From NCBI GenBank assembly GCA_021904315.1, contig CM038916.1, positions 372,001-436,000 of the forward strand: a DNA stretch of 64,000 nt, read 5' to 3'. The stretch comes from Sphagnum magellanicum. Lineage: Eukaryota; Streptophyta; Sphagnopsida; Sphagnales; Sphagnaceae. Both the position numbers and the translations under genes were made by a program. Under the pieces are notes generated by a model. The model ran no database searches and was not told the DNA's origin. It worked only from the letters and a program-made list of their open reading frames with translations. Of the stretch, positions 1-64,000 are shown in pieces; within the stretch, counting starts at the first letter, position 1, and each line of letters begins with the position of its first letter.

Positions 1-2040
1 AAGCATGAACATTTTGACCTAATTAGTAACCCATTCAAATATAAATATGAAGTATTAAATTGTATGTGTTTCAATATATATTGATAAATACAATATGCAA
101 CATTTGAATAATGATTTAAATAAGTTCAAGGTGTATAGATGTGAAAAAACTCATTAAACTATTCAAATATAATTATAATAAATATGAGTTATGTGTATTA
201 ATTTTAACATATTAAAAGTGTATGGTTCAACTCATGTACACATGTCAACAATTGAAAAAATGTGGAAAAAATCACTAACGTAATATTAATCTCAAGTTTT
301 AAGTTATTACATGTGTTTTAACAAATTATTGTAATGGTAAAATGCAACCCATGAACAATGGTTTCAACATGTTAAAAATGGATGGTCCAATTCATGTACC
401 ATGTTGACAATTGAAAAGATGTCGAAAAAACCATTAACCATTATAATGCATTGTGTAAATAAAGTTAAAGGCTACCTCAATTTACACATCAACAATTTGA
501 AATAATAATAAATAAATAAAAAGGTTCAAATTATGCTCATAAGTGCAATGTAGTGAATGTTATAAATATACACAATATTGACCATTAACTAATGCAACAA
601 GTCATTTGCAAAATTTAACTCTAGTTATCCATTTATGGTTGATGAAAGTGATGTTATTTGCATAAGCATGTTTAGCTGAACAATTCTCATGAACAAAATA
701 ATTTTCTTTTTATGACATGTATCAAATGTCATTAAAATGTAATCAAATAAAGAAGCAGTTGAAATGTGTGAAGGTGAAAAATGACAAGATTTCTTCTTGT
801 GATGGTTTAAAGCATTTTTAATCCATCATAAAATGAAAATAATGCAAAATTCATGGATTAAAAACCTCTACTTGTCACTTATGAAATTAATTGTGTGGTT
901 AGATTTAATGTTGTTAATGTAAACATAAATAATAATATAACACACCATGTAAAATCATTTACATTTTCACACTCAAGTTTTACACTTAAACTTTTTCCTA
1001 GGCATAGTTTGGGCTTTACATTTGCATGGCATGCATAAATACATTTATTAAATACACTCACGTGATCTTGTGTATTTTTTTCTTCCTATAAGATCATGCA
1101 AGTGTAAATTATCATATAATACCTTTATTTTTATTTTTAAAACCATAATCTTAATGACATTAGGAGATGAAATGCCTTATTCTATTACAAACTTTTATCT
1201 TTTGTTGAAGAATGAATGACTTAACACAATGCACAATACCGTTTACATATGCATATTGCATTTTCTTTTTTGTTTTATCTTTTCACATGATTCAAGATGA
1301 TAACTATGGAACCGTGTTGAACAAAGGAAAAAGGAAACAAAAGGGTGAAAGGAGGAGGGAAAAGGGACTAGGTGTGAAGGAATTATATTTTGCAAAGACT
1401 TCTATGTTGTGATCATACAACAATGGATAGGTCTTACTTTAACAACATGGGGTTTTGGAAGGTGTGGTGATGACTAAGTTAAACATCAATCAAGGTTTTA
1501 AAATAATCATGGGGAAGTCATTTTTTGTATATTTTATAAATCATGTGATATAACAAAGTTTTTTTGGTGTGCTTTTTTAATATATATAATTAATTATATT
1601 ATTTAAATCAATTTTAAGCACCGTATTTACATTTAAATAAATTTTTTTTTTATTTTAAAAAACTAGTTGCACCTTTCCTTTGGTACATTGTTTAAAAAAA
1701 TGAAAAAAAATTCCCCAAGCAAATCATATATGGGGAGATGTCAAACCCTAATGTGCCAAATTGATTACATTTAACATATCAATAACTTTATGTTAACAAA
1801 AGTATAATATTTCAATCTAGTCATTGAATTGTCACCAATTGAAACAATTTTGATTGTTGTTGCACCTTAATTGAACATTTGCCTCTTCAATACTTGTTGT
1901 GTCTTTTTCTTTTTCTTTTTTTTGTAAAAGTGGTTATCATCTTCAACTAATTCACATTTCACTAATTTTGTATTCATCAAATTTCATGAACATAATCCAA
2001 CCTTTGTTTTTATTAATCGTGGTCAAATTACATATTAAGA
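1..2040. other. AT-rich intergenic DNA, no gene recognised
   Basis: Very AT-rich sequence with only short chance reading frames. Phrases such as 'aacatgttaaaa..tggatgg' recur loosely around 200-420, which suggests old degenerate repeats. I see no domain, RNA gene or clear mobile-element boundary. Confidence 0.5.
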
Positions 2041-3060
2041 TCCATAGGCACAAAAGATGGTAAAATGTTATACCATATTGGATATGGTGGATAAGGTACA
2101 ACCTTAGGTTATCTTGCGATGAGTGGTGTAATAGGTTATTGCCAACCTAGTTGTTGACTAATTGGTGTTGAGCTATTAACCAAACCCGGTTGTGGTCAAA
2201 GTTGTTGCATAGGTACACCAACATGTGTTGACAATGTGTTTGGTACAATAGGATGTAAAGAAGTTGTGAGCTCTTCTTTCATCAACAATTTTAGTTTATC
2301 ATCCACAAAGGGACAATCTTTGAAGTCATGTGCAACTTGTTGACAATATGCACATAATGATGCAATTTCAACAACGGGATGTATGCTTGGAACCAGTAGA
2401 CTTCATTGAACATGTGATCGTTCAATAATTCCCATAACCTGTACATTTGGCCAAACATTTTAGTCGATTATATTGAATCACATGGTCAATTACAAATCCC
2501 AAAATTGTACAAAAATTGCCTTGTGACAGCATTTTATGGACAATGTAGTGTGCTTTCACCCTACAACTGCTTCCAATGGTTCCACATGCAGTTGAAAATT
2601 GGATCGATGTGGAGGTCTTCACTCATAATTATGTAGTTGTTGGACAATCGGTTTAGAAGTTGGTTGTGTTCTAGACAACTTTAAATTTGTTGTGGTTGGA
2701 TTTTAAATGGGAACTGGTTTATAAATATAGTACCTAACAACAAATGTTGATCGTGATGGTACAATAGCTTTGGAAATGTAATACTCAAGTGTTGTAGATT
2801 ACCACCTTTGTCCTACAAAAGTTATTTCATTAGCATGTTGAATAGGTGCAGTGTGATACCCTCCCAGTTGTGCATTTGACCTTAAATTTTAAGACGAATG
2901 CTAAGGTATTAAAAAGTTATTAATTGAAGGTACTTGTGGTTCCCTCCATTCCTTTTATTATGTTGGTATTTGATGAAGAGGTATCGTTGTTATCACTGAC
3001 TATTGAAGCTGAATGTTGGGAACATCAACCAGTTGAATCCCCTTGAATTGAAAATGTTGT
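2041..3060 (-). mobile_element. Fragment of a family-B Ty3/gypsy retroelement (gag/leader region)
   Basis: Read on the minus strand, this stretch parallels the start of element B at 27.7-28.6 kb on the plus strand: the same phrases occur in the same order. It includes a CCHC zinc knuckle of form C-A-Y-C-x4-H-x4-C followed by PFVDDKLK (about 2308-2352) and a following tract ending in a run related to 'cacatgttggtgtacctat'. Several in-frame stops break it (for example after the MQQL segment). No protease, RT or LTR of this copy is visible; element A lies directly beside it, so A may have inserted into or next to this older copy. Identification as family B rests on by-eye similarity. Confidence 0.65.
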
Positions 3061-3118
3061 TGTTTTTATGGTAGTACTATTTCGGGCACAAATTGTTATG
3101 GTGCAACCATTTGTCGTG

Positions 3119-3297
3119 ACATGTAGTGTCATGATGTATGATGTTGTAAAGGTTTAAATTCGTAGTAAACTTTACTAAACAAAAAGACTAAAGCCAATCA
3201 AAGGTATAAACTAATCAACCAAAAAGAGATGCATGCACATATATATATATATATACAATGCACAAGAGGAGGCTGAGATGAAATTTTCATGTATATT
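3119..3297 (-). repeat. Direct duplication copy 1 flanking the 3' LTR segment of element A
   Basis: This segment matches 3612-3787 closely. Shared blocks include 'cgtagtaaac..tactaaac', 'aaaaagactaaagcca', 'caaaggtataaactaatcaa' and 'tacaatgcacaag'. One copy lies on each side of the LTR-like block 3300-3603. They may be the U3 parts of two LTR copies, one truncated. Confidence 0.7.
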
Positions 3298-3299
3298 AA

Positions 3300-3603
3300 A
3301 TGAATGAAAGAATTGAATTGCAAAAAAAGAAAAACATGTAATGTATGTAGACGGTGGCCATGCAATGGCCGCCGTGAGCATCTAAAAATCCTATCTGATT
3401 ATGGAGGAAATTTTCTTGATAAAAGAATTTTAGAAAAAATAAAGGAAAAAAGAAGGGCTTGGCCTTTTATACAACCGCCAACAAACCGAAACCCTAAATA
3501 CCTAATAATGTATGGTCACCTAAGACCATACATTAACCTTAAAAGTGCGCATGGGCATGCCCGTAACTTGCCATCATGTACGAGGCCATGTACGAGCATG
3601 ACA
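3300..3603 (-). repeat. 3' LTR segment of element A
   Basis: Matches 12970-13278 over its whole length, by eye well over 80 percent identical, with most differences being C/T or G/A transitions. In element sense it begins TGTCATGCTCGTACATGG and ends near CTTTCATTCA, so it has TG...CA ends. The polypurine tract at 3784-3796 lies about 180 bases upstream rather than directly against this block, so the true LTR may be longer and include 3604-3783. The 115-codon plus-strand frame here is an LTR by-product, not a gene. Confidence 0.75.
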
Positions 3604-3611
3604 GCTATCAT

Positions 3612-3787
3612 GACATGTAGTGTCGTGACATATGTTGTCGTAAGGGTGTAAATCCGTAGTAAACTCTACTAAACAAAAAGACTAAAGCCATTCAAAGGTA
3701 TAAACTAATCAACAAGAAGAGATGCACGCACACACATATATATACAATGCACAAGAAAAGGCTAAGATGAAATTCTTATGTATCTCC
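3612..3787 (-). repeat. Direct duplication copy 2, between polypurine tract and LTR segment
   Basis: Second copy of the 3119-3297 sequence. In element sense it begins right after the purine-rich tract TTTGGGGGGAGA, which is where the U3 of a 3' LTR should start. No matching copy is seen beyond 13278 at the 5' end, so either the 5' LTR lost it or this is a separate duplication. Confidence 0.6.
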
Positions 3788-3796
3788 CCCCAAACC
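3784..3796 (-). other. Polypurine tract of element A
   Basis: In element sense the sequence reads GTTTGGGGGGAG. A purine run just downstream of the pol stop codons is the usual priming site for plus-strand DNA synthesis in LTR elements. Confidence 0.6.
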
Positions 3797-3839
3797 TGAG
3801 TCAAGAAAAGTGTGGCATGGTCTAAGTAGGAATCAAGGT

Positions 3840-5240
3840 GATGTAGGAGAACATGATGAATAGTACCAATTGTTGGTGGGAACTTGAGTGTGCTCTGCCT
3901 TGAGGCAGAAGAGATGGTATCCATCATTACAATTATCGCAAAGCTACATCTGATCAGCATCGTCTGTCTTCTGACATACCTGACATGGATAATCAAGTGA
4001 AGGAATCCAAATTGACGTGATGATAGTAGGATCCAAGTTCGGCAGGTGACAAGGCGCATAATTTTTGGAATGATCTTGAATTGTGCGTCCGTCAACTCCT
4101 TGCAACTCCAACACACCTGAAGGCCCGATCACCTTAATTCTCAAGATAGTGCGACCGAAAGAAGTGTCTAAAGTATCATTGGGTTGCCGCTGGAGATACA
4201 CAAAATCACCAACATCAAATTGTCTCACCTTAGGTTTATAACTGCCACCTCGTGTGTGTGCATACCATAAAGTGTCTCGATGTTGTGCAATGGACAGGTT
4301 CTCCATGGCCATGGGCATAACCCTCTTGAATAGAGCAGCCCTTTTTGCAATGACCCGAGCCCAAATGGCTGGGGAATCCAAGTCCACAACTTGGTCCATT
4401 TGAGCAGCAATGGAAGAGGGTGGAATGGGATGTCTCCCAAAAAGTAATAAGTAAGGAGAGAAATGAAACAAAAAGGCGTGTGTGGACATCCTGTAACCCA
4501 TGGCAATGTAAGGGAGGGCTAGGTCCCAATCCTCTTTGTTCTTAATGAGGCAAATCTTTCGAAGTCCTTCTTGCACGTTTAAACCATCCTCTCTGCAAGG
4601 CCATCAGCTTGGGGATGATCTCTTGAAATCTAACAATGGTCAATGAAAGCATGGTCAAGTAGGTCTTGGAATTCTCCCATGAATTATAATCCTTGATTAA
4701 TAAGGCACTCAGCGCAAGCCCCAAACCTACTTAGAACCTGTTGTAAAAAAACCTGGCTGGTGCTGTGTGATGACTTGTCCGGTAGCATAACAAGCTCAAC
4801 CCACTTTGAAAAATGTTCAATCATAATCATGATGTAAACATTACCCCTGGAGGTTTGTGATAATTCTCCAGCTAAATCACATGACTAATGATAGAACATG
4901 CCCTGAATAGGGAGTGGAGAAAGCGTGAGCTGTCGAGAGGAGAAATAAGTTCTCACTCTATCACATTATTCACATTTAATAATGATGTCTCGGACTTGAG
5001 CATACATACCTCTCCAATGGTAATGAAGAGCGAAAAGGCTATAAATACACTTAACTCCAAAGTGTCTAAGCTCCGAGTGTACCTTTTGAATAAGACCAGG
5101 GCATTCATGTGGTGGTGGAACCATTCTGTCACCTTGTGGTAAGCATTGGACGAAGTGATTGTCCCTCCATGAGTATCGTTTGGATCGTTGTTATATGTGA
5201 TCTCGCTGACTTGATGTAATTTGGGGAAGGTATTCCCCAT
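3840..5240 (-). pseudogene. Element A integrase with C-terminal PHD finger (end of pol)
   Basis: The N-terminal zinc-binding part (about 5100-4960) shows histidines and a CxxC pair, ending IIIKCE-stop-CD. The catalytic core has a first Asp in SCDLAGEL, a second site reading INQGL-stop-F where TDQGxEF is usual, and the Glu in HPQADGLAERMVQT. A C-terminal part (4260-4000) has GDFVYLQRQPN and RIKVIGPSGVLELQG, like the GPY/F-type tail of Ty3 integrases. The frame then enters a PHD finger at 3985-3851: CQVC, LCDNC, GYHLFC and WYYSSC, with a conserved Trp two residues before the last zinc pair. One zinc Cys reads Tyr (TAT for TGT) and a TAG precedes LCDNC; both fit C-to-T decay. No chromodomain is seen. 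Translation ends with a TGA a few codons after the PHD finger. Two frames are needed to read the whole domain. Confidence 0.85.
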
Positions 5241-6891
5241 GTTGAAGAAACCTCAAAGTGTCCAAGTCCTCCCATATATCCATAATGGGATGTTCAACCA
5301 GGTTACATTGTAATAGTGCAAGATAACTAAATGCATCATATACATGTACTGCTAGAATTTGGTCAAAATCTTGCCTAATTTCTGAAAAATCTTTAGAGGT
5401 AGTGAGGGGTCTTCGCGACATGGTATCTGCATTCTGATGTGTAATATTAAGTCGGTGAATAACCTTGAACTCATACTCTTGAAGTATAAGTGCCCAACGA
5501 GCTAATTTACCAATAAACTTATCGTTGGTCATCAACCATTTGATAGGTTGGTGGTCGATATACAAAGTGAAATTGGTGCCATAAAGATAGAGCCTGAAAT
5601 GTATGACAGCCCATACAACAACAAGGCACTCCCCCTTGTATGAAGAGTAGTTACTCTCAGCCTTGTTGTTACTTCGGGATGCATAGGCGATAACATATTC
5701 CTTGCCTTCCTCATTAAATTGGCCAAGAATAGCTCCAATACCAAGAGCACTCCAGTTAGTGTGTAGAATGAAGACCTTGTTGAAATCAGGTCTTCTCATA
5801 ATGGGGAATTCTGAAAGCTTTTCCTTGAGTGTGTTGAAAGCTTCATGAGCCTCATCACTCCATGTCTAAGCAACATCCTTCTTTAACAATGCATAGAGAG
5901 GATGAGTAATAATACTTAAGTCTTGGACATAAATTCTGTAATAATTACATAGTCCGATGAAGCTCCTCAACGTGTGAACATCAATAGGATTGGGCATCTC
6001 CAAAATGGCTACTACTTTGGCCCAATGAGCCATAATACATTTGGCAAAATCTTGTGTCTAAGGTAGACTACTGAGGTGACAACAAACCCACACTTTCTAG
6101 GATGGATCTTCATATTGACTTTGTGGAGCCTCTTGAATAACTCCTCGAGATGAGCCAAGTGCTGCAGGAGTCCCTTGTTATACACTAGGACGTCATCTAT
6201 GTAGCACTTCAAGAATCTGCCCCTTCGAAAACTTGGTCCATGATTTATTGAAACAAGACAGGTGCATTCTTCAATCCAAAAGGCATCACAAGCCATTCCC
6301 ACAACTTGTTGCTTCCATGGAATGTCGTTTTCTTGCGTTCCTTCGCAGCAAGCACAATCTGGTTGAAGCCTTGCTTCAGATCCACAATTGTGAAGATGTT
6401 TGAATCTCCAATGCTATCAAACAATTCTTCAGGGATGGGCATGGGGTACTTGTCCTGAGGTGTAACTAGGTTCAAAGGCCTATAATCCCTGCACATCCTT
6501 TTCTCAGTCCATAATCTAACTGAATCCTTATTTGCTAGCATTCCTATAGCGGCTACGAAATCAGAACTTGATGCTTGAATGAGACCACCTCATGGAGTTC
6601 TTTACATCCTTCATCTACCAATTCCCACTCATGTTTGCTCAACCTATGCTTCCTCCGATAGACAGGTGTCTCATCTATAAGGTCTATAGAGAACTGCATG
6701 GTCTTACACCTACTTAAGTCTTTCATTGAAAATGCAAACATATTCTCGTACTTAATTAGCAAGTATGTGACATGGTCTCTCTCTTTCTTGGTGAGTTGGT
6801 TCCCCATAACGAAAGGGTAGTTGGAAACACATGGAATGGAATTGGAAAATGTGTTTGAAGAACCTGGTGTATTGGGTTCTCCACTATCCAA
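5191..6891 (-). pseudogene. Element A reverse transcriptase and RNase H
   Basis: The RT is typical of Ty3/gypsy: an entry segment with KYENMFAFS (the 'F..vFA' region), PVYRRKHRLS, then MCRDYRPLNLVT with PIPEELFDSI, FTIVDLKQGFNQI (first catalytic Asp) and LVMPFGLKNAP. FLKCYIDDVLVYN holds the YIDD catalytic pair. The RNase H follows from about 5799 with FILHTNWSALGIGAILGQ (the first catalytic Asp appears as Asn), the YSSYKGECLVVVWA region (catalytic Glu), FTLYIDHQPIKWLM (Asp) and NADTMSR. Frames change near 6585, 6300-6250 and around 5800, and a few stops occur, so the gene is broken. The first part (6891-6553) is in the same frame as the upstream methyltransferase, which implies one fused Pol polyprotein. 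Confidence 0.9.
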
Positions 6892-7119
6892 CTACGCAAA
6901 TTCGTAGAAGATTGTAATTGTTTCTTCAGAAGTTGATGTACCTCCAAGTGTATTAGACACAACTTGAGTCAAATTACATGGTACCTCCTCCCCCCCAACA
7001 TTAAGAGTGAAATGTAGAGTGTTGAAGATAGGTATGTGTACTTGGTCGGGGTGCCATGTGATCGCATCGTCAGAACTGTAAGCTGATTGAATAAGTGTTA
7101 ATGTTGTGTACATTTGAAA

Positions 7120-8106
7120 GAGTACACAGGTTACCAACAACCATGTAAGGGAATTTAGGTCCATGCCTCTCCCCAATAGAGCATTACGCTCTAATTTAGT
7201 CACCTTAGTGTGACTAGTAATGCCAGCTTGGAACCCCAAAGCCCTTTCTCTTTCTTCTAGGCTTGGTTCATCCCAAGTGGCTAAAGCATGACAATACACC
7301 AGGCCTGGTCCATCTCCTTGAAAGGCATGTGCTCCTGGGAAGGAGACAAAGGTGGGCCAAGCACCTCTTGGTTTTCCTATTATGTTTGCAGGAAACCAAG
7401 GAGGTTTATCTTGCCTTATAACTGGTTGGCAAGAGTTCTGATCATCCAATATGTGAAAAACCTGCAGGTTGGGGTCTCTGATGGTGTATCTCAGAGCCAA
7501 TTATAGAACTAAGAGTGGTGCCAGGTTAGTCCACCAGTTGCGCAACCAGTGTGCATAGGAACCGCATTGTGTTGCATCAAGTAAGAGCGGCTCTCCAAGG
7601 TAATGCTTAATCAGTGTGTAATGCTCCTGGACTTTCTCCCTCTGGCCAAGCTGAGAAGGGGTGTTCTCAATTACATAACCAAGCGTAAGAGAAGTGGATT
7701 GAGCTCAAGTGATCAATTGTATCATGTTCGTGAAGAGACTAGATCTTGCGTCACTCAAGCCTTCTTTAAATCTAGCCATTGAAAATCCTTGACACTCGCA
7801 ACCTGAAATGATAAGGTCGACGGGGCCAAGTAATTCCATATGTTTCTTTTTAATTAATTGTATGTTAGAGGGAAAAATTGTGAAACTAGCCTTCCATGCG
7901 GTGGTTACAAACTGTTATGGAAATCTGGTTGTGAATTCCCTCATTCTCGATGCCGCCACTTGCCTTACAATAGGATCAATGTCTATGTAGAAATACCTCC
8001 AAACCACCATCTCTAACTATAGTAGGGTTTCGAGACCTGTACCAATACCACCAAAAAGCTCTAGTAATGTAATCCCTTCCTTAGGTGTGTCCAGGTGATT
8101 AGCTGA
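7120..8106 (-). pseudogene. C5 cytosine DNA methyltransferase domain inside element A
   Basis: From 8106 downward one frame stays open for about 400 codons except for four stops (TAG 8019-8017, TAA 7917-7915, TGA 7707-7705, TAA 7503-7501). Canonical motifs occur in the usual order. Motif I is LLELFGGIGTG (SAM binding). Next comes FYIDIDP. Motif IV is VDLIISGCECQGFSMAR, with the catalytic Cys at 7794-7792. Motif VI is YVIENT. Motif VIII is GSYAHWLRNWWTNL. Motifs IX-X are EERERALGFQAGIT and ERNALLGRG. The spacing and the AH-x-xR-xxW-xNL and LLGR signatures look closest to Dnmt3-type enzymes. The order is not rearranged as in plant DRM. The usual Pro before the catalytic Cys is Glu, and a motif VIII Arg position is Trp (TGG, possibly from CGG). 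The frame continues into the RT entry segment at 6891. Such enzymes transfer a methyl group from SAM to cytosine C5; here the likely substrate would be element or host DNA. This copy cannot be functional as it stands. Confidence 0.9.
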
Positions 8107-8219
8107 CGAAGTAATGGTTTAATCGGTTCGCCATGGCTCTGCATGCTTTCAAAACTAGACAAAGCTTTGACCAAGGGCTTGTGAGCTACTTTGAACCTCT
8201 GTAAAACCTCTGGTCCGTG

Positions 8220-9235
8220 TTAAATGTCACTAGGAACCGCCCTCAAGCTTTCAATAGCTTGAGCATAAACTATCTCCTCTTCATCTCCTTCTATCCATTC
8301 GTGGTTAGCTTGTTGGATGTAGGAAATGGTGTGTGCTTCCTTGAGCATACAATGGTGAGCCATAGGTCTATGGTTCCCATGTAAATCAAGGGGTATGTAT
8401 CCCAGGTGGTGGCCATCAATCTCCCAATCCACTCGGTAGTACGCATGCTCGAACCAGTTGTTAATTGTGAAACCTGGTGGAAACAAGGCTTCTTGCCAAT
8501 GAACACATCATAACTGGTGGGATTGGTTATTAAACATCTGACCTGTAAGCAAAGCTCCTGATCTGTACCTTCATTGAAGTTAAATGCAATCAAATCTAAG
8601 CTTTCGCCAAGTACCTCTTCTATGCTCCCACTAGCGGTGCGAATCTGCCACATAGATTTTCGTAGTTTGGAGTCAAACATGCCCATCTTTTTGGCGAATT
8701 GAACTCCAAGAATCACTGGTTGGGAACCTGTATCAAGAAGTACCACTCTGGGTGTATGTCCTCCCACTTGGATTGTTGATCCAGTATTCTTGACAATGGC
8801 AACTTCGGTGGCGATGGAAGTTCTTTCACTAGGCACCACTTTCAGAAATGAGTGAGAAACCTTGTGGAGAGAATGGTTATCCACAACACTTTTGTTGAGT
8901 AACAAATCCACAAGTGAGGTGTTTTTAATTCCCTTCTGATATGTGAATGTAGAATTAGAGGTAGGAAAGCCCACTAGTTTAACCATGCTAGAACTAGTGA
9001 CCAGATTACGAACACCATCTGCAACACATGAACCAATCGAATGTCTCTCCAAAGTGTTGGATGGGACCTTTGTAGCATGTGGATCATGGATTGGTAGAAG
9101 ACTTGATGTAGTGTTTAGGGTATCTTCTAGTATTACAATTATGTCCTTGGTGCTTAGCTTCAAATCTTGAAAACCAAACAATGGTGTACTCACAAGCTTT
9201 TGTGCCACTTCATGCATTTGAAGTTGGCATTCCAT
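8220..9235 (-). pseudogene. Element A aspartic protease region
   Basis: The retropepsin core is RVVLLDTGSQPVILGVQFAKKMGM, read in two parts: the catalytic DTG at about 8739-8731 followed by the 'flap' stretch QIRTASGSIEEVLGE and CLITNPTSYDVFIG, with the typical second hydrophobic strand. Upstream about 130 codons (from 9235) carry no recognised domain. A frameshift near 8490 moves the frame to FPPGFTINNWFEHAYYRVDW, and another near 8100 leads into the methyltransferase. Retropepsins cut the Gag-Pol polyprotein into its mature parts. Confidence 0.85.
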
Positions 9236-9459
9236 AAGCTGATAAGTGGAAAATTGTGTGTTTTCCTGATATACATGTACTCTTGGGACATAGGAATTTG
9301 ATGCCCTAATAGCTTATGGTGTAGTAGTCTCCTCCCCCCTCGCCAACAAGGTGCGTTCTTCTTCTGTGTTAAGAGGACGAAAAGATTGTGGCATGACTGT
9401 TCGAGCTCCTCTAGCCCTGGTAATAGGATTTGAACCAGATGCGAGTCCATCAGTCTGAA

Positions 9460-12048
9460 TTACCTACCTAGTGGCAGAAACTTTGGGTGCCACATTAGCC
9501 TCTTGTGCCACGACATAAGAAGGGCAAAAAAAAGTAACAAATTCTGGTCTGAGATTAAAATTCTATGCAGTGGAGAGAACATACTCCCTAACCATGGCAT
9601 CTTGTGGGAGGCCATAAAACGACCTAAGAGGTCCTTCCCATGATCCTGAACCTTGTACATGTTAGGCATGATTAGCTGGTTGGGAGGACTTGCCTTTTAG
9701 ATTAGCAAGTTGGGCCCTCAATGATTTGAATTCATTTTGTAGAATCTAAACTTGAATTACATGGGCTTGAAGCACCTCCTTCTTGTTAGCATTGTGCTCC
9801 TTCTTCTTAGCATTCTTATTGGAATTACCCTTGGTGGGCAAAGCCTGAGTGCAGGGCTGATGTCGCAACTCCACTTTGAAGGAAGTGTGAGGTCACCATT
9901 CACACTCCCGAAAATGGGACTTGAGAGTTCTCTAGGATTCTCGAAAATTCAGAACGCGATTGCAGGGGTCAAAACGCCTTGCAATGAAGTGTTCATTATA
10001 CCGTTGGAAAATTCTTGAAGTTTAGATGTCCAAAATGGCCTCGCATGAGCCATTTGGACATTTGTAGCACAAGTTATGGTTGAATGAAGGGCCGAGAGCC
10101 AAACTAGTAGTTTGACTCCCGACCACTAAAAGTCGGGAATCGACCCGATCCCGGTGTGTGCAGGTAAAGTGTGACACACCATTGGAAAGCTCTCAAGGAG
10201 GGCTACAAGTTTGCTTGAAACCTTGTCCCAATCGGAGGTCGGAGCGAGAAGTTATGAACGCCCAAAGTCTCGAGAGTCCAAATCGGGACAGTTTTGGGAC
10301 TCCACTTTGGGAGTCCCGAAAAAAAGTGCCATTCGGATGTAAGTGCGGCAGAGAGGCACAAAGAATACTATATGGGGGAAGGTGGTGGCTTCCCTCGAGT
10401 CCGGGTCGTGGTGAGTCAAGTGAGTCCAGAGTTGCTTGTGGCTTGTCCTAGCACCAAGAGTCTTCCAGAATGAGAACTAAGCAACTTGTTAGTTGGTTTG
10501 ATGCAGGTTCGAGTAATTAAATAGTTTGTCCCTCTTCCTAGTCTAATGTTGGAGCTTTTAGCACGCCCTTCTTACCCCCTTTAGTGTTGGAAGCTGGGAC
10601 CGTGCTCGAGTCCCTCGCAATTCCGCAACTTGAGTAACTTAACCTCAACTTGGGGCTAACTAGAGACTTGGGAGCGCGTCAGTTGAGGTGCCTTGGCTTT
10701 TGGTTGAGGGACAGCAGAAGATGCTAGCAAATTTTGTCGTGGTAATCGGAGTTGCTTCCGTTCCAGGACCTTAACAAAACAAATAACTTCTTGATGTCCC
10801 TCTTTCCCACAATAATCACGAAAGAGATCCTCGGAAGGAATGTTGCACTCATTAGCTTTATGGGCAGGATTACCACAGTAGTTGCAAGAAGGTAGGATGG
10901 GTGTAACTGAGTACATCGCTTTAGCCCTTGAAGAAAAATGTGATGATCTAGTTAGCGTAGCTAGTGTAAGCTGAGGCCTTGAATGTGATGGAGGCCTCAT
11001 GGTGTGCATGAGCTAATTCCAGCTTTTCGAAAATGTTGTACACATCCAACAAAGTGTACGAGTCTCCAAATTCTACAAAAATCTATTGCAAAACCTACGC
11101 ATGGAGTGTTGGAGTACCTTTCAACAAACGAAGATACCAGTGGGCAGCTTCCAAGTCTGTGATGCTCTGGGTATCCTCTTTGAGTTTGAGAAGCCTCCTA
11201 TAGAGCATCTTGAGGGTTTCATCCTTCTATCGAGAGAAGGTGGCAAGCTGTAGAATTTTTTCAGAACTTTTGACTGGAAATTCCAGCTCAAGAACTTGAA
11301 AGAATTCCCCCACTGGATCAGCACAAGTTGGCGCATCGGTGGTGGGAGGAATGTTTGCGGTAGCAGCAATGAGTTGTTGAGGAGAAAGGTTTACTAAGGT
11401 ACGTACTGGGTCTAGATTATTGGGCATAGTCCCATGATGTGCAATTGCAACTTGCAATGCAACTTGAGAGGCGGTGACGATGGCTATGGCATAAGCTGGA
11501 TTAGGAATTTGGGTGAAACCCAAAATCCTTGTAGAATGTTGCTCGTAGACATCCAATGCCTCATAGTGCACATAACGGGCCAATTGTTTGAATGCAAACG
11601 CCTCAATGTAATTAGCCCCATACTTGAGTTTCAATTCACAAACCACAGTTAACAAAGTTGCCTTGAACTCCCTCAAAGAAATGGTACTTCGCCTTTCACT
11701 GAACTTCTCAATTCTCCTAGAGGAATTGCTGACCTCCATGGTGTATATGGGTGTAGAGGTTATGGTTTGGAGTGGAATATACGGTGATGGTGTGAAAGCA
11801 GGTGCAACAGCAGGTGTACCCCATTGATTAACCCCTCCAAATGGACTCTAATGTACTGTTGATGTAGTGTAACCTGAACCTGAATTCCTGGTAGGAGTTG
11901 TATCAGATGACGGTGGTGTTGTATATGCTTGATGGTACCATCGTGAAAATCATGAGCTTAAAGAAATCGACTCAAAGGATTGCGTGTTACTTCGTAGCTG
12001 ATACATGGGCTCTAGCTGAGCGGTAGTGTTTTCATCATCCAAGGACAT
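9460..12048 (-). pseudogene. Element A gag with zinc knuckles
   Basis: A start codon at 12048-12046 opens MSLDDENTTAQLEPMYQ. The frame runs through two stops (TGA, TAG) into MEVSNSSRRIEKFSERRS and on to 11227, a retrotransposon gag core. After a frame change it continues as MLYRRLLKLKEDTQSITDL..HWYLRLLKGTP. A first zinc knuckle, CNYCGNPAHKANEC (C-x2-C-x4-H-x4-C), lies near 10880-10840; a second near 10810-10770 reads RDYCGKEGHQEVIC and has lost its first Cys. Gag then continues as PQVEVKLLK, is interrupted by the insertion at 9851-10628, and resumes as LPTKGNSNKNAKKKEHNANKK. Gag forms the virus-like particle; the knuckles bind element RNA. Confidence 0.8.
9851..10628. mobile_element. GC-richer insertion inside element A gag
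   Basis: The gag reading frame stops making sense here, base composition changes (many CG dinucleotides, 'gagtcccg' phrases) and gag resumes on the other side. The two flanks on the plus strand read cctgagt (9844-9850) and cttgagt (10629-10635), a probable 7-base target-site duplication with one C/T difference. Inside is a hairpin, TCCCGAC...GTCGGGA, at about 10112-10134. No protein domain is recognised and no terminal inverted repeats are clear. It could be a solo LTR or a small non-autonomous element. Confidence 0.55.
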
Positions 12049-12969
12049 GGTGTTGTCCCATGCCCCAAAATTTTGTGATAATACATAGCACTAACTACAA
12101 AATTTTAACACAATGTACGGTTTGAAGAATATAGTGCGTCGTTGGGAATGACCTGCAATAGACAAACATCTCACGGAGGTTAAACGAACGTCCAACAAAG
12201 GTTGGACAAAGGTCGGACGGAAGTCAAACAAACATCGGATGGAAAGGTAGGACAACAAAATGGTAGGACACATGACAATAGAATGGTAGGACGTATGACG
12301 TAAGATGACAAACTACAGGACGACAAGGCGTAGGACGAAAGTTGGATGGACATCGGACAGAAGTCCGACAAAAGTCCAACAAATGTCAAATGAACTGAGG
12401 TTAGCCGCCGCCACTACGATGGCGACGTTGCAGTGATGGCGACACTGCGGCAATGGCAACATTGCGGCACTACAGCTCACAATGTTGCGCTGCAATGCTG
12501 TAGCGATGGTAACGTTGTAGTGATGGCGACACTACGGTGCTACAATTCACAACGTTGGGTTGTAGCACACGACGCTACAAACTCGTGTCACGGGAATGCT
12601 GCAAGCTCGCATTGCGACAACAACGTTGCTTTGCAGCGATGGCAAGTGGTGCTACGCTGTTCTGCAGCAATGGTGAACGCCGCTGCCTAAATTTTTGTTT
12701 GTTTTTACTCGATAACCACCACAAGAGGGCGCGTTTCTACACGTGAAAGAGAGAGAGAATGAAAGAGAAAAAGAGGGGGAGGTTTGAAACTTGTTCAAGG
12801 ATCCCAACTTTGTTAGTTGGCAGGAATGTAATAATGCAAGCTCCCTCCGGTAACAACGCAAGTTCCTTCCAACAATAGCAACATTAAGAACAAAAACTCA
12901 ATAATTCAAAGGCAAAAGAAATTTGCCACTTTCAACATTAAGCAACAAATAGTAGAGTTTTTCTAGAAT
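12049..12969 (-). repeat. Element A leader with degenerate tandem repeats, partly CpG-rich
   Basis: Between the 5' LTR segment and gag. From about 12170 to 12390 short units of the kind 'gtcggac' and 'ggtaggacaa' repeat loosely. From about 12400 to 12690 units like 'gatggcgacgttgcagt', 'gatggcgacactgcggc' and 'aatggcaacattgcggc' repeat and are rich in CG dinucleotides, unlike the CpG-poor DNA around. No coding potential is seen. The leader of an LTR element holds packaging and priming signals. Confidence 0.6.
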
Positions 12970-13278
12970 TGAATGAAAGAAATAATTGAATTGCAAAGAA
13001 AGAAGAACATGTAATGTATGTAGATAGTGGCTGTGCAATGGCCATCGTGAGCATCTAGAAATCCTATCTGATTACGGAAGAAATTATCCTGACAAAGGAA
13101 TTCTAGAAAAACTAAAAAAGAAAATAGGGGCTTGGCCTTTTATACAACAACCAACAAACTGAAACCCTAAGTACCTAAAATAATGTATAGTCACCTAAGA
13201 CCGTATATTAACTATAAAAACGCACATGGGCATGCCCGTAACTGACCATCATGTATGAGGCCATGTACGGGCATGACA
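12970..13278 (-). repeat. 5' LTR segment of element A
   Basis: Pairs with 3300-3603. In element sense it begins TGTCATGCCCGTACATGG and ends CTTTCATTCA. Its flank beyond 13278 does not match the duplication seen beside the 3' copy. No standard tRNA-complementary primer site (for example TGGTATCAGAGC) directly follows it. Confidence 0.75.
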
Positions 13279-14880
13279 CATTTCTAATTGCATTCTAAGG
13301 CCTTTTGTAATCACTCTTGACATATATTAATAGGTTCAAATATTAGTTGTTTCAGAATCTATTTGATCAACAGGTTTTTTGTATTTCAAAAACCAATTAG
13401 GATTTCTTCAAAAACAGCATAAGTAATCAAAAAGTTTTTAAACATAACTAATATTCAACAACTAAAACATTATCAAAAAACAAACAAGATTCTAAAAAAA
13501 CTATTTCAAATATCATAAAAATAATTTTAGAAAATTGTATGGCAAATTTCTACCTAGAAATTTTGTCCAAAACCAAAGATTGCAAATGCAAATGTTCACA
13601 ATTCCAATCCATTGCATGGTCACCAAATGTTAAGGGTGTTTTCTATTCCTTCAAATTAACAAAATTATTTTCTACTTCACAAAATTTGACTTGCATACAA
13701 ACATTAACATGTGTGTTCTTATTCAAATTTAAAAACAAGAAATAGAAACATAAAAATGTTTATTTACAAATACATAAATTACAAAAGGAAATCTAAAATG
13801 GTTCCAAAAATTTAAATTAAAAAAACTAAATTAAATTAAACTATTTAATTTTCGTCAAATCCTACTACTTATACCAAAACATGGTGTTGTTTTAAATTAA
13901 ACAATCACTAGCTGGAATAGCAATTAAGTGATTCAAAATTAAATTGAAGTAGTTATTGGCCACAAGTTGAACAATGGACCTATTCTGTCCATACACCGAT
14001 TATTTTAACAGACCTATTATTAGTTGATTTAACATACCTATTATCAATTAACTTAACAAACCGGTTACTTGTTGCCTATTAATAACTTAACAATTTTCAA
14101 AATGATAATGTTTCATTGGTTATTTGTTGGTAATAACTAGTTACTATTCATAATTAGTGAAATTTTGGGTTAACAAAGCAACAAAAACGTGTGCACAACT
14201 AAAAATAAAGATGATGCAACGAAAGAAAAAAATATTCAAAACAAAAAGATGATGCAAATGATAACAAAAATGAACAAACCTTGGTAGCTTCCAAATATAA
14301 ATTCACCTACATCATGGGATCTACTTTTGCAAAAAAAAAAAAAAAAAAACCATGCAATCCATTTTTAGTGAAAGTAATGCATGATATTTTTTGCTTTCAC
14401 TATTATAATTCACGATTTTTTTACTTGAATTTCTAGTAAAAAAAACCCAAAAATGACAGGTTAAAAAAAATTAGCTTATTAATCTAAACAAGTCGATTTT
14501 GACCTACCAACGTGATCATGTAGTCAATTTGGACCATGTCATTTTTATTGACAAAATGACAAACTATTTGATTAAGTAAATAGTGAACCATTTAACTAAA
14601 TCAAATATATACCTAAATTAAAATAATTTTTTGGACTATTATTTTAAAAATTAATAAGTAGATAGGTAGATGTTAACTTAAACTAACCTAGCCTAACCTA
14701 CCTAACCTAACCTCATCAAATTACCTTAGTTTAACCTACTTACTTCAGCCCTTTAAGCATGCACATAGGTTGTAAGTATAAAAAATTGAACCCCAAACTT
14801 CCACAATGATAATTTAAGTCCTTACCAATGGACTACACCATTAAAAGTGATCAACTTTTGTCAAGTTTTTATTCACATGT
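13279..14880. other. AT-rich intergenic DNA
   Basis: No gene recognised. Phrases around 13970-14110 such as 'aaaccggttacttgttgcc' and 'ttaacttaaca' resemble family-B LTR wording, so an old LTR relic is possible but I cannot delimit it. A 20-base A-run lies near 14330-14350. Confidence 0.4.
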
Positions 14881-15430
14881 TTATTTCACATCATTAAACA
14901 TAGTGGTTAAACTTAGGTGATAATTAATGGCTAAAATTAGGTTAAACATAATGGTTAAATCAATTGGTTAAACATGGTGGTTAAATTTAGTAGCCAACTT
15001 AATGCTTAATTTAAATGTTTAATGTAATCGTTAAACATAATGGTTAAACCTAGTTGATAAATTTCATGGTTAAACTTTGGTTAAACCTAGTGGTTAAATC
15101 TAATGCCTAAACATAATGACAAAACCTTGGCTAAACATAATGACTAAACTTTGGTTAAACATAATGGCCAAACATAGGCTAAACTTAATTGGCTAAATTT
15201 AATGGTTAAATATAATGATTAAAACTTGGTTTAGAATAGAGGTTAAACACAAGCTAAATTTAATGGTTAAACATAATGGCTAAACCTTAGTTAAATTTAG
15301 TGGGTAAATATAAACATAACAATTAAACCTAGTGGCTATACCTAGTGATTAAATTCAAGTTAAACCTAACAATTCAAATTTGGGTAAATCTAATGGTTAA
15401 ATTTAATGGCTACACCTAATGACTACACCC
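14880..15430. repeat. Degenerate short tandem repeat of 'taatggttaaac' type
   Basis: The phrase (c)ataatggttaaac with variants (cctagtggttaaat, cataatggctaaac) recurs dozens of times at a roughly 12-20 base step. It is followed by gtaggtaggt-like tracts to about 15610. No coding content. Confidence 0.6.
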
Positions 15431-15680
15431 AGTGGTTAAACTTATGTAGGTAAGTGGGTGGATAGGTAGGTAGGTTATATGAAGGTGAAATATAAGTAAG
15501 TATGTAAATACACAAATGAGAAGGTAAATAGGTGAGTAGGTAGGTAAGTAGTAGGTGTGTGGGTAATAAGTGGTAAATAGATGGATGAATAGTTAGGAGG
15601 TAGATACATAAAGTAATAAGCCATGTCACATCTAATTAAAAATCACTGGCCATCTTGATTAAATGTTCCACTAAACAAAA

Positions 15681-15989
15681 AACCATTGATCATTTTGATT
15701 AAAGATCATTGGCCATATTGACTAAATGTTCAACTTGATCAAAGACCATTACTCATTTTGATTAAAGATCATTGGCCATATTGACTAAATGTTCAACTTG
15801 ATCAAAGACCATTGCTCATTTTGATTAAAGATCATTGGCCATATTGACTAAATGTTCAACTTGATCAAAGACCATTGCTCATTTTAATTAAAGATCATTG
15901 GCCATATTGACTAAATGTTCAACTTGATCAAAGACCATTGCTCATTTTGATTAAAAATCATTGGCCATATTGACTAAATGTTCAACTTG
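15681..15989. repeat. 63-bp tandem repeat, about five copies
   Basis: Units starting ttgatcaaagaccattgctc lie at 15735, 15798, 15861 and 15924, exactly 63 bases apart, with a partial copy before (from 15681). Copies differ at only a few positions, so the array is recent or homogenised. Confidence 0.9.
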
Positions 15990-16471
15990 ACTATATGTAT
16001 TTAGTGAAATAAACTACCATAATTGAGTTGATCAATTAAAAAATACATGTGTTATTCAAGCCCCTAACCTTTAATCAAAATGGACATGTCCATTATTATA
16101 AATTAATCAACTTGAACCTCTTAAAAAATCATGATTTGTAATAGTGTTTTGGTGGAATAATGCAAACCATGGGATGATAAAATCCAAAACATATCCGACG
16201 ATGAAAACATGATGACAAATAAATGTTCTTGAATCTTATGATTTCAAAAAAAACAAACAACCTTTTACATAGGTGAAGGGCTTGCGGATGGGACCTTCCA
16301 AATTTTTAACCCCAACCTTTGGCCTCTTAGCCTTAGGTGGGATCTCAAATTCAGAAGGTCCCATATGCAGGCTCTTTTTCTATACATAAAGCCCAACTAT
16401 AAAACATTTTAAATTTGAAATGTTCCTCTGATCAATCTCTTAGTTGAGGAACTTTCATGCTTATAAGGTTC

Positions 16472-17002
16472 TGTTAACTCAAGTTTTCATTTTATGTATA
16501 TAGTAACCGATTGTTATCAATTGGTGACCGGACAAGCATTATCATTTTGAAAACTTGTTAAGTTCTTATGAAGCAAATAGGTTATCGGTGTGTTAAGTTA
16601 ACTGGTAATAGGTGTGTTAGCATAACCGGTTATTGACATAACATGTTTGGAATCAACTTGTGACTAATAGATACTATAGTTCAAATTTGAAATCCTTGAT
16701 AGTTGTATTTGCTAGTTGATTCAAAACAACATTATGTTATGGTATAAATAAGGAGGATTTTAAAATGATGAACAAAAAGAATTAAATCAAGTATAAGTTT
16801 TCTTCTTTATAATTTTGAGTTTTGAATCCATTATGGACTTTTGCCCTTTGTTAATAGACATCTTCATGTTTATGATTATATTCTTTCTTGATTTCAGATT
16901 TTAAAAATATAAAAAAACATGTTGATGTTTGTAAGCAAGATAAAATTTGCAAATTAGAAAATTAGTATTGTTTTGAAAGAATAGAAAAAAAAACCCTTAA
17001 CA
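16472..17002 (+). mobile_element. Solo LTR of family B
   Basis: Begins TGTTAACTC and ends AAAACCCTTAACA, matching the 3' LTR of element B (39572-40133) at both ends and sharing internal wording ('aggaggat', 'ttttgaatcc/catg', 'gtttttaga..taaga'). Length is 531 bases against 562. Flanking pentamers are ggttc and aattc, which differ only by two G/A changes and may be a decayed target-site duplication. No internal region follows, as expected after LTR-LTR recombination. Confidence 0.7.
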
Positions 17003-20000
17003 AATTCCTCTTATTACACTGTGAAAATGACAACAATGCTTTATGACATGAAAGAACTTTTGGTTCCAATTCTTTTAGAGTTTTTGGAATCAAATAACCC
17101 ATTTATTTAAAAAACCTTCAAATAACAAGTAATTATCATGAAAGAACTACATTTTTATAAAATATTATTTAACCGATTTTAAGTGATTTGAAAACTACTA
17201 TGGTATATCAAAATTAATTATTAGATTTTTTGATTTATATATCAAGATCAGTTCTTTGATTGTTTGAAAATCAAATATATAACCTTGAAAATCAATGGGT
17301 ATTTAATGCCATTTATAATAATTACCTAACATGAATGTGAACCCCTTTAGTGACATGTAAATGATAGTTTGTTCAAGCTTCAAAGCCTCAAACTTGAAAC
17401 CCTATTTAATGGCACCCCCTTTCACATGTTTGACCACCCTCAAGGCTGACACAAAACAAGATGGTGAAGTTTTTTTTTATAAAGAAATGTTGTGTGGGTG
17501 GTAGCAAATTTTTCATTTTCCAATTCAAGTGTTGTCAACCAATAATTTACACATTGTTGATTGGGAGAAATGTCATGATTCTTGCATGGCTAGTTGCTTG
17601 GAGAACTTGTAGTTTCATGTCTCATGTGTGCAAGTGCACCTTTTGAAATATATGAAGTTGTTGGGATGGTGTGATGTGGTGCAAATGTTTTCAAACTTGT
17701 GATCAACTAACCATATCCACCCCTAGGATCCATGGATTAAATAATACTCAGCAATTAATAATGGGTTTAGAAGGTTGTTCAAGTTTATAGATAAATGAGA
17801 CTATACAAAATAGAAACCAATTTTCTTTTTGCTAAAGTTAATAGTTGAATGAAAACAACAAAAACCCAAAATGCACGCAATCTATGTATGGATTAAAACA
17901 TTATTCCATTTATTAATTGACCTTTGTTATAGTAGGTTCGTTCACACTCAATATGTGAATCTCTCCCAAAATTAAGACCACACTTTTTTTTTCTAGTTCC
18001 TTCTATCTACCTAAATGAGATGTCAATGCAAGGATGAAGATCAATTGACCGTATGATGGGTGAAAATGGCTAACCAAATGAAATGATGTTTTATGGAGCT
18101 AATGTGACCCCAAGCAATTTATGCTTCAGTTGAAATTAATTTTATATGAATTGAATCCATTTGATTAGATGAACTCCATATATAATTATGTGCATTTGGG
18201 ATGGAAGTCATATGATCCAAGAGGAAAATTCCTTGTATTGGGTGAATGAAAACAATCACATGAAATTTCATGCTATTTCAAAATGAAATAAATTTCATTC
18301 ATGGAATATCATTTAGAAATTTTCTTTATGCACAAATTGTTCAGTTAGACTTTTAACATCCATTATGATTTATCTAGATTCTAGGAATGAACACCATAAA
18401 ATGGCATCCATGAATTATAATGAATAACATCTCATATTATTTCAACATGATATACAAATCATGCATGAATTTATTTTATTCATGAAAGTTCATTCGAATT
18501 TCATTCATCAAATTTCATTTACAAAATTCAATGACAAGGTTATTATCTTCATGTCATTTAGTTCTTGTGTGAATCATGTAGGTTTAAAGGCTTCATGGTT
18601 GTTTAATGCCAACATATATAATGCCATTAGAGGTTGGGGATGGGGGGTAAACTAGTTAATCATGTCACAATGGAACATGTAGTAGGCATGGTTTTATTTG
18701 AGGAATTTCTTTGTGTAGCCTAAGCAACACTCATCCATTTATAATGAGGATGTAAAAAAGAAGGCAATCATCCCTAGCAAGCAGCCTTTTTTTTTTAATA
18801 GTGAAATGGTGCATAATTGCACTGAAAATCCTTTTTTTTGTTTTTTTGCTAAATGAAAATTTTATTAAAATTTCACCAAATTTGGTCACGCCTTACCAAA
18901 TCTGTTGGCATTGTTGCACTCATTTTCAATGTTAAAAGGCCACTTCATGCAAGTTTCCTCCTCGCCAATATTTTTGTTGTTTTGAAAGTTTTTCTCAAAC
19001 CTTTGTCACCATCAATGCTAGATCATTTTCAAGATGATTGGCACTAATGCACCATCACCAAAATGGAAGAAAAAAAAAGGCTGTTTTGGCTACAAACCCA
19101 CATTTGGAGTACAAATCTTTAATTAACATTTCTATATTCACAAACTAAAGACTAAATATATAGAATCAGGCTATTGTTATGATTGTTTTCCTCAGTAGTT
19201 CATTTTGAAAATTCATGAAATTTTAGCGATCAAAGTTCATCTATTGAAAATTCATGAATGATATTGTAGTACCTTCACCGTTTCGGCATAAATTAAATCA
19301 TTTTTTGTTTTGTCAAAATTTTGAAAAATTAGTTATTATTTGTGTTAAAATTTCAATAACCGATGACTCAACAGATGGGATTTCACTCACCCGTAACCAA
19401 TGGTTACTCGGATGTCTGGGATGAATGCCGTTGTTGATGTCTGTCTGCCGAACCCGATGCACTTGTCTGGCTGACCCAGTATTCACAGATACAGGTTGTA
19501 ATCTGAGACCTCTCCGCCAATGGGTGACACCATGCCACCCGTTTCTGGAGACAAAAACTGGTTATGAACATATTGAGAGCAAATTGAAATGTTCAAAGTT
19601 CAAATTTCATGTTTCTTTTATGTCCATTTTCATGAATGATGAGGACTCGAAGTCAAGTTAATTATATGATTTTCAGAAATGTTAAGTTTTTCAAAAAATT
19701 ATTTCTTTCAAATCACAAAATATTGTGAAGGAAAACATTGAATCTTTAGTAAGGATATTTCATTTGTTGAAGGGAATAGTTTTTTAATAATTATTTATTT
19801 ATTTGATGAACATGTGTTGAAATGGCCAAGGCAATATGATATAATTTTTAGCACAATAATTTTTTGAAAATTTCAAAATTGAAATTTTAGCACAATAATT
19901 TGGCCTGGCCAGATTTCTATATATGGTTCAAGTAGGGTGGTAGCCAAAGAAAAATTATTTTACAAAATAATTACTTTCATTATTTAGCTTGTGACCAAAT

Positions 20001-21600
20001 TTGGCTAAATTTTCGTGTGTATCCATCGCCACTTTGTTGGCCCCCCTACACAATAATTTGGCCACAGGGTTACTTAGTGCAAGCTATCCTTTTAGGTTTC
20101 GAGGGTTTGAAGGCCATTGCAAGCAAGCAAGCTGATGACGTTCAATCAAGAATTGTCCCATCAAGAAATGCGTAGGTGCTGGAGGTGCGAGAGAGATTGA
20201 TTGCATTTGGGTCGGATGCTCGAGAGGGAATTGCACGTGGGTCTACTTGGGATGATGCTCCTGGATTGTGAGGAGCGAGAAAAAATGCCACACTTCCACA
20301 AAGTTCATTTCAAAAATAGTTGGGAGAGCAATCATGGTGAGGGATGCCAATCGCTTTCATCACTTTGAAGGTGGTATTTGTTCTTGCATGGACTACTGGT
20401 GATGCCAGTAATCTGTCTAGTCAATCACAATATCAAAGTTCATTTTGTTTACAATAGCATGTCTACTGGTATTGTAACACAGTCAAAGTTCAACATCCTT
20501 ATCAGATGTGGTACCAATGAAAAGGTGGCCATGGAATAATAAAATCAAATGTGGTTTTAAACTTCAACCTTGAAGTTCATATTCGTAAGAGAATGACAAT
20601 AGATCAACAAAAGTTGAAAAAGGAAAATGGGTAAAGAAAAGGGGTTATGATGTTCTAGATTTCTATTTTTCATATAGCCTTTAGGTATTTGCGCTCCATG
20701 GTGGATCTTCTATGGATTCCACATTTTGATTTCTGTAACAAAGGGGGAGGTTTCATGAGTCCAAGACATTTTATGTAGAGAGCCAAATCCATCAACAACC
20801 TAGTTCTCAACTTACCCTTAATGAAAATTAATGTAGAGAAAACCACCTATCATCTCCTACATTACCCAACACCATAGCCATAGATAGTTCATTCAAACTA
20901 AAACCATTTTGACAATTCATCAATGATGAGTTGGTTCTTGCTTAACATTGCACTGCATCCTAACACATGGATTACAATCATTTCATCTAGACTTGATTCA
21001 TACATACTCAATTCTCCTTGTAAAGAATCGGATGATTGTTATGGCTACAAAAAGAAATTTTGGCAAGAAAGCAACCCACTTTGAATCATCCAAGAACAAC
21101 ACAAATGTTAAGTCTTTGTAGGTTGGAAAAACCCTCTCTCTCACACACACATACACACCTGGTGCTGAATCAAACAAGTTAGCCTAGTAAATCTTTCAGT
21201 GAGCAAAGGCGCTGATTGGGGATTTCATCATCACAGCACCGGAGGAAGATAATCGACTCAACGATGAGAGAGACAAACTATAATAATACAAACCTTTGAG
21301 ACCCCCAAATCAGGCCTCAACATTTCAGGCAACTGGAACAACCACCTCAAATAATAAAGGAATTTGAAGTCCATTCTTTGAAATAGCAGCATAAGGTAAA
21401 ATCATCAGGCGCACACAAACAAATCTTCACACAATCTTCCAAACCAGCCCAATCTCATGAAAATCTTTTTTGCTTCTCTAGCTAGATCACTAACCAAACT
21501 CTGCATGCAAACTCTCCAATTCTAAGTAGCTAGCTAAGCTTCTTGATCAAACACTCTCGCTTGCTCCGCTCGCTCGCTCTATTGAAGAAGCAACAAGACA
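17003..21600. other. AT-rich intergenic DNA
   Basis: No gene, RNA gene or delimited mobile element recognised. A GC-richer patch at 19380-19560 has a short open frame without recognisable domain. 21180-21600 probably belongs to the 3' flank of the NF-YC gene. Confidence 0.4.
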
Positions 21601-21887
21601 GGGTGGCTCAGCTACTTACTGTACAAATTTGAATGAGCCTCAACCCTGGGGGCCACCGAGTTTCCTGCTCCTGAAATTCCCTTCAATCCTTAGACTTTTC
21701 TCCTTCCCAAGGACTCAGGAAACCCCCCAGCCCCCCTCCACCCCATGTTTTGTTGCACGCACACATGGAACTTTTTTTTTTTGGTTGAAGCCAGGAAAAA
21801 CCAACATCCCATAAAATTACACATGTATCCAAAAATATCACATAATCTTGTTTTTTGGATATGATATTTTTGGTTTTGTTTTGTCAG

Positions 21888-24800
21888 CTAATTAGGCGGC
21901 ATGCCAGATTGAGAATGACCCATATGAGGCGGCAGCTGTTGTTGTTGCTGCTGCCACATTTGCTGCATGGGTTGTTGCTGAGGAATGTAGGATCGCTGCT
22001 GCTGTTGCTGCTGTTGCTGCTGGTGATGATACAAGGATGATGGATCCACACCCACACCCATGCTTGGCCTTGCAAGCATCATACCTGAGCCCATCATGGC
22101 TGGAGAACCGCCACCACCACCCATGGGAGGTTGTTGTTGCTGCACGACGGTAACAGGACCACCAGCACCCTGTAGTGAACCAGCTGCTTGTGGCATATAA
22201 TACACACCCTCATAACTTACAGGGCTACCGATTGGCATAATGCCACGAGGGATGCCAAGTCCATCTTCCTTGTTGAGTTCATCTCGAGGCACAATGTCCA
22301 CCAGAAAGTCGAAGATATCAGTCCGTGTAATGGCAGCTGCAATGTCATTTTTCTGCAACGTTCTCCGCTTGTTCTCTTCGGTGTGAATCCATGAGCGCAA
22401 CGTGAGCTCCAAGATGAACATCTCGCATGCCTTGGCAAACAATACAGGCGCTTCTGCTGATATCATTCTCACATCCTCATCTGCTTTCATAATTTTCTTG
22501 ATCCGTGCAAGCGGCAACTGATGATTCTTGAAGTCACTCACCTGTCAATCAACAAACCACCCATCAACACAAATTTTGATACATCAAAACCAAAACCAAA
22601 ATCTAAAACCCATCCTCCTTTCCACACTCATCAAATCCAACACTAGTTAAGACTTTCATGTAACTTCTTCAACCTTCAAAGCCAGGGCTAACAATTATCC
22701 CATTTGAACACATAATATGTGGACCGGCAAAATTCCTAACCCCGAGCCAAAAAATTACCATATAGTTGTGTTAGTGGTGCCATACAAAGGATTTTCCAAT
22801 TAAGGTTTCAATTTTTTTCCCCCTTCAAATCCATGTGTTGTAATTAAAAAGACATGTAAAATTGCATGCAATTTCTGTCTTAAGTATTTATTTATTTATT
22901 ATACCAGGAGATAAAATTCACAAGTGAAATTAGCAGGCCTACTTGCAGGATTCTGCCTTGCTAGGACCCACACCCCCCAAGCACACCAGTCTCCTGGACC
23001 TGCAACTCAAAGAAAAAAGCAAAGGGTTTGGACTCTTCAACAGACAAAAAAAACACCAGCAAAAATTTTCAATTCTGGGCTCGGTGCTTTTTGCAGTCCA
23101 GAATATATGCATGTTCAAAGGACCTCATCAGCCTCGATCATGTGTAAGTAGGTAGGTATATTGGATTCAAATCAGTAAAGCAATGATCGAGTTTTACTTA
23201 GATCTGAATCCCAATGACCAAGACCTTCAGCAGCAAAAATCCCGCATTCTTTCTTTCCAATTACTTGAACATCTGTATTTTTAGACCCTAGCATCTTATA
23301 ATTTGCGACAGTCAATTTCACCCCCCCCAAAATACAAGTTGTTGTTGTTGTTTGTCTTTCAAAGGTTTACTACTGTTGGTGGCTAAGCAAATTTGAACTT
23401 GATAGTTTCTTTTGGAGAAGATTTACACATATGGGTTGTTTCATTTGCCAATGAATTTTCCCCCCTTTGATTCAGCACACAAAAAGAGAGAGAGAGAGAG
23501 AGAGAGAGGAGTTGGGAAGAAGGTCAGAGAAAAAAAGAAAAACTCTACCTGGTCACAAGAAATTCCAAGAAACTCTTCATCTTTCAAGAATCATGTTAGC
23601 AACTATGTTACAATGCATAGTTGCTCTCTCTTGCTCTCTTGCTCCCTCCTTTGTAAAGCACTGGCAGAAATTTCCTAGTGTATTTATAGGGTGCCTTATG
23701 CAGCAAAAAATTTCCTCTGCAGAAAAATGCAGGGCATTTTGAAAAGTGAAATGCTTTGCTCCCACTGACGTTTCATTTTCCAAAATGCCCTGCCTCATTT
23801 TTTTCAATTTTGGGAATGTCCCCCACTCCTCTCCTCAGGTGTTACCCTACACTTCAGTGCACAAGCTCATGACCACTTCCTAAGAAAAGCTACTGGAAAA
23901 TGAGCTCGCAAAATTTGCAAGCAAATTTCTAGGAATTGAAATCTAATGGGGGGAAAAAAAAACATCCAGTTGTTTTTTGTTTCTAAAAATTGAAATCTAA
24001 TGGGCCCAAAAAAAAAATTTTAATCCTGTTATTTTTTGTTTCTAAGTATTTGAATCAGGAGCTTCCTGGAGCTTCCCAAATCCTTGAGGGAAAGATCTTA
24101 AGGAGTTTGCAGGAGCTTCCCGAAGCTTTCCAGTTTTACTACATCAGTAGCTTGCCAAATCCTTCAGTGAAATTTTACTACATCAGTAGCTTGCCAAATC
24201 CTTCAGTGAAATTTTACTACATCAGTAGCTTGCCAAATCCTTCAGTGAAATTTTACTACATCAGTAGCTTCCCAAATCCTTCAGGCTGGAAAGAAAGATC
24301 ATCAGGAGCAGCTTGAACAAGCTCCTCCTGAATCCTTCAAGGTGGAACTTAGATCACCAGGAGCTTCAGAATCCATCCTTCAGGGAATCACACTAGGGAA
24401 AGAAGAAAGAAAAAAAGACAAACAGGTGATTCCATGGGACAAGGTGCCACACATTTCCTGAAGATGTTAAGAACCCCAAATGAATCAGCAAGAGATTCGA
24501 CCCAAAAACAGATTCATGAGGAATTGCAGACGCCAGAGAGCATTTGGATCTGTTGCATCTTCTTCTTCTTCTTCTGCTTGGATAGACTTTCAGCTTTTGC
24601 AACAAGGAAGAAGAAGCGACAGGATGGATTTGGAAGAAGAATTTTATTTGGGAAGAAACAGACAGACAGACAGATAGATCTACCTGCTCGATTTCGCTCA
24701 TCTGACCCTGCCAAAACATTTGCAGTTGCTGTTGATGATGTTGCTGGAGATGTTGGTAGTTGAGTTGCTGTTGCTGCTGAGCTAGAGCTGACGTACCAGG

Positions 24801-24901
24801 GACATAAGAAGAAGCTCCTCCAGATGCTTGTCCTGCTGCTGCTGCTGTTTGATGAGCTGCTGCAGATTCTGCTGCAACGACTGCCGTCATGCTGGACTGC
24901 G

Positions 24902-24932
<31 letters not shown>

Positions 24933-25028
24933 ATGATACTGCTGCGCCGACTGAGTATATTGCATTTGAGGAGGTTGAGTGTTCATCATGTTCATCGCTT
25001 GCTGATGCTGCTGCTGCTGCTGATCCAT
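21888..25028 (-). CDS. NF-YC: NF-YC (HAP5) subunit of the CCAAT-binding factor, two coding exons
   Basis: Nuclear transcription factor Y subunit C, which pairs with NF-YB by a histone fold and with NF-YA binds CCAAT boxes. Coding exon 1 is 25028-24684 (115 codons, Gln/His-rich), ending EIEQ at a donor (CAG|GTAGAT). Coding exon 2 is 22541-21888, following acceptor TTGATTGACAG. The intron is 2142 bases, phase 0. The joined protein has 332 residues. The histone fold begins just after the junction: [68 protein letters not shown] (about residues 117-205). This is almost identical to plant NF-YC. The C-terminal tail is Gln-rich with poly-Gln tracts (about 265-332). Glutamine-rich ends are typical activation regions of this family. 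The Met at 25028 is chosen as it opens the Gln-rich exon. No break seen; a paralogue number cannot be assigned. Confidence 0.95.
24134..24283. repeat. 39-bp tandem repeat inside the NF-YC intron
   Basis: Almost four copies of a 39-base unit (ttttactacatcagtagctt...) start at 24134, 24173, 24212 and 24251. As 39 is divisible by three the array gives an open repeated frame on the plus strand, which is a by-product rather than a protein. Related 'gagcttccc/caaatcctt' wording flanks it. Confidence 0.9.
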
Positions 25029-26110
25029 AGCTAGTAGCTTCAGAGACTTGGTCCCTCTTCCTTAATCCTACGCAGGCCGGCAGGCACCCACACCAGCAGC
25101 TGCAAGCTCCTTTCACAGCAGCTTTTCCCCACCTGCTAGTAACCTACCTACTGTCTCTGTGCGCGCGCGCGCGCGTTTCTCTCTCTCTCTCGCTAGCTCG
25201 CTCGAAAAACTTCAATCCTCATATCCAACAGCTTCGTAATGCAACCACCAAGTCCTCGGGCGCGTGCAGCTGACGATGAGAATTCATGACTATATATTTG
25301 CGTTTGTGTTTTTGTTTTGTGTTTTGTTTCTGTTCTTGGTTTATGTTGTCGGGGATGGATCTTCGCTCGACACTCCACGCTTCACACTTCAACAGAAGCA
25401 GCACAACAACATCAACAAGAAGTTGAGAACCCGGAAACCGAAACTGCAGAATACAACTTCTTCCAACTTCTTGCTCAAAAGTGGAACCAAAACTCAAGGA
25501 GGTTGTTAAGCACAGTCTTGACTTGTGTTAATATAAAATCCCAAGTTTCTACAACAGAAAAGGATTCAAAAACACACACACGCACAAAAGTTCCACCAAA
25601 ACTTTGTTGAGAGAAACAAAACTTGAATGGAATTTTAGCAGAGAGTCGAGAGAAGAAGAGTGGTGGTGGTGGTGGTGGTGGTGGTGGTGGTGGTGGTGGT
25701 GGTAGCAAGTCCAGTATGTGCGGAATTCTGAAAACATACAACACAAAATGGGATTCTGAAAACAACCCAAGACGGAGGATGCGATGCGGAAGCAATCTGT
25801 GTGTTCAAAATCGCAGCTTGACGCGGAATCGAAGAGCGCGGACGAGGAATCTGTGAAGCAGGCAGACGACAACGGCAGGCACGCAGCACGCGAGCGAGCG
25901 AGCGAGCGAGCGAACGAGACTGTCGTCCGCTCTTCTTCGCGGGGACTGCCTTATCCAAGTGCCTGCGTTTGCCACGTGTCTTTCTCTTATTCGACGTCGA
26001 CACAGTGTCCTACTTTCCTCTATCTTTCCCCCAAAATAAAATTACCACGGGGTAAAACAAAATTCACCCCCCGACTTTACTTTTTTTTCCTTTTTTCACT
26101 TGTACTTTTT
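25029..26110 (-). promoter_or_regulatory. GC-richer 5' leader and promoter region of NF-YC
   Basis: Directly upstream of the NF-YC start and clearly richer in G+C and CpG than the surroundings. It holds a (GC)n run at about 25161-25174, CT-rich tracts at 25177-25193, a (GGT)n microsatellite at 25661-25703 and 'gcgagcgagcgagcga' near 25890-25911. CT-rich leaders are common in plant 5' UTRs. A transcription start cannot be placed. Open frames on the plus strand here are low-complexity by-products. Confidence 0.55.
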
Positions 26111-26309
26111 TCTTTTTCAATTTCTTTTTCTTTTTTACTGTCTTTTCATCACTTTCTTTTTTTTAAGTTACTTTTTTTAATTAAAAAATTATATACCTTT
26201 GGTGCTTTGCATTCAAAAAAATGAACCAAAAAAAAAAAAAAAAAAAAAAACTTGTAACCCAAAACCTAGTTTTGAATTTCTAACATAGAAATTACTGGTT
26301 TTTGGGCTT

Positions 26310-26343
<34 letters not shown>

Positions 26344-27660
26344 TTAGTTACATTAAAAAAAGTTCCTTCACATTTTCGCTCTCATATTTTCTCACATTTA
26401 CATGCTTAGACAAATAACTGGCAATTAAGGGATTTTTAAAATATTTTTAATATTTAGAATTTAGTGATTTTTCCAAAGATTTTAGCCAAATCAGTCAAAT
26501 CTAAACTAGAAAAATAGAATTTCTCCCAAAAAGTCGACTTTTTCAGTAAAGAAATGAAAACTTTTGTCTCAAAAAACTAGTGTTGCAAACCTTTTAAAAC
26601 TACTTTTAGAATTTAATTCAATTTAAGTATCTTTAATTCACTTAATTTAATTAAGAATCCTTTTACATGGATTCATTTTTTTTTTCGTTTTTGGAATTTC
26701 AATTTCTTTTTTGCAACTTTGTTCTTTCCATTTTTATCCTTTAGTTGATTTTTCACCTTTTAATCCTTTTACTTCCCTTGGATAGTTTATTTTACAACCA
26801 TGTTTTCACCATTATTGTTATTTCCCATATTAAATGTTTTGGTTCAATAAATGGAAATTCATATTCTTTAAAAATGAAACTATGGATGCTTTGTGTTATT
26901 GTTATTATTATTATCAATACTTGTATTTTTGTTGAATCTTAAGTTTGTCAAATGAGTATGCAATTCCAAAAATACAATGTAAAATAGGAAACTAGTTAAA
27001 TTTTAATATGTAGTTCAAATGATAATTAACCTAGACCTAAATATTTTAACTTACAACCATTTACAACATGCAAAGTTTAAACATGGAAATTTTTTGAATA
27101 AATAATTATAATTTTCAAATCAATAATATTGCCCAAAAACATAGAGTATAAAAAAATTAAATACAAAAATGGAATAATTTCATGAGAATCATAATGAAAT
27201 ATTATATTATAGCTCACAATTGAAAGTACAATTTTCAATAGCCCCATTTTGGTTTTTCCTCGACCAACTCATGCTGATAATGTAATATGGAAATGATGAT
27301 CTATTTATCATAAAATATAAATGTTAAATAGGTTTTTAAATTAACTTATGATTGCAAAAATTATGTGCCCCATATTGGGAAGAAGAAGCAACCACATGAT
27401 ACGGAAGTGTTAATCTATATGTTTATCCCAAACTCCACCAAAATGAGGAAACCTATGTTAAATTGTTTGGTTTCAAATATTTTAGGTCTGGATTTATATT
27501 AAGCTTTAGTAGTTATCTAGAATTATCTTTTGTGTTCATACTTTTTGTTTTTCTTTACAAACCAATAATTAAACATTTCTTTGGATTTGCATGTTGATCC
27601 TTGATTTTTCCTTAACAACCTAATGACCAAAAGAAAATTTGAATTAGTGATTTTTGTGAA
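26111..27660. other. AT-rich intergenic DNA with simple repeats
   Basis: Contains a long A-run at 26229-26250 and a (TAA)n microsatellite at 26311-26342. No gene recognised. The 5' LTR of element B should lie near the right end, but I cannot find a match to the 39.6-40.1 kb LTR. Confidence 0.45.
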
Positions 27661-29021
27661 ATGTCAAGAATAGTCACAAGGGGCCTTAGAAGGCAATTAG
27701 AATTAGAAGCACCGCATCAACTTGTTCATGAAGTTGTTCAGCCACAAGAATAACCACATTCTCAAGTCGAGGGAATCCAACTAGTTGAAGCTCCCAACAA
27801 TGAACTTCAACAACATGTTACAACATATGTACTTTTCCATCAAATACTTATAGAGCAAGAGAAAAGAAGTGAATCACAAGTACCTTCAATTAGTCAATTT
27901 TTGACACCCCAACAATCATCCCAACAACAATGGTCGAATGCATAATCGAATGGACAAAACACCGAACCTATTTGACATGCTAATGAAGTAACCTTTGTAG
28001 GATAAAGATGGCAATCTACGACAATTACTACATTCCCAAAACAAATGTGCCTCCTTGATCAACACCAATTATTGGTTACTATACACATAAACTAGTTCTT
28101 GTTTTGAATTCAACCACAACAAATTCAGAATTGGAGCACAACCAACTTTTAACCCGATTGGAACAACTACATAACTTGGAGTGAAGACCTTCACATATAT
28201 CTAGTTCTCAACAGCTTGTAGAACTAGTGGAAGTAGTCATGGCCCCTATTGATGTTCAACAAACACGACCACTTCATCAAATTGTTTGACTAAATGTATT
28301 TGCCATGGGAACCATTGAACGACCACTTGTTGAACAAAATATATCGATTACAACCACTCAACCCATTGTTGAAGTTGCATTAACATGTGCATATTGTCAA
28401 TAGGTCGGACATGAGTTCAATAATTGTCCTTTTGTGAATGATAAATTGAAGAGATTGATGAGAGAAGAACTCAAAACTTTTCTATAGCCTATGGTACTAA
28501 ACACATCAATGACACATGTTGGTGTACCTATACAACAAACCCAAACACAACCGAGTTTGGTTACCAACCTAATACCAATTAGTCAACATTTAGGTTGGCC
28601 ACAACTTGTTACACCACTAATAGTAGGGTAAATTAAAATTGTATTGCACTCGATGTTGTATAATATAGTTCCATATTTTGTACCTATGGATCCTAATATG
28701 TACTCAATGTACTATTTGGGAATCAAGGGACTTGATCCATTGATTTCTAGAAGAAAGAAGGGATATGCAATCGGTGTTACTCAACCGGAACGAATGCCAC
28801 ATATTGAACAATTGGTGCATAACCAATATCTTGTCAGAATTCCAACTTATGGACTAGAAGAATTGGTTATTGTCACAAGAGGTGTACTTGTTCAACAAAC
28901 AATGGCAATACTTATAGATGTACCTATTACTACTGGACTACATGTCTATGGTAATGGTTTTCCACTAAGAAAAAAAAGGGTGTTTTGCAACAAGCCTTGT
29001 AACTCAATTTTTGAGTTGTAG
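27661..29021 (+). pseudogene. Element B N-terminal coding region with CCHC knuckle
   Basis: A start at 27661 opens MSRIVTRGLRRQLELEAPHQ and a Gln-rich frame with several stops. Near 28389-28430 it reads CAYCQ-stop-VGHEFNNC, a C-x2-C-x4-H-x4-C zinc knuckle. A further open segment (28644-29021) includes YLGIKGLDPLISRRKKGYAIG and has no recognised domain. The same knuckle region is present in the minus-strand fragment at 2.0-3.1 kb. A knuckle ahead of gag is unusual, because a second one closes gag at 31.5 kb. Confidence 0.6.
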
Positions 29022-30740
29022 AGGACATTTACAACTCACTGTATATATGGTGTAACTCATTGTAATTCAATTGTAATTTAATCAAAACAACTCATTTTCA
29101 ACTACTATGCAACTCCATTACAACTACACACATGATATCATGTTAACATCATTAATTATCATCCATTTATTAAAATCTAACACATGGCATTATGAAGATT
29201 TTTTAACATAAATTATTTTTTCGAAATATTGATCTCCATCATCCATTATGATTATTAAGGATGGTCCAAGATTGTGACATGTGGCATAATAAAAAATTAC
29301 CACATGGCATATTATCTGTATTTTGAAAAAATAAAATAAAATGTATATTAGTAGCTAGGTAGGTCATACATAACCATAGGTAGGTAGGTAGGAAAGTAGG
29401 ACCTACCTACTTACCTAGGGAGGTACATAGGTGGGAAACCACAAGACTAAGTGCATTAAAAAATAGCCATGAAATTTTATTTTTTATTTTATGTTTTGCC
29501 TTTAAGTTAAACTTTTTAAAGCTCGTCCCAAAATGGCACATGTATTTTAATGTGAGAACATAAGAGAACAAGCCTTCTTCATATAGTTTGTAACAGGGGA
29601 TTTGAAAACAAAGTATATGGGTTGAACCTTTTAATTGTCCATTAGTTGCAAATTGAGTTGCAACTATAACATTTAAGCACTCAAAGCAAGCTAGATCCAA
29701 AGGGAAAGCTCCATTGTTTTTGGTGTTGAAACAAAATTTTGACCCCTCCTATTGGCACATTTGGTGCATTAGAAATTGTCAAAAACGGAATAGAATTGAG
29801 AAAGTTATGGCCCTTCAATGTAGAGGGGGTCAAAAACTCAAACAAACAAACCACCAAATACTATAAAGACCAGTTCCCAAACACTAACAAATTCCTTGTA
29901 TGTTGTTTTGTTGTTATTAGAATTCAAAAATGATTTGTAGAACTTTGAATGGCGTTCCTATAACACTTTAAAGCGTTTAAAATGAATAAGAAATAAGAAA
30001 GTTATGAGGTTTGAAAATAGTAGGGGTCGAAAGAAAAAAAAAAAAAGTGTTTTGTAGGTTGAAAAGCTTAGTTCTTTTCTTGTTATTTTTTCATTACTCA
30101 TTTTCCTTTGCATTTTAAAGATGATTTTTAGAACTTGAGGTAGTGCTCCCATAACATTTTAAATCATTCAAAATGAAACACATATGATGAAAATATAAAT
30201 AACCGATGAGTATGTATCCTTATTTAATTATAAATAGTGTTATACTCATAACATAGTTGAATAATAGTACTTTAGTAGTGGTGCATTAGTCGCCATACTA
30301 ATTATATCAATGGGAATCATAATAAAAAACTAGTTACAAATGTATCCCATAATGGGTGGTGGAAATGTAGACACGTGGCATGATCGCATGTATGTACATT
30401 GTACACTAGTTGCAACATAGTTATGGTTTTAGTGACACATTTATAATAGTTCTAAAGTAGTTGCCACATGCAACTACAATGCAACTCTTGAAAAAATCAA
30501 ACATGGTTGATTACAGATGTATGTATGATGTGTATAAATTATTGTATAGAAGCCCCATTTTCAACTCACATGCAATTATAATACAACTGATTGATTTTCT
30601 AACATGGTAATTTATTTATTAATACGATGTATTTCAAGGGGGTAATTGCATAGTAGTTGTAATACCCAAGGGATAGTTGCATAATAGTTGTTTTTTTATT
30701 TTAATTATAATGTAATGTGGTTTTAGCGGATGTGATTTTT
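28980..30740. mobile_element. Possible insertion within element B
   Basis: The coding wording of element B stops after NGFPLRKKR and resumes near 30750 with MPSGEPLGGLPNGGLPRKG. Between them is AT-rich sequence in which 'caactcattgcaact' and 'agttgcaacata/agttgtaat' phrases recur in both orientations towards the two ends. Exact ends, target-site duplication and terminal repeats could not be fixed. Confidence 0.35.
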
Positions 30741-30769
30741 CATAATGTTCTTATCTAGTAGCCCATAAG

Positions 30770-31884
30770 GGCTACTTCATATCCATGCCAAGTGGAGAAC
30801 CACTTGGAGGTTTGCCTAATGGAGGATTGCCAAGAAAAGGGTCACCTAATTGAAACCCACTTGGAAAACCACCACCTAATCCACATGTTGGATTTTATGG
30901 ATGGTAGGCACCCAATCCAAGGATATTCATGCAACCATGGTATTAACAGGTTTTAGTTCAATCCGCATAACCAATAAATTGCCATATCAGAAGTTTCAAT
31001 ATCCCACATATGTGAAGGATACTAATTCTGATGCTCACATTAGAATTTTCAAAAAGGTCATCAAAGCTAATGGTGAGACTATGGAAGTGGATATCATCAA
31101 CATGTTTGGTTTCACTTTATGAAACATTTCAGAGTGGGGTGAAAACTTCATACAAGATCATCCTAACTACACATTTGATGAATTGGAGCAAACATTTTGC
31201 AAACACCTTTGAACTGTGAAGAACGACAAAGAAATCTATATGCAACAAGTTGGCAAATGGGTAAAAGTTTGTTATGAACATTTACTTAAACTGGATAATT
31301 ATTTACAAATGAAAGCTATTGATGTTTTTCTTACTACTATTTTCAAATCAAGTTTACATTCATACCTTAGATTGGCAACAAGTATGACGAGAGATACCCT
31401 GATCAAGCATAAAGAAGTTGTAATGATTTATGAAGAAAGTGGATTGATTATAGCAAATTACAATGCTTTGATAACTCAACCAAAGTCCAAACTGGTTGCA
31501 CAACCCATAATCAGTTATACCATTACTAGGCAACGATTAACTTGTTCAAATTGTGGTTAAATAGGTCATGCAAAAAAAACATGTCATAATAAGAAAAAAG
31601 AAGAACCAACAATTCTTATTGTACCCATTAAAGTTGCTGAATTGTTGGCTGAAGTGGCTGCACAACTTGTTAAACCAACCAGAATGCCATTAAAATATCC
31701 TTATATTATCTGTTCTAGCTTTGAACATTATGCACTTGATGGTCTTAGAAATGAAGAAGTTCAAAACATGTTTTGGACTAAGCCAACGACCATTGCCATT
31801 GTAGTAGCAAAAAACCCTAAATTTGATAATGTACCAATTAATGTAGTTATTGTTGTCACGACACACAGCCAAGTACCAAAGTAA
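30770..31884 (+). pseudogene. Element B gag with zinc knuckle
   Basis: Gag core wording is clear: NKLPYQKFQYPTYVKDTNSD, HIRIFKKVIKANGE, then NISEWGENFIQDHPNYTFDE and an open stretch from 31216 (KEIYMQQVGKWVKVCYEHLL, YLRLATSMTRDTLIKHKE). It closes with CSNCG-stop-IGHAKKTC, a CCHC knuckle whose Gln codon is now TAA, near 31543-31587. Stops and one or two frame changes break it. Gag builds the particle and packages RNA. Confidence 0.8.
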
Positions 31885-32279
31885 TAGGCTTTTTAAAAAC
31901 ATGAAATGGTGAAGGCAAAATAACAACTGATTAACAAACAAAGGAACAATTGCATGGTTCATTTATTCATACTATTAAAGAATTACAGGGAAATGACTTA
32001 ATGTCATAAGCATTCATCAATTTAAATGGACCACTTCATTCAAATTAGGTTGCTCTACGAAAACTAATAAATCAACTAGTTACAAGTAAACAACATGTTC
32101 AATTGATTCCATAAATAATAACACTAGAGAAGACTTTGGAGGAAATTTTGAAAGACATCAATACTCAAGTTCTGGAAACTAAGTATGTTATCAACTTGGG
32201 GAAATTCTTGAAGATTGTGCCAAACATCAAATGATACATTTTCAAACTGGTTAATTATGTTCAATTGGTTTAACGCGAA

Positions 32280-33131
32280 CCTATTTATGCAACAGTGGTT
32301 ATCAATCATCAGATCGCCATTATACAAGTCGAGGTTGGTAAGAACTTCATTGATGATGTGTTGATTGATGGAGGATCTGGAATAAACATCATTACTAAGA
32401 ACCTGGAAATATAATTAGGTTTAGGGTTTAATCTAACACCTTATCTAACACCTTATAATCTATGTATGGCAAATCAAACCATAGCCAAACCATTTGGTAT
32501 TATCAAGGATTTGAAGATATTTGTTCATGGAATTCCCTATATAATTACATTTACTATTATTAACAAAAATGTACTAGATTATAGTTGTTCGATGTTATTA
32601 GGACACCCATGGTTGAGAGATGCAAAAGTATCCCATTATTGCGGAATTAATATTGTTACCATACAAGGAACCAATATAATAAGAACCATACTTGTTACAA
32701 ATAAACTTGTTGTTCAAACTAAAAGACCATAAATTTTAGTTTGTTATGATTTCCATTATGGAATATCTAATGACGAAGAGGATGTGATGTTTGCCACAAA
32801 GTTAAACATGTTTTCAATAGGAACCATAACAGTACCCACTCATACTAAACATGTTCCTAAATCAGTCCACATACCAAATATTGTCATAGTAGGACTGGTC
32901 CCAAAACAACTTGTTAAACCAATAGGTGTATTAGCCATAAAATTAGTTATACCACCTTACACTATCAAACAACACTTACTTGAAAATTTCTTCCATCCAA
33001 AGGTTGGAGAGATGATTGTTGATGAGGCACCTACTCAAGAGCAAGTACATGATTTAACCATAGTAGGTTGGATAGTTACTAAGGAAGAGCAATTAACCAA
33101 AGTCAATTTGGGTACCAAGGAGAATGTGTAA
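32280..33131 (+). pseudogene. Element B aspartic protease
   Basis: VEVGKNFIDDVLIDGGSGINIIT (two parts: the catalytic site is DGGS, replacing DTG/DSG) at about 32328-32398, followed by the flap region NQTIAKPFGIIKDLKIFVHG and YSCSMLLGHPWLRDAKV with its conserved LLG-PW core. The DGG(S/A) form is found in a subset of plant gypsy-like elements. A linker to 33131 leads to RT. Confidence 0.8.
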
Positions 33132-34570
33132 CAAATGAAAGTGTATTTTACACTTGAATCGGTTGTCATAGATCAACTGATTAAGCTTTTAAAAGAGTTC
33201 AAAAATGTTTTTGCCTAGACATACAAAGACCTTAAGGGTATTCCACCAAAGATTGCTCAACACCAAATTGAACTAGATACCACAATACCACTTGCTCATC
33301 AAGCAAGGTACTGATTAGATCCCAATTATGCTATTATTGTCAAGCAAGATATAAACAAGTTACTTGTTGGTTTTATTAAACCGGTTGAAAAAATAACTTG
33401 GCTATCTCCAATAGTGGTTGTTCCTAAGAAAAATGGGAAGTTGACAGTTTGTGTTGATTTTAGGAAACTCAATGCAACAACAAAGAAGGACCATTACCCA
33501 TTGCCTTTCACGGATGAAGTCATCAACATAGTTGTTGGGCATGAAGTTTATACCTTTCTAGACATGTTTTCAAGATATCATCAAATATTAATGGCACCCA
33601 AAAACCAACACAAAACCGCATGTGTGACAAATTGTGGGGCTTTTGTGTGGGTTGTGATGCCATTTGGTGTCAAAAATGGACTGCCCACCTATTAGAAGGT
33701 AGTAACTAAAGCTTTTCATGAATACATTGATGTATTCATGAAGATTTTTCTTGATGACTTCATAGTTTTTGATGACATGCCAACTCACCTTGAAAAGCTA
33801 AAAAAATGTTTCCTTAAGTGTAAAGAATTTGGTATTAATTTGAACCTAACAAGTGTGCATTCATGGTGTTTTTAGGAACCATCTTAGGTTTCATAGTGTC
33901 CAAAGAGGGCAAAGTCATGGATCCTAAAAATGTTGAAGCCTTAGTAAACATGTTAGTACCTATTACCCGCCAAGACATCCAAGTTTTTAATGAAATGGCC
34001 CAGTTTTATAGGTGTTTCATTAAAAACTTTGTTTCAATCATGTCACCTATCACTAAATTGCTCAAAAAGTTTAAAGTCTTTGAATGGATTGAAAAATACC
34101 AAAATGTTTGTGAGGAGATTAAGAATTAGTATATACAAGCCCTTATTTTGATCAATCCAAATTGGGAGCTTAAGTTTCATGTTCATACAGATGCATCTTA
34201 GTTAACAAAAGGAACCATAATAGCACAAAACTTGACTAGTAAGTTTGATCAACTAGTTATGTATGCCTCCAGATTGCTAAATTTAGCTAAGAGAAACTAT
34301 ACTACTACTGATAGGGAAACCTTAGCTATGGTCTATGCCTTGCACAAATTCAAACATTACTTATTGGGTAACCGGTTTGTATTTTATGTTGACCACATGG
34401 CCTTAATGTACCTAATTAATAAGCCACAATTTTCTACCATAATAACTAAGTGGTTACTATTATTATTGGAGTGTGACTTCAAAATTGTTTATAAGCTTGG
34501 TAGATCCCATTTGATGGCAAATGCATTAAGTAGATTGCCTAATCATGTAGAACCGGTTATATCTTGATCA
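33132..34570 (+). pseudogene. Element B reverse transcriptase and RNase H
   Basis: RT motifs in order: KNVFA-stop-TYKDLKGIPP, SPIVVVPKKNGKLTVCVDFR, YTFLDMFSRYHQI (first Asp), WVVMPFGVKNG, and VFMKIFLDDFIVF with the FLDD catalytic pair. The thumb region FLGTILGFIVSKEGK and QDIQVFNEMAQFYRCFIKNF follow. RNase H: LKFHVHTDAS (Asp), YTTTDRETLAMVYAL (Glu), FVFYVDHMALMYL (Asp) and MANALSRLPN. Stops at 33217 (TAG for Trp), 33310 (TGA for Arg), 33694 and 34199 break the frame, and a short frame change occurs near 33850. Confidence 0.9.
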
Positions 34571-34759
34571 AACCACTAATGCTCACCTATTCACTTTACA
34601 ACAAAAGTGGTTACAAAATATTTATGATAACATGTCAAAGGGAATGATGCTAGAAAGATTTACAACTTCATAAAGACAATATTTAACTTAGAGAACTAAA
34701 CCATTTGTGTTACAAAATGGGATATTTTATAGATTTGGACAAGACAATAAATTTTGTTG

Positions 34760-35910
34760 TGTTTTGCAACCTGAATAGGTGCTAACTATATTACATGAGA
34801 TGCATAGTGGAGTTGGTGGGGGACACTTTTTTTAGACATCACGATGAAGAAAATCCTTAATGTCGGTTATTGGTGGCCAACCCTGAATATAAATGTTCAT
34901 GAATTTTGTTGAGCCTATGATTTGTGCCGACAAACAAGTAATTTATTAGCACAAAATATGGAAAAGTTGATCAATATGGTGCCTGAAAAAACTTTCTAGA
35001 AATGGGGACTAGATTTTATTGGACCTATTAAATCAACAAATCGTTATTCTAGCAATCAATACACTTTAATTGCCACTGATTATGCTACCAAGTGGGTGGA
35101 GGCCAAAACTTTGTGCACTAATATAGTTGTTGTTATTGTGAAGTTCTTATATGACCATATTTTCATCTAGTTTGGATGTCCACTCACTATTGTGACAGAT
35201 CAAAATACCCATTTCATTAACGATGTTATTCGTTACTTCACCGATCATTTCATCTTAAGACATACCAACTTTACTATCTATTATTCAAAAGGGAATGGAC
35301 AAGCTTAGTTTACTAATAAAGTTTTTGGTACATTGTTCATGAAACTAGTGAATGAGAACTAGAATAACTAGGATGAGCACCTGTCCATAGTTCTATTCTC
35401 TTACATAATTGCTTTTCTAGTTGGAACCGGTCACACTCCATTTCAACTTGTCTATAGATTACACCGATTACTACCTACAGAGTACTTGTTACCATCCAAG
35501 CCAAGGCAGACCTATGATCCAAAACATGTTAGAATTCTAATTAGTTGCATGTCAAAACTAGAGAAACTACAAGAGAACCGGCTAATATCATAGGACCTAA
35601 TAACTTTTAACTAATGGAATCAATTGTTATGGTCTTAGAATCGACACATTGAGACAAAATACTAGTTTGGGAATTATGTTTTATGGTTTCCAAGGGCTGT
35701 CAAAGCACATACCCTTAAGTTTCAGAGACAATGGTTTGGACGATATAGGATCCAATACTATCTACCAAACAACATAGTATTATTAATGACTATCGATAAA
35801 TTCGATCTAACTCAATACTGGTTAACATTAACAAGTTGAAACCCTATAAGTTTATAGGGGATCAATCACTTCAACTTGTTTTAGTTAAGCCTAGAGATTT
35901 TTAACAAAGG
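34760..35910 (+). pseudogene. Element B integrase
   Basis: HEMHSGVGGGHF starts a damaged HHCC zinc-binding domain (WWPTLNINVHEF, CADKQ-like wording in another frame). The DDE core follows: KWGLDFIGPIKST (Asp), TIVTDQNTHFIN (Asp), YYSKGNGQA-stop-FTNK (the Glu position is now a stop), then HLSIVLFSYIIAFLVGTGHTPF and DPKHVRILIS. Stops at 34997, 35168 and around 35360-35370 fall in CTAG contexts. No chromodomain or PHD finger is visible at its end. Confidence 0.8.
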
Positions 35911-35999
35911 AACCAGTGGAGGTGAAGTATTCTAACAACCTATTTAACTAACAACAAGTTGAGGAAAACCATTCTGATAACCTATCAAACAAAAAATTC

Positions 36000-38900
36000 G
36001 TCGAGATTATTCATTCTAGTAACCTATTTGTTGAAGAACTAGTTTAGTCTAACATTAAAGGTTTGACAACAAACAATTTGACGAAAAGAAGAATGGGTAG
36101 TGATTTGTTTGAACCAAAACTAGTTCAAATAAGTGAACAATGTGTTGACAGAACAATTGGTTAAGAACCAACTTGTTAGCCATGATTCCGCACAAAATAA
36201 TGATATGTCATTCAACCTAATTACATGTGTTGATTTCTTAGGGCCAGTATGCCTTAAAAGTTGCATCGTTTTCCAAGCACCACCACTTTCCACTCTATAG
36301 CTATAGTTGAAAGAACTTACATGTCCTTTGGAATGTCTTTTCATTTTTTCATTCTGAATTTTTTATGTTTTTTATTGCATCAAAATGAAGCAATGAGTGC
36401 CTTAGATTAGTTGAGAGAGAGAATAAGCAAGAGGGAGGAAAATTTGATAAGAGAAAGATAAAAGAAATAGGTAGAAAAAAGAAAACTACAAAGAGTTAAA
36501 TAGGAAGTTTTTAAAGCAACTGGAGCAATATACATTGAATCGTTTGCATCAAGGTTGCATCCTATATTTTGAGAAAGTAATGAAAATTCTTGGGAAGGGA
36601 AAAACATAGAATGAGAAATTTTTGAAACATTAAAATGTGCTGCCATTATGGGAAAAGGATTTGAAGAAACATTGAGGGATCTTCAAAGATAAACTACATC
36701 GCCTATACTTGCATTTGTTGTTATTAGTGATTTTGAAGAAGAAAAATAGGTTGAAAGAAGAGCTACAAAGAAAGAAGAACAAGTTGAGCAACCTATTGAA
36801 GTTGAGTAATCAGCAGAATTTTCATTAAAATCGGTTGAAGGAAGATTCCTTGACATAGAAGCTAGTTCTTTTGACATACTTATTGTTGTACCTACCAAGT
36901 TCCAGTCCAAGTACATGATGAGACACAAGGGAAAGGAACAAGTGGGAGGAAAACAATTCACTTACCAAAGTAACCCAAAAGTGAGCACCTGTTGAAGCAA
37001 AAGAAATTCGGAAAGTGCTTTAGTGGATTTGGATGGGATCCAAAAAGTGACCATGGGTAGAGTGTGTTGTTTTGGGAGGCTTGTTTGTTGTTCATTGGAC
37101 AGTTCCACAACCAGACCTGTTGGAGGAATTTTTGCATATGTGGGAATCCACAAAGGATGGACAAATTCAAACAATCGTTTGTGGTGAGAGAATCAACGTT
37201 GATCAAATGTTAATTGTGAAACAGTTTGGCGTCAGTGCTAAAGAGCAGTGGATGCAACAAATGCATTGGTCAAAGAAGTTCAAATGGCCCTTAAGAACAT
37301 AGCTGGACTGGATGCATTTGTTAACAAGGAATAGTGGAATGTCATCCGAATGAAAGAAGAATACCACATCCGATTTGCAGCCATTTTGCAAATTATTTAC
37401 CAATGATAAAGGTTAAAATATTTTAGCAACTATATTGCCATCATTCTAAACCTAGCAAACAAGGGAAAGAAGATCAATCGGTGTTCTATTGTGTTGACAC
37501 AAATGACATTATACTGATTTGGTGGACTTAGCACCAAAAGCAAATAGTAGTAGGGTTAACAACACCTAATAGGAAGGTAATAACCTATTATTTTGGACCT
37601 ATTATTGAGGCCTATTTACGGCATTGGTTTCCCTTGTCAAAGGAAGATACGCCTATTGATTCTCCAAAACCACAATTAGTTCAGGGGAGAGAGGAGAAGA
37701 TTACTATGAATCAATCCAGAGAACCTTTTCCTAAGGTTATGACCAAGGAGCAATTCATAAGTGAGTGACGATAATACGTTCAGCCAACACATCGCAATGA
37801 CCAGTTTGGCAGTCACAATGGGTGAAGGTACAAATTAAAACCTAGGGATCGATTAAATCTATAACCAACTAGCTCACCACCAAAGAAGAAACCTCATACC
37901 CATTAGTGAATCATGGTTATGGAGGGAGCTGATGAGGTCATGGAAGTTAATGTCACTACATAGTAAGATGACAAATCAATAAGGATGGATAGTGACCAGT
38001 TCATGGAGGAACGAAATGAACCTGACTTTGAATAGGTACTAAATTGAGGACCTTTACTTGTTCAAAAAACTTCTACTCCTATAGAATAAACTAGTAACAT
38101 GTTATCAACAAGTATAAAACCCGTTCAACCAGTTCAACCTAAACATGTTGAACCAACTTAGATTAAACATGTTTATATATTTTTTGAAATTTTAGCAACC
38201 TATGCTCAACATGAAAATGTAAAATTGGTTACATTTTTATTTGAATAAACAACCTTAGTTGCTCAGACATGGTCTTAGACAATAAATAATTTAGTTAAAC
38301 CGAGATCCAAGTACAATAATGTTGAAAACTTGTTAGAAGACACCAACAACCAATTACAAGCCTATTGTCTAGAATTGGTTAGTCATAAGCAAGCCTTGTA
38401 GAACAAATATAAGGACTTGGCTATTATGAAAGCCCAACTCCTTAAGTAACAAGTAGGGGACAAACATCTTGTTGTTAAAGGCGTTGAAGCTGAAAGAACA
38501 ATCAAGAAGGTTAAAACCTTGCACTTTAAATTCATTTCAAAACTCATAATGACCTAAAAACCTTATAGACTGATCTTCATCGGTTAACAAGAGACTATGG
38601 TAAGATGGAGGCCATTAGTGTACAACAAGAAAATACTTTATTGGAGTTGGAGACTACTTGTTTGTAGTAGAGGGAACAATTTACGAAAGTCAACATTGAT
38701 ATGGAGAATCATACCCATGAACTTTCAGTACAAATTCAAGAATTGAAGGGCATATTGGAAACAATTCACAAAACACCCAATAAAGTTTCTCAACCTATTT
38801 ACATGGACAATTGGTTGAAGGAGTGAGGAATTACTTTTGGACAATGCTTTGCTTAAGGTAAAAAATCAAACATTGGCTGATAGGAATTCAAAGTGGAAAG

Positions 38901-39540
38901 AATTGTGCAAGAGCTCATTAAAGGATAGATCCAAAAAAGTTTGGAGATTATTCCTACAGACAAATAAACCTACTTGAATGAACTGGTTGCATACCGGTTG
39001 CATTTTGAAGGCTACAAGTATGACCAACTTATTAGCAAACTAGTTGAAGTACCTATTAATGTTTTCCAAAAAACTTCACATGTGCAAGTAGCTGTTATAG
39101 CTATAAGTTTTCAAAATGACTTGTTGTTACTACTACTGAGGAACCCAAACCCATCAAAGGGGGAACAAATCTAGCCATCGTTTCTTGTGCTTTACCTTTG
39201 CCCACGAAACCTATGGAAATACTTATTGTGGTTATTATGATTCATGTAAAAGCCTTGGAAAAACCTATTGCTTCAAAACCTATACCATTAATTATACCAA
39301 AGATTGGAGTAGGCATAGAGGTTACTTTGATTGATAGTATTACCCATGCCTATGAAGTTTTTAAGACTCTAGATATAATATTGAAGGACACACCTATTAC
39401 AAAAAGACTAGAATATCAACTGGTTCCTTTGGTTGAATCTGTTGATACCATAGGTGAATGACGTGTTGATACTCCAGGTGAATAACATGTTGATATTTTA
39501 GTTGCAAGTGTTAAGCATGTGGTTCTCAGTGATTGATTTC
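36000..39540 (+). pseudogene. Element B extra coding region after integrase, function unknown
   Basis: About 3.5 kb of plus-strand sequence has residual coding quality. Segments include FVVHWTVPQPDLLEEFLHMW and ERINVDQMLIVKQFGVSA (37090-37240), LDAFVNKE..WNVIRMKEEYHIRFAAILQIIY (37305-37400), MTLYWFGG-like wording near 37505, a charged, probably coiled-coil stretch (38330-38780) and a Pro/Ile/Val-rich end (39198-39461). I recognise no catalytic domain. It lies between integrase and 3' LTR in the same orientation, so it is probably an additional ORF of the element. Open frames on the minus strand at 36.1-37.4 kb are by-products. Confidence 0.55.
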
Positions 39541-39571
39541 AAGGACCAAATATGGTTTTCAAGGGGGTTAA

Positions 39572-40133
39572 TGTTAACCCAATTTTTCAATATGTATATA
39601 ATAACTGGTTAAACCAACTAGTAACCAATGAGGAAATATGACCTAAGGTTATTTTAGTTTTTTGTTAACATGTTTTAAGTTAACCAATTTGTTATAAAAA
39701 CTAGTAACTGGTTTGTTACAATAACTGATTGATTAATAAAATAGGTTGATTTGAACTTGTGACCAACAACTTGTTATTTTGATTTTGAAATTTATAGTGG
39801 CTAGTGATTGTTTAAATTATAAACAACACTATGAGTTTGTATAACTAAGAAAGCTTAGAAATAGAAAGGAGGATCTTTCATTTTTTGTAACTCTTGAAAA
39901 GTTTTTGATTTTTGAATCATGTTTACTTTGATTTTCTTGATAAGCTTTTCCTTTTTTGTTTTTAGAATGTAAGATTTAGAAATGTTGTTCTTGATGAATA
40001 AAGAAGAAACCACAATGCTTCTTGTGTTTTAAATATTTTGATTTGGAACAACCTGTTGATAATTGCAATAAACCATAGTTAGAAACTAAAAGAGAAAATG
40101 TGAACCTAAAAGGTATAGAAAAAACCCTTAACA
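39572..40133 (+). repeat. 3' LTR of element B
   Basis: Starts TGTTAACCC directly after the polypurine tract AAGGGGGTTAA and ends AAAAACCCTTAACA. It matches the solo LTR at 16472-17002 at both ends and through the interior. The ends form a short imperfect inverted repeat (TGTTAA/TTAACA), as in LTRs. Confidence 0.75.
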
Positions 40134-43100
40134 AAACCCTAATTTAAACTAAAGATTATCATATTTTGGTTATCATTAAATTGTTTATATACTCATCAAT
40201 ATATTCATTTCTCCAAACTCAACCAAACTTCACTAAAATGATTAAACCTATGCCACAAACCCTAAACCCTATATGGCCTATACCTAATTTTAAGTTAGAA
40301 ATTATATAATTTTTTTATCATTATATTGCATATATACTCATCACTATATTCATTTCCCAAAAGCTGACCACATTAGTGACCCTATCCATATTAACATGCA
40401 CCAAACACACTTCATGCTAATTTCAAAAAGGGATTTTAAACAAAAATCCCATTACGTGCACTTCAAAATAAGATGGAAAAAACGTTTAATTTGTTAAAAT
40501 GTTGAATTGTAAGGTGCTTCAGCTTAGGTGCCTCCTTTTATGAACACCACCTTTAAGGCGTATATATAAACACTGTGTTATAGATGTTGTATTTGATATA
40601 ATCAATTCATGATCATAAAATATTATGCATTCTCCTGAAAAATCCCTCGTTCTAAGATTCATTGAATGAAATCCAAACTACTATATTTTAGCAAAGTGAC
40701 TTTGGAAAAGTAATCAAAAGAGTCAATACAAATTTAAGCAAACCATCAATGTAGAGAAGTTAATACAAAAATTTCCTGGGCACTTCGGGATTCATGGGTT
40801 GGTCCCACCACTAAAACATTAACTTGTCCAAACTTTTATTTTTTAAAAAAATCATGAATTTTAAAGTATATTTAGGTGTAAATAAAAATCATATACTACC
40901 CAAAAAAAATTTGTTTCACACCAAAATCATGAGAAATGACCTAGTCATACACAACTTCCTTTAACCCTAATTTCATAAATGATGACCAAAATTAACCTAA
41001 TTCATGGGTGAATTTGATATTGTAGACAACTTCAAGACCCAAATCCCCATTTTAAACTTATTTTATTTTTAAAACTGCAAGATGAAGTATTGGGAATTCA
41101 AGATTTGCATTCTATGGTTGTTCTCTTATCTTGTTCCTACTCTTCAACCTCGTCATGTTTCTAACTTGTTGTCTAAGTTTCTTTTGGTGAATGGCTTTCA
41201 TTCTTAATTTCTCCCATTGATTTTCACTTTAAATGTGTTTAAAAGACAGAATTCCCTACATATAATATGATCTTTTAAAAAAATTCTCAAGAATTCTTTT
41301 TAATTAAAAATAAAATAAAAAATATATATAGAAAGAAACCCTAAAAGAAGGGTAGAGAACCCCCTCCTTAATTGTCTAAAACAAATGTAACCTCAAAGAT
41401 TAACTTTACTCGAATGAGACCGGTGTTAATTCGACTTGTTTTAGTCCCTTGCATGACTCCCCCATTTACATGGTGGGGGGGGGGGGGGAGATTTTCCCTG
41501 GCATAGGAGGTTCTTTCTGTGAGGGCCCTCTCTTTCCCTCCCTCCCCAATTGTCCCTTGTACTATTCCTTCGTATGTTTTTTGGTTCGATATGGTGTCTT
41601 AACCCGTGAACCAGTTTAGCATGCTTTTATTATAAAAAAATCCCAATCCGAGGAGTTTCCTTGGGCAAAAATTGTGCACTTCTTTGCTCCGATAGGTTGT
41701 TTGGTTTGTCGGTTATGCCGCCCACCAGGTGACGGACTTCCAATACTTGATGGGGTCCAGCAAAATGTCGTTACAAAGAGGTGGGCGAAGAGAGGGGGAG
41801 GGGGGCTCCGTAACTTACTAAGATGTTATTGGAATATTTTGCTTTTGCAAATGAGCCAAGGTGTACTACTTCTCTAAGACCCCTCAAAAATCTTTTAATA
41901 TACTTCCAAAAAAATTTCCCCACCCCACATTCTCCCCCCCCCCCCCCCCCCCCCCCTTTTCCCAAAACAAAAGTGAGGTGCTACCCCTCTTATAGGAATT
42001 GGATTCAATTGAGTATTAAAATAAAAAAATTCCATTTTCCTTTCCCAAATTTTTTTTAATTAAAAAAAATTATAGTTGAGGATTTGTAACCCTAAATCCA
42101 ATTTGAAAATATAAGTTTATTTAAAAAATTGATGCAAACAACATTGTGGATATATGTGTTAGTATTAATAAGGACTTTGCTCTCCGGGAGCTTGGACATG
42201 AAATTTTTTTAGAAAAAGAAAAAGAAAGGTTAACTTTTTGTCGGACATCTCCCATGACTTTTTGTCCGGAAGAATCGTGTATCAAAATATGGAAACATGT
42301 TTTGCAAAGGATAAGTTGCGGTCGCTACAAGGAAAATGGTACATAGACAAGCCCTACATACATAAATATGACCTTATTTGCATTGTCATGAAAGTACAAG
42401 CTTAGTATCACTAGTAACATAAGAACTAAGTTCCTAGTTCCTACCCTAAAGTTGATTACTTGGTTTTTCTTAGGAAGACCCACCACCCACACAAGATTGC
42501 CCCAATTGTTAAATTTTTTTCTTAAAAAAGAAAAAAAAGGAAAAATAATTTTTATATTGCATGAATAATAGGGGAGTGGCACCAATTTTTTTTTTAATTT
42601 TTAAAAAAATTTACTAATTTGAGTTTTGCACCACACTTGTTGTCCGGATGCTTCTTGACAAGTTCACAAAAAATTGAAGGTGATAGATAATACGTACGGG
42701 AAAATATTATTATTATTTTTGGGTCAATATGCAAATATGAAAATGTAAATACCCTAATATAATGGTAGAAAATTATTGCATCACAAGTTATCCAAAAGGG
42801 GAGGGATCATTCCCAAAAGTCTTCCCTTTGAACCATTTTTTTGGCCACCATTTTGTTGCCAAATTAAAAATTAAAAATGGTGATTTTGTTGTGATGTGCA
42901 ACTATGTGAAAATACATGGACTACATTTATGCAAGAAACTTTTTATTTACAATTTTATTGAATTAAACAAATGAAATGGAATATTTCAAATTAACATAAC
43001 AATTACTTTTTGGTGGGGGTGGATTTTTGCCAGATGGCAAAAAATTTCCCAAAAAATAACACTCTATCAAATATTCCCTTTTTTTCAAAAAGAAAATTGC

Positions 43101-44640
43101 CAAAAATTGAAAAAAATTCTGAAATTTTGCCATGTTTCTTCTACACATTGTTCAAGCAAGTAGCCAGGATATAAAAGGATTTTAATCAATTTCTATTTTC
43201 ATAGCTGGTCTATAGCCAAACATGGCTAAATCTCCTTGTGGATGATTGCTAGTGTGGAAACATCATGAAATTGAATAAATAAATAAATGAATGAAAAAAA
43301 CACACTTTAACATTTTTGTGTTCAAAAAAATGAAAGCAACTTTTACATTGGTTTTAGCTTTGGAAAAAAAATTGCAATGTTTTGACAATATTAAAAATTA
43401 TTATAGATATTCTTTGAATTGAAGCCAACAAATTTACATTCAAGCCCAATTAAATGTAATTTGATAAGAAGATTTGAAGGATTCCAAGTGGAAGAATATA
43501 ATATTATTGAGATGTTAGTGAAGTGGAGGGAATAAATGATGTTTTTGTAATGGTCAAGTGGGGCATTTTCATTCCCACCTATAGCCTAGCCTATTGAGGT
43601 GGGCCTCTTGAAAGAAAAGCCCAATAATAATGTTCACCATACCAATTTGGGGGCACCCACCCAATCCTATTCCATTTTTTATGTAGGTTGTTTAAAAATA
43701 GGAGTTGACAAATTTTGTGGGCACAATACAAAGGTTCCTCTTCCACATGGTGCCAAAAAGGAAAATCAATAAATAAAACAAAAATAAAATGAGCAATTTG
43801 GCTCTTTGGATGGGGGCACTATTAATATAAATTTTGGCTAGCCTTTTAGTTTGTCAAATGATTAATTAATTTTGAAATTTCATTGTTGAAAATAAATAAT
43901 ATTCATTACTATTCCAAAATCTCATGTATTTTCCTTCACAAAATTTAGTTCTTTGAAAACCAAAATATTTTTTGAGACTTTTAACATTTTTACAAAATAA
44001 TATAATTAGTGTCAAAGCTACCATAGTATATAAGGTACTATGAGTAGTATACATGTCCATTCTTTAAGGTCGCACAAGATAAAGTTATAATTCATGAAAT
44101 ATTTCAAATTTTATTCACATTTGAATTGGTTTGAAATTAACTAATTAATTTAACTAACCCAATTTGTCCCTAACTAATTAAGACCTAACTAAATTAACAC
44201 ACATGACAAAGGACACCACGATAATTTGCATCAAAGTAGAAATGGTACTAATGTGATATCCAATGTGACAATCAAACAAAACTAACTAACTACCTTCCTT
44301 CCTTAATAGATTGATTTCACTAGAATATGGAAACTTGGAAATTCCAATGTCAAGTCATCCTAGTTTTCTCATCCTAAATAATAGTAGTAAAGATTCAAGT
44401 GCTTTGCCATTGAGAGCAACAAGCTAGAAAAAGGCATTACATGTACATTATTATTCATGAATGATGTTTTGGGATGTTTTTGAAATATTCTTATACAGAA
44501 AATTATGTAGTGTTTTTTAACGAGTTTCATGTTGTAGCATCAAGATCTACCATTAATTGAGTTGGGTTATTAAAGCACCAAACCAAGCTGACCACTCTGG
44601 TTAGCTAGGGAACTTGAACCCAATGAAAAAAGTGTTTCTT
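40134..44640. other. AT-rich intergenic DNA with homopolymer tracts
   Basis: Contains a G-run at about 41473-41488, a C-run at about 41934-41956 and several A/T runs. Reading frames here are short and low-complexity. A (CATC)n tract at 44651-44678 lies just beyond the end. No gene or delimited mobile element recognised. Confidence 0.45.
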
Positions 44641-44845
44641 GTTCACACATAATCCATCCATCCATCCATCCATCCACTCCCATGTTGACCAAATCAAGGG
44701 ATAAGAGAGTTCATCCTGTGGAAGTTTGTGCTTTTGATGCAAATTCTGACCTCTTTTGCATTAAATTTTGTCATTTTTGTCCTTACTTAGGGCTTAGGGA
44801 CTTCATGATCCAAAAGCCAGAAGTAACCAGCAGCTTGAACCTGAT

Positions 44846-45240
44846 TACCTGACATAACCAGCATCCTTTTACATCCATAGCCTACCCAACAGCATCCTTT
44901 TACATCCATAGCCTACCCAACAAGTGGATGTGAATTTTTTTTCATCCATACGCAAAATGGATATGGATCACTTTTTCATTCACTTACAAAACGAGCAATT
45001 ACCTGACATGACCAGCATCCTTTTACATCCATAACTGGCTGAACAGCTGGATGTGAATCACTTTTCATCCATACGCAAAATGGATATGAATAATTTTTCA
45101 TTCACACACATAATGGGCAAGTGCCTGACACAACCAGCATCCTTTAACATCCATGACTTGCTCAGCAGGTGGATGTGAATCGTTTTTCATCCATACACAA
45201 AATGGATAGGATTGCTTTTCATTCACACACAAAATGAGAT
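44846..45240. repeat. Minisatellite, three long units
   Basis: Units beginning '(a)cctgaca..accagcatccttt' occur at about 44849, 44999 and 45121. Each continues with 'acatccata', 'gtggatgtgaat', 'catccatacgcaaaatggat' and 'cattcac'. The first unit holds an extra internal copy of about 32 bases (cagcatccttttacatccat...). No coding content. Confidence 0.85.
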
Positions 45241-48200
45241 ACAAATAGTTTAATATGCGATATAATTGAGGGTATGGATGTCCAATCTGGAAGAGACACA
45301 TCAGCAAGTCAGCCCTCTAAAGGCTAGTTTTGTAACCCAACACCCACCAATGCATCATCCATTGAAAACCTATTATCATCGAATTGTGGATGAACCACAA
45401 CTGGTCCTGTAACCCCTCCTACTTCCACCTCACACTACACTACCTAGGTTTAAGGTTTAGGTTAAACCCTAAACCTTAAGGTAATTACCAAAGGTGAAGT
45501 TCGTTGGGAATGTAAGTGGTTGCTATGTAGGTAGGTAAGTAGGTAAAGCACTTGGTGACTACTAGGTAGGTGGATACATGTGGATGTTAGTACATGGTTA
45601 ATTAACTACTGTGGTTAGCTATGAGGCAATAATAATATGAGAAGTTGTTTCTTGCCCACATCCTGCATAGGTGCTGGCCTCTTTACTTTGCCCAAGATTT
45701 AAGAAGATTTAGCCAAATTTGGTTCTAAATGAGATATGAAAGTTTTTTCAAAATTAAGCATCTTCTATATTTTTGGCTACATATTAGAACCTAAGAAACA
45801 GCATATGGTGATTATCAACGCTCCAAAACCACTTTTTCCACAATTTTTTGAATAAAATTCACCAAGAAAAAGATATCTTCACTATCTATTGATTTTTGTT
45901 TTTTCCCCTCAATTTTTTGATCATGATGAAGTGGTAATTACGCATAAGATGAATTAATTAGCCAAATCTGGCTATAAATAGAATATGGAAATAAAAAGAT
46001 TATTTTTGGCTATCTACTAAAATTTAATATAGAATCTAGCAATTTATTAAAAAAAGTTGGGTGTTTTTTTCCTTGAAATTTGGCAACTAGAAAACCAAAA
46101 AGACTTTTTTTTTATGCCATTTGAAAAAAGAACACAAAATGCTGAAAATTCACCACACAAAAAAAACACTACTAGAGAATGGTAATATTTAATATTCTTC
46201 ACTAGTTGTTAGACATATGTATATGTACCCTCCAACATTTCCCCCTTTACAAAGATTGAGTCTTTCCCAACAAGCAAGCAAGCAATGACACTTGACGAAG
46301 CACCAAAACAATGTAATGTTTTGCTTGACAAATTGGCTATTTAAATAATTAGTAATAGGTACAATATAAAGAGTAAGTAGTTTTATAAATTAGGCTTAAG
46401 TGGGCTTGGTGGTCTAAGGTTATTATTATTGGGCACAACATAATTCACAAAATACCTACATGAGTAAAAGAGAAAATTTTATTGATATTTGATGAAATTT
46501 TTGAAATTAAAAAAAAATTTGAATTACTATTACAAATGCATAACACAAGATGTATTTTGAATACTTATTCCTCAAATGTTGAAATTTCCCAAAATTCAAT
46601 TAAAGATTACCAAACTTCAAATTTTAAAATAGATAAATATTTGACAAAGAAATGTCGAACATTAATTGTAGGTATTGTACCTTGGTACCCTAGGCCACCT
46701 ACCTTTAATTCTAAAGTTGCTTAAAACCTTAGAACATTTTCACAAAATCTCATATCACTATGTTCACTTAAGCCTATTTTATAAATTACTTACACTTTGC
46801 ACCATAGTCACTTAATGTTATCCTAAGTTACCTAACTAAAATTTTCAAAAAAACCTCAAATCATTAAGCCCGCTTAAGTTTATTTTATAAGCTATTTACA
46901 CTTTGCGACTTAAACAGGCTAACTTTCATCTTTAATTACCTAACATAATTGGTTGTTCAATACATTAGTCAACTACATTCTTAAACATGAGAAAAAAATC
47001 ATTGGCTTGTCAAATTCTTTATAAAGCAATGAGAAATACTATGCGAAAAAGGAAGAAAAATCTGCTATCATTATCTATTTTGCATAAAACAATACATAGG
47101 AATGAAATTTTTATATTGAAACCCTAAATCATTAAGTACATTGAAACCTATTTTTATAGATTATTTACATTTTGCATCTTAGGCCATTTAACTTTTGTTC
47201 AAAGTAACCTTAGTTTTTCACTTAAAGATAAATCAATGTACTTGTTTTATAGGTTATTTACATTTTCCACCTACATCACATAGCCTTTTCTCTTATAAGG
47301 TTGTCCACACATGTAGATTGTGGTGTTGGTAATATTACAAATAATAATGTGTGTTCACAATTAAGATGTTTTGTAAATAAATAGTTTACATGGTTACAAT
47401 CACAATAACACGTACCATAGCAAGTGTAATGTTTACTTGATTTTTTTATGTTTTGAAGTCATAATTTAATGTGCTGTTGAAATTATAAGATTTGTTTATA
47501 TGGTTGTATTTTAATATATCATAAGAACATGAGAATTAATTTGAAATTAATCCAATGAGTAAAAATTTAACAAAAACATTCATTAAGCATTGTAACACTT
47601 GTTTTTAAATAGTAAAAGGACTTGTCAATGGATTTGAATTTTTTTGAAAATAAAATTTTTTATCAAATTTTAAACATAAACCTTAACAAAATAGTATGAT
47701 TTTTTAAAAATAAAAATCTAATATATATATTTTTTAAATTCAAAAATATTCTAAGAATATTTTTAAAATATTTCTCCAAAGCAATCACAAAAATAGTCAA
47801 AAAGCAAGCGAGTGTCGCTCATGTTATCCAATTTACACCCACATGGCATGCCTACATGGTGAACAATCATCAACATTATCACAAAACAATAAACATAATA
47901 ATAGATAATGTCCCAAATTGGAGAATCTTTACAAATTGAAGATTTGCATGCATATGAACAATGATGAGTTATCACCATGAAAGTTAATAAGAAAAATATA
48001 TTAAATTTAAATCACCTTACCCATCATTGCCAAAACACCTTCCAATTTTTCAAAGCTCACCCATCATTGCTAAATTCATAAAACTTTGCCCACCATTGTT
48101 GAAATAACAAAAAATTACCTACCATCATCACAACAACCTTCAAATGCAAAGAATTTTGACACCAAAACATCATTGAATTTCATAAGGCTTGTATGTCCTC

Positions 48201-48820
48201 ACACTTCCTTATGTTGGACCTTTTTTCTTTATCATGCACACCTTCTTTTTATATCAATTGCACCTTCTCTATTTCATAAGGATTGTGATGGAAACAAACA
48301 ATCTACAACACATGCAAGCAATGCGACAATGTCAACACATGGTATAAATGGGAAAGGAGTAGGATTTTGCACAATCACATTCATTCATGTAAGTTTTTGG
48401 CAAGGATTACGTATTATATCATCAACAATGTAATGCAAAGTTCTTGGATCTAATCACTCACACTTGCACCTCTAGACTTGGCTTCAAATTCATCAAAAAA
48501 GAAATCATATTTCAATTTGAAAATGAGGTGAAAATCCAAAAATTGCATGATTTCAAATGATAATAAATTAACACAAAAAATGATATTAAATCAACAAAAA
48601 GCTATTCTTTCGATTAAAAAAACACAAAACAATTGAACATGTAAGTTGAAAACCTTTCATTTCATTATACTTTGAATTGCAAAAGTGAAAATCAAGCTTT
48701 AAATGAAATTAATAACATTTGCACAATCTAGTTTCAATGTACTACTCCAAAATAATTTGTTAACCTACTCATAAGATCTCAAAATCTTACAATTCTAATT
48801 CAACATCAATGTCAATTACA
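45241..48820. other. AT-rich intergenic DNA
   Basis: No gene recognised. A telomere-like phrase 'aaccctaaaccttaa' occurs near 45464-45480 and 'gtaggtaggtaag' near 45530. The frames at 46.5, 47.8 and 48.1 kb have no recognisable domain. Confidence 0.4.
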
Positions 48821-48829
48821 TATTTTTTT

Positions 48830-49480
48830 AGGAATTGTCCTTTATTCATTAGCTTCCCTTTGGTCATGTTTTGAATTATGTGCATAGTTGTTAATGTTCT
48901 ATAGCTCTAATTAAATCATTAGAATGTTAATATCAAGGTCCTTCCCATTCAATATCACATTATGAAAGATGCAATAGTAAACCACTACATTAAGTAGAAA
49001 TAGAAGATGTAAGTTAATTTTTAGAAGTAGTTTTCTAATTTAAAAAAAAAAATCCAAAATGTATTCCCTACAATACTTCTTCATTTGCATAAATGTTTCT
49101 TGTATAATGCATTTAGTATGGTATGCCAAAAATTATCAACTTGCTTGTGTGGAATTATCAACCATGGGAACAAATGATAACCTTTGTAAACAATTATGTA
49201 AGAATTGATTTACTCTTCATTATAATTTAAACAAAACAAGTCGTTGATTTAATGATTATTGTACAATATTCAAGAATGATGCATCATTCATGGAATTAGG
49301 CATTTCAACAAAAAACAATTCTAATTTTTTCCTCTAGTCAACCATAGCTTATAACTACATGTTATTAAGCTTTAGATTGGAATGAAAAGTAATTTCTTGC
49401 AAAAGGACCTTTCAATTTTTAAAGGTGAATTTGAACGATATCAATGGCACCATGGATAAATGATAGACCAAAATTTTTTT
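48830..49480 (-). pseudogene. PIF/Harbinger-type DDE transposase (ALP1-like), decayed
   Basis: Reading the minus strand in shifting frames gives the familiar order of a plant Harbinger/ALP1-like DDE_Tnp_4 protein: FIHGAIDIVQIHL (usually GAIDGTxIHI, first Asp kept), LKGPFARNYFSFQSKA, MPNSMNDASFLN, YPCYPWLI, a 'RSIVGNTFWIF' stretch where R-x-VVENAFGIL is usual, and LLLKINLHLLFL then CIFHNVILNGKD at the end. Many stops and frameshifts mean it is a relic. The transposase would cut and rejoin element ends; terminal inverted repeats and a 3-base target duplication were not found. Adjacent DNA up to about 49.98 kb may belong to it. Confidence 0.7.
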
Positions 49481-49989
49481 GAACCCAACTATTAACTTAC
49501 CAAGTCATCTCCCTCTGGCCTTTGATGTTATGTTGAAAAACAATACTAACATGTACGAACTTTGATGGAACCAAATGAACTATCAACTTTCAATCGCAAA
49601 CATCTCACTACAATGAAAGTATTTTGCACAATGAATGAGCTTGTAAAGGTAACATGCAATGCATTTTCCTTTAAGTACGACACATATGTATTTCATATCT
49701 TTCTTTTCCATTGAATATTTAAGTTTGAAAGTTAGAAGATTCACAACCACTTTACTAATTCTAAAATCTCCAATTCACCTTGAATCATTGTATTGACTCA
49801 AAAGAAAATGAAAATACCGAGTTGTAGACTTGGTTTTCACCCAATTGTCAAGGTCTTGGTTAAACATCAACTCATTGTAAAAACATGAAAACCTATGAAC
49901 TATTGTAGAATTAAGGAATTCATTATGACATGGAAAGCTATTTTACGCTTTGCAAATTTGAAAGAAAATTGATACATTAAATTGAATTT

Positions 49990-51060
49990 AGTTTCGTGAC
50001 ACAACAGAGATGGAATCCTCAAACACTTACATAAGGACTTCCAAAAAAATGTACCAACAACACCACCTTCAATGGCCTTGTGTTACAAAAATGAATAATT
50101 TGCAAGTGAGTAGTATTTGTGACCAAAATGAACAACAACAACAACCAAAACGAGTAGCAATAATAATTGAATTGAAAAAGCAACAACAATTGAAATGAAA
50201 AAGAAAAAAATGTATATGAAACATACAACAAAATTGAAGAGCACAAAGCAATGGAACAAGTAAACTAAAATGCATTAAAAATAAACAATTTCTTCCAAGA
50301 GGCGATGAAACAAGGGAACAACAATGAAAGCCTAAATGACTAGAGAAGAGAAAACTAACACCTCCTTATCTTGCACTGATCTTGAACAAGGGCATGTCAA
50401 ATTTTAACATAGGACACTCTAAACCCGACTTCTAGAAGCATTTAAAATGATGATATCACATTTATGATACCTAATGCCACAAAGCAAATTCCAATAATGA
50501 GTAATCGAAACTAGTATATGAGAGATTTTTTGGAATTCTTCGTATGATCATCCATGGACCATTCCAAAGACAATTTCAGAAATAACTACCTCATTTTCAA
50601 GCCTAACTATTTCATTCTTTTTTTAATAACTACTTCCTTTTTCTATTAACTTTCTTAATAACTATCTTCCACCTTTCCTAACAACTACCTCCATTTTGTA
50701 ACTCCCTCACTCTTTTTCCCTCTTCACCAACATGGATATGAAAAAACAAATTAGCATATGTCTTATCATGTCCATGAAATGTATATTGATTTAAATTAAA
50801 TTTGACATTGACATAATTAATGATGAATTATTAAAAACCATATGAAAACAAAAGAAAAAATTAAAATAGTCATTGGTAGTAGAGAATAGTGTGAAGCTCA
50901 AATAGGTAATTGCAAAACCCTAAAATTGCGATAACTTTTCATTATATACTAAACTACAACCCTAACTTTATGAATACCTAACCCCTATCTATGTGTGAAG
51001 TGGCTTTAAGCTACATAGCCTTAGGATAGCCCTTCAAAATAGCCCTTCCATTTTGGTAAA
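49990..51060. other. Intergenic DNA
   Basis: Short frames around 50.0-50.3 kb are made of CAA/AAC-rich low-complexity sequence. No gene recognised. Confidence 0.4.
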
Positions 51061-51099
51061 TTCTAAATTCGGTAGGCAAGTCACCAATAAGCCAGCCCG

Positions 51100-51285
51100 G
51101 TTGCTGGAGCCCGGTAGTGGCTGAGCCCACCATAATCAGCCACAATAAACGGGCCCATTCCCTTAGCCCATTCCTTCTGTGGCCCGTTCCCTGCACCCGT
51201 CCCCACTGTGGCCCGTTCCCTGGGCCCGTTCGTTCTGTCCGCTATGGCCCGTTCCCTGGGCCCGTTCCCTGTCTGACGCTTTCTA
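51100..51285. promoter_or_regulatory. GGCCC-rich tandem repeats with TGGGCC/GGCCCA motifs
   Basis: The phrase tggcccgttccctgggcccg and variants repeats about four times (51180-51285), with ggcccattcccttagcccattcc just before. TGGGC(C/T) 'site II' motifs are known in plant promoters of growth-related genes. The block is abruptly GC-rich in AT-rich surroundings. A downstream plus-strand frame (to 51527) reads through the repeat and has no recognised domain, so the block is more likely regulatory or a minisatellite than coding. Confidence 0.35.
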
Positions 51286-51529
51286 TTGCTGTTCTTCCTT
51301 CAAGAGTGCTCATTTGTTGTTCCTTTGCGTGCTCGCTCGTTGTCGGCACTGCTCGTTGTGATCGGCGGAGAGTTTTGGCTGCCTGCAATTGCTACAACAG
51401 GCGGACGCAGAAGCAGCTTCTTCAAGTTGTAATCTGTTGCTGGCCGGGTAGCAGCAGAAGAGGAGCTGAAACGAAAGTTTTTTTTTCAGACAAAGCCAAA
51501 ATAGGTTCAATTGTGACGATCGATTGAGA

Positions 51530-52323
51530 GGCAGGAATCTTTAATGTTTTTTTACAAATCTTTTTGGACATTTTTGTTGGACAATAATAATAGCACGCAG
51601 ATAGATAAATAGAATGTTGTGCTGGATTTTTGCTTCAATTTCACTTGCAAATGTTGTTATTAGGAGAGCAAGAAATGCAAACTTGTGCTTCTCTCTGCTT
51701 TAAATAAATTTTGTTACATCATCTTTGTTTCAATTGCTGGGAAATGGGTCGATGTAAGAATGAGAGTCTGACAGAACCAGCTCTTTTTTCGCTGTGCAGC
51801 TCTGATGATGTCTGATGCACATATATCAGTGAAGCTTATGCGATATTTGAGAAAAACTGTGTACTATATGAACTAGTTTTGTTTTTTTTGCCGACGCCAG
51901 TGATGGAATTTTTTTGCGTTGGTGTACAGGCCTTCTGAAGAACATTTCAAGACTAGAGAAAGACAGTGAATTGCGTAAGAACACACGTCTTCTTCTACAA
52001 AACCATGTAAAAGTTTCATTGATGCCTCTGTGAGAGAGAGAGAAATGCATCTGAAGGCTCTAACAATTTGTTTTTGTGTCTGATTCCCATTCTTTTTGGT
52101 TTATGTGAAGGAAATGTACAGGAGCCTTGAACATAGAGTCTTTGAGGAACAGGAATTTGTCGCCGTCTTCGTGAAATTTCTCCATTCCCTTGTTGCATTG
52201 CTGTGATGCGTTGTTGCAATGCAGGATTGCTGCTCGAGCAAGCGCATTTTCTTCTTCCATTCTTTTTTTCTTTTTGTGTTGCATTTGCAAGTAAGGGAGC
52301 AAGCTTCTTTCCTTTTCTTGCGT
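51530..52323. other. Probable 3' flank/UTR of the minus-strand gene at 52.3-53.3 kb
   Basis: Lies downstream of the stop codon of the charged-protein gene. Short frames on the minus strand (to 52016) follow the stop and show no domain. No RNA gene recognised. Confidence 0.35.
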
Positions 52324-53256
52324 TCATTCGCTTGAGTTTTCATCCTCCTCACTTGCTTCACTTTGGTTTGCTTTCGATTCTCTCTTGATTCCTTTGTCTT
52401 TGGCTTGATTCTTACACTGCTGCTGTTGATGATGACCCTTATTGTCGTTGTCGTCTTTTGGAGTTTGGTTCATGGATCCGCTCTCATCTGACTCGCTTGG
52501 TTTGGATTCAGTAGCCCTGGAATCGATCCGGGATTCGTCGTCATCGCCATCAGCATCATCTTCTTCTTCCTCTTCTTCTTCGTCATTATCTCTTTTGCTT
52601 TTGTTACGACGAGTTCTTTTGTTTTTCGACTTGTTGTACCTTGATTTGCCTGATGCTTTACTCCCCGCGCTTGTGACGCTTGCACTTTGCTTCGATTCTT
52701 TAGTATTGGTGCCCTTACTGGAGACCTGTTTTGTTCCGTAAACATTGCTATTGTTGTTGCTGATCGATCGTCGCCTCTTTGCAGGCTTTTTGTTGTTCTC
52801 TCCATCATCGTCGTCATCGGGAGCCTTATCGTAATCGGAGTCTGAAGGATCTGCGGCTGCATCGTCCGCCTGCACAAGCTCCAAAGATTCATGATTCCCA
52901 TCATTCTCCGGTAATTTCTCGTCATCACTCTCATCAGCAGCAACATCCCTTGCCCGCTTCTTCTTCCCTTTCTGCTGATCTCTACGATGATCGCCTGACT
53001 TGTCGTCGTCGTCGTCGTCGGGCTTCCCGCTGCGTTTCTCATGTTTTGGAGAAGCCGGATTGTGAACCGGCTCTTGCTCCTCTAGTACCTCGAACTCCGT
53101 TTCCTCCTCCACTCTGGCTCTCTTCCTTTTCCCCCCCGCATTCTTCCTCGTCGTCGTTTTCCTCTTCTTCGCATAACTTCTTCCCGTGCCCTTCCTCTTC
53201 CTCCTTTGCCTTCCCTTCCCATATCGACCTCTAGCTCTTCCTCTTTGAGGCGGCAT
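52324..53256 (-). CDS. Highly charged, probably nuclear disordered protein (310 aa), function unknown
   Basis: A single uninterrupted 310-codon frame opens with ATG at 53256-53254 and ends with TGA. The N terminus is Arg/Gly/Lys-rich (RGRARGRYGKGRQRRKRKG, then YAKKRK). The middle alternates acidic runs (DDDDDD near residue 80, DDDDD near 148) with basic clusters such as KKPAKRRR (about 155-162), a good bipartite-type nuclear signal. A Ser/Thr/Lys stretch, an EEEEEEEDDADGDDDE tract (about 224-239) and an acidic end follow. Many S-D/E motifs look like casein kinase 2 sites. No fold or catalytic motif is recognised; chromatin, nucleolar or ribosome-assembly roles would fit but are guesses. Long frame, higher G+C and an upstream GC-rich leader support a real gene; introns outside the frame cannot be excluded. 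Frames on the plus strand here are mirror low-complexity. Confidence 0.65.
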   Translation of the reverse strand: MPPQRGRARGRYGKGRQRRKRKGTGRSYAKKRKTTTRKNAGGKRKRARVEEETEFEVLEEQEPVHNPASPKHEKRSGKPDDDDDDKSGDHRRDQQKGKKKRARDVAADESDDEKLPENDGNHESLELVQADDAAADPSDSDYDKAPDDDDDGENNKKPAKRRRSISNNNSNVYGTKQVSSKGTNTKESKQSASVTSAGSKASGKSRYNKSKNKRTRRNKSKRDNDEEEEEEEDDADGDDDESRIDSRATESKPSESDESGSMNQTPKDDNDNKGHHQQQQCKNQAKDKGIKRESKANQSEASEEDENSSE

Positions 53257-53500
53257 TTTCGTGGAGTCTAGATTGTTAGACCCTGCTTTCGGACCTCCTC
53301 CTCCTTCTGTCTAGTATGGAAAAGCGAGAATTCTTATTTTCACATTTGGATTCTCCAAGCGTTGCGTCTGTCTGATCTGCGAACCTATCGACTCCCAAAC
53401 GACTTTTCAAACTCATTCGTTGCTTTGCAACAAGGGCGTGCGTGTTCTCCATTTTCTTGACCGTTGTGGCGGCCTCTGATCTAGGAGCGTCTTTGATTGA
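53257..53500. promoter_or_regulatory. Possible shared promoter between the charged-protein gene and a plus-strand transcript
   Basis: About 240 bases of moderately GC-rich sequence with CT-rich tracts (cctcctcctccttctgtc). It separates the minus-strand start at 53256 from plus-strand sequence with splice-like signals from 53.5 kb. No clear TATA box is assigned. Confidence 0.3.
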
Positions 53501-54690
53501 TTCCTGATTTTTTCCAGCTGCATTTTGACTCCTTTGTTCTCATTTTCTTTGTTTCTCATCAGCCGCCAGGGTTCATGAAGATGAGTCTGATCCTTTGCTT
53601 CTCAAAGGATGATGCAACTGTATGTCCCAATCTCTCAGTTCAGATTAACACCATCCTTCTTCAACACTTGATTCCGACGTTCATTCTTCTTCTACAGGAC
53701 TCTGATGGTATGTGTCTACTCACATGGTCATATCTTCTAGCTTAACAACATTGAATCCAAGTTCTATACTGCTGCCCACAAGAATTGTAACATGAGAATA
53801 CTAGAGTTCTTTTGAATGTGCTGCATACATGTCTTCTTCTTCCTCTTCCTTGATGGATCTGAATGCACTGAAATTGGAGGGCATTTGTGCCTTGGTTGCT
53901 TGCTAGTCATATCTTTCCTTCTTTCACACATCATCATTGAAGTGATTTCAGTGCACCTGTCCCAACTCAACAATCTGGGGATGTTGAAAGATGCGCAGTT
54001 GAGCTCCCTTCTCCTTTTAGGTTGATTACCACCACCTTCTCTGAAGAGTCTTCAACTTCTCTGTTTGATTCTGCTTCTTCAACAGAGTCTTCAACATATC
54101 TATTTGATGCAACATTACCATGACTTGTTGAGTATGGCAATGGTCAAATTTCTCCAACTTCATTTCAACTGTTGTGCAAGATGAGCTGTGGATCACAAAG
54201 AAGCCTGCCCAAGGAACAAGCTGCATCCCTCATTGACACAGTGCTAGTAAGTGAATGCATTCCATCAATGCATTCTCTTGCACATGATACCCACACTCTC
54301 TATTCGAGTGCCTTTTTCAGTATGCTGTGGTGTGATTATGATGAGTGTAAACAAACAATTTGGCATTGCAGATTTGCATTTGAATATAGGAACAGTCTGA
54401 TATTGTATATGCCTTGCTTTTTCTTGATACATCTAGAACAATCCAGAACAATTCCATCCAAGGATGCACTCTGGATTCACTTGAGGATTCCTGGATTGCT
54501 GGGACCACATCATATTCTTCTCTGTGGGAGGGACACCTCTATTGTTGTATTTAGGCTTCCAATCGTATATAGCAGTTTGAGTTTTGATGAAGCAGGAGAC
54601 AGGAGCACAGAAGTACAGATGACTTCTTCCTCAACACCCTTCTCTCGAGGCTTCATTGAGCACCACTTTGAGATAGAACTTGGATAAGTG
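53500..54690 (+). other. Possible spliced plus-strand transcript, unrecognised
   Basis: Several good plant-like splice signals occur: acceptor cttcttctacag at 53698 with donor GATG|GTATGT soon after, acceptor tgatttcag near 53950, and donor GCTA|GTAAGTG near 54245. An open frame at 54172-54687 (171 codons) has ordinary rather than low-complexity composition (for example SLPKEQAASLIDTVL) but no recognisable domain, and it crosses a strong donor. This may be exons of a gene I do not know, or a non-coding transcript. Confidence 0.3.
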
Positions 54691-55251
54691 AGAGATGCAG
54701 AGAACAATTTATTTTCATATCACTACTGTAATACTACTGTTCTCACACCATGTAATGGGAGATTGGTGGTTTGCAGTGGGGGAAAATTTCAGTGCACAAA
54801 TGCAAGATTTCAAATGGACAACAGCACAATTGAAGTAAGAATCAAAAAGAAATTGAAATGATAATGTGGTTGCTTGAATTTTTCTCATAGCCAAAGTCTG
54901 GAGAAGAACTTAAACAAGAGACACAATTTCCCGCTCTTCTGACAAACAAACTCACTCACGTACATTCTTTGAACACAATTTTTTCTCCTCTTGCATCCAG
55001 GCTTCCAGACTTCAATGTTTTGTTATAAGATCCATAACCTTTCTGCATTCCTTCTTCACCCTCTTCCCATAGTATGTAATGCAAAAAACGAAATGGTCAA
55101 AACTATTTATTAACTCTTTGTTGGAATGGGAACTATATTGTTTAGGGTTTTGGGGGCTGAGTAGGTAGTAAATTCAATACCGAAAAAGAAAAACGAGAAC
55201 TTTAGGGTGAATGTGATTTTGGTAAAAAATAAAAGTAGAGTTAAGAGAGTC

Positions 55252-55256
55252 AAAAA
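55252..55256 (-). terminator. Pol III terminator of tRNA-Lys
   Basis: A run of five T on the minus strand, 14 bases after the tRNA 3' end, the usual RNA polymerase III stop signal. Confidence 0.7.
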
Positions 55257-55269
55257 TAAGAAAGAAATC

Positions 55270-55341
55270 GCCGTCCCAGGGGCTCGAACCCTGGACCACA
55301 AGGTTAAGAGCCTTGCGCTCTACCAACTGAGCTAGGACGGC
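55270..55341 (-). tRNA. tRNA-Lys (anticodon CUU)
   Basis: All four arms pair: acceptor GCCGTCC/GGACGGC (7 bp), D stem GCTC/GAGC with AGTTGGTA loop, anticodon stem CAAGG/CCTTG with loop CTCTTAA (anticodon CTT, reads AAG), five-base variable loop TGGTC, and T arm CAGGG-TTCGAGC-CCCTG. Length is 72 bases with no intron and no encoded CCA, as in eukaryotic nuclear genes. A and B box promoter sequences are intact. It lies alone between protein genes. Confidence 0.97.
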
Positions 55342-55734
55342 TGTGCTGGAAATCCATCTAATATTAATTTTATTCAGAACTAAACTTCCATTTTGGAGCT
55401 GATGAGTTAGATGCCGTTTCTGAGTAAGGCAAGTTTAGGGTTTAGGGTTTCTGGAGTGCAATACTTCTTAGTCCAGCTTGCTGATGATTTGCATTATTGT
55501 TCTCCACGTTAGTAAGTTGCCCGAAGAGCTCGTCTCCTGGAGAGCTTCTTGACCCGCCACAATCCACTAAAGCAGAAAAAGAAACATGAATGAACGGGTG
55601 GACTATCAAGCAAAGCTCACTCCTGGTTCTTCGCGTTGTAAGCATAATTGATCATCACAAAGATCAAACAAGATGAAGGAAACAAAAGCCGGATTTTATG
55701 TCGGCGAGCTGCAAACCCAACACACACACACACA

Positions 55735-55770
<36 letters not shown>

Positions 55771-58700
55771 GCTTTAGGATTTCAGACTGGCTGCAACTAC
55801 TGCATACCCACAAAAGCTGGATGTCCAAAAGACTGGATTCAGGAGCTCCACACCCGAAAAAGCGAAGAAGAGGATGATGAGAAATGAAGCAAAGATCCAC
55901 GACGACGACAAACACTTGGCGACGACGACGAAACACTTGGCAACGACGACGACAACATCAACAAACCTCCAAAGTACTTCCAACATCCACCGCCAAAACA
56001 ATCAAACAAACAAACAAACAAACAAACAAAAAGACCAAAAACAAAGCAGCAAAATTTGGAAGGGAGAAAGGGGGAAGAAAAAACAATACACACACACAAA
56101 CCCAAAAGTATACTACCCATTGCACTTTTGGGAAAACACAAATTGATTGAAGAATGAAAACATGATCTTGTTGTGGTTTTGATGATTAATTTATCCATTT
56201 ATATGTTATTTTGTCTGCATTAATTTGTATGACTGAGGATTTTTGTTTTCCTTTCTACTCCCTTTTTCAGCTTTTTAAAGATTTCACTACTATTTTGTGG
56301 ACTTCATACTTATAATTCTTGATTTAGATGTTGTTTTTTCATTCTACATGCTATTTTGGAATTTCGCATTAATGCTTTTATTATCTTGTTGTTCTTATTT
56401 TCATGTGAAACTTTCAAGGTTGATGCATCCTCCTTTATTTGCAACCTTGGCTTTAATTTAATTAGGGATGAATTTGTGGGCAACAATCCATGCACTTTTA
56501 TTATTAGCTTGAATTCTTAGCTCTTGAAAGACAACCATTGCTTGCAAAAAAAAATTCAACAAATTCTTGAAACAATACAACAAGTACAAGTTGATAAATA
56601 AGGTCTCAAGAATGAATGTAAATATTGCCAATCCATGGACCTTTGGTGAAGTCAAGCCAAATCAAATCACGAGAATGTTTCACATGTTGCCATTGACATG
56701 GATTTATCACATGAAGATGCAAAACAAGTTAAGAATGGTTATCGAGGCAATATGAAAATCAAAAAGATTACACCACCATTTGTTCCAAAAGGCAAGCAAA
56801 AAAATCGTGATCAAGCCATTGAAGAAAATTGATCGCCTAATTGTAAACTCTATACAATTGTTTTAAGATTCTAAGACCTTATATTCAAAATATAAACTAA
56901 GGCTCTTAGTCCTTTGAAGTTGGACTCCTTTAATTTGGCCATATAAAAGGTTTCAACAAATTATTCATAGGTTGCAATGCCTTGACCAACGTTTGTTTTA
57001 TCTTTTCTCCATTGTTTCTTTTGCTTTGTGTCCCTCTCTCCAAAATTTTGTCCTTATTTGGATCCAAAATGTCATCTATTGAAATTTCAATAGCTAGAAG
57101 TCTTTGCAATCCTCTCACTTGTTTTGTGTTATTCAAATGTGAAACATATGTTTTTTCTAGAAATCTTCAAGTTTGTCATTTGCCTCTAATTGCATCTCTA
57201 TTTCTACTTCTCTTGCTCAACCAAAGTCAACTACATAAATGTGGATTATACACTAATTGTGTAAACAAATAATTAAAAATATAATATCCAATCATGGAGA
57301 AGTGGCATACCAATTTTCTTTAATAAAATCCTCCACCTCCCATGTAGTGATCCAAATGTACTTTCTATAGTCATTCAAATATTAAATAAAATAAAACTCC
57401 CTTGGACTTTCTCTCTTCATAATCCATTTTTTTCAACTTTGATTGCAAAGTAAAATCAAGGGTGCATTGAATAAGTGACATCACCTATCAACATGTAAGA
57501 TAAGAATTTTCATCTCATTGTCCTTTTACTAATGCCAATTTTTAAAAATAATGTTCATTGATGATTTTTTTTTGCCCACCCATAATCATAATTTTTAATA
57601 CAGTTGTTTTTATTTTTTCTAATTTTGCTTTCTCAAATACTAAGAATTTAAAAAATGTTATAATTATTGTACAAAACTCTCTAAAAATAATTGAAGTTTT
57701 ACCAATGGTTATCATGTACATGTCACCACAAGCCAAAAATGAAATGGATCCTTCCTTCTCAACCCCATCGCTTTACATTTATATATAACATCAATGAAAT
57801 TCCTTTGAAAGTCCAACTTCCCTTTTTCAAATTGTTGGATGAATCATGTGCATCTACCCATGCCATGATGATCATGCATGTTGTTGTTTTATTTATTTTT
57901 CATTTTCTTGTGAAGTTGTCAACACATCAAAATTGAAGATTGTTCATTATATATGTGTGCAATTGTGCAAACATGGTTTTATGCAATTAAATCACATCTA
58001 CATTTGGTTGTTGTCTTTTGGCCATCATGGAAAACGATGTTTAGCAAATCTCTACTTCACAAACCAAGAGGGATTAGAAGTTCCCTACAAGGAAGAGGAT
58101 AAGAAAGGGAGGTGATGTTGAGGTCAATTGCCAAGTGATGAGAGTTAAGTCTTCAAGGAATGCTTGTGGTTTTTTGTAATGTGTTAGCCTTGTGTGTAGA
58201 TTGTGGTGTGTTAATAAAATGCAACAACAAGATGAATGCATGAATTTTATGTTGCATTGTTATGTCATGATGGAATCAAGTTAAGTCATCTATGTCCGTT
58301 ACATTGGAACTTGCAACTTGTTTAACATCCTCTATTAGGTAGAATAAAATTAAGGATTGTTGTGAAAAGGATGGAAGCTCTAGGGGATTGCAAGCATGGT
58401 GACAAAATCTTATTTTTTATTCATTTCTTGCAAAATTGGGAATAGACAAACTTGTCAAGTGTGTTAGTTTAGATGTTTAATTAGTTCTTAGTTAATTAAA
58501 GATAAATTGAGTTAGTTAAGCTAATTAGTTAGTTTTGAATTGGTTCATGTGTGAACAAGGTTCAAGATATATATTATAGGATATAATCCCATCTTATGTG
58601 ACCTCAAATCACTTTTGACGATTTGAGATTTCATAGCATATTTTTTGCTTTGTAGTTTTTTTTGTTATGCAAATGTTTTTATTTTCTATGTTTTGGGCTT

Positions 58701-59820
58701 GGATTCTTATGTTGTTACAAATGAATCAATTTTTTGGTTTGAATGTGATGTACCATTCAAGGTATTTTCATGTTGTGTTGTGAGTGATGATAATGATGAT
58801 TATAGGTGCCTACATAAAAGCGCACGACAAACTATTGACTACTTAAAATTTTAATGGCATCTTCTTCATGTTTCTTTTTTTAATTAATTTTCTTGCAAAT
58901 TGGACTAATGTGCATACATAATTCAATTTTTAATTTATGTGTTTTAAATCAGAGGCTTTTTTCCAATTTTGTAATGTAACTATATTGGCAATCATTCTCA
59001 AGAGGAATTAGCCAAATTTGGCTAAAGGTCAGAGATGAAAGTAGAAAATTTCAAGAATCTTGCTATAATTTGGTGATCTGGAGGAACCAATTGTCCAAAT
59101 ATGGCAATTCCAGAATTTTTCTTTGGCATTTTTTTTTCAGAAAAAATCTTTGTAGGAGTTGCACTAGATCATTTTTTTCACCAAGTAAAACAAAACACTG
59201 GTGGTTTTTACATGTTTTACATTCACAATTTCAGAAATTAAATTCAAGTTAGCATAAATTCTTTTTAAAAAGGAAAAAGACAGCCCTGTCAAGACATCAA
59301 AGAGTCTGATATTTTGAGATTCTTTGAAAGAAAACATATTGAGATTTGTTATAAATTCAACCAATCTTTTTCATTGGGGTGAAATCTGTTAGACCACTGA
59401 ACCTCAATCCTTGGAAGATATAATTGTGCAGCAGAATAATATTAGATGGGTTTAGGAACATGGCATGGTTTGGGAAAACAATGATTTATAAGCTCTCCAA
59501 AACTTGAAGGAAATGAAATCAACAAAAAATCACAATAATAAAATGTGGGTTCCAAGTTTGCAATATAGTCAAGAGAATCAGCTCTAGAAAAACCCAAACT
59601 CTAGAACAAAATCAGCTGCTGCAACAAGCAGCAGCTGATAAATCTCAAAGCCATAGTTTACAATGATCATTTGTTGCTGCCAGATGGGAGCAAAGATCTT
59701 CCAAGGATTGATATAAAATTAGATGATGGGAAAATCAATTCACAAGAACTACAAGTGTGAAAATGATACCTAGAACAATAGAAGCATTTTAGAGCAGGTG
59801 TAACTACACATTGAAAAACC
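55342..59820. other. Intergenic DNA with telo-box and microsatellites
   Basis: A double telo-box (gtttagggtttagggttt) lies at about 55434-55451. A minus-strand stretch, TTTCTTTTTCTGCTTTAG followed by an open frame to 55442, could be a last exon of an unknown small gene, but no partner exon is seen. (CA)n and (CT)n runs occupy about 55720-55768; (ACAA)n is at 56003-56030. From 56.2 to 59.8 kb no gene is recognised; frames are short and AT-rich. Confidence 0.4.
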
Positions 59821-62800
59821 CTATAATTCCAATTCTGATTGATCTTTTCCAACAGCAAATGCTATTAGATCAGAATCCAATTGCTTGGCAGCTGAGGGGC
59901 CAGGTGTTGCCCGCAACCACGGGGGACCATACTGAATACATTGGTTGTGAGATGCAGCCCACGGTATTACCACTATAGGACCGACAGAAATTCGCCATAA
60001 GTCGAGAATGATGGTCACAAGCATGGAGGCACCCAATGCATCAACAGATACTTGACTCAGCGTCCAAGGAGCTTTGGGGTTCTCGTCCATCCTTTTATGA
60101 TATCACACATGGACATCATCAGTCACAAGAGCAGCACAATACAAGATATTGTCACACCGAAAGCCACAATAAGGTACCACTTTCAATAAGTTGCCAAAGG
60201 ACATGCTAAGGAGGCAAAGAGGATCTCACCTAAAGAACATGGGAAAGCTCACAAAGAAGTAGATGGCATAAAACAAAGACCCCACTTTGTACATTGCCAT
60301 ACGGTCTACCATTTCATAATATGGAAACTGCAACGTCACATCACCCCAGTTAGATTTCTTGAGCTAAGAGGTCTGATATGCACAATTGACCAATAGGCAG
60401 CTACTTGCAGATGCAAGAGTATTGTGCATGAAATTGCAGAGGAGATTTGACAAAAAAAATGACCATATGCATTAGAGGCATAAGTGGTCATCAGAGGAAT
60501 TTGCAGCACAAGTGCTTATCCAATGCAGTGGGTAACAGAGTCAACAGGAACCCTGAACAAATATTTTAAGGGAGATTATGCAATCAGGTTTCACATATTG
60601 TTGCTGCACAGCCCTTGCAAATCTGATCAACAAAATTCCTTATGGGGCTGCAATGAATTCTACACCTAAATGATTTAAATCGGAAAGAGAATGCAACTTA
60701 CATTGGCAATTGTGACAGCTTCTGCCAATGCCGTCAAGTAGGCTAACACTCCAACCCAGGAAGCTTGAATTAACCATCTGCTGAATCTGTCTGGCACATG
60801 CTGCCACAGTCCAGAGTGATCTAGCAAGAAGTCAACAAAGTTGCTAAAAATCTAGTGCTCACAGAATTTTCAGCAAAGTTGGGAGCTTATGCACATTCAA
60901 CAAAGCAAGAAAGGGAACCTTGATTAGAATGCCGTCCCCTCCACTTCACACAGATGTCCCATCATGATTAAGGTTTATGAGATCTATAGCTAGCTGACAC
61001 TAGATGTGGAAGATTGGAGTGCAGATAAAGCATTCCAACACCAGAACTTTCTACTCCATGATAAGGTCAGGCAAGCTCTTGCTGTGTTTTCTTTGCTTGG
61101 TCTGTTCCTTCAAATTCCATCCACACATCAATTGGGACATGCTCTTCAACATTACCCCAAAATCTCATGCATTTCAGAAGTAGCCCAGCAAATTCAAAAC
61201 ATACCCCATAAAGGCAGGCAGTCAGACTGATACCTTGATGGCATGTCCCAACCTCCGAAGGGTAATGTTTGATATGCTATGGTACAACAAGAAGTAGGGC
61301 TGAGTCAGCAGAAATGTGGTAATTGGAACCTGGAAATTCCAGAAAATGCGTCCCTCATCAGAGCAAAGCTCAAGTAGCTGCTTCTGTAATTTGCAAACCT
61401 GTGCCTATAGAACTAGCAAAATATTCTGAACCTGCCATACAAAAGCACTCACTTACATAGTTGATTTTATATGAGGGGAAACTGTAGGTAGCACCCAGCA
61501 CAACGTAGAAATAATGAGTCCAGAAGTAGTTGCCCACAAAACCAAATATTGCAATCCACAAATTTGCCTACATACATCCCAGCCCACCGAACATCAGTGA
61601 CACTCAAGCACCAAACCAGGTGTAATTTGAGGAACAAGAATCTTTCTTCAAGCTGTCCATTTGCACCATATCAAGTGACTCCTTTTGTTATGCTGTAATG
61701 GTGTGAATATCATTTGTAGCTTTGAACAACCAATAATTAGGTGTAGCTGTGAAAGGGTGGAATCCAATCCCAGGAGTATGGTATCCACCATCTATGGCAT
61801 GAAATGCAATACCAAATGGAAATGTTCTGCATCCAGATCCCCGCACTTATCACCTGTTGGTTTTGAGCACTACAAGATTGAGTTGATAGTTAAGGAAGAG
61901 GGAGTCAAACCTTGAACCAGTACCGTTGGTACCATGGCTTTTTTGCATCCTCCTGAACACACACAACTCGTTGGAGATTAGTGAGGTTGAAATCTAAACA
62001 TGTATATGGAACACAAAGAATCTGAACCATATATGGCACACATGTTTACACATGAATGGAACACATTTCATCAAAGTGTGCAAAAAAATGACCAACAAAA
62101 AAAAAGGTCTGGGAATTAGGAAGAAAGAAACCTACAGAGCCATCAAATAAGAGAGGAAATACGATGCAAGGAGCTACAGTGGCAAGGCCAAGGATCAAGT
62201 ACTCCATCTCCTCAAACCTCTGTACTAAAAGGGGAACAAAACCACCAAAATTTCCACAAACCACAGGCATCAGTCTCAATCTCATTCATGGCCAAAGGAA
62301 GCCACTACAACAAACTTCTCATATGAGATGCCAATTGAAATCAACTTTTCTCAAGCTAGAGCAGCTTCTTCTCAATTAAATGCTGGAGAAATTCTTGTTC
62401 CTCTCGACCATCCTCAGCGCTCACAAAACCCTAAGCCGTAAAAAACCTAATAATATCTGAAGAGATATTTCACACCAGAATCCACTACTTACAACTTGTC
62501 ATATGAGATGCCAATTGAACCAACTTTTCCCGGAGCAGTTTCCTCTTGACCATCCTCAGCATTCCCAAAACTCTAAAAACAAAAAACCCTAAACCCTAAA
62601 ATCCTTATATATCTCCTCAAAAGAGACTATTTTCACACCAGCATTCACGAGGAAACGCGCTTAGAAACTTGAGAGAAATGTGACGAAATCTACACATTGC
62701 TAAAATCGAAGATATACTTCCCAAGCTTGCTTGCAGCAGGAGCCGTGGGTGTGAAAAAGAAAAAGAAAAAAGAAAAAAGAAACCAACAACAACAATAACA

Positions 62801-63099
62801 CCAGCATTGCTTCACCTCGTAAAGACGGAGAGGAACAACAACTCCGAGTAAGGCCGTGATCCAAAAGGGACTGTATGCCAGAAAGAAAAGCTCGCCCCAT
62901 CGCTTGCTACGCGAAGCAGCCAGCCACAGACTATGATCACCATTGCTCCCACTCACTACACACAAAAAACCGAGTTGCTAAGAAAAAACATTAACATCAA
63001 TGATCAAGGAAGCAACAAATCTGCAGGGGAAAAAAAAAAAAAAAAAACACCCGATCGATGGAAACACACAAAAGAGATGAGAGACAGAGATCCTTTACT
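59821..63099 (-). CDS. CPI1: Cycloeucalenol cycloisomerase (cyclopropyl sterol isomerase), nine exons including a leader exon
   Basis: Opens the cyclopropane ring of cycloeucalenol to obtusifoliol in plant sterol synthesis; an ER multi-pass membrane enzyme. Coding blocks (minus): 63099 (A of ATG), 62955-62816, 62219-62136, 61952-61911, 61567-61457, 61329-61234, 60800-60702, 60327-60230, 60091-59821. Junctions carry GT/AG and keep frame, giving 313 residues. Family landmarks: SLWLAASRSKRWGELFF, EMEYLILGLATVAP, KKPWYQRYWFKANLWI, GFVGNYFWTHYFYVVLGA, YSFPSYKINY, ISNITLRRLGHA, FPYYEMVDRMAMYKVG, YAIYFFVSFPMFFRMDE, VDALGASMLVTIILDLWR and CIQYGPPWL. The only in-frame start I find joins A at 63099 (donor AACAA|GTAAAG) to TG at 62955 (acceptor TTTTTTGTGTGTAG), giving MSGSNGDH, like the MSGS start I recall for Arabidopsis CPI1. 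The C terminus runs about 30 residues beyond that protein. A GTG start at 62956-62954 is the alternative. Confidence 0.93.
62313..62648. repeat. Tandem duplication within the second CPI1 intron
   Basis: Two diverged copies of about 180 and 155 bases begin at 62313 and 62493 with 'catatgagatgccaattgaa'. They share 'caacttttc', 'gaccatcctcagc', 'ccctaa' and 'ttcacaccag..attca'. The second copy holds an AACCCTAAACCCTAA telo-box double (about 62585-62600). Confidence 0.7.
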
Positions 63100-63190
63100 T
63101 GTTTTGTTCTTCCTTCGTGGGCCCTCCACTGCGCGTGCTTTGCTTGCTTGCACGAAGAGGGCGAAGAAGACAAACTGAACACGAAGCTCT

Positions 63191-63230
63191 GGTTTAGGGT
63201 TTAGGGTGAAAGAGAGAGAGAGAGAGATAG
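63191..63230 (-). promoter_or_regulatory. Telo-box pair and GA tract at the CPI1 promoter/leader
   Basis: On the minus strand ACCCTAAACCCTAAACC (63207-63191) lies about 90 bases before the presumed leader-exon donor, preceded by a CT-rich tract (63227-63210). Telo-boxes near the transcription start are common in plant housekeeping genes. Confidence 0.55.
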
Positions 63231-64000
63231 ATCCAGGGATCGATTCCCTTTGTTGACATGATATTGGCGGATATTGTGTTTAGATTCATTACAGAGTATA
63301 GTAGCTTAATGGGTTTTGGCCCCAAGGTAATAGTAATAGGTCTATTTTTATATGAGGATTTTGGAAAGATGGTATTTTGGCTTGTGTTGAAATTTGAGAT
63401 TAGTTATATTGTTGTAATATCTCGAAGGATTTTGGTTTTGTTTAGAGGATTTTTTTTGAAGATTATATTTTTGCCATGGTGAAATATTTTAGTTTCCATA
63501 ATGCTTCTTCTTTTGCCTTCAGATGCTTTTTGATGTAAATGGCAAGGCCATAGTGTGACACACCCCTTGTTTTTCAGGGTTTAGGGTTTGAAATTTTTAT
63601 CATCAAGGAAAGGGGTGAAAGCCTAAAATAAACCCAAAATAAGTTCAGGGTTATATCCAATTTGCAAAAATCTTCATTCTGGGGTAAAGCTCGACAAATA
63701 GGGCCTACCTAAAAGACCTATGCCTATGATGATAAAGCCCAAAGCCCAAAATTTGGAGCCTAGGAGGAGATTTTTTTTATAAAAAAAAGGTTTAGGGTTT
63801 GAATTTACCCTACATTGATATCAGATTTTGACACATATTATTAACCCAATTTTTGCTTGTTGGAAACTTTTGAGAAATTTCGCAATAATTCTACTTTGAC
63901 AAGTTGCTTAAGAATGAAAAAAGAAATAAAATTATTTCATTATTGTCTCCTCCTTATAAACCTCATTTTTTGCAATAATTTACATACTTCCCTTAAAATT
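63231..64000. other. Upstream intergenic DNA
   Basis: AT-rich DNA with further 'tttagggttt' phrases near 63577-63590 and 63790-63801. The 74-codon plus-strand frame at 63258-63482 is hydrophobic and AT-rich, with no recognised domain. No gene supported. Confidence 0.4.

What the first reader, a model, noticed from the sequence alone, without database searches (positions are those of the whole stretch)
7120..8106. A DNA cytosine methyltransferase encoded inside a Ty3/gypsy retrotransposon
Between the protease (DTG) and reverse transcriptase (YIDD) of element A, one frame carries the C5-methyltransferase motifs I, IV, VI, VIII, IX and X in canonical order. It stays in frame into the RT entry segment at 6891-6553, so it is part of Pol and not a neighbouring gene. 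From memory, retrotransposons with captured methyltransferases are described in dinoflagellates and charophyte algae; a copy in a genome with land-plant-like genes would extend that. An element that writes methylation could hide itself from host damage, tame its own expression, or act on host chromatin.
Basis: partly seen in the sequence, partly recalled or inferred. Interest (0 to 1): 0.96.

Follow-up and report, generated by a model that had tools for sequence, protein, structure and literature searches.

The report
Moss retrotransposon carrying a DNA methyltransferase
A large family of jumping genes in a peat moss carries, inside its own polyprotein, an enzyme of the kind hosts use to switch jumping genes off by methylating DNA, together with an unusual end structure, which extends a previously known algal oddity to land plants.

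Summary
Confirmed. Window 7099-8118 (minus strand) encodes a Dnmt3-type cytosine methyltransferase (MT) between protease and reverse transcriptase of a Ty3/gypsy element (3112-13278). This copy is dead: four stops in MT. It holds about 120 MT loci of this family or more, plus a second family. All 20 copies examined (picked for open frames) have PR-MT-RT-RH-IN-PHD; 12 of 12 loci picked through RT, the window's included, carry MT sequence. Ka/Ks of MT (0.26) is like that of RT, RH and IN and below the neighbouring linker (0.50). Calypogeia (liverwort) and Closterium proteins share MT upstream of RT; green-algal elements carry a related MT between RH and IN. MT, RT and IN trees separate the two layouts. 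The repeats are not ordinary LTRs: they are split (A-internal-B-A-B), as reported for KnitGypsy-Dnmt3 of Klebsormidium. Yet 13 of 13 readable copies have 4-bp target duplications and TG...CA ends, so insertion was integrase-type. The B|A joint is a near-palindrome kept while its surroundings diverged. Most likely the MT methylates the element's own cDNA before insertion; this is inferred. Known kind; I found no report of it in a land plant.

The parts
13279..13282 (-). 5' copy of the 4-bp target-site duplication (AATG in element sense)
   Evidence: read by eye from the printed flanks
12968..13278 (-). repeat A1: left end of the element, starts TGTCATG, carries TATAAAA at 13138-13144
   Evidence: 86% to A2 over 311 nt; TATA offset
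13099..13113 (-). predicted 5' end of the RNA (AGTTTTTCTAGAATT), 31 nt after the TATA start, exact inverted repeat of 12956-12970
   Evidence: present as 13-16 nt in 13 of 14 family A copies tested; self-priming is inferred
12956..12970 (-). primer-binding region at the A1/internal border (AATTCTAGAAAAACT)
10656..11739 (-). Gag region, broken into ORFs; CCHC zinc knuckle in 10656-11009 (weak, below Pfam cut-off)
8291..9235 (-). ORF with aspartyl protease (DTG)
   Evidence: PF13975 4.7e-4, PF13650 8e-4, both below cut-offs; PR of sister copies
7099..8118 (-). Dnmt3-type cytosine methyltransferase domain, 4 stops in this copy
   Evidence: fold of the relative P0001
5900..6891 (-). reverse transcriptase, in several frames (limits approximate)
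   Evidence: L048
5191..5799 (-). RNase H
   Evidence: PF17917 1.8e-34
3990..5300 (-). DDE integrase with zinc-binding region, frameshifted (limits approximate); second Asp lost: INQG here, DQG in 18 of 20 fetched copies, NQG in 2
3851..3985 (-). PHD finger at the C-terminus of Pol
   Evidence: PF00628 5.1e-9, 36.5 bits against 24; in 20 of 20 copies
3784..3791 (-). polypurine tract (GGGGGGAG) directly before B1
3606..3783 (-). repeat B1
   Evidence: 88.6% to B2
3604..3605 (-). GC spacer of the near-palindromic B|A joint (decayed here; CACGACA-GC-TGTCATG in sister copies)
   Evidence: family B; contig L060
3295..3603 (-). repeat A2
3112..3294 (-). repeat B2: right end of the element, ends CACGACA
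3108..3111 (-). 3' copy of the target-site duplication

Best explanation
The window holds an old, dead copy of a large Sphagnum family of split-repeat Ty3/gypsy retrotransposons. Their Pol is PR-MT-RT-RH-IN-PHD. The MT is a Dnmt3-type enzyme that has been an inherited, selected part of the element since before its moss and liverwort lineages separated, or since a transfer between them. Shown: identity, position, copy number, purifying selection, split repeats, 4-bp target duplications. Inferred: Pol is packaged with the RNA; reverse transcription is self-primed at A and plus-strand-primed at the tract before B; the MT then methylates the new cDNA so that it arrives in the genome looking like ordinary methylated host DNA; the PHD finger steers the integrase to a histone state. 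Identity and position I hold at about 0.97; cDNA methylation as the main function at about 0.5.
For: MT match. 121 MT matches in the genome at about 120 loci, nearly all full length, 11 without a stop apart from one partial match; 120 of 1048 candidates were scored. Fixed domain order in 20 of 20 and MT in 12 of 12 RT-picked loci. Ka/Ks of MT 0.26 beside RT 0.29, RH 0.26, IN 0.28, linker 0.50 (bootstrap over copies: MT 0.22-0.31, linker 0.43-0.64). A set picked by RT, 11 loci of which two repeat the first set, gives MT 0.35 (9 loci), RT 0.36, linker 0.58. Catalytic Cys and motif VI Glu invariant in an alignment of 32 relatives. Model of a relative: pLDDT mostly 85-96 in the domain, mean 69 for the whole chain, pTM 0.66; it fits DNMT3A/3B catalytic-domain chains with target-normalised TM near 0.8, query-normalised about 0.4 because of disordered tails. 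MT, RT and IN trees agree on the deep split. One copy has no difference between A1 and A2 or B1 and B2, so insertion was recent. Two DIRS-borne Dnmt3 domains of Symbiodinium methylate CG in yeast (PMC5890265).
Against: The KnitGypsy-Dnmt3 domain showed no activity in yeast; the authors call this inconclusive (PMC5890265). Glu instead of Pro before the catalytic Cys may alter or abolish catalysis. The element is less CpG-poor than its flanks (0.48 against 0.26 and 0.24), so self-methylation leaves no visible extra depletion. Transitions at CG and CHG between repeat copies fit host methylation equally well. Predicted self-priming was not seen in family B: L009 showed neither a TATAAA nor an inverted repeat of 9 nt or more at that border. 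No methylation or expression data for Sphagnum were at hand.
Confidence: 0.55

Rival explanations
1. The MT acts on the host rather than on the element: it methylates chromatin around insertion sites or genome-wide, with the PHD finger as guide.
For: PHD finger conserved at the integrase end, lowest Ka/Ks of the domains measured (0.11). Dnmt3-type fold.
Against: Most MT copies listed are broken and no expression was measured. Klebsormidium, with similar elements, has a land-plant-like methylome (PMC5890265).
Confidence: 0.2
2. The domain no longer methylates; it serves as a nucleic-acid-binding or multimerising module, as DNMT3L does for DNMT3A (recalled).
For: Motif IV is Glu-Cys in 93 of the 149 relatives in which it was found.
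Against: The catalytic Cys and motif VI Glu are invariant in 32 rows, and 52 of 149, as well as the three Sphagnum family B copies, keep Pro-Cys.
Confidence: 0.15
3. The MT modifies RNA (the element's transcript or a tRNA), not DNA.
For: Position next to RT would give access to the RNA. The authors of PMC5890265 suggest RNA for the LINE-borne enzymes.
Against: Profile and fold are nearest DNMT3A/B (2.4e-21); DNMT2, the tRNA enzyme, is far weaker (4e-5).
Confidence: 0.07
4. A one-off host gene fragment that fell into one element.
For: Only what a single window shows.
Against: About 120 loci or more, 12 of 12 RT-picked loci, relatives in Calypogeia, Closterium and green algae.
Confidence: 0.01

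Closest known systems
KnitGypsy-Dnmt3 of Klebsormidium nitens (de Mendoza et al. 2018, PMC5890265; parts 1-4 of 7 and passages read)
   Same: Dnmt3-type MT inside Pol of a Gypsy element with gypsy domains; repeats arranged as in DIRS elements; purifying selection on the MT.
   Different: Host is a moss. Position of the MT within Pol is not stated in the text I read (the figure is not held). PHD is not mentioned in the main text (0 hits).
SymbioDIRS-Dnmt3 and SymbioLINE-Dnmt of Symbiodinium (same paper)
   Same: MT captured by retrotransposons, conserved by selection.
   Different: DIRS (tyrosine recombinase) and LINE elements, not DDE-integrase Ty3/gypsy.
Ty3/gypsy Pol proteins with RT-RH-MT-IN-PHD (among P0100-P0215; named host Haematococcus lacustris for P0184, P0186; most have no named host)
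   Same: Same MT subfamily, same C-terminal PHD, related RT and IN.
   Different: MT sits between RH and IN instead of PR and RT; each layout forms one side of a branch in MT, RT and IN trees if the DNMT3A outgroup is left uncounted.
PAT-like DIRS elements with split direct repeats (recalled; listing only)
   Same: A-internal-B-A-B repeats.
   Different: Those use a tyrosine recombinase and make no target duplication (recalled); these elements have an integrase, and 4-bp duplications in 13 of 13 readable copies.
Tf1/sushi-type self-priming elements (recalled)
   Same: 5' end of the RNA complementary to the primer site.
   Different: Repeats are split here; self-priming is predicted from sequence only, in family A only.

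Membership tests
Ty3/gypsy (Metaviridae) | Pol order PR-RT-RH-IN with integrase after RNase H | tested here: met
   20 of 20 copies, with the MT inserted between PR and RT
Ty3/gypsy (Metaviridae) | DDE integrase insertion: TG...CA ends and short target duplication | tested here: met
   4-bp duplication in 13 of 13 copies with both ends in hand: window and 11 others of family A, one of family B; read by eye from printed flanks
Ty3/gypsy (Metaviridae) | complete LTR at each end | tested here: not met
   left end has A only; right end has B-A-B or B
Dnmt3 methyltransferases | non-rearranged motif order with Dnmt3 as nearest relatives | tested here: met
   profile scores DNMT3A 2.4e-21, DRM 6e-12, HhaI 4e-8, DNMT2 4e-5; fold. 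No tree with all DNMT classes was built
Dnmt3 methyltransferases | Pro-Cys catalytic motif IV | tested here: not met
   17 of 17 family A copies have Glu-Cys; 3 of 3 family B copies have Pro-Cys
Dnmt3 methyltransferases | de novo DNA methylation activity | not testable with these tools
   no bench data
KnitGypsy-Dnmt3 | Dnmt3-type domain in a gypsy Pol with DIRS-like split repeats | tested here: met
   against the text
KnitGypsy-Dnmt3 | sequence kinship to the Klebsormidium elements | not tested
   no protein named Klebsormidium was in the lists (one search shows 120 of 270)
DIRS (tyrosine recombinase) | tyrosine recombinase instead of DDE integrase | tested here: not met
   integrase in 20 of 20; the precomputed Pfam lists of relatives show PF00665 and no PF00589. 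No dedicated search for a recombinase was made
chromoviruses | chromodomain at the integrase C-terminus | tested here: not met
   a PHD finger is there instead; no chromodomain in the window pieces scanned

The most novel reading that the evidence does not exclude
These are retrotransposons whose DDE integrase works not on the ends of linear cDNA but on a pre-formed, near-palindromic joint (CACGACA-GC-TGTCATG) where the two element ends lie back to back, probably on circular DNA. Sequence signals place the cDNA ends at the start of B (polypurine tract) and the end of A (primer site), yet the copies with both ends in hand begin at A and end at B. A one-repeat circle opened at the joint would give A-internal-B (7 of 18 family A copies), a two-repeat circle A-internal-B-A-B (10 of 18 have B followed by A, 8 of them with B2 seen; one unclear). 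Such a circle would also be the natural substrate for the MT. Against the simple form: of 32 exact A|B joints in the genome, 17 have an MT and one more an RT at the place expected for A-internal-B-A-B, 14 have neither listed nearby, and none shows the mirror layout that free choice between two joints would give. So the choice must be directed, or the A-internal-B copies arise by B x B recombination.
Probability: 0.35. Interest if true: 0.88.

Novelty: new member of a known kind. Interest (0 to 1): 0.72.

Why it matters
A review states that transposons encoding DNA methylases are absent from land plants such as tracheophytes, and builds an argument on their loss (PMC6338049, passages). A peat moss with over a hundred MT loci, one copy with identical repeats, and two families shared with a liverwort contradicts that for land plants as a whole; it does not touch tracheophytes. 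The 2018 paper treats the Klebsormidium capture as independent to that lineage; a class found in green algae, Closterium, a liverwort and a moss suggests an older one, though the Klebsormidium sequences themselves could not be placed. Sphagnum has a chromosome-scale assembly (31 contigs) and can be grown in culture (recalled), so whether an element gains by writing the host's own silencing mark becomes testable. The split repeats with integrase-type target duplications pose a separate question about how such an element regenerates its ends.

Tried and rejected
Rejected: a chance ORF or host gene fragment. Rejected: ordinary LTR element; I first took 3295-3603/12968-13278 as LTRs and found the split layout only on comparing ends. 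Rejected: DRM origin (motif order, scores). Led nowhere: IMG/VR with a window MT piece (none of 3 stretches confirmed) and with alignment A2 (2 weak matches, L042 and L043; no other domain of this element found in the fetched stretches). Bacterial genomes gave 3 weak matches and one full element on a contig binned as cyanobacterium, taken as misbinned alga. A host Dnmt3 of Sphagnum was looked for among PF00145 hits: L002, L005, L029 look like DRM and L031 like MET1 (my reading of motifs); none looked like Dnmt3, but only 123 of 387 candidates were scored, so absence is not shown. CpG depletion gave no support for self-methylation. The PHD Ks of 0.31 against about 0.06-0.10 in the other stretches is unexplained. 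The copy number of family B was not obtained (unanswered, not repeated). The MT tree is rooted by one very long outgroup branch; with it counted, PR-MT-RT is not one clade but needs 2 changes, while RH-MT-IN needs 1. Which layout is ancestral is open. The algal rows of the trees were picked by me (33; one search drops P0091, P0113 and P0184 and adds L044; RT 25 rows, IN 22). Ka/Ks pairs are not independent and NG86 ignores CpG effects; three family B copies had slipped into the RH set, and without them RH is still 0.26 (16 copies). The 20 copies are 20 of the 33 rows (my count) with no stop and an open frame of 280 codons or more, three of the 33 being host genes by my reading. One search used only part of the rows; I repeated it with all 124 and 121, and 75 of the 150 rows: same 17 and 0. 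The repeat distances use fixed-length cuts, so those of copies with a shorter B are slightly too high.

Full report
What is there. The minus strand of window 3112-13278 is one retroelement. Read with X at stops, 8298-6895 matches DNA_methylase (E 8.4e-7, above the curated cut-off) and DNMT3A structures (4.7e-8). A protease ORF lies upstream, RT and RNase H (1.8e-34) downstream, then an integrase and a PHD finger (5.1e-9). This copy is dead: 4 stops in the MT, a changed residue near the catalytic Cys, and an integrase Asp lost that 18 of 20 fetched copies keep.

Which genome. Contigs C15 and C1 of the held assembly measure 18169471 and 32361881 bases. One search gives the same lengths for contigs of two proteins named Sphagnum magellanicum (CY35). 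The assembly is 439 Mb. I therefore take the host to be S. magellanicum; no tool names it.

A family, not an accident. A Pfam search of the genome gave 124 matches, with 123 of 387 candidates scored; at least five of these rows are host genes by my reading of loci L002, L005, L029 and L031. The window MT as query gave 121 matches, 120 of 1048 candidates scored, nearly all covering the whole domain at 72-87% identity apart from the window itself; 12 rows show no stop, one of them a partial match of an interrupted copy. I fetched 20 copies, chosen for open frames. All 20 have PR-MT-RT-RH-IN-PHD: 17 of the window's family (A) and 3 of a second family (B, about 38% MT identity to A). To avoid choosing by MT I searched with the RT entry segment: 150 matches, the best 12 cut out, the window's own first; 12 of 12 have MT sequence directly upstream, 10 near full length and 2 truncated.

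Selection. Among the 17 family A copies the median Ka/Ks is MT 0.26, RT 0.29, IN 0.28, PHD 0.11, RH 0.26 (16 copies) and 0.71 for the protease stretch (16 copies), and 0.50 for the linker between MT and RT. Bootstrapping over copies separates MT (0.22-0.31) from the linker (0.43-0.64). The 11 RT-picked loci other than the window's own, two of which repeat copies of the first set, give MT 0.35 (9 loci), RT 0.36, RH 0.37, linker 0.58. The MT is kept about as strictly as RT, RH and IN.

Relatives. One search listed 82 proteins, among them Sphagnum magellanicum and S. balticum, the liverwort Calypogeia fissa and Closterium. One search listed 22 and one search listed the best 120 of 270. The 116 new proteins all contain the MT by a profile I built from eight family members, and 91 show RT-RH-MT-IN-PHD in full. 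Few have a named host; Haematococcus lacustris is one. Two ids look like transcriptome entries by their names (P0104, P0129), which suggests expression. So two layouts exist: PR-MT-RT in Sphagnum, with PR-MT in a Calypogeia protein and MT-RT-RH in a Closterium protein, and RH-MT-IN in the algal set. In the MT tree (outgroup not counted), the RT tree and the IN tree the two layouts are separated by one branch with support 98 or more; with DNMT3A counted as root the PR-MT-RT rows are not one clade, but that branch is very long. Families A and B of Sphagnum each pair with a Calypogeia protein (support 100). Both lineages therefore predate the split of mosses and liverworts, or crossed between them.

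Fold and active site. A model of the relative P0001 has pLDDT mostly 85-96 over the domain, 69 on average with its disordered tails, and its best matches are DNMT3A and DNMT3B (target-normalised TM near 0.8 for catalytic-domain chains). Cys of motif IV and Glu of motif VI are invariant in 32 rows. The residue before the Cys is Glu in 93 and Pro in 52 of the 149 relatives in which the motif was found, of 210; Pro is the textbook residue (recalled). Whether the Glu form is active is open.

Split repeats. A1 (12968-13278) recurs as A2 (3295-3603), but the right end reads B1-A2-B2. Of 18 family A copies including the window, 10 have B followed by A on the right (8 with B2 seen; in L018 the stretch ends at the joint; in L026 B2 was not found), 7 have a single B, and 1 a truncated B. 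Of the three family B copies, L009 shows the full A-internal-B-A-B, L011 B-A-B on the right, L010 a single B. The legend of Fig. 4 in PMC5890265 says the same repeat structure holds for KnitGypsy-Dnmt3. New here: in 13 of 13 copies with both ends in hand the element is flanked by 4 matching bases and ends in TGTCATG...CACGACA or close variants (read by eye). That is integrase-type insertion, in both the A-internal-B-A-B and the A-internal-B form.

How it may replicate. A G-run stands directly before B1 in 18 of 18 family A copies and before none of the 8 B2 copies printed. In 13 of 14 copies 13-16 nt at the border of A1 and the internal region are an inverted repeat of a stretch near the expected RNA start; in 12 of these it lies 31-34 nt after TATAAAA, and one lacks an exact TATAAAA. 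Family B's L009 shows neither TATAAA nor such a repeat. In family A these are the marks of plus-strand priming at B and of self-priming at the end of A (recalled models). A standard round would then give B-A-internal-B-A. Integrated copies begin at A and end at B, that is, at the B|A joint inside that repeat. The joint (CACGACA-GC-TGTC) is the same in families A and B and in a 9285-bp contig binned as a cyanobacterium (L044, L060; PR-MT-RT-RH-IN-PHD, GC 55%), while the repeats themselves do not match each other by blastn (for B, for the contig). I read this as the integrase's site. The contig's ends are identical over 127 nt, which would fit a circle but also an assembly loop through A. Of 32 exact A|B joints in the genome (about 3 expected from the reversed-pattern control), 17 have an MT and one an RT at the distance expected for A-internal-B-A-B, none shows the mirror layout, and 14 have neither listed nearby.

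Age. The window's A copies differ by K2P 0.15 and its B copies by 0.13; the other measured copies range from 0 to 0.07. At a recalled, untested rate of 1e-8 per site per year the window copy would be some 6-8 million years old. Over the eight family A copies measured, 111 of 136 differences are transitions; 28 fall at CG and 22 at CHG, as expected for methylated cytosines. This fits methylation of the copies in the genome, and does not say by whom.

Known or new. The kind is known from Klebsormidium. In ten searches I saw no listed paper that reports such elements in a land plant; each shows at most 20 papers, and apart from PMC5890265 (parts read), PMC6338049 and PMC6317226 (passages) I judged by title and start of abstract. 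One search, with exact phrases, returned only PMC5890265. PMC6338049 states absence from land plants such as tracheophytes. PMC6317226, a survey of plant LTR elements, has no hit for methyltransferase, PHD or Sphagnum in its main text. Subscription papers and preprints are mostly not in that library.

Noticed in passing
window 32601-34700 (+): A second, ordinary-looking Ty3/gypsy pol remnant (RT with FLDD, RNase H at 34157-34540, 34% to the first element's RNase H), seen.
   Followed up: no
window 14867-16053: Short imperfect repeats near 14867-15443 and a 63-bp tandem array at 15572-16053 next to the element's 5' side.
   Followed up: no
L012-L028, PHD region: Synonymous divergence of the PHD finger (0.31) is about three to five times that of the other Pol stretches, with a few sequence groups: possible exchange of 3' ends between subfamilies.
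   Followed up: partly
L044 / L060 (CADCWO010000201.1): A contig binned as Synechococcales cyanobacterium carries an MT-bearing Ty3/gypsy element and has identical 127-nt ends; probably from an alga of the soil crust.
   Followed up: partly
L009-L011: A second Sphagnum family (B) with canonical Pro-Cys motif; L009 has identical B repeats and A repeats 98.6% alike over the first 287 nt.
   Followed up: partly
P0151: A protein named as from a Minisyncoccia bacterium is a full RT-RH-MT-IN-PHD Pol, evidently misbinned.
   Followed up: no
one search list: Stops inside dead MT copies seem to be most often TAG, as expected if CAG (a CHG site) decays after methylation; not counted formally.
   Followed up: no
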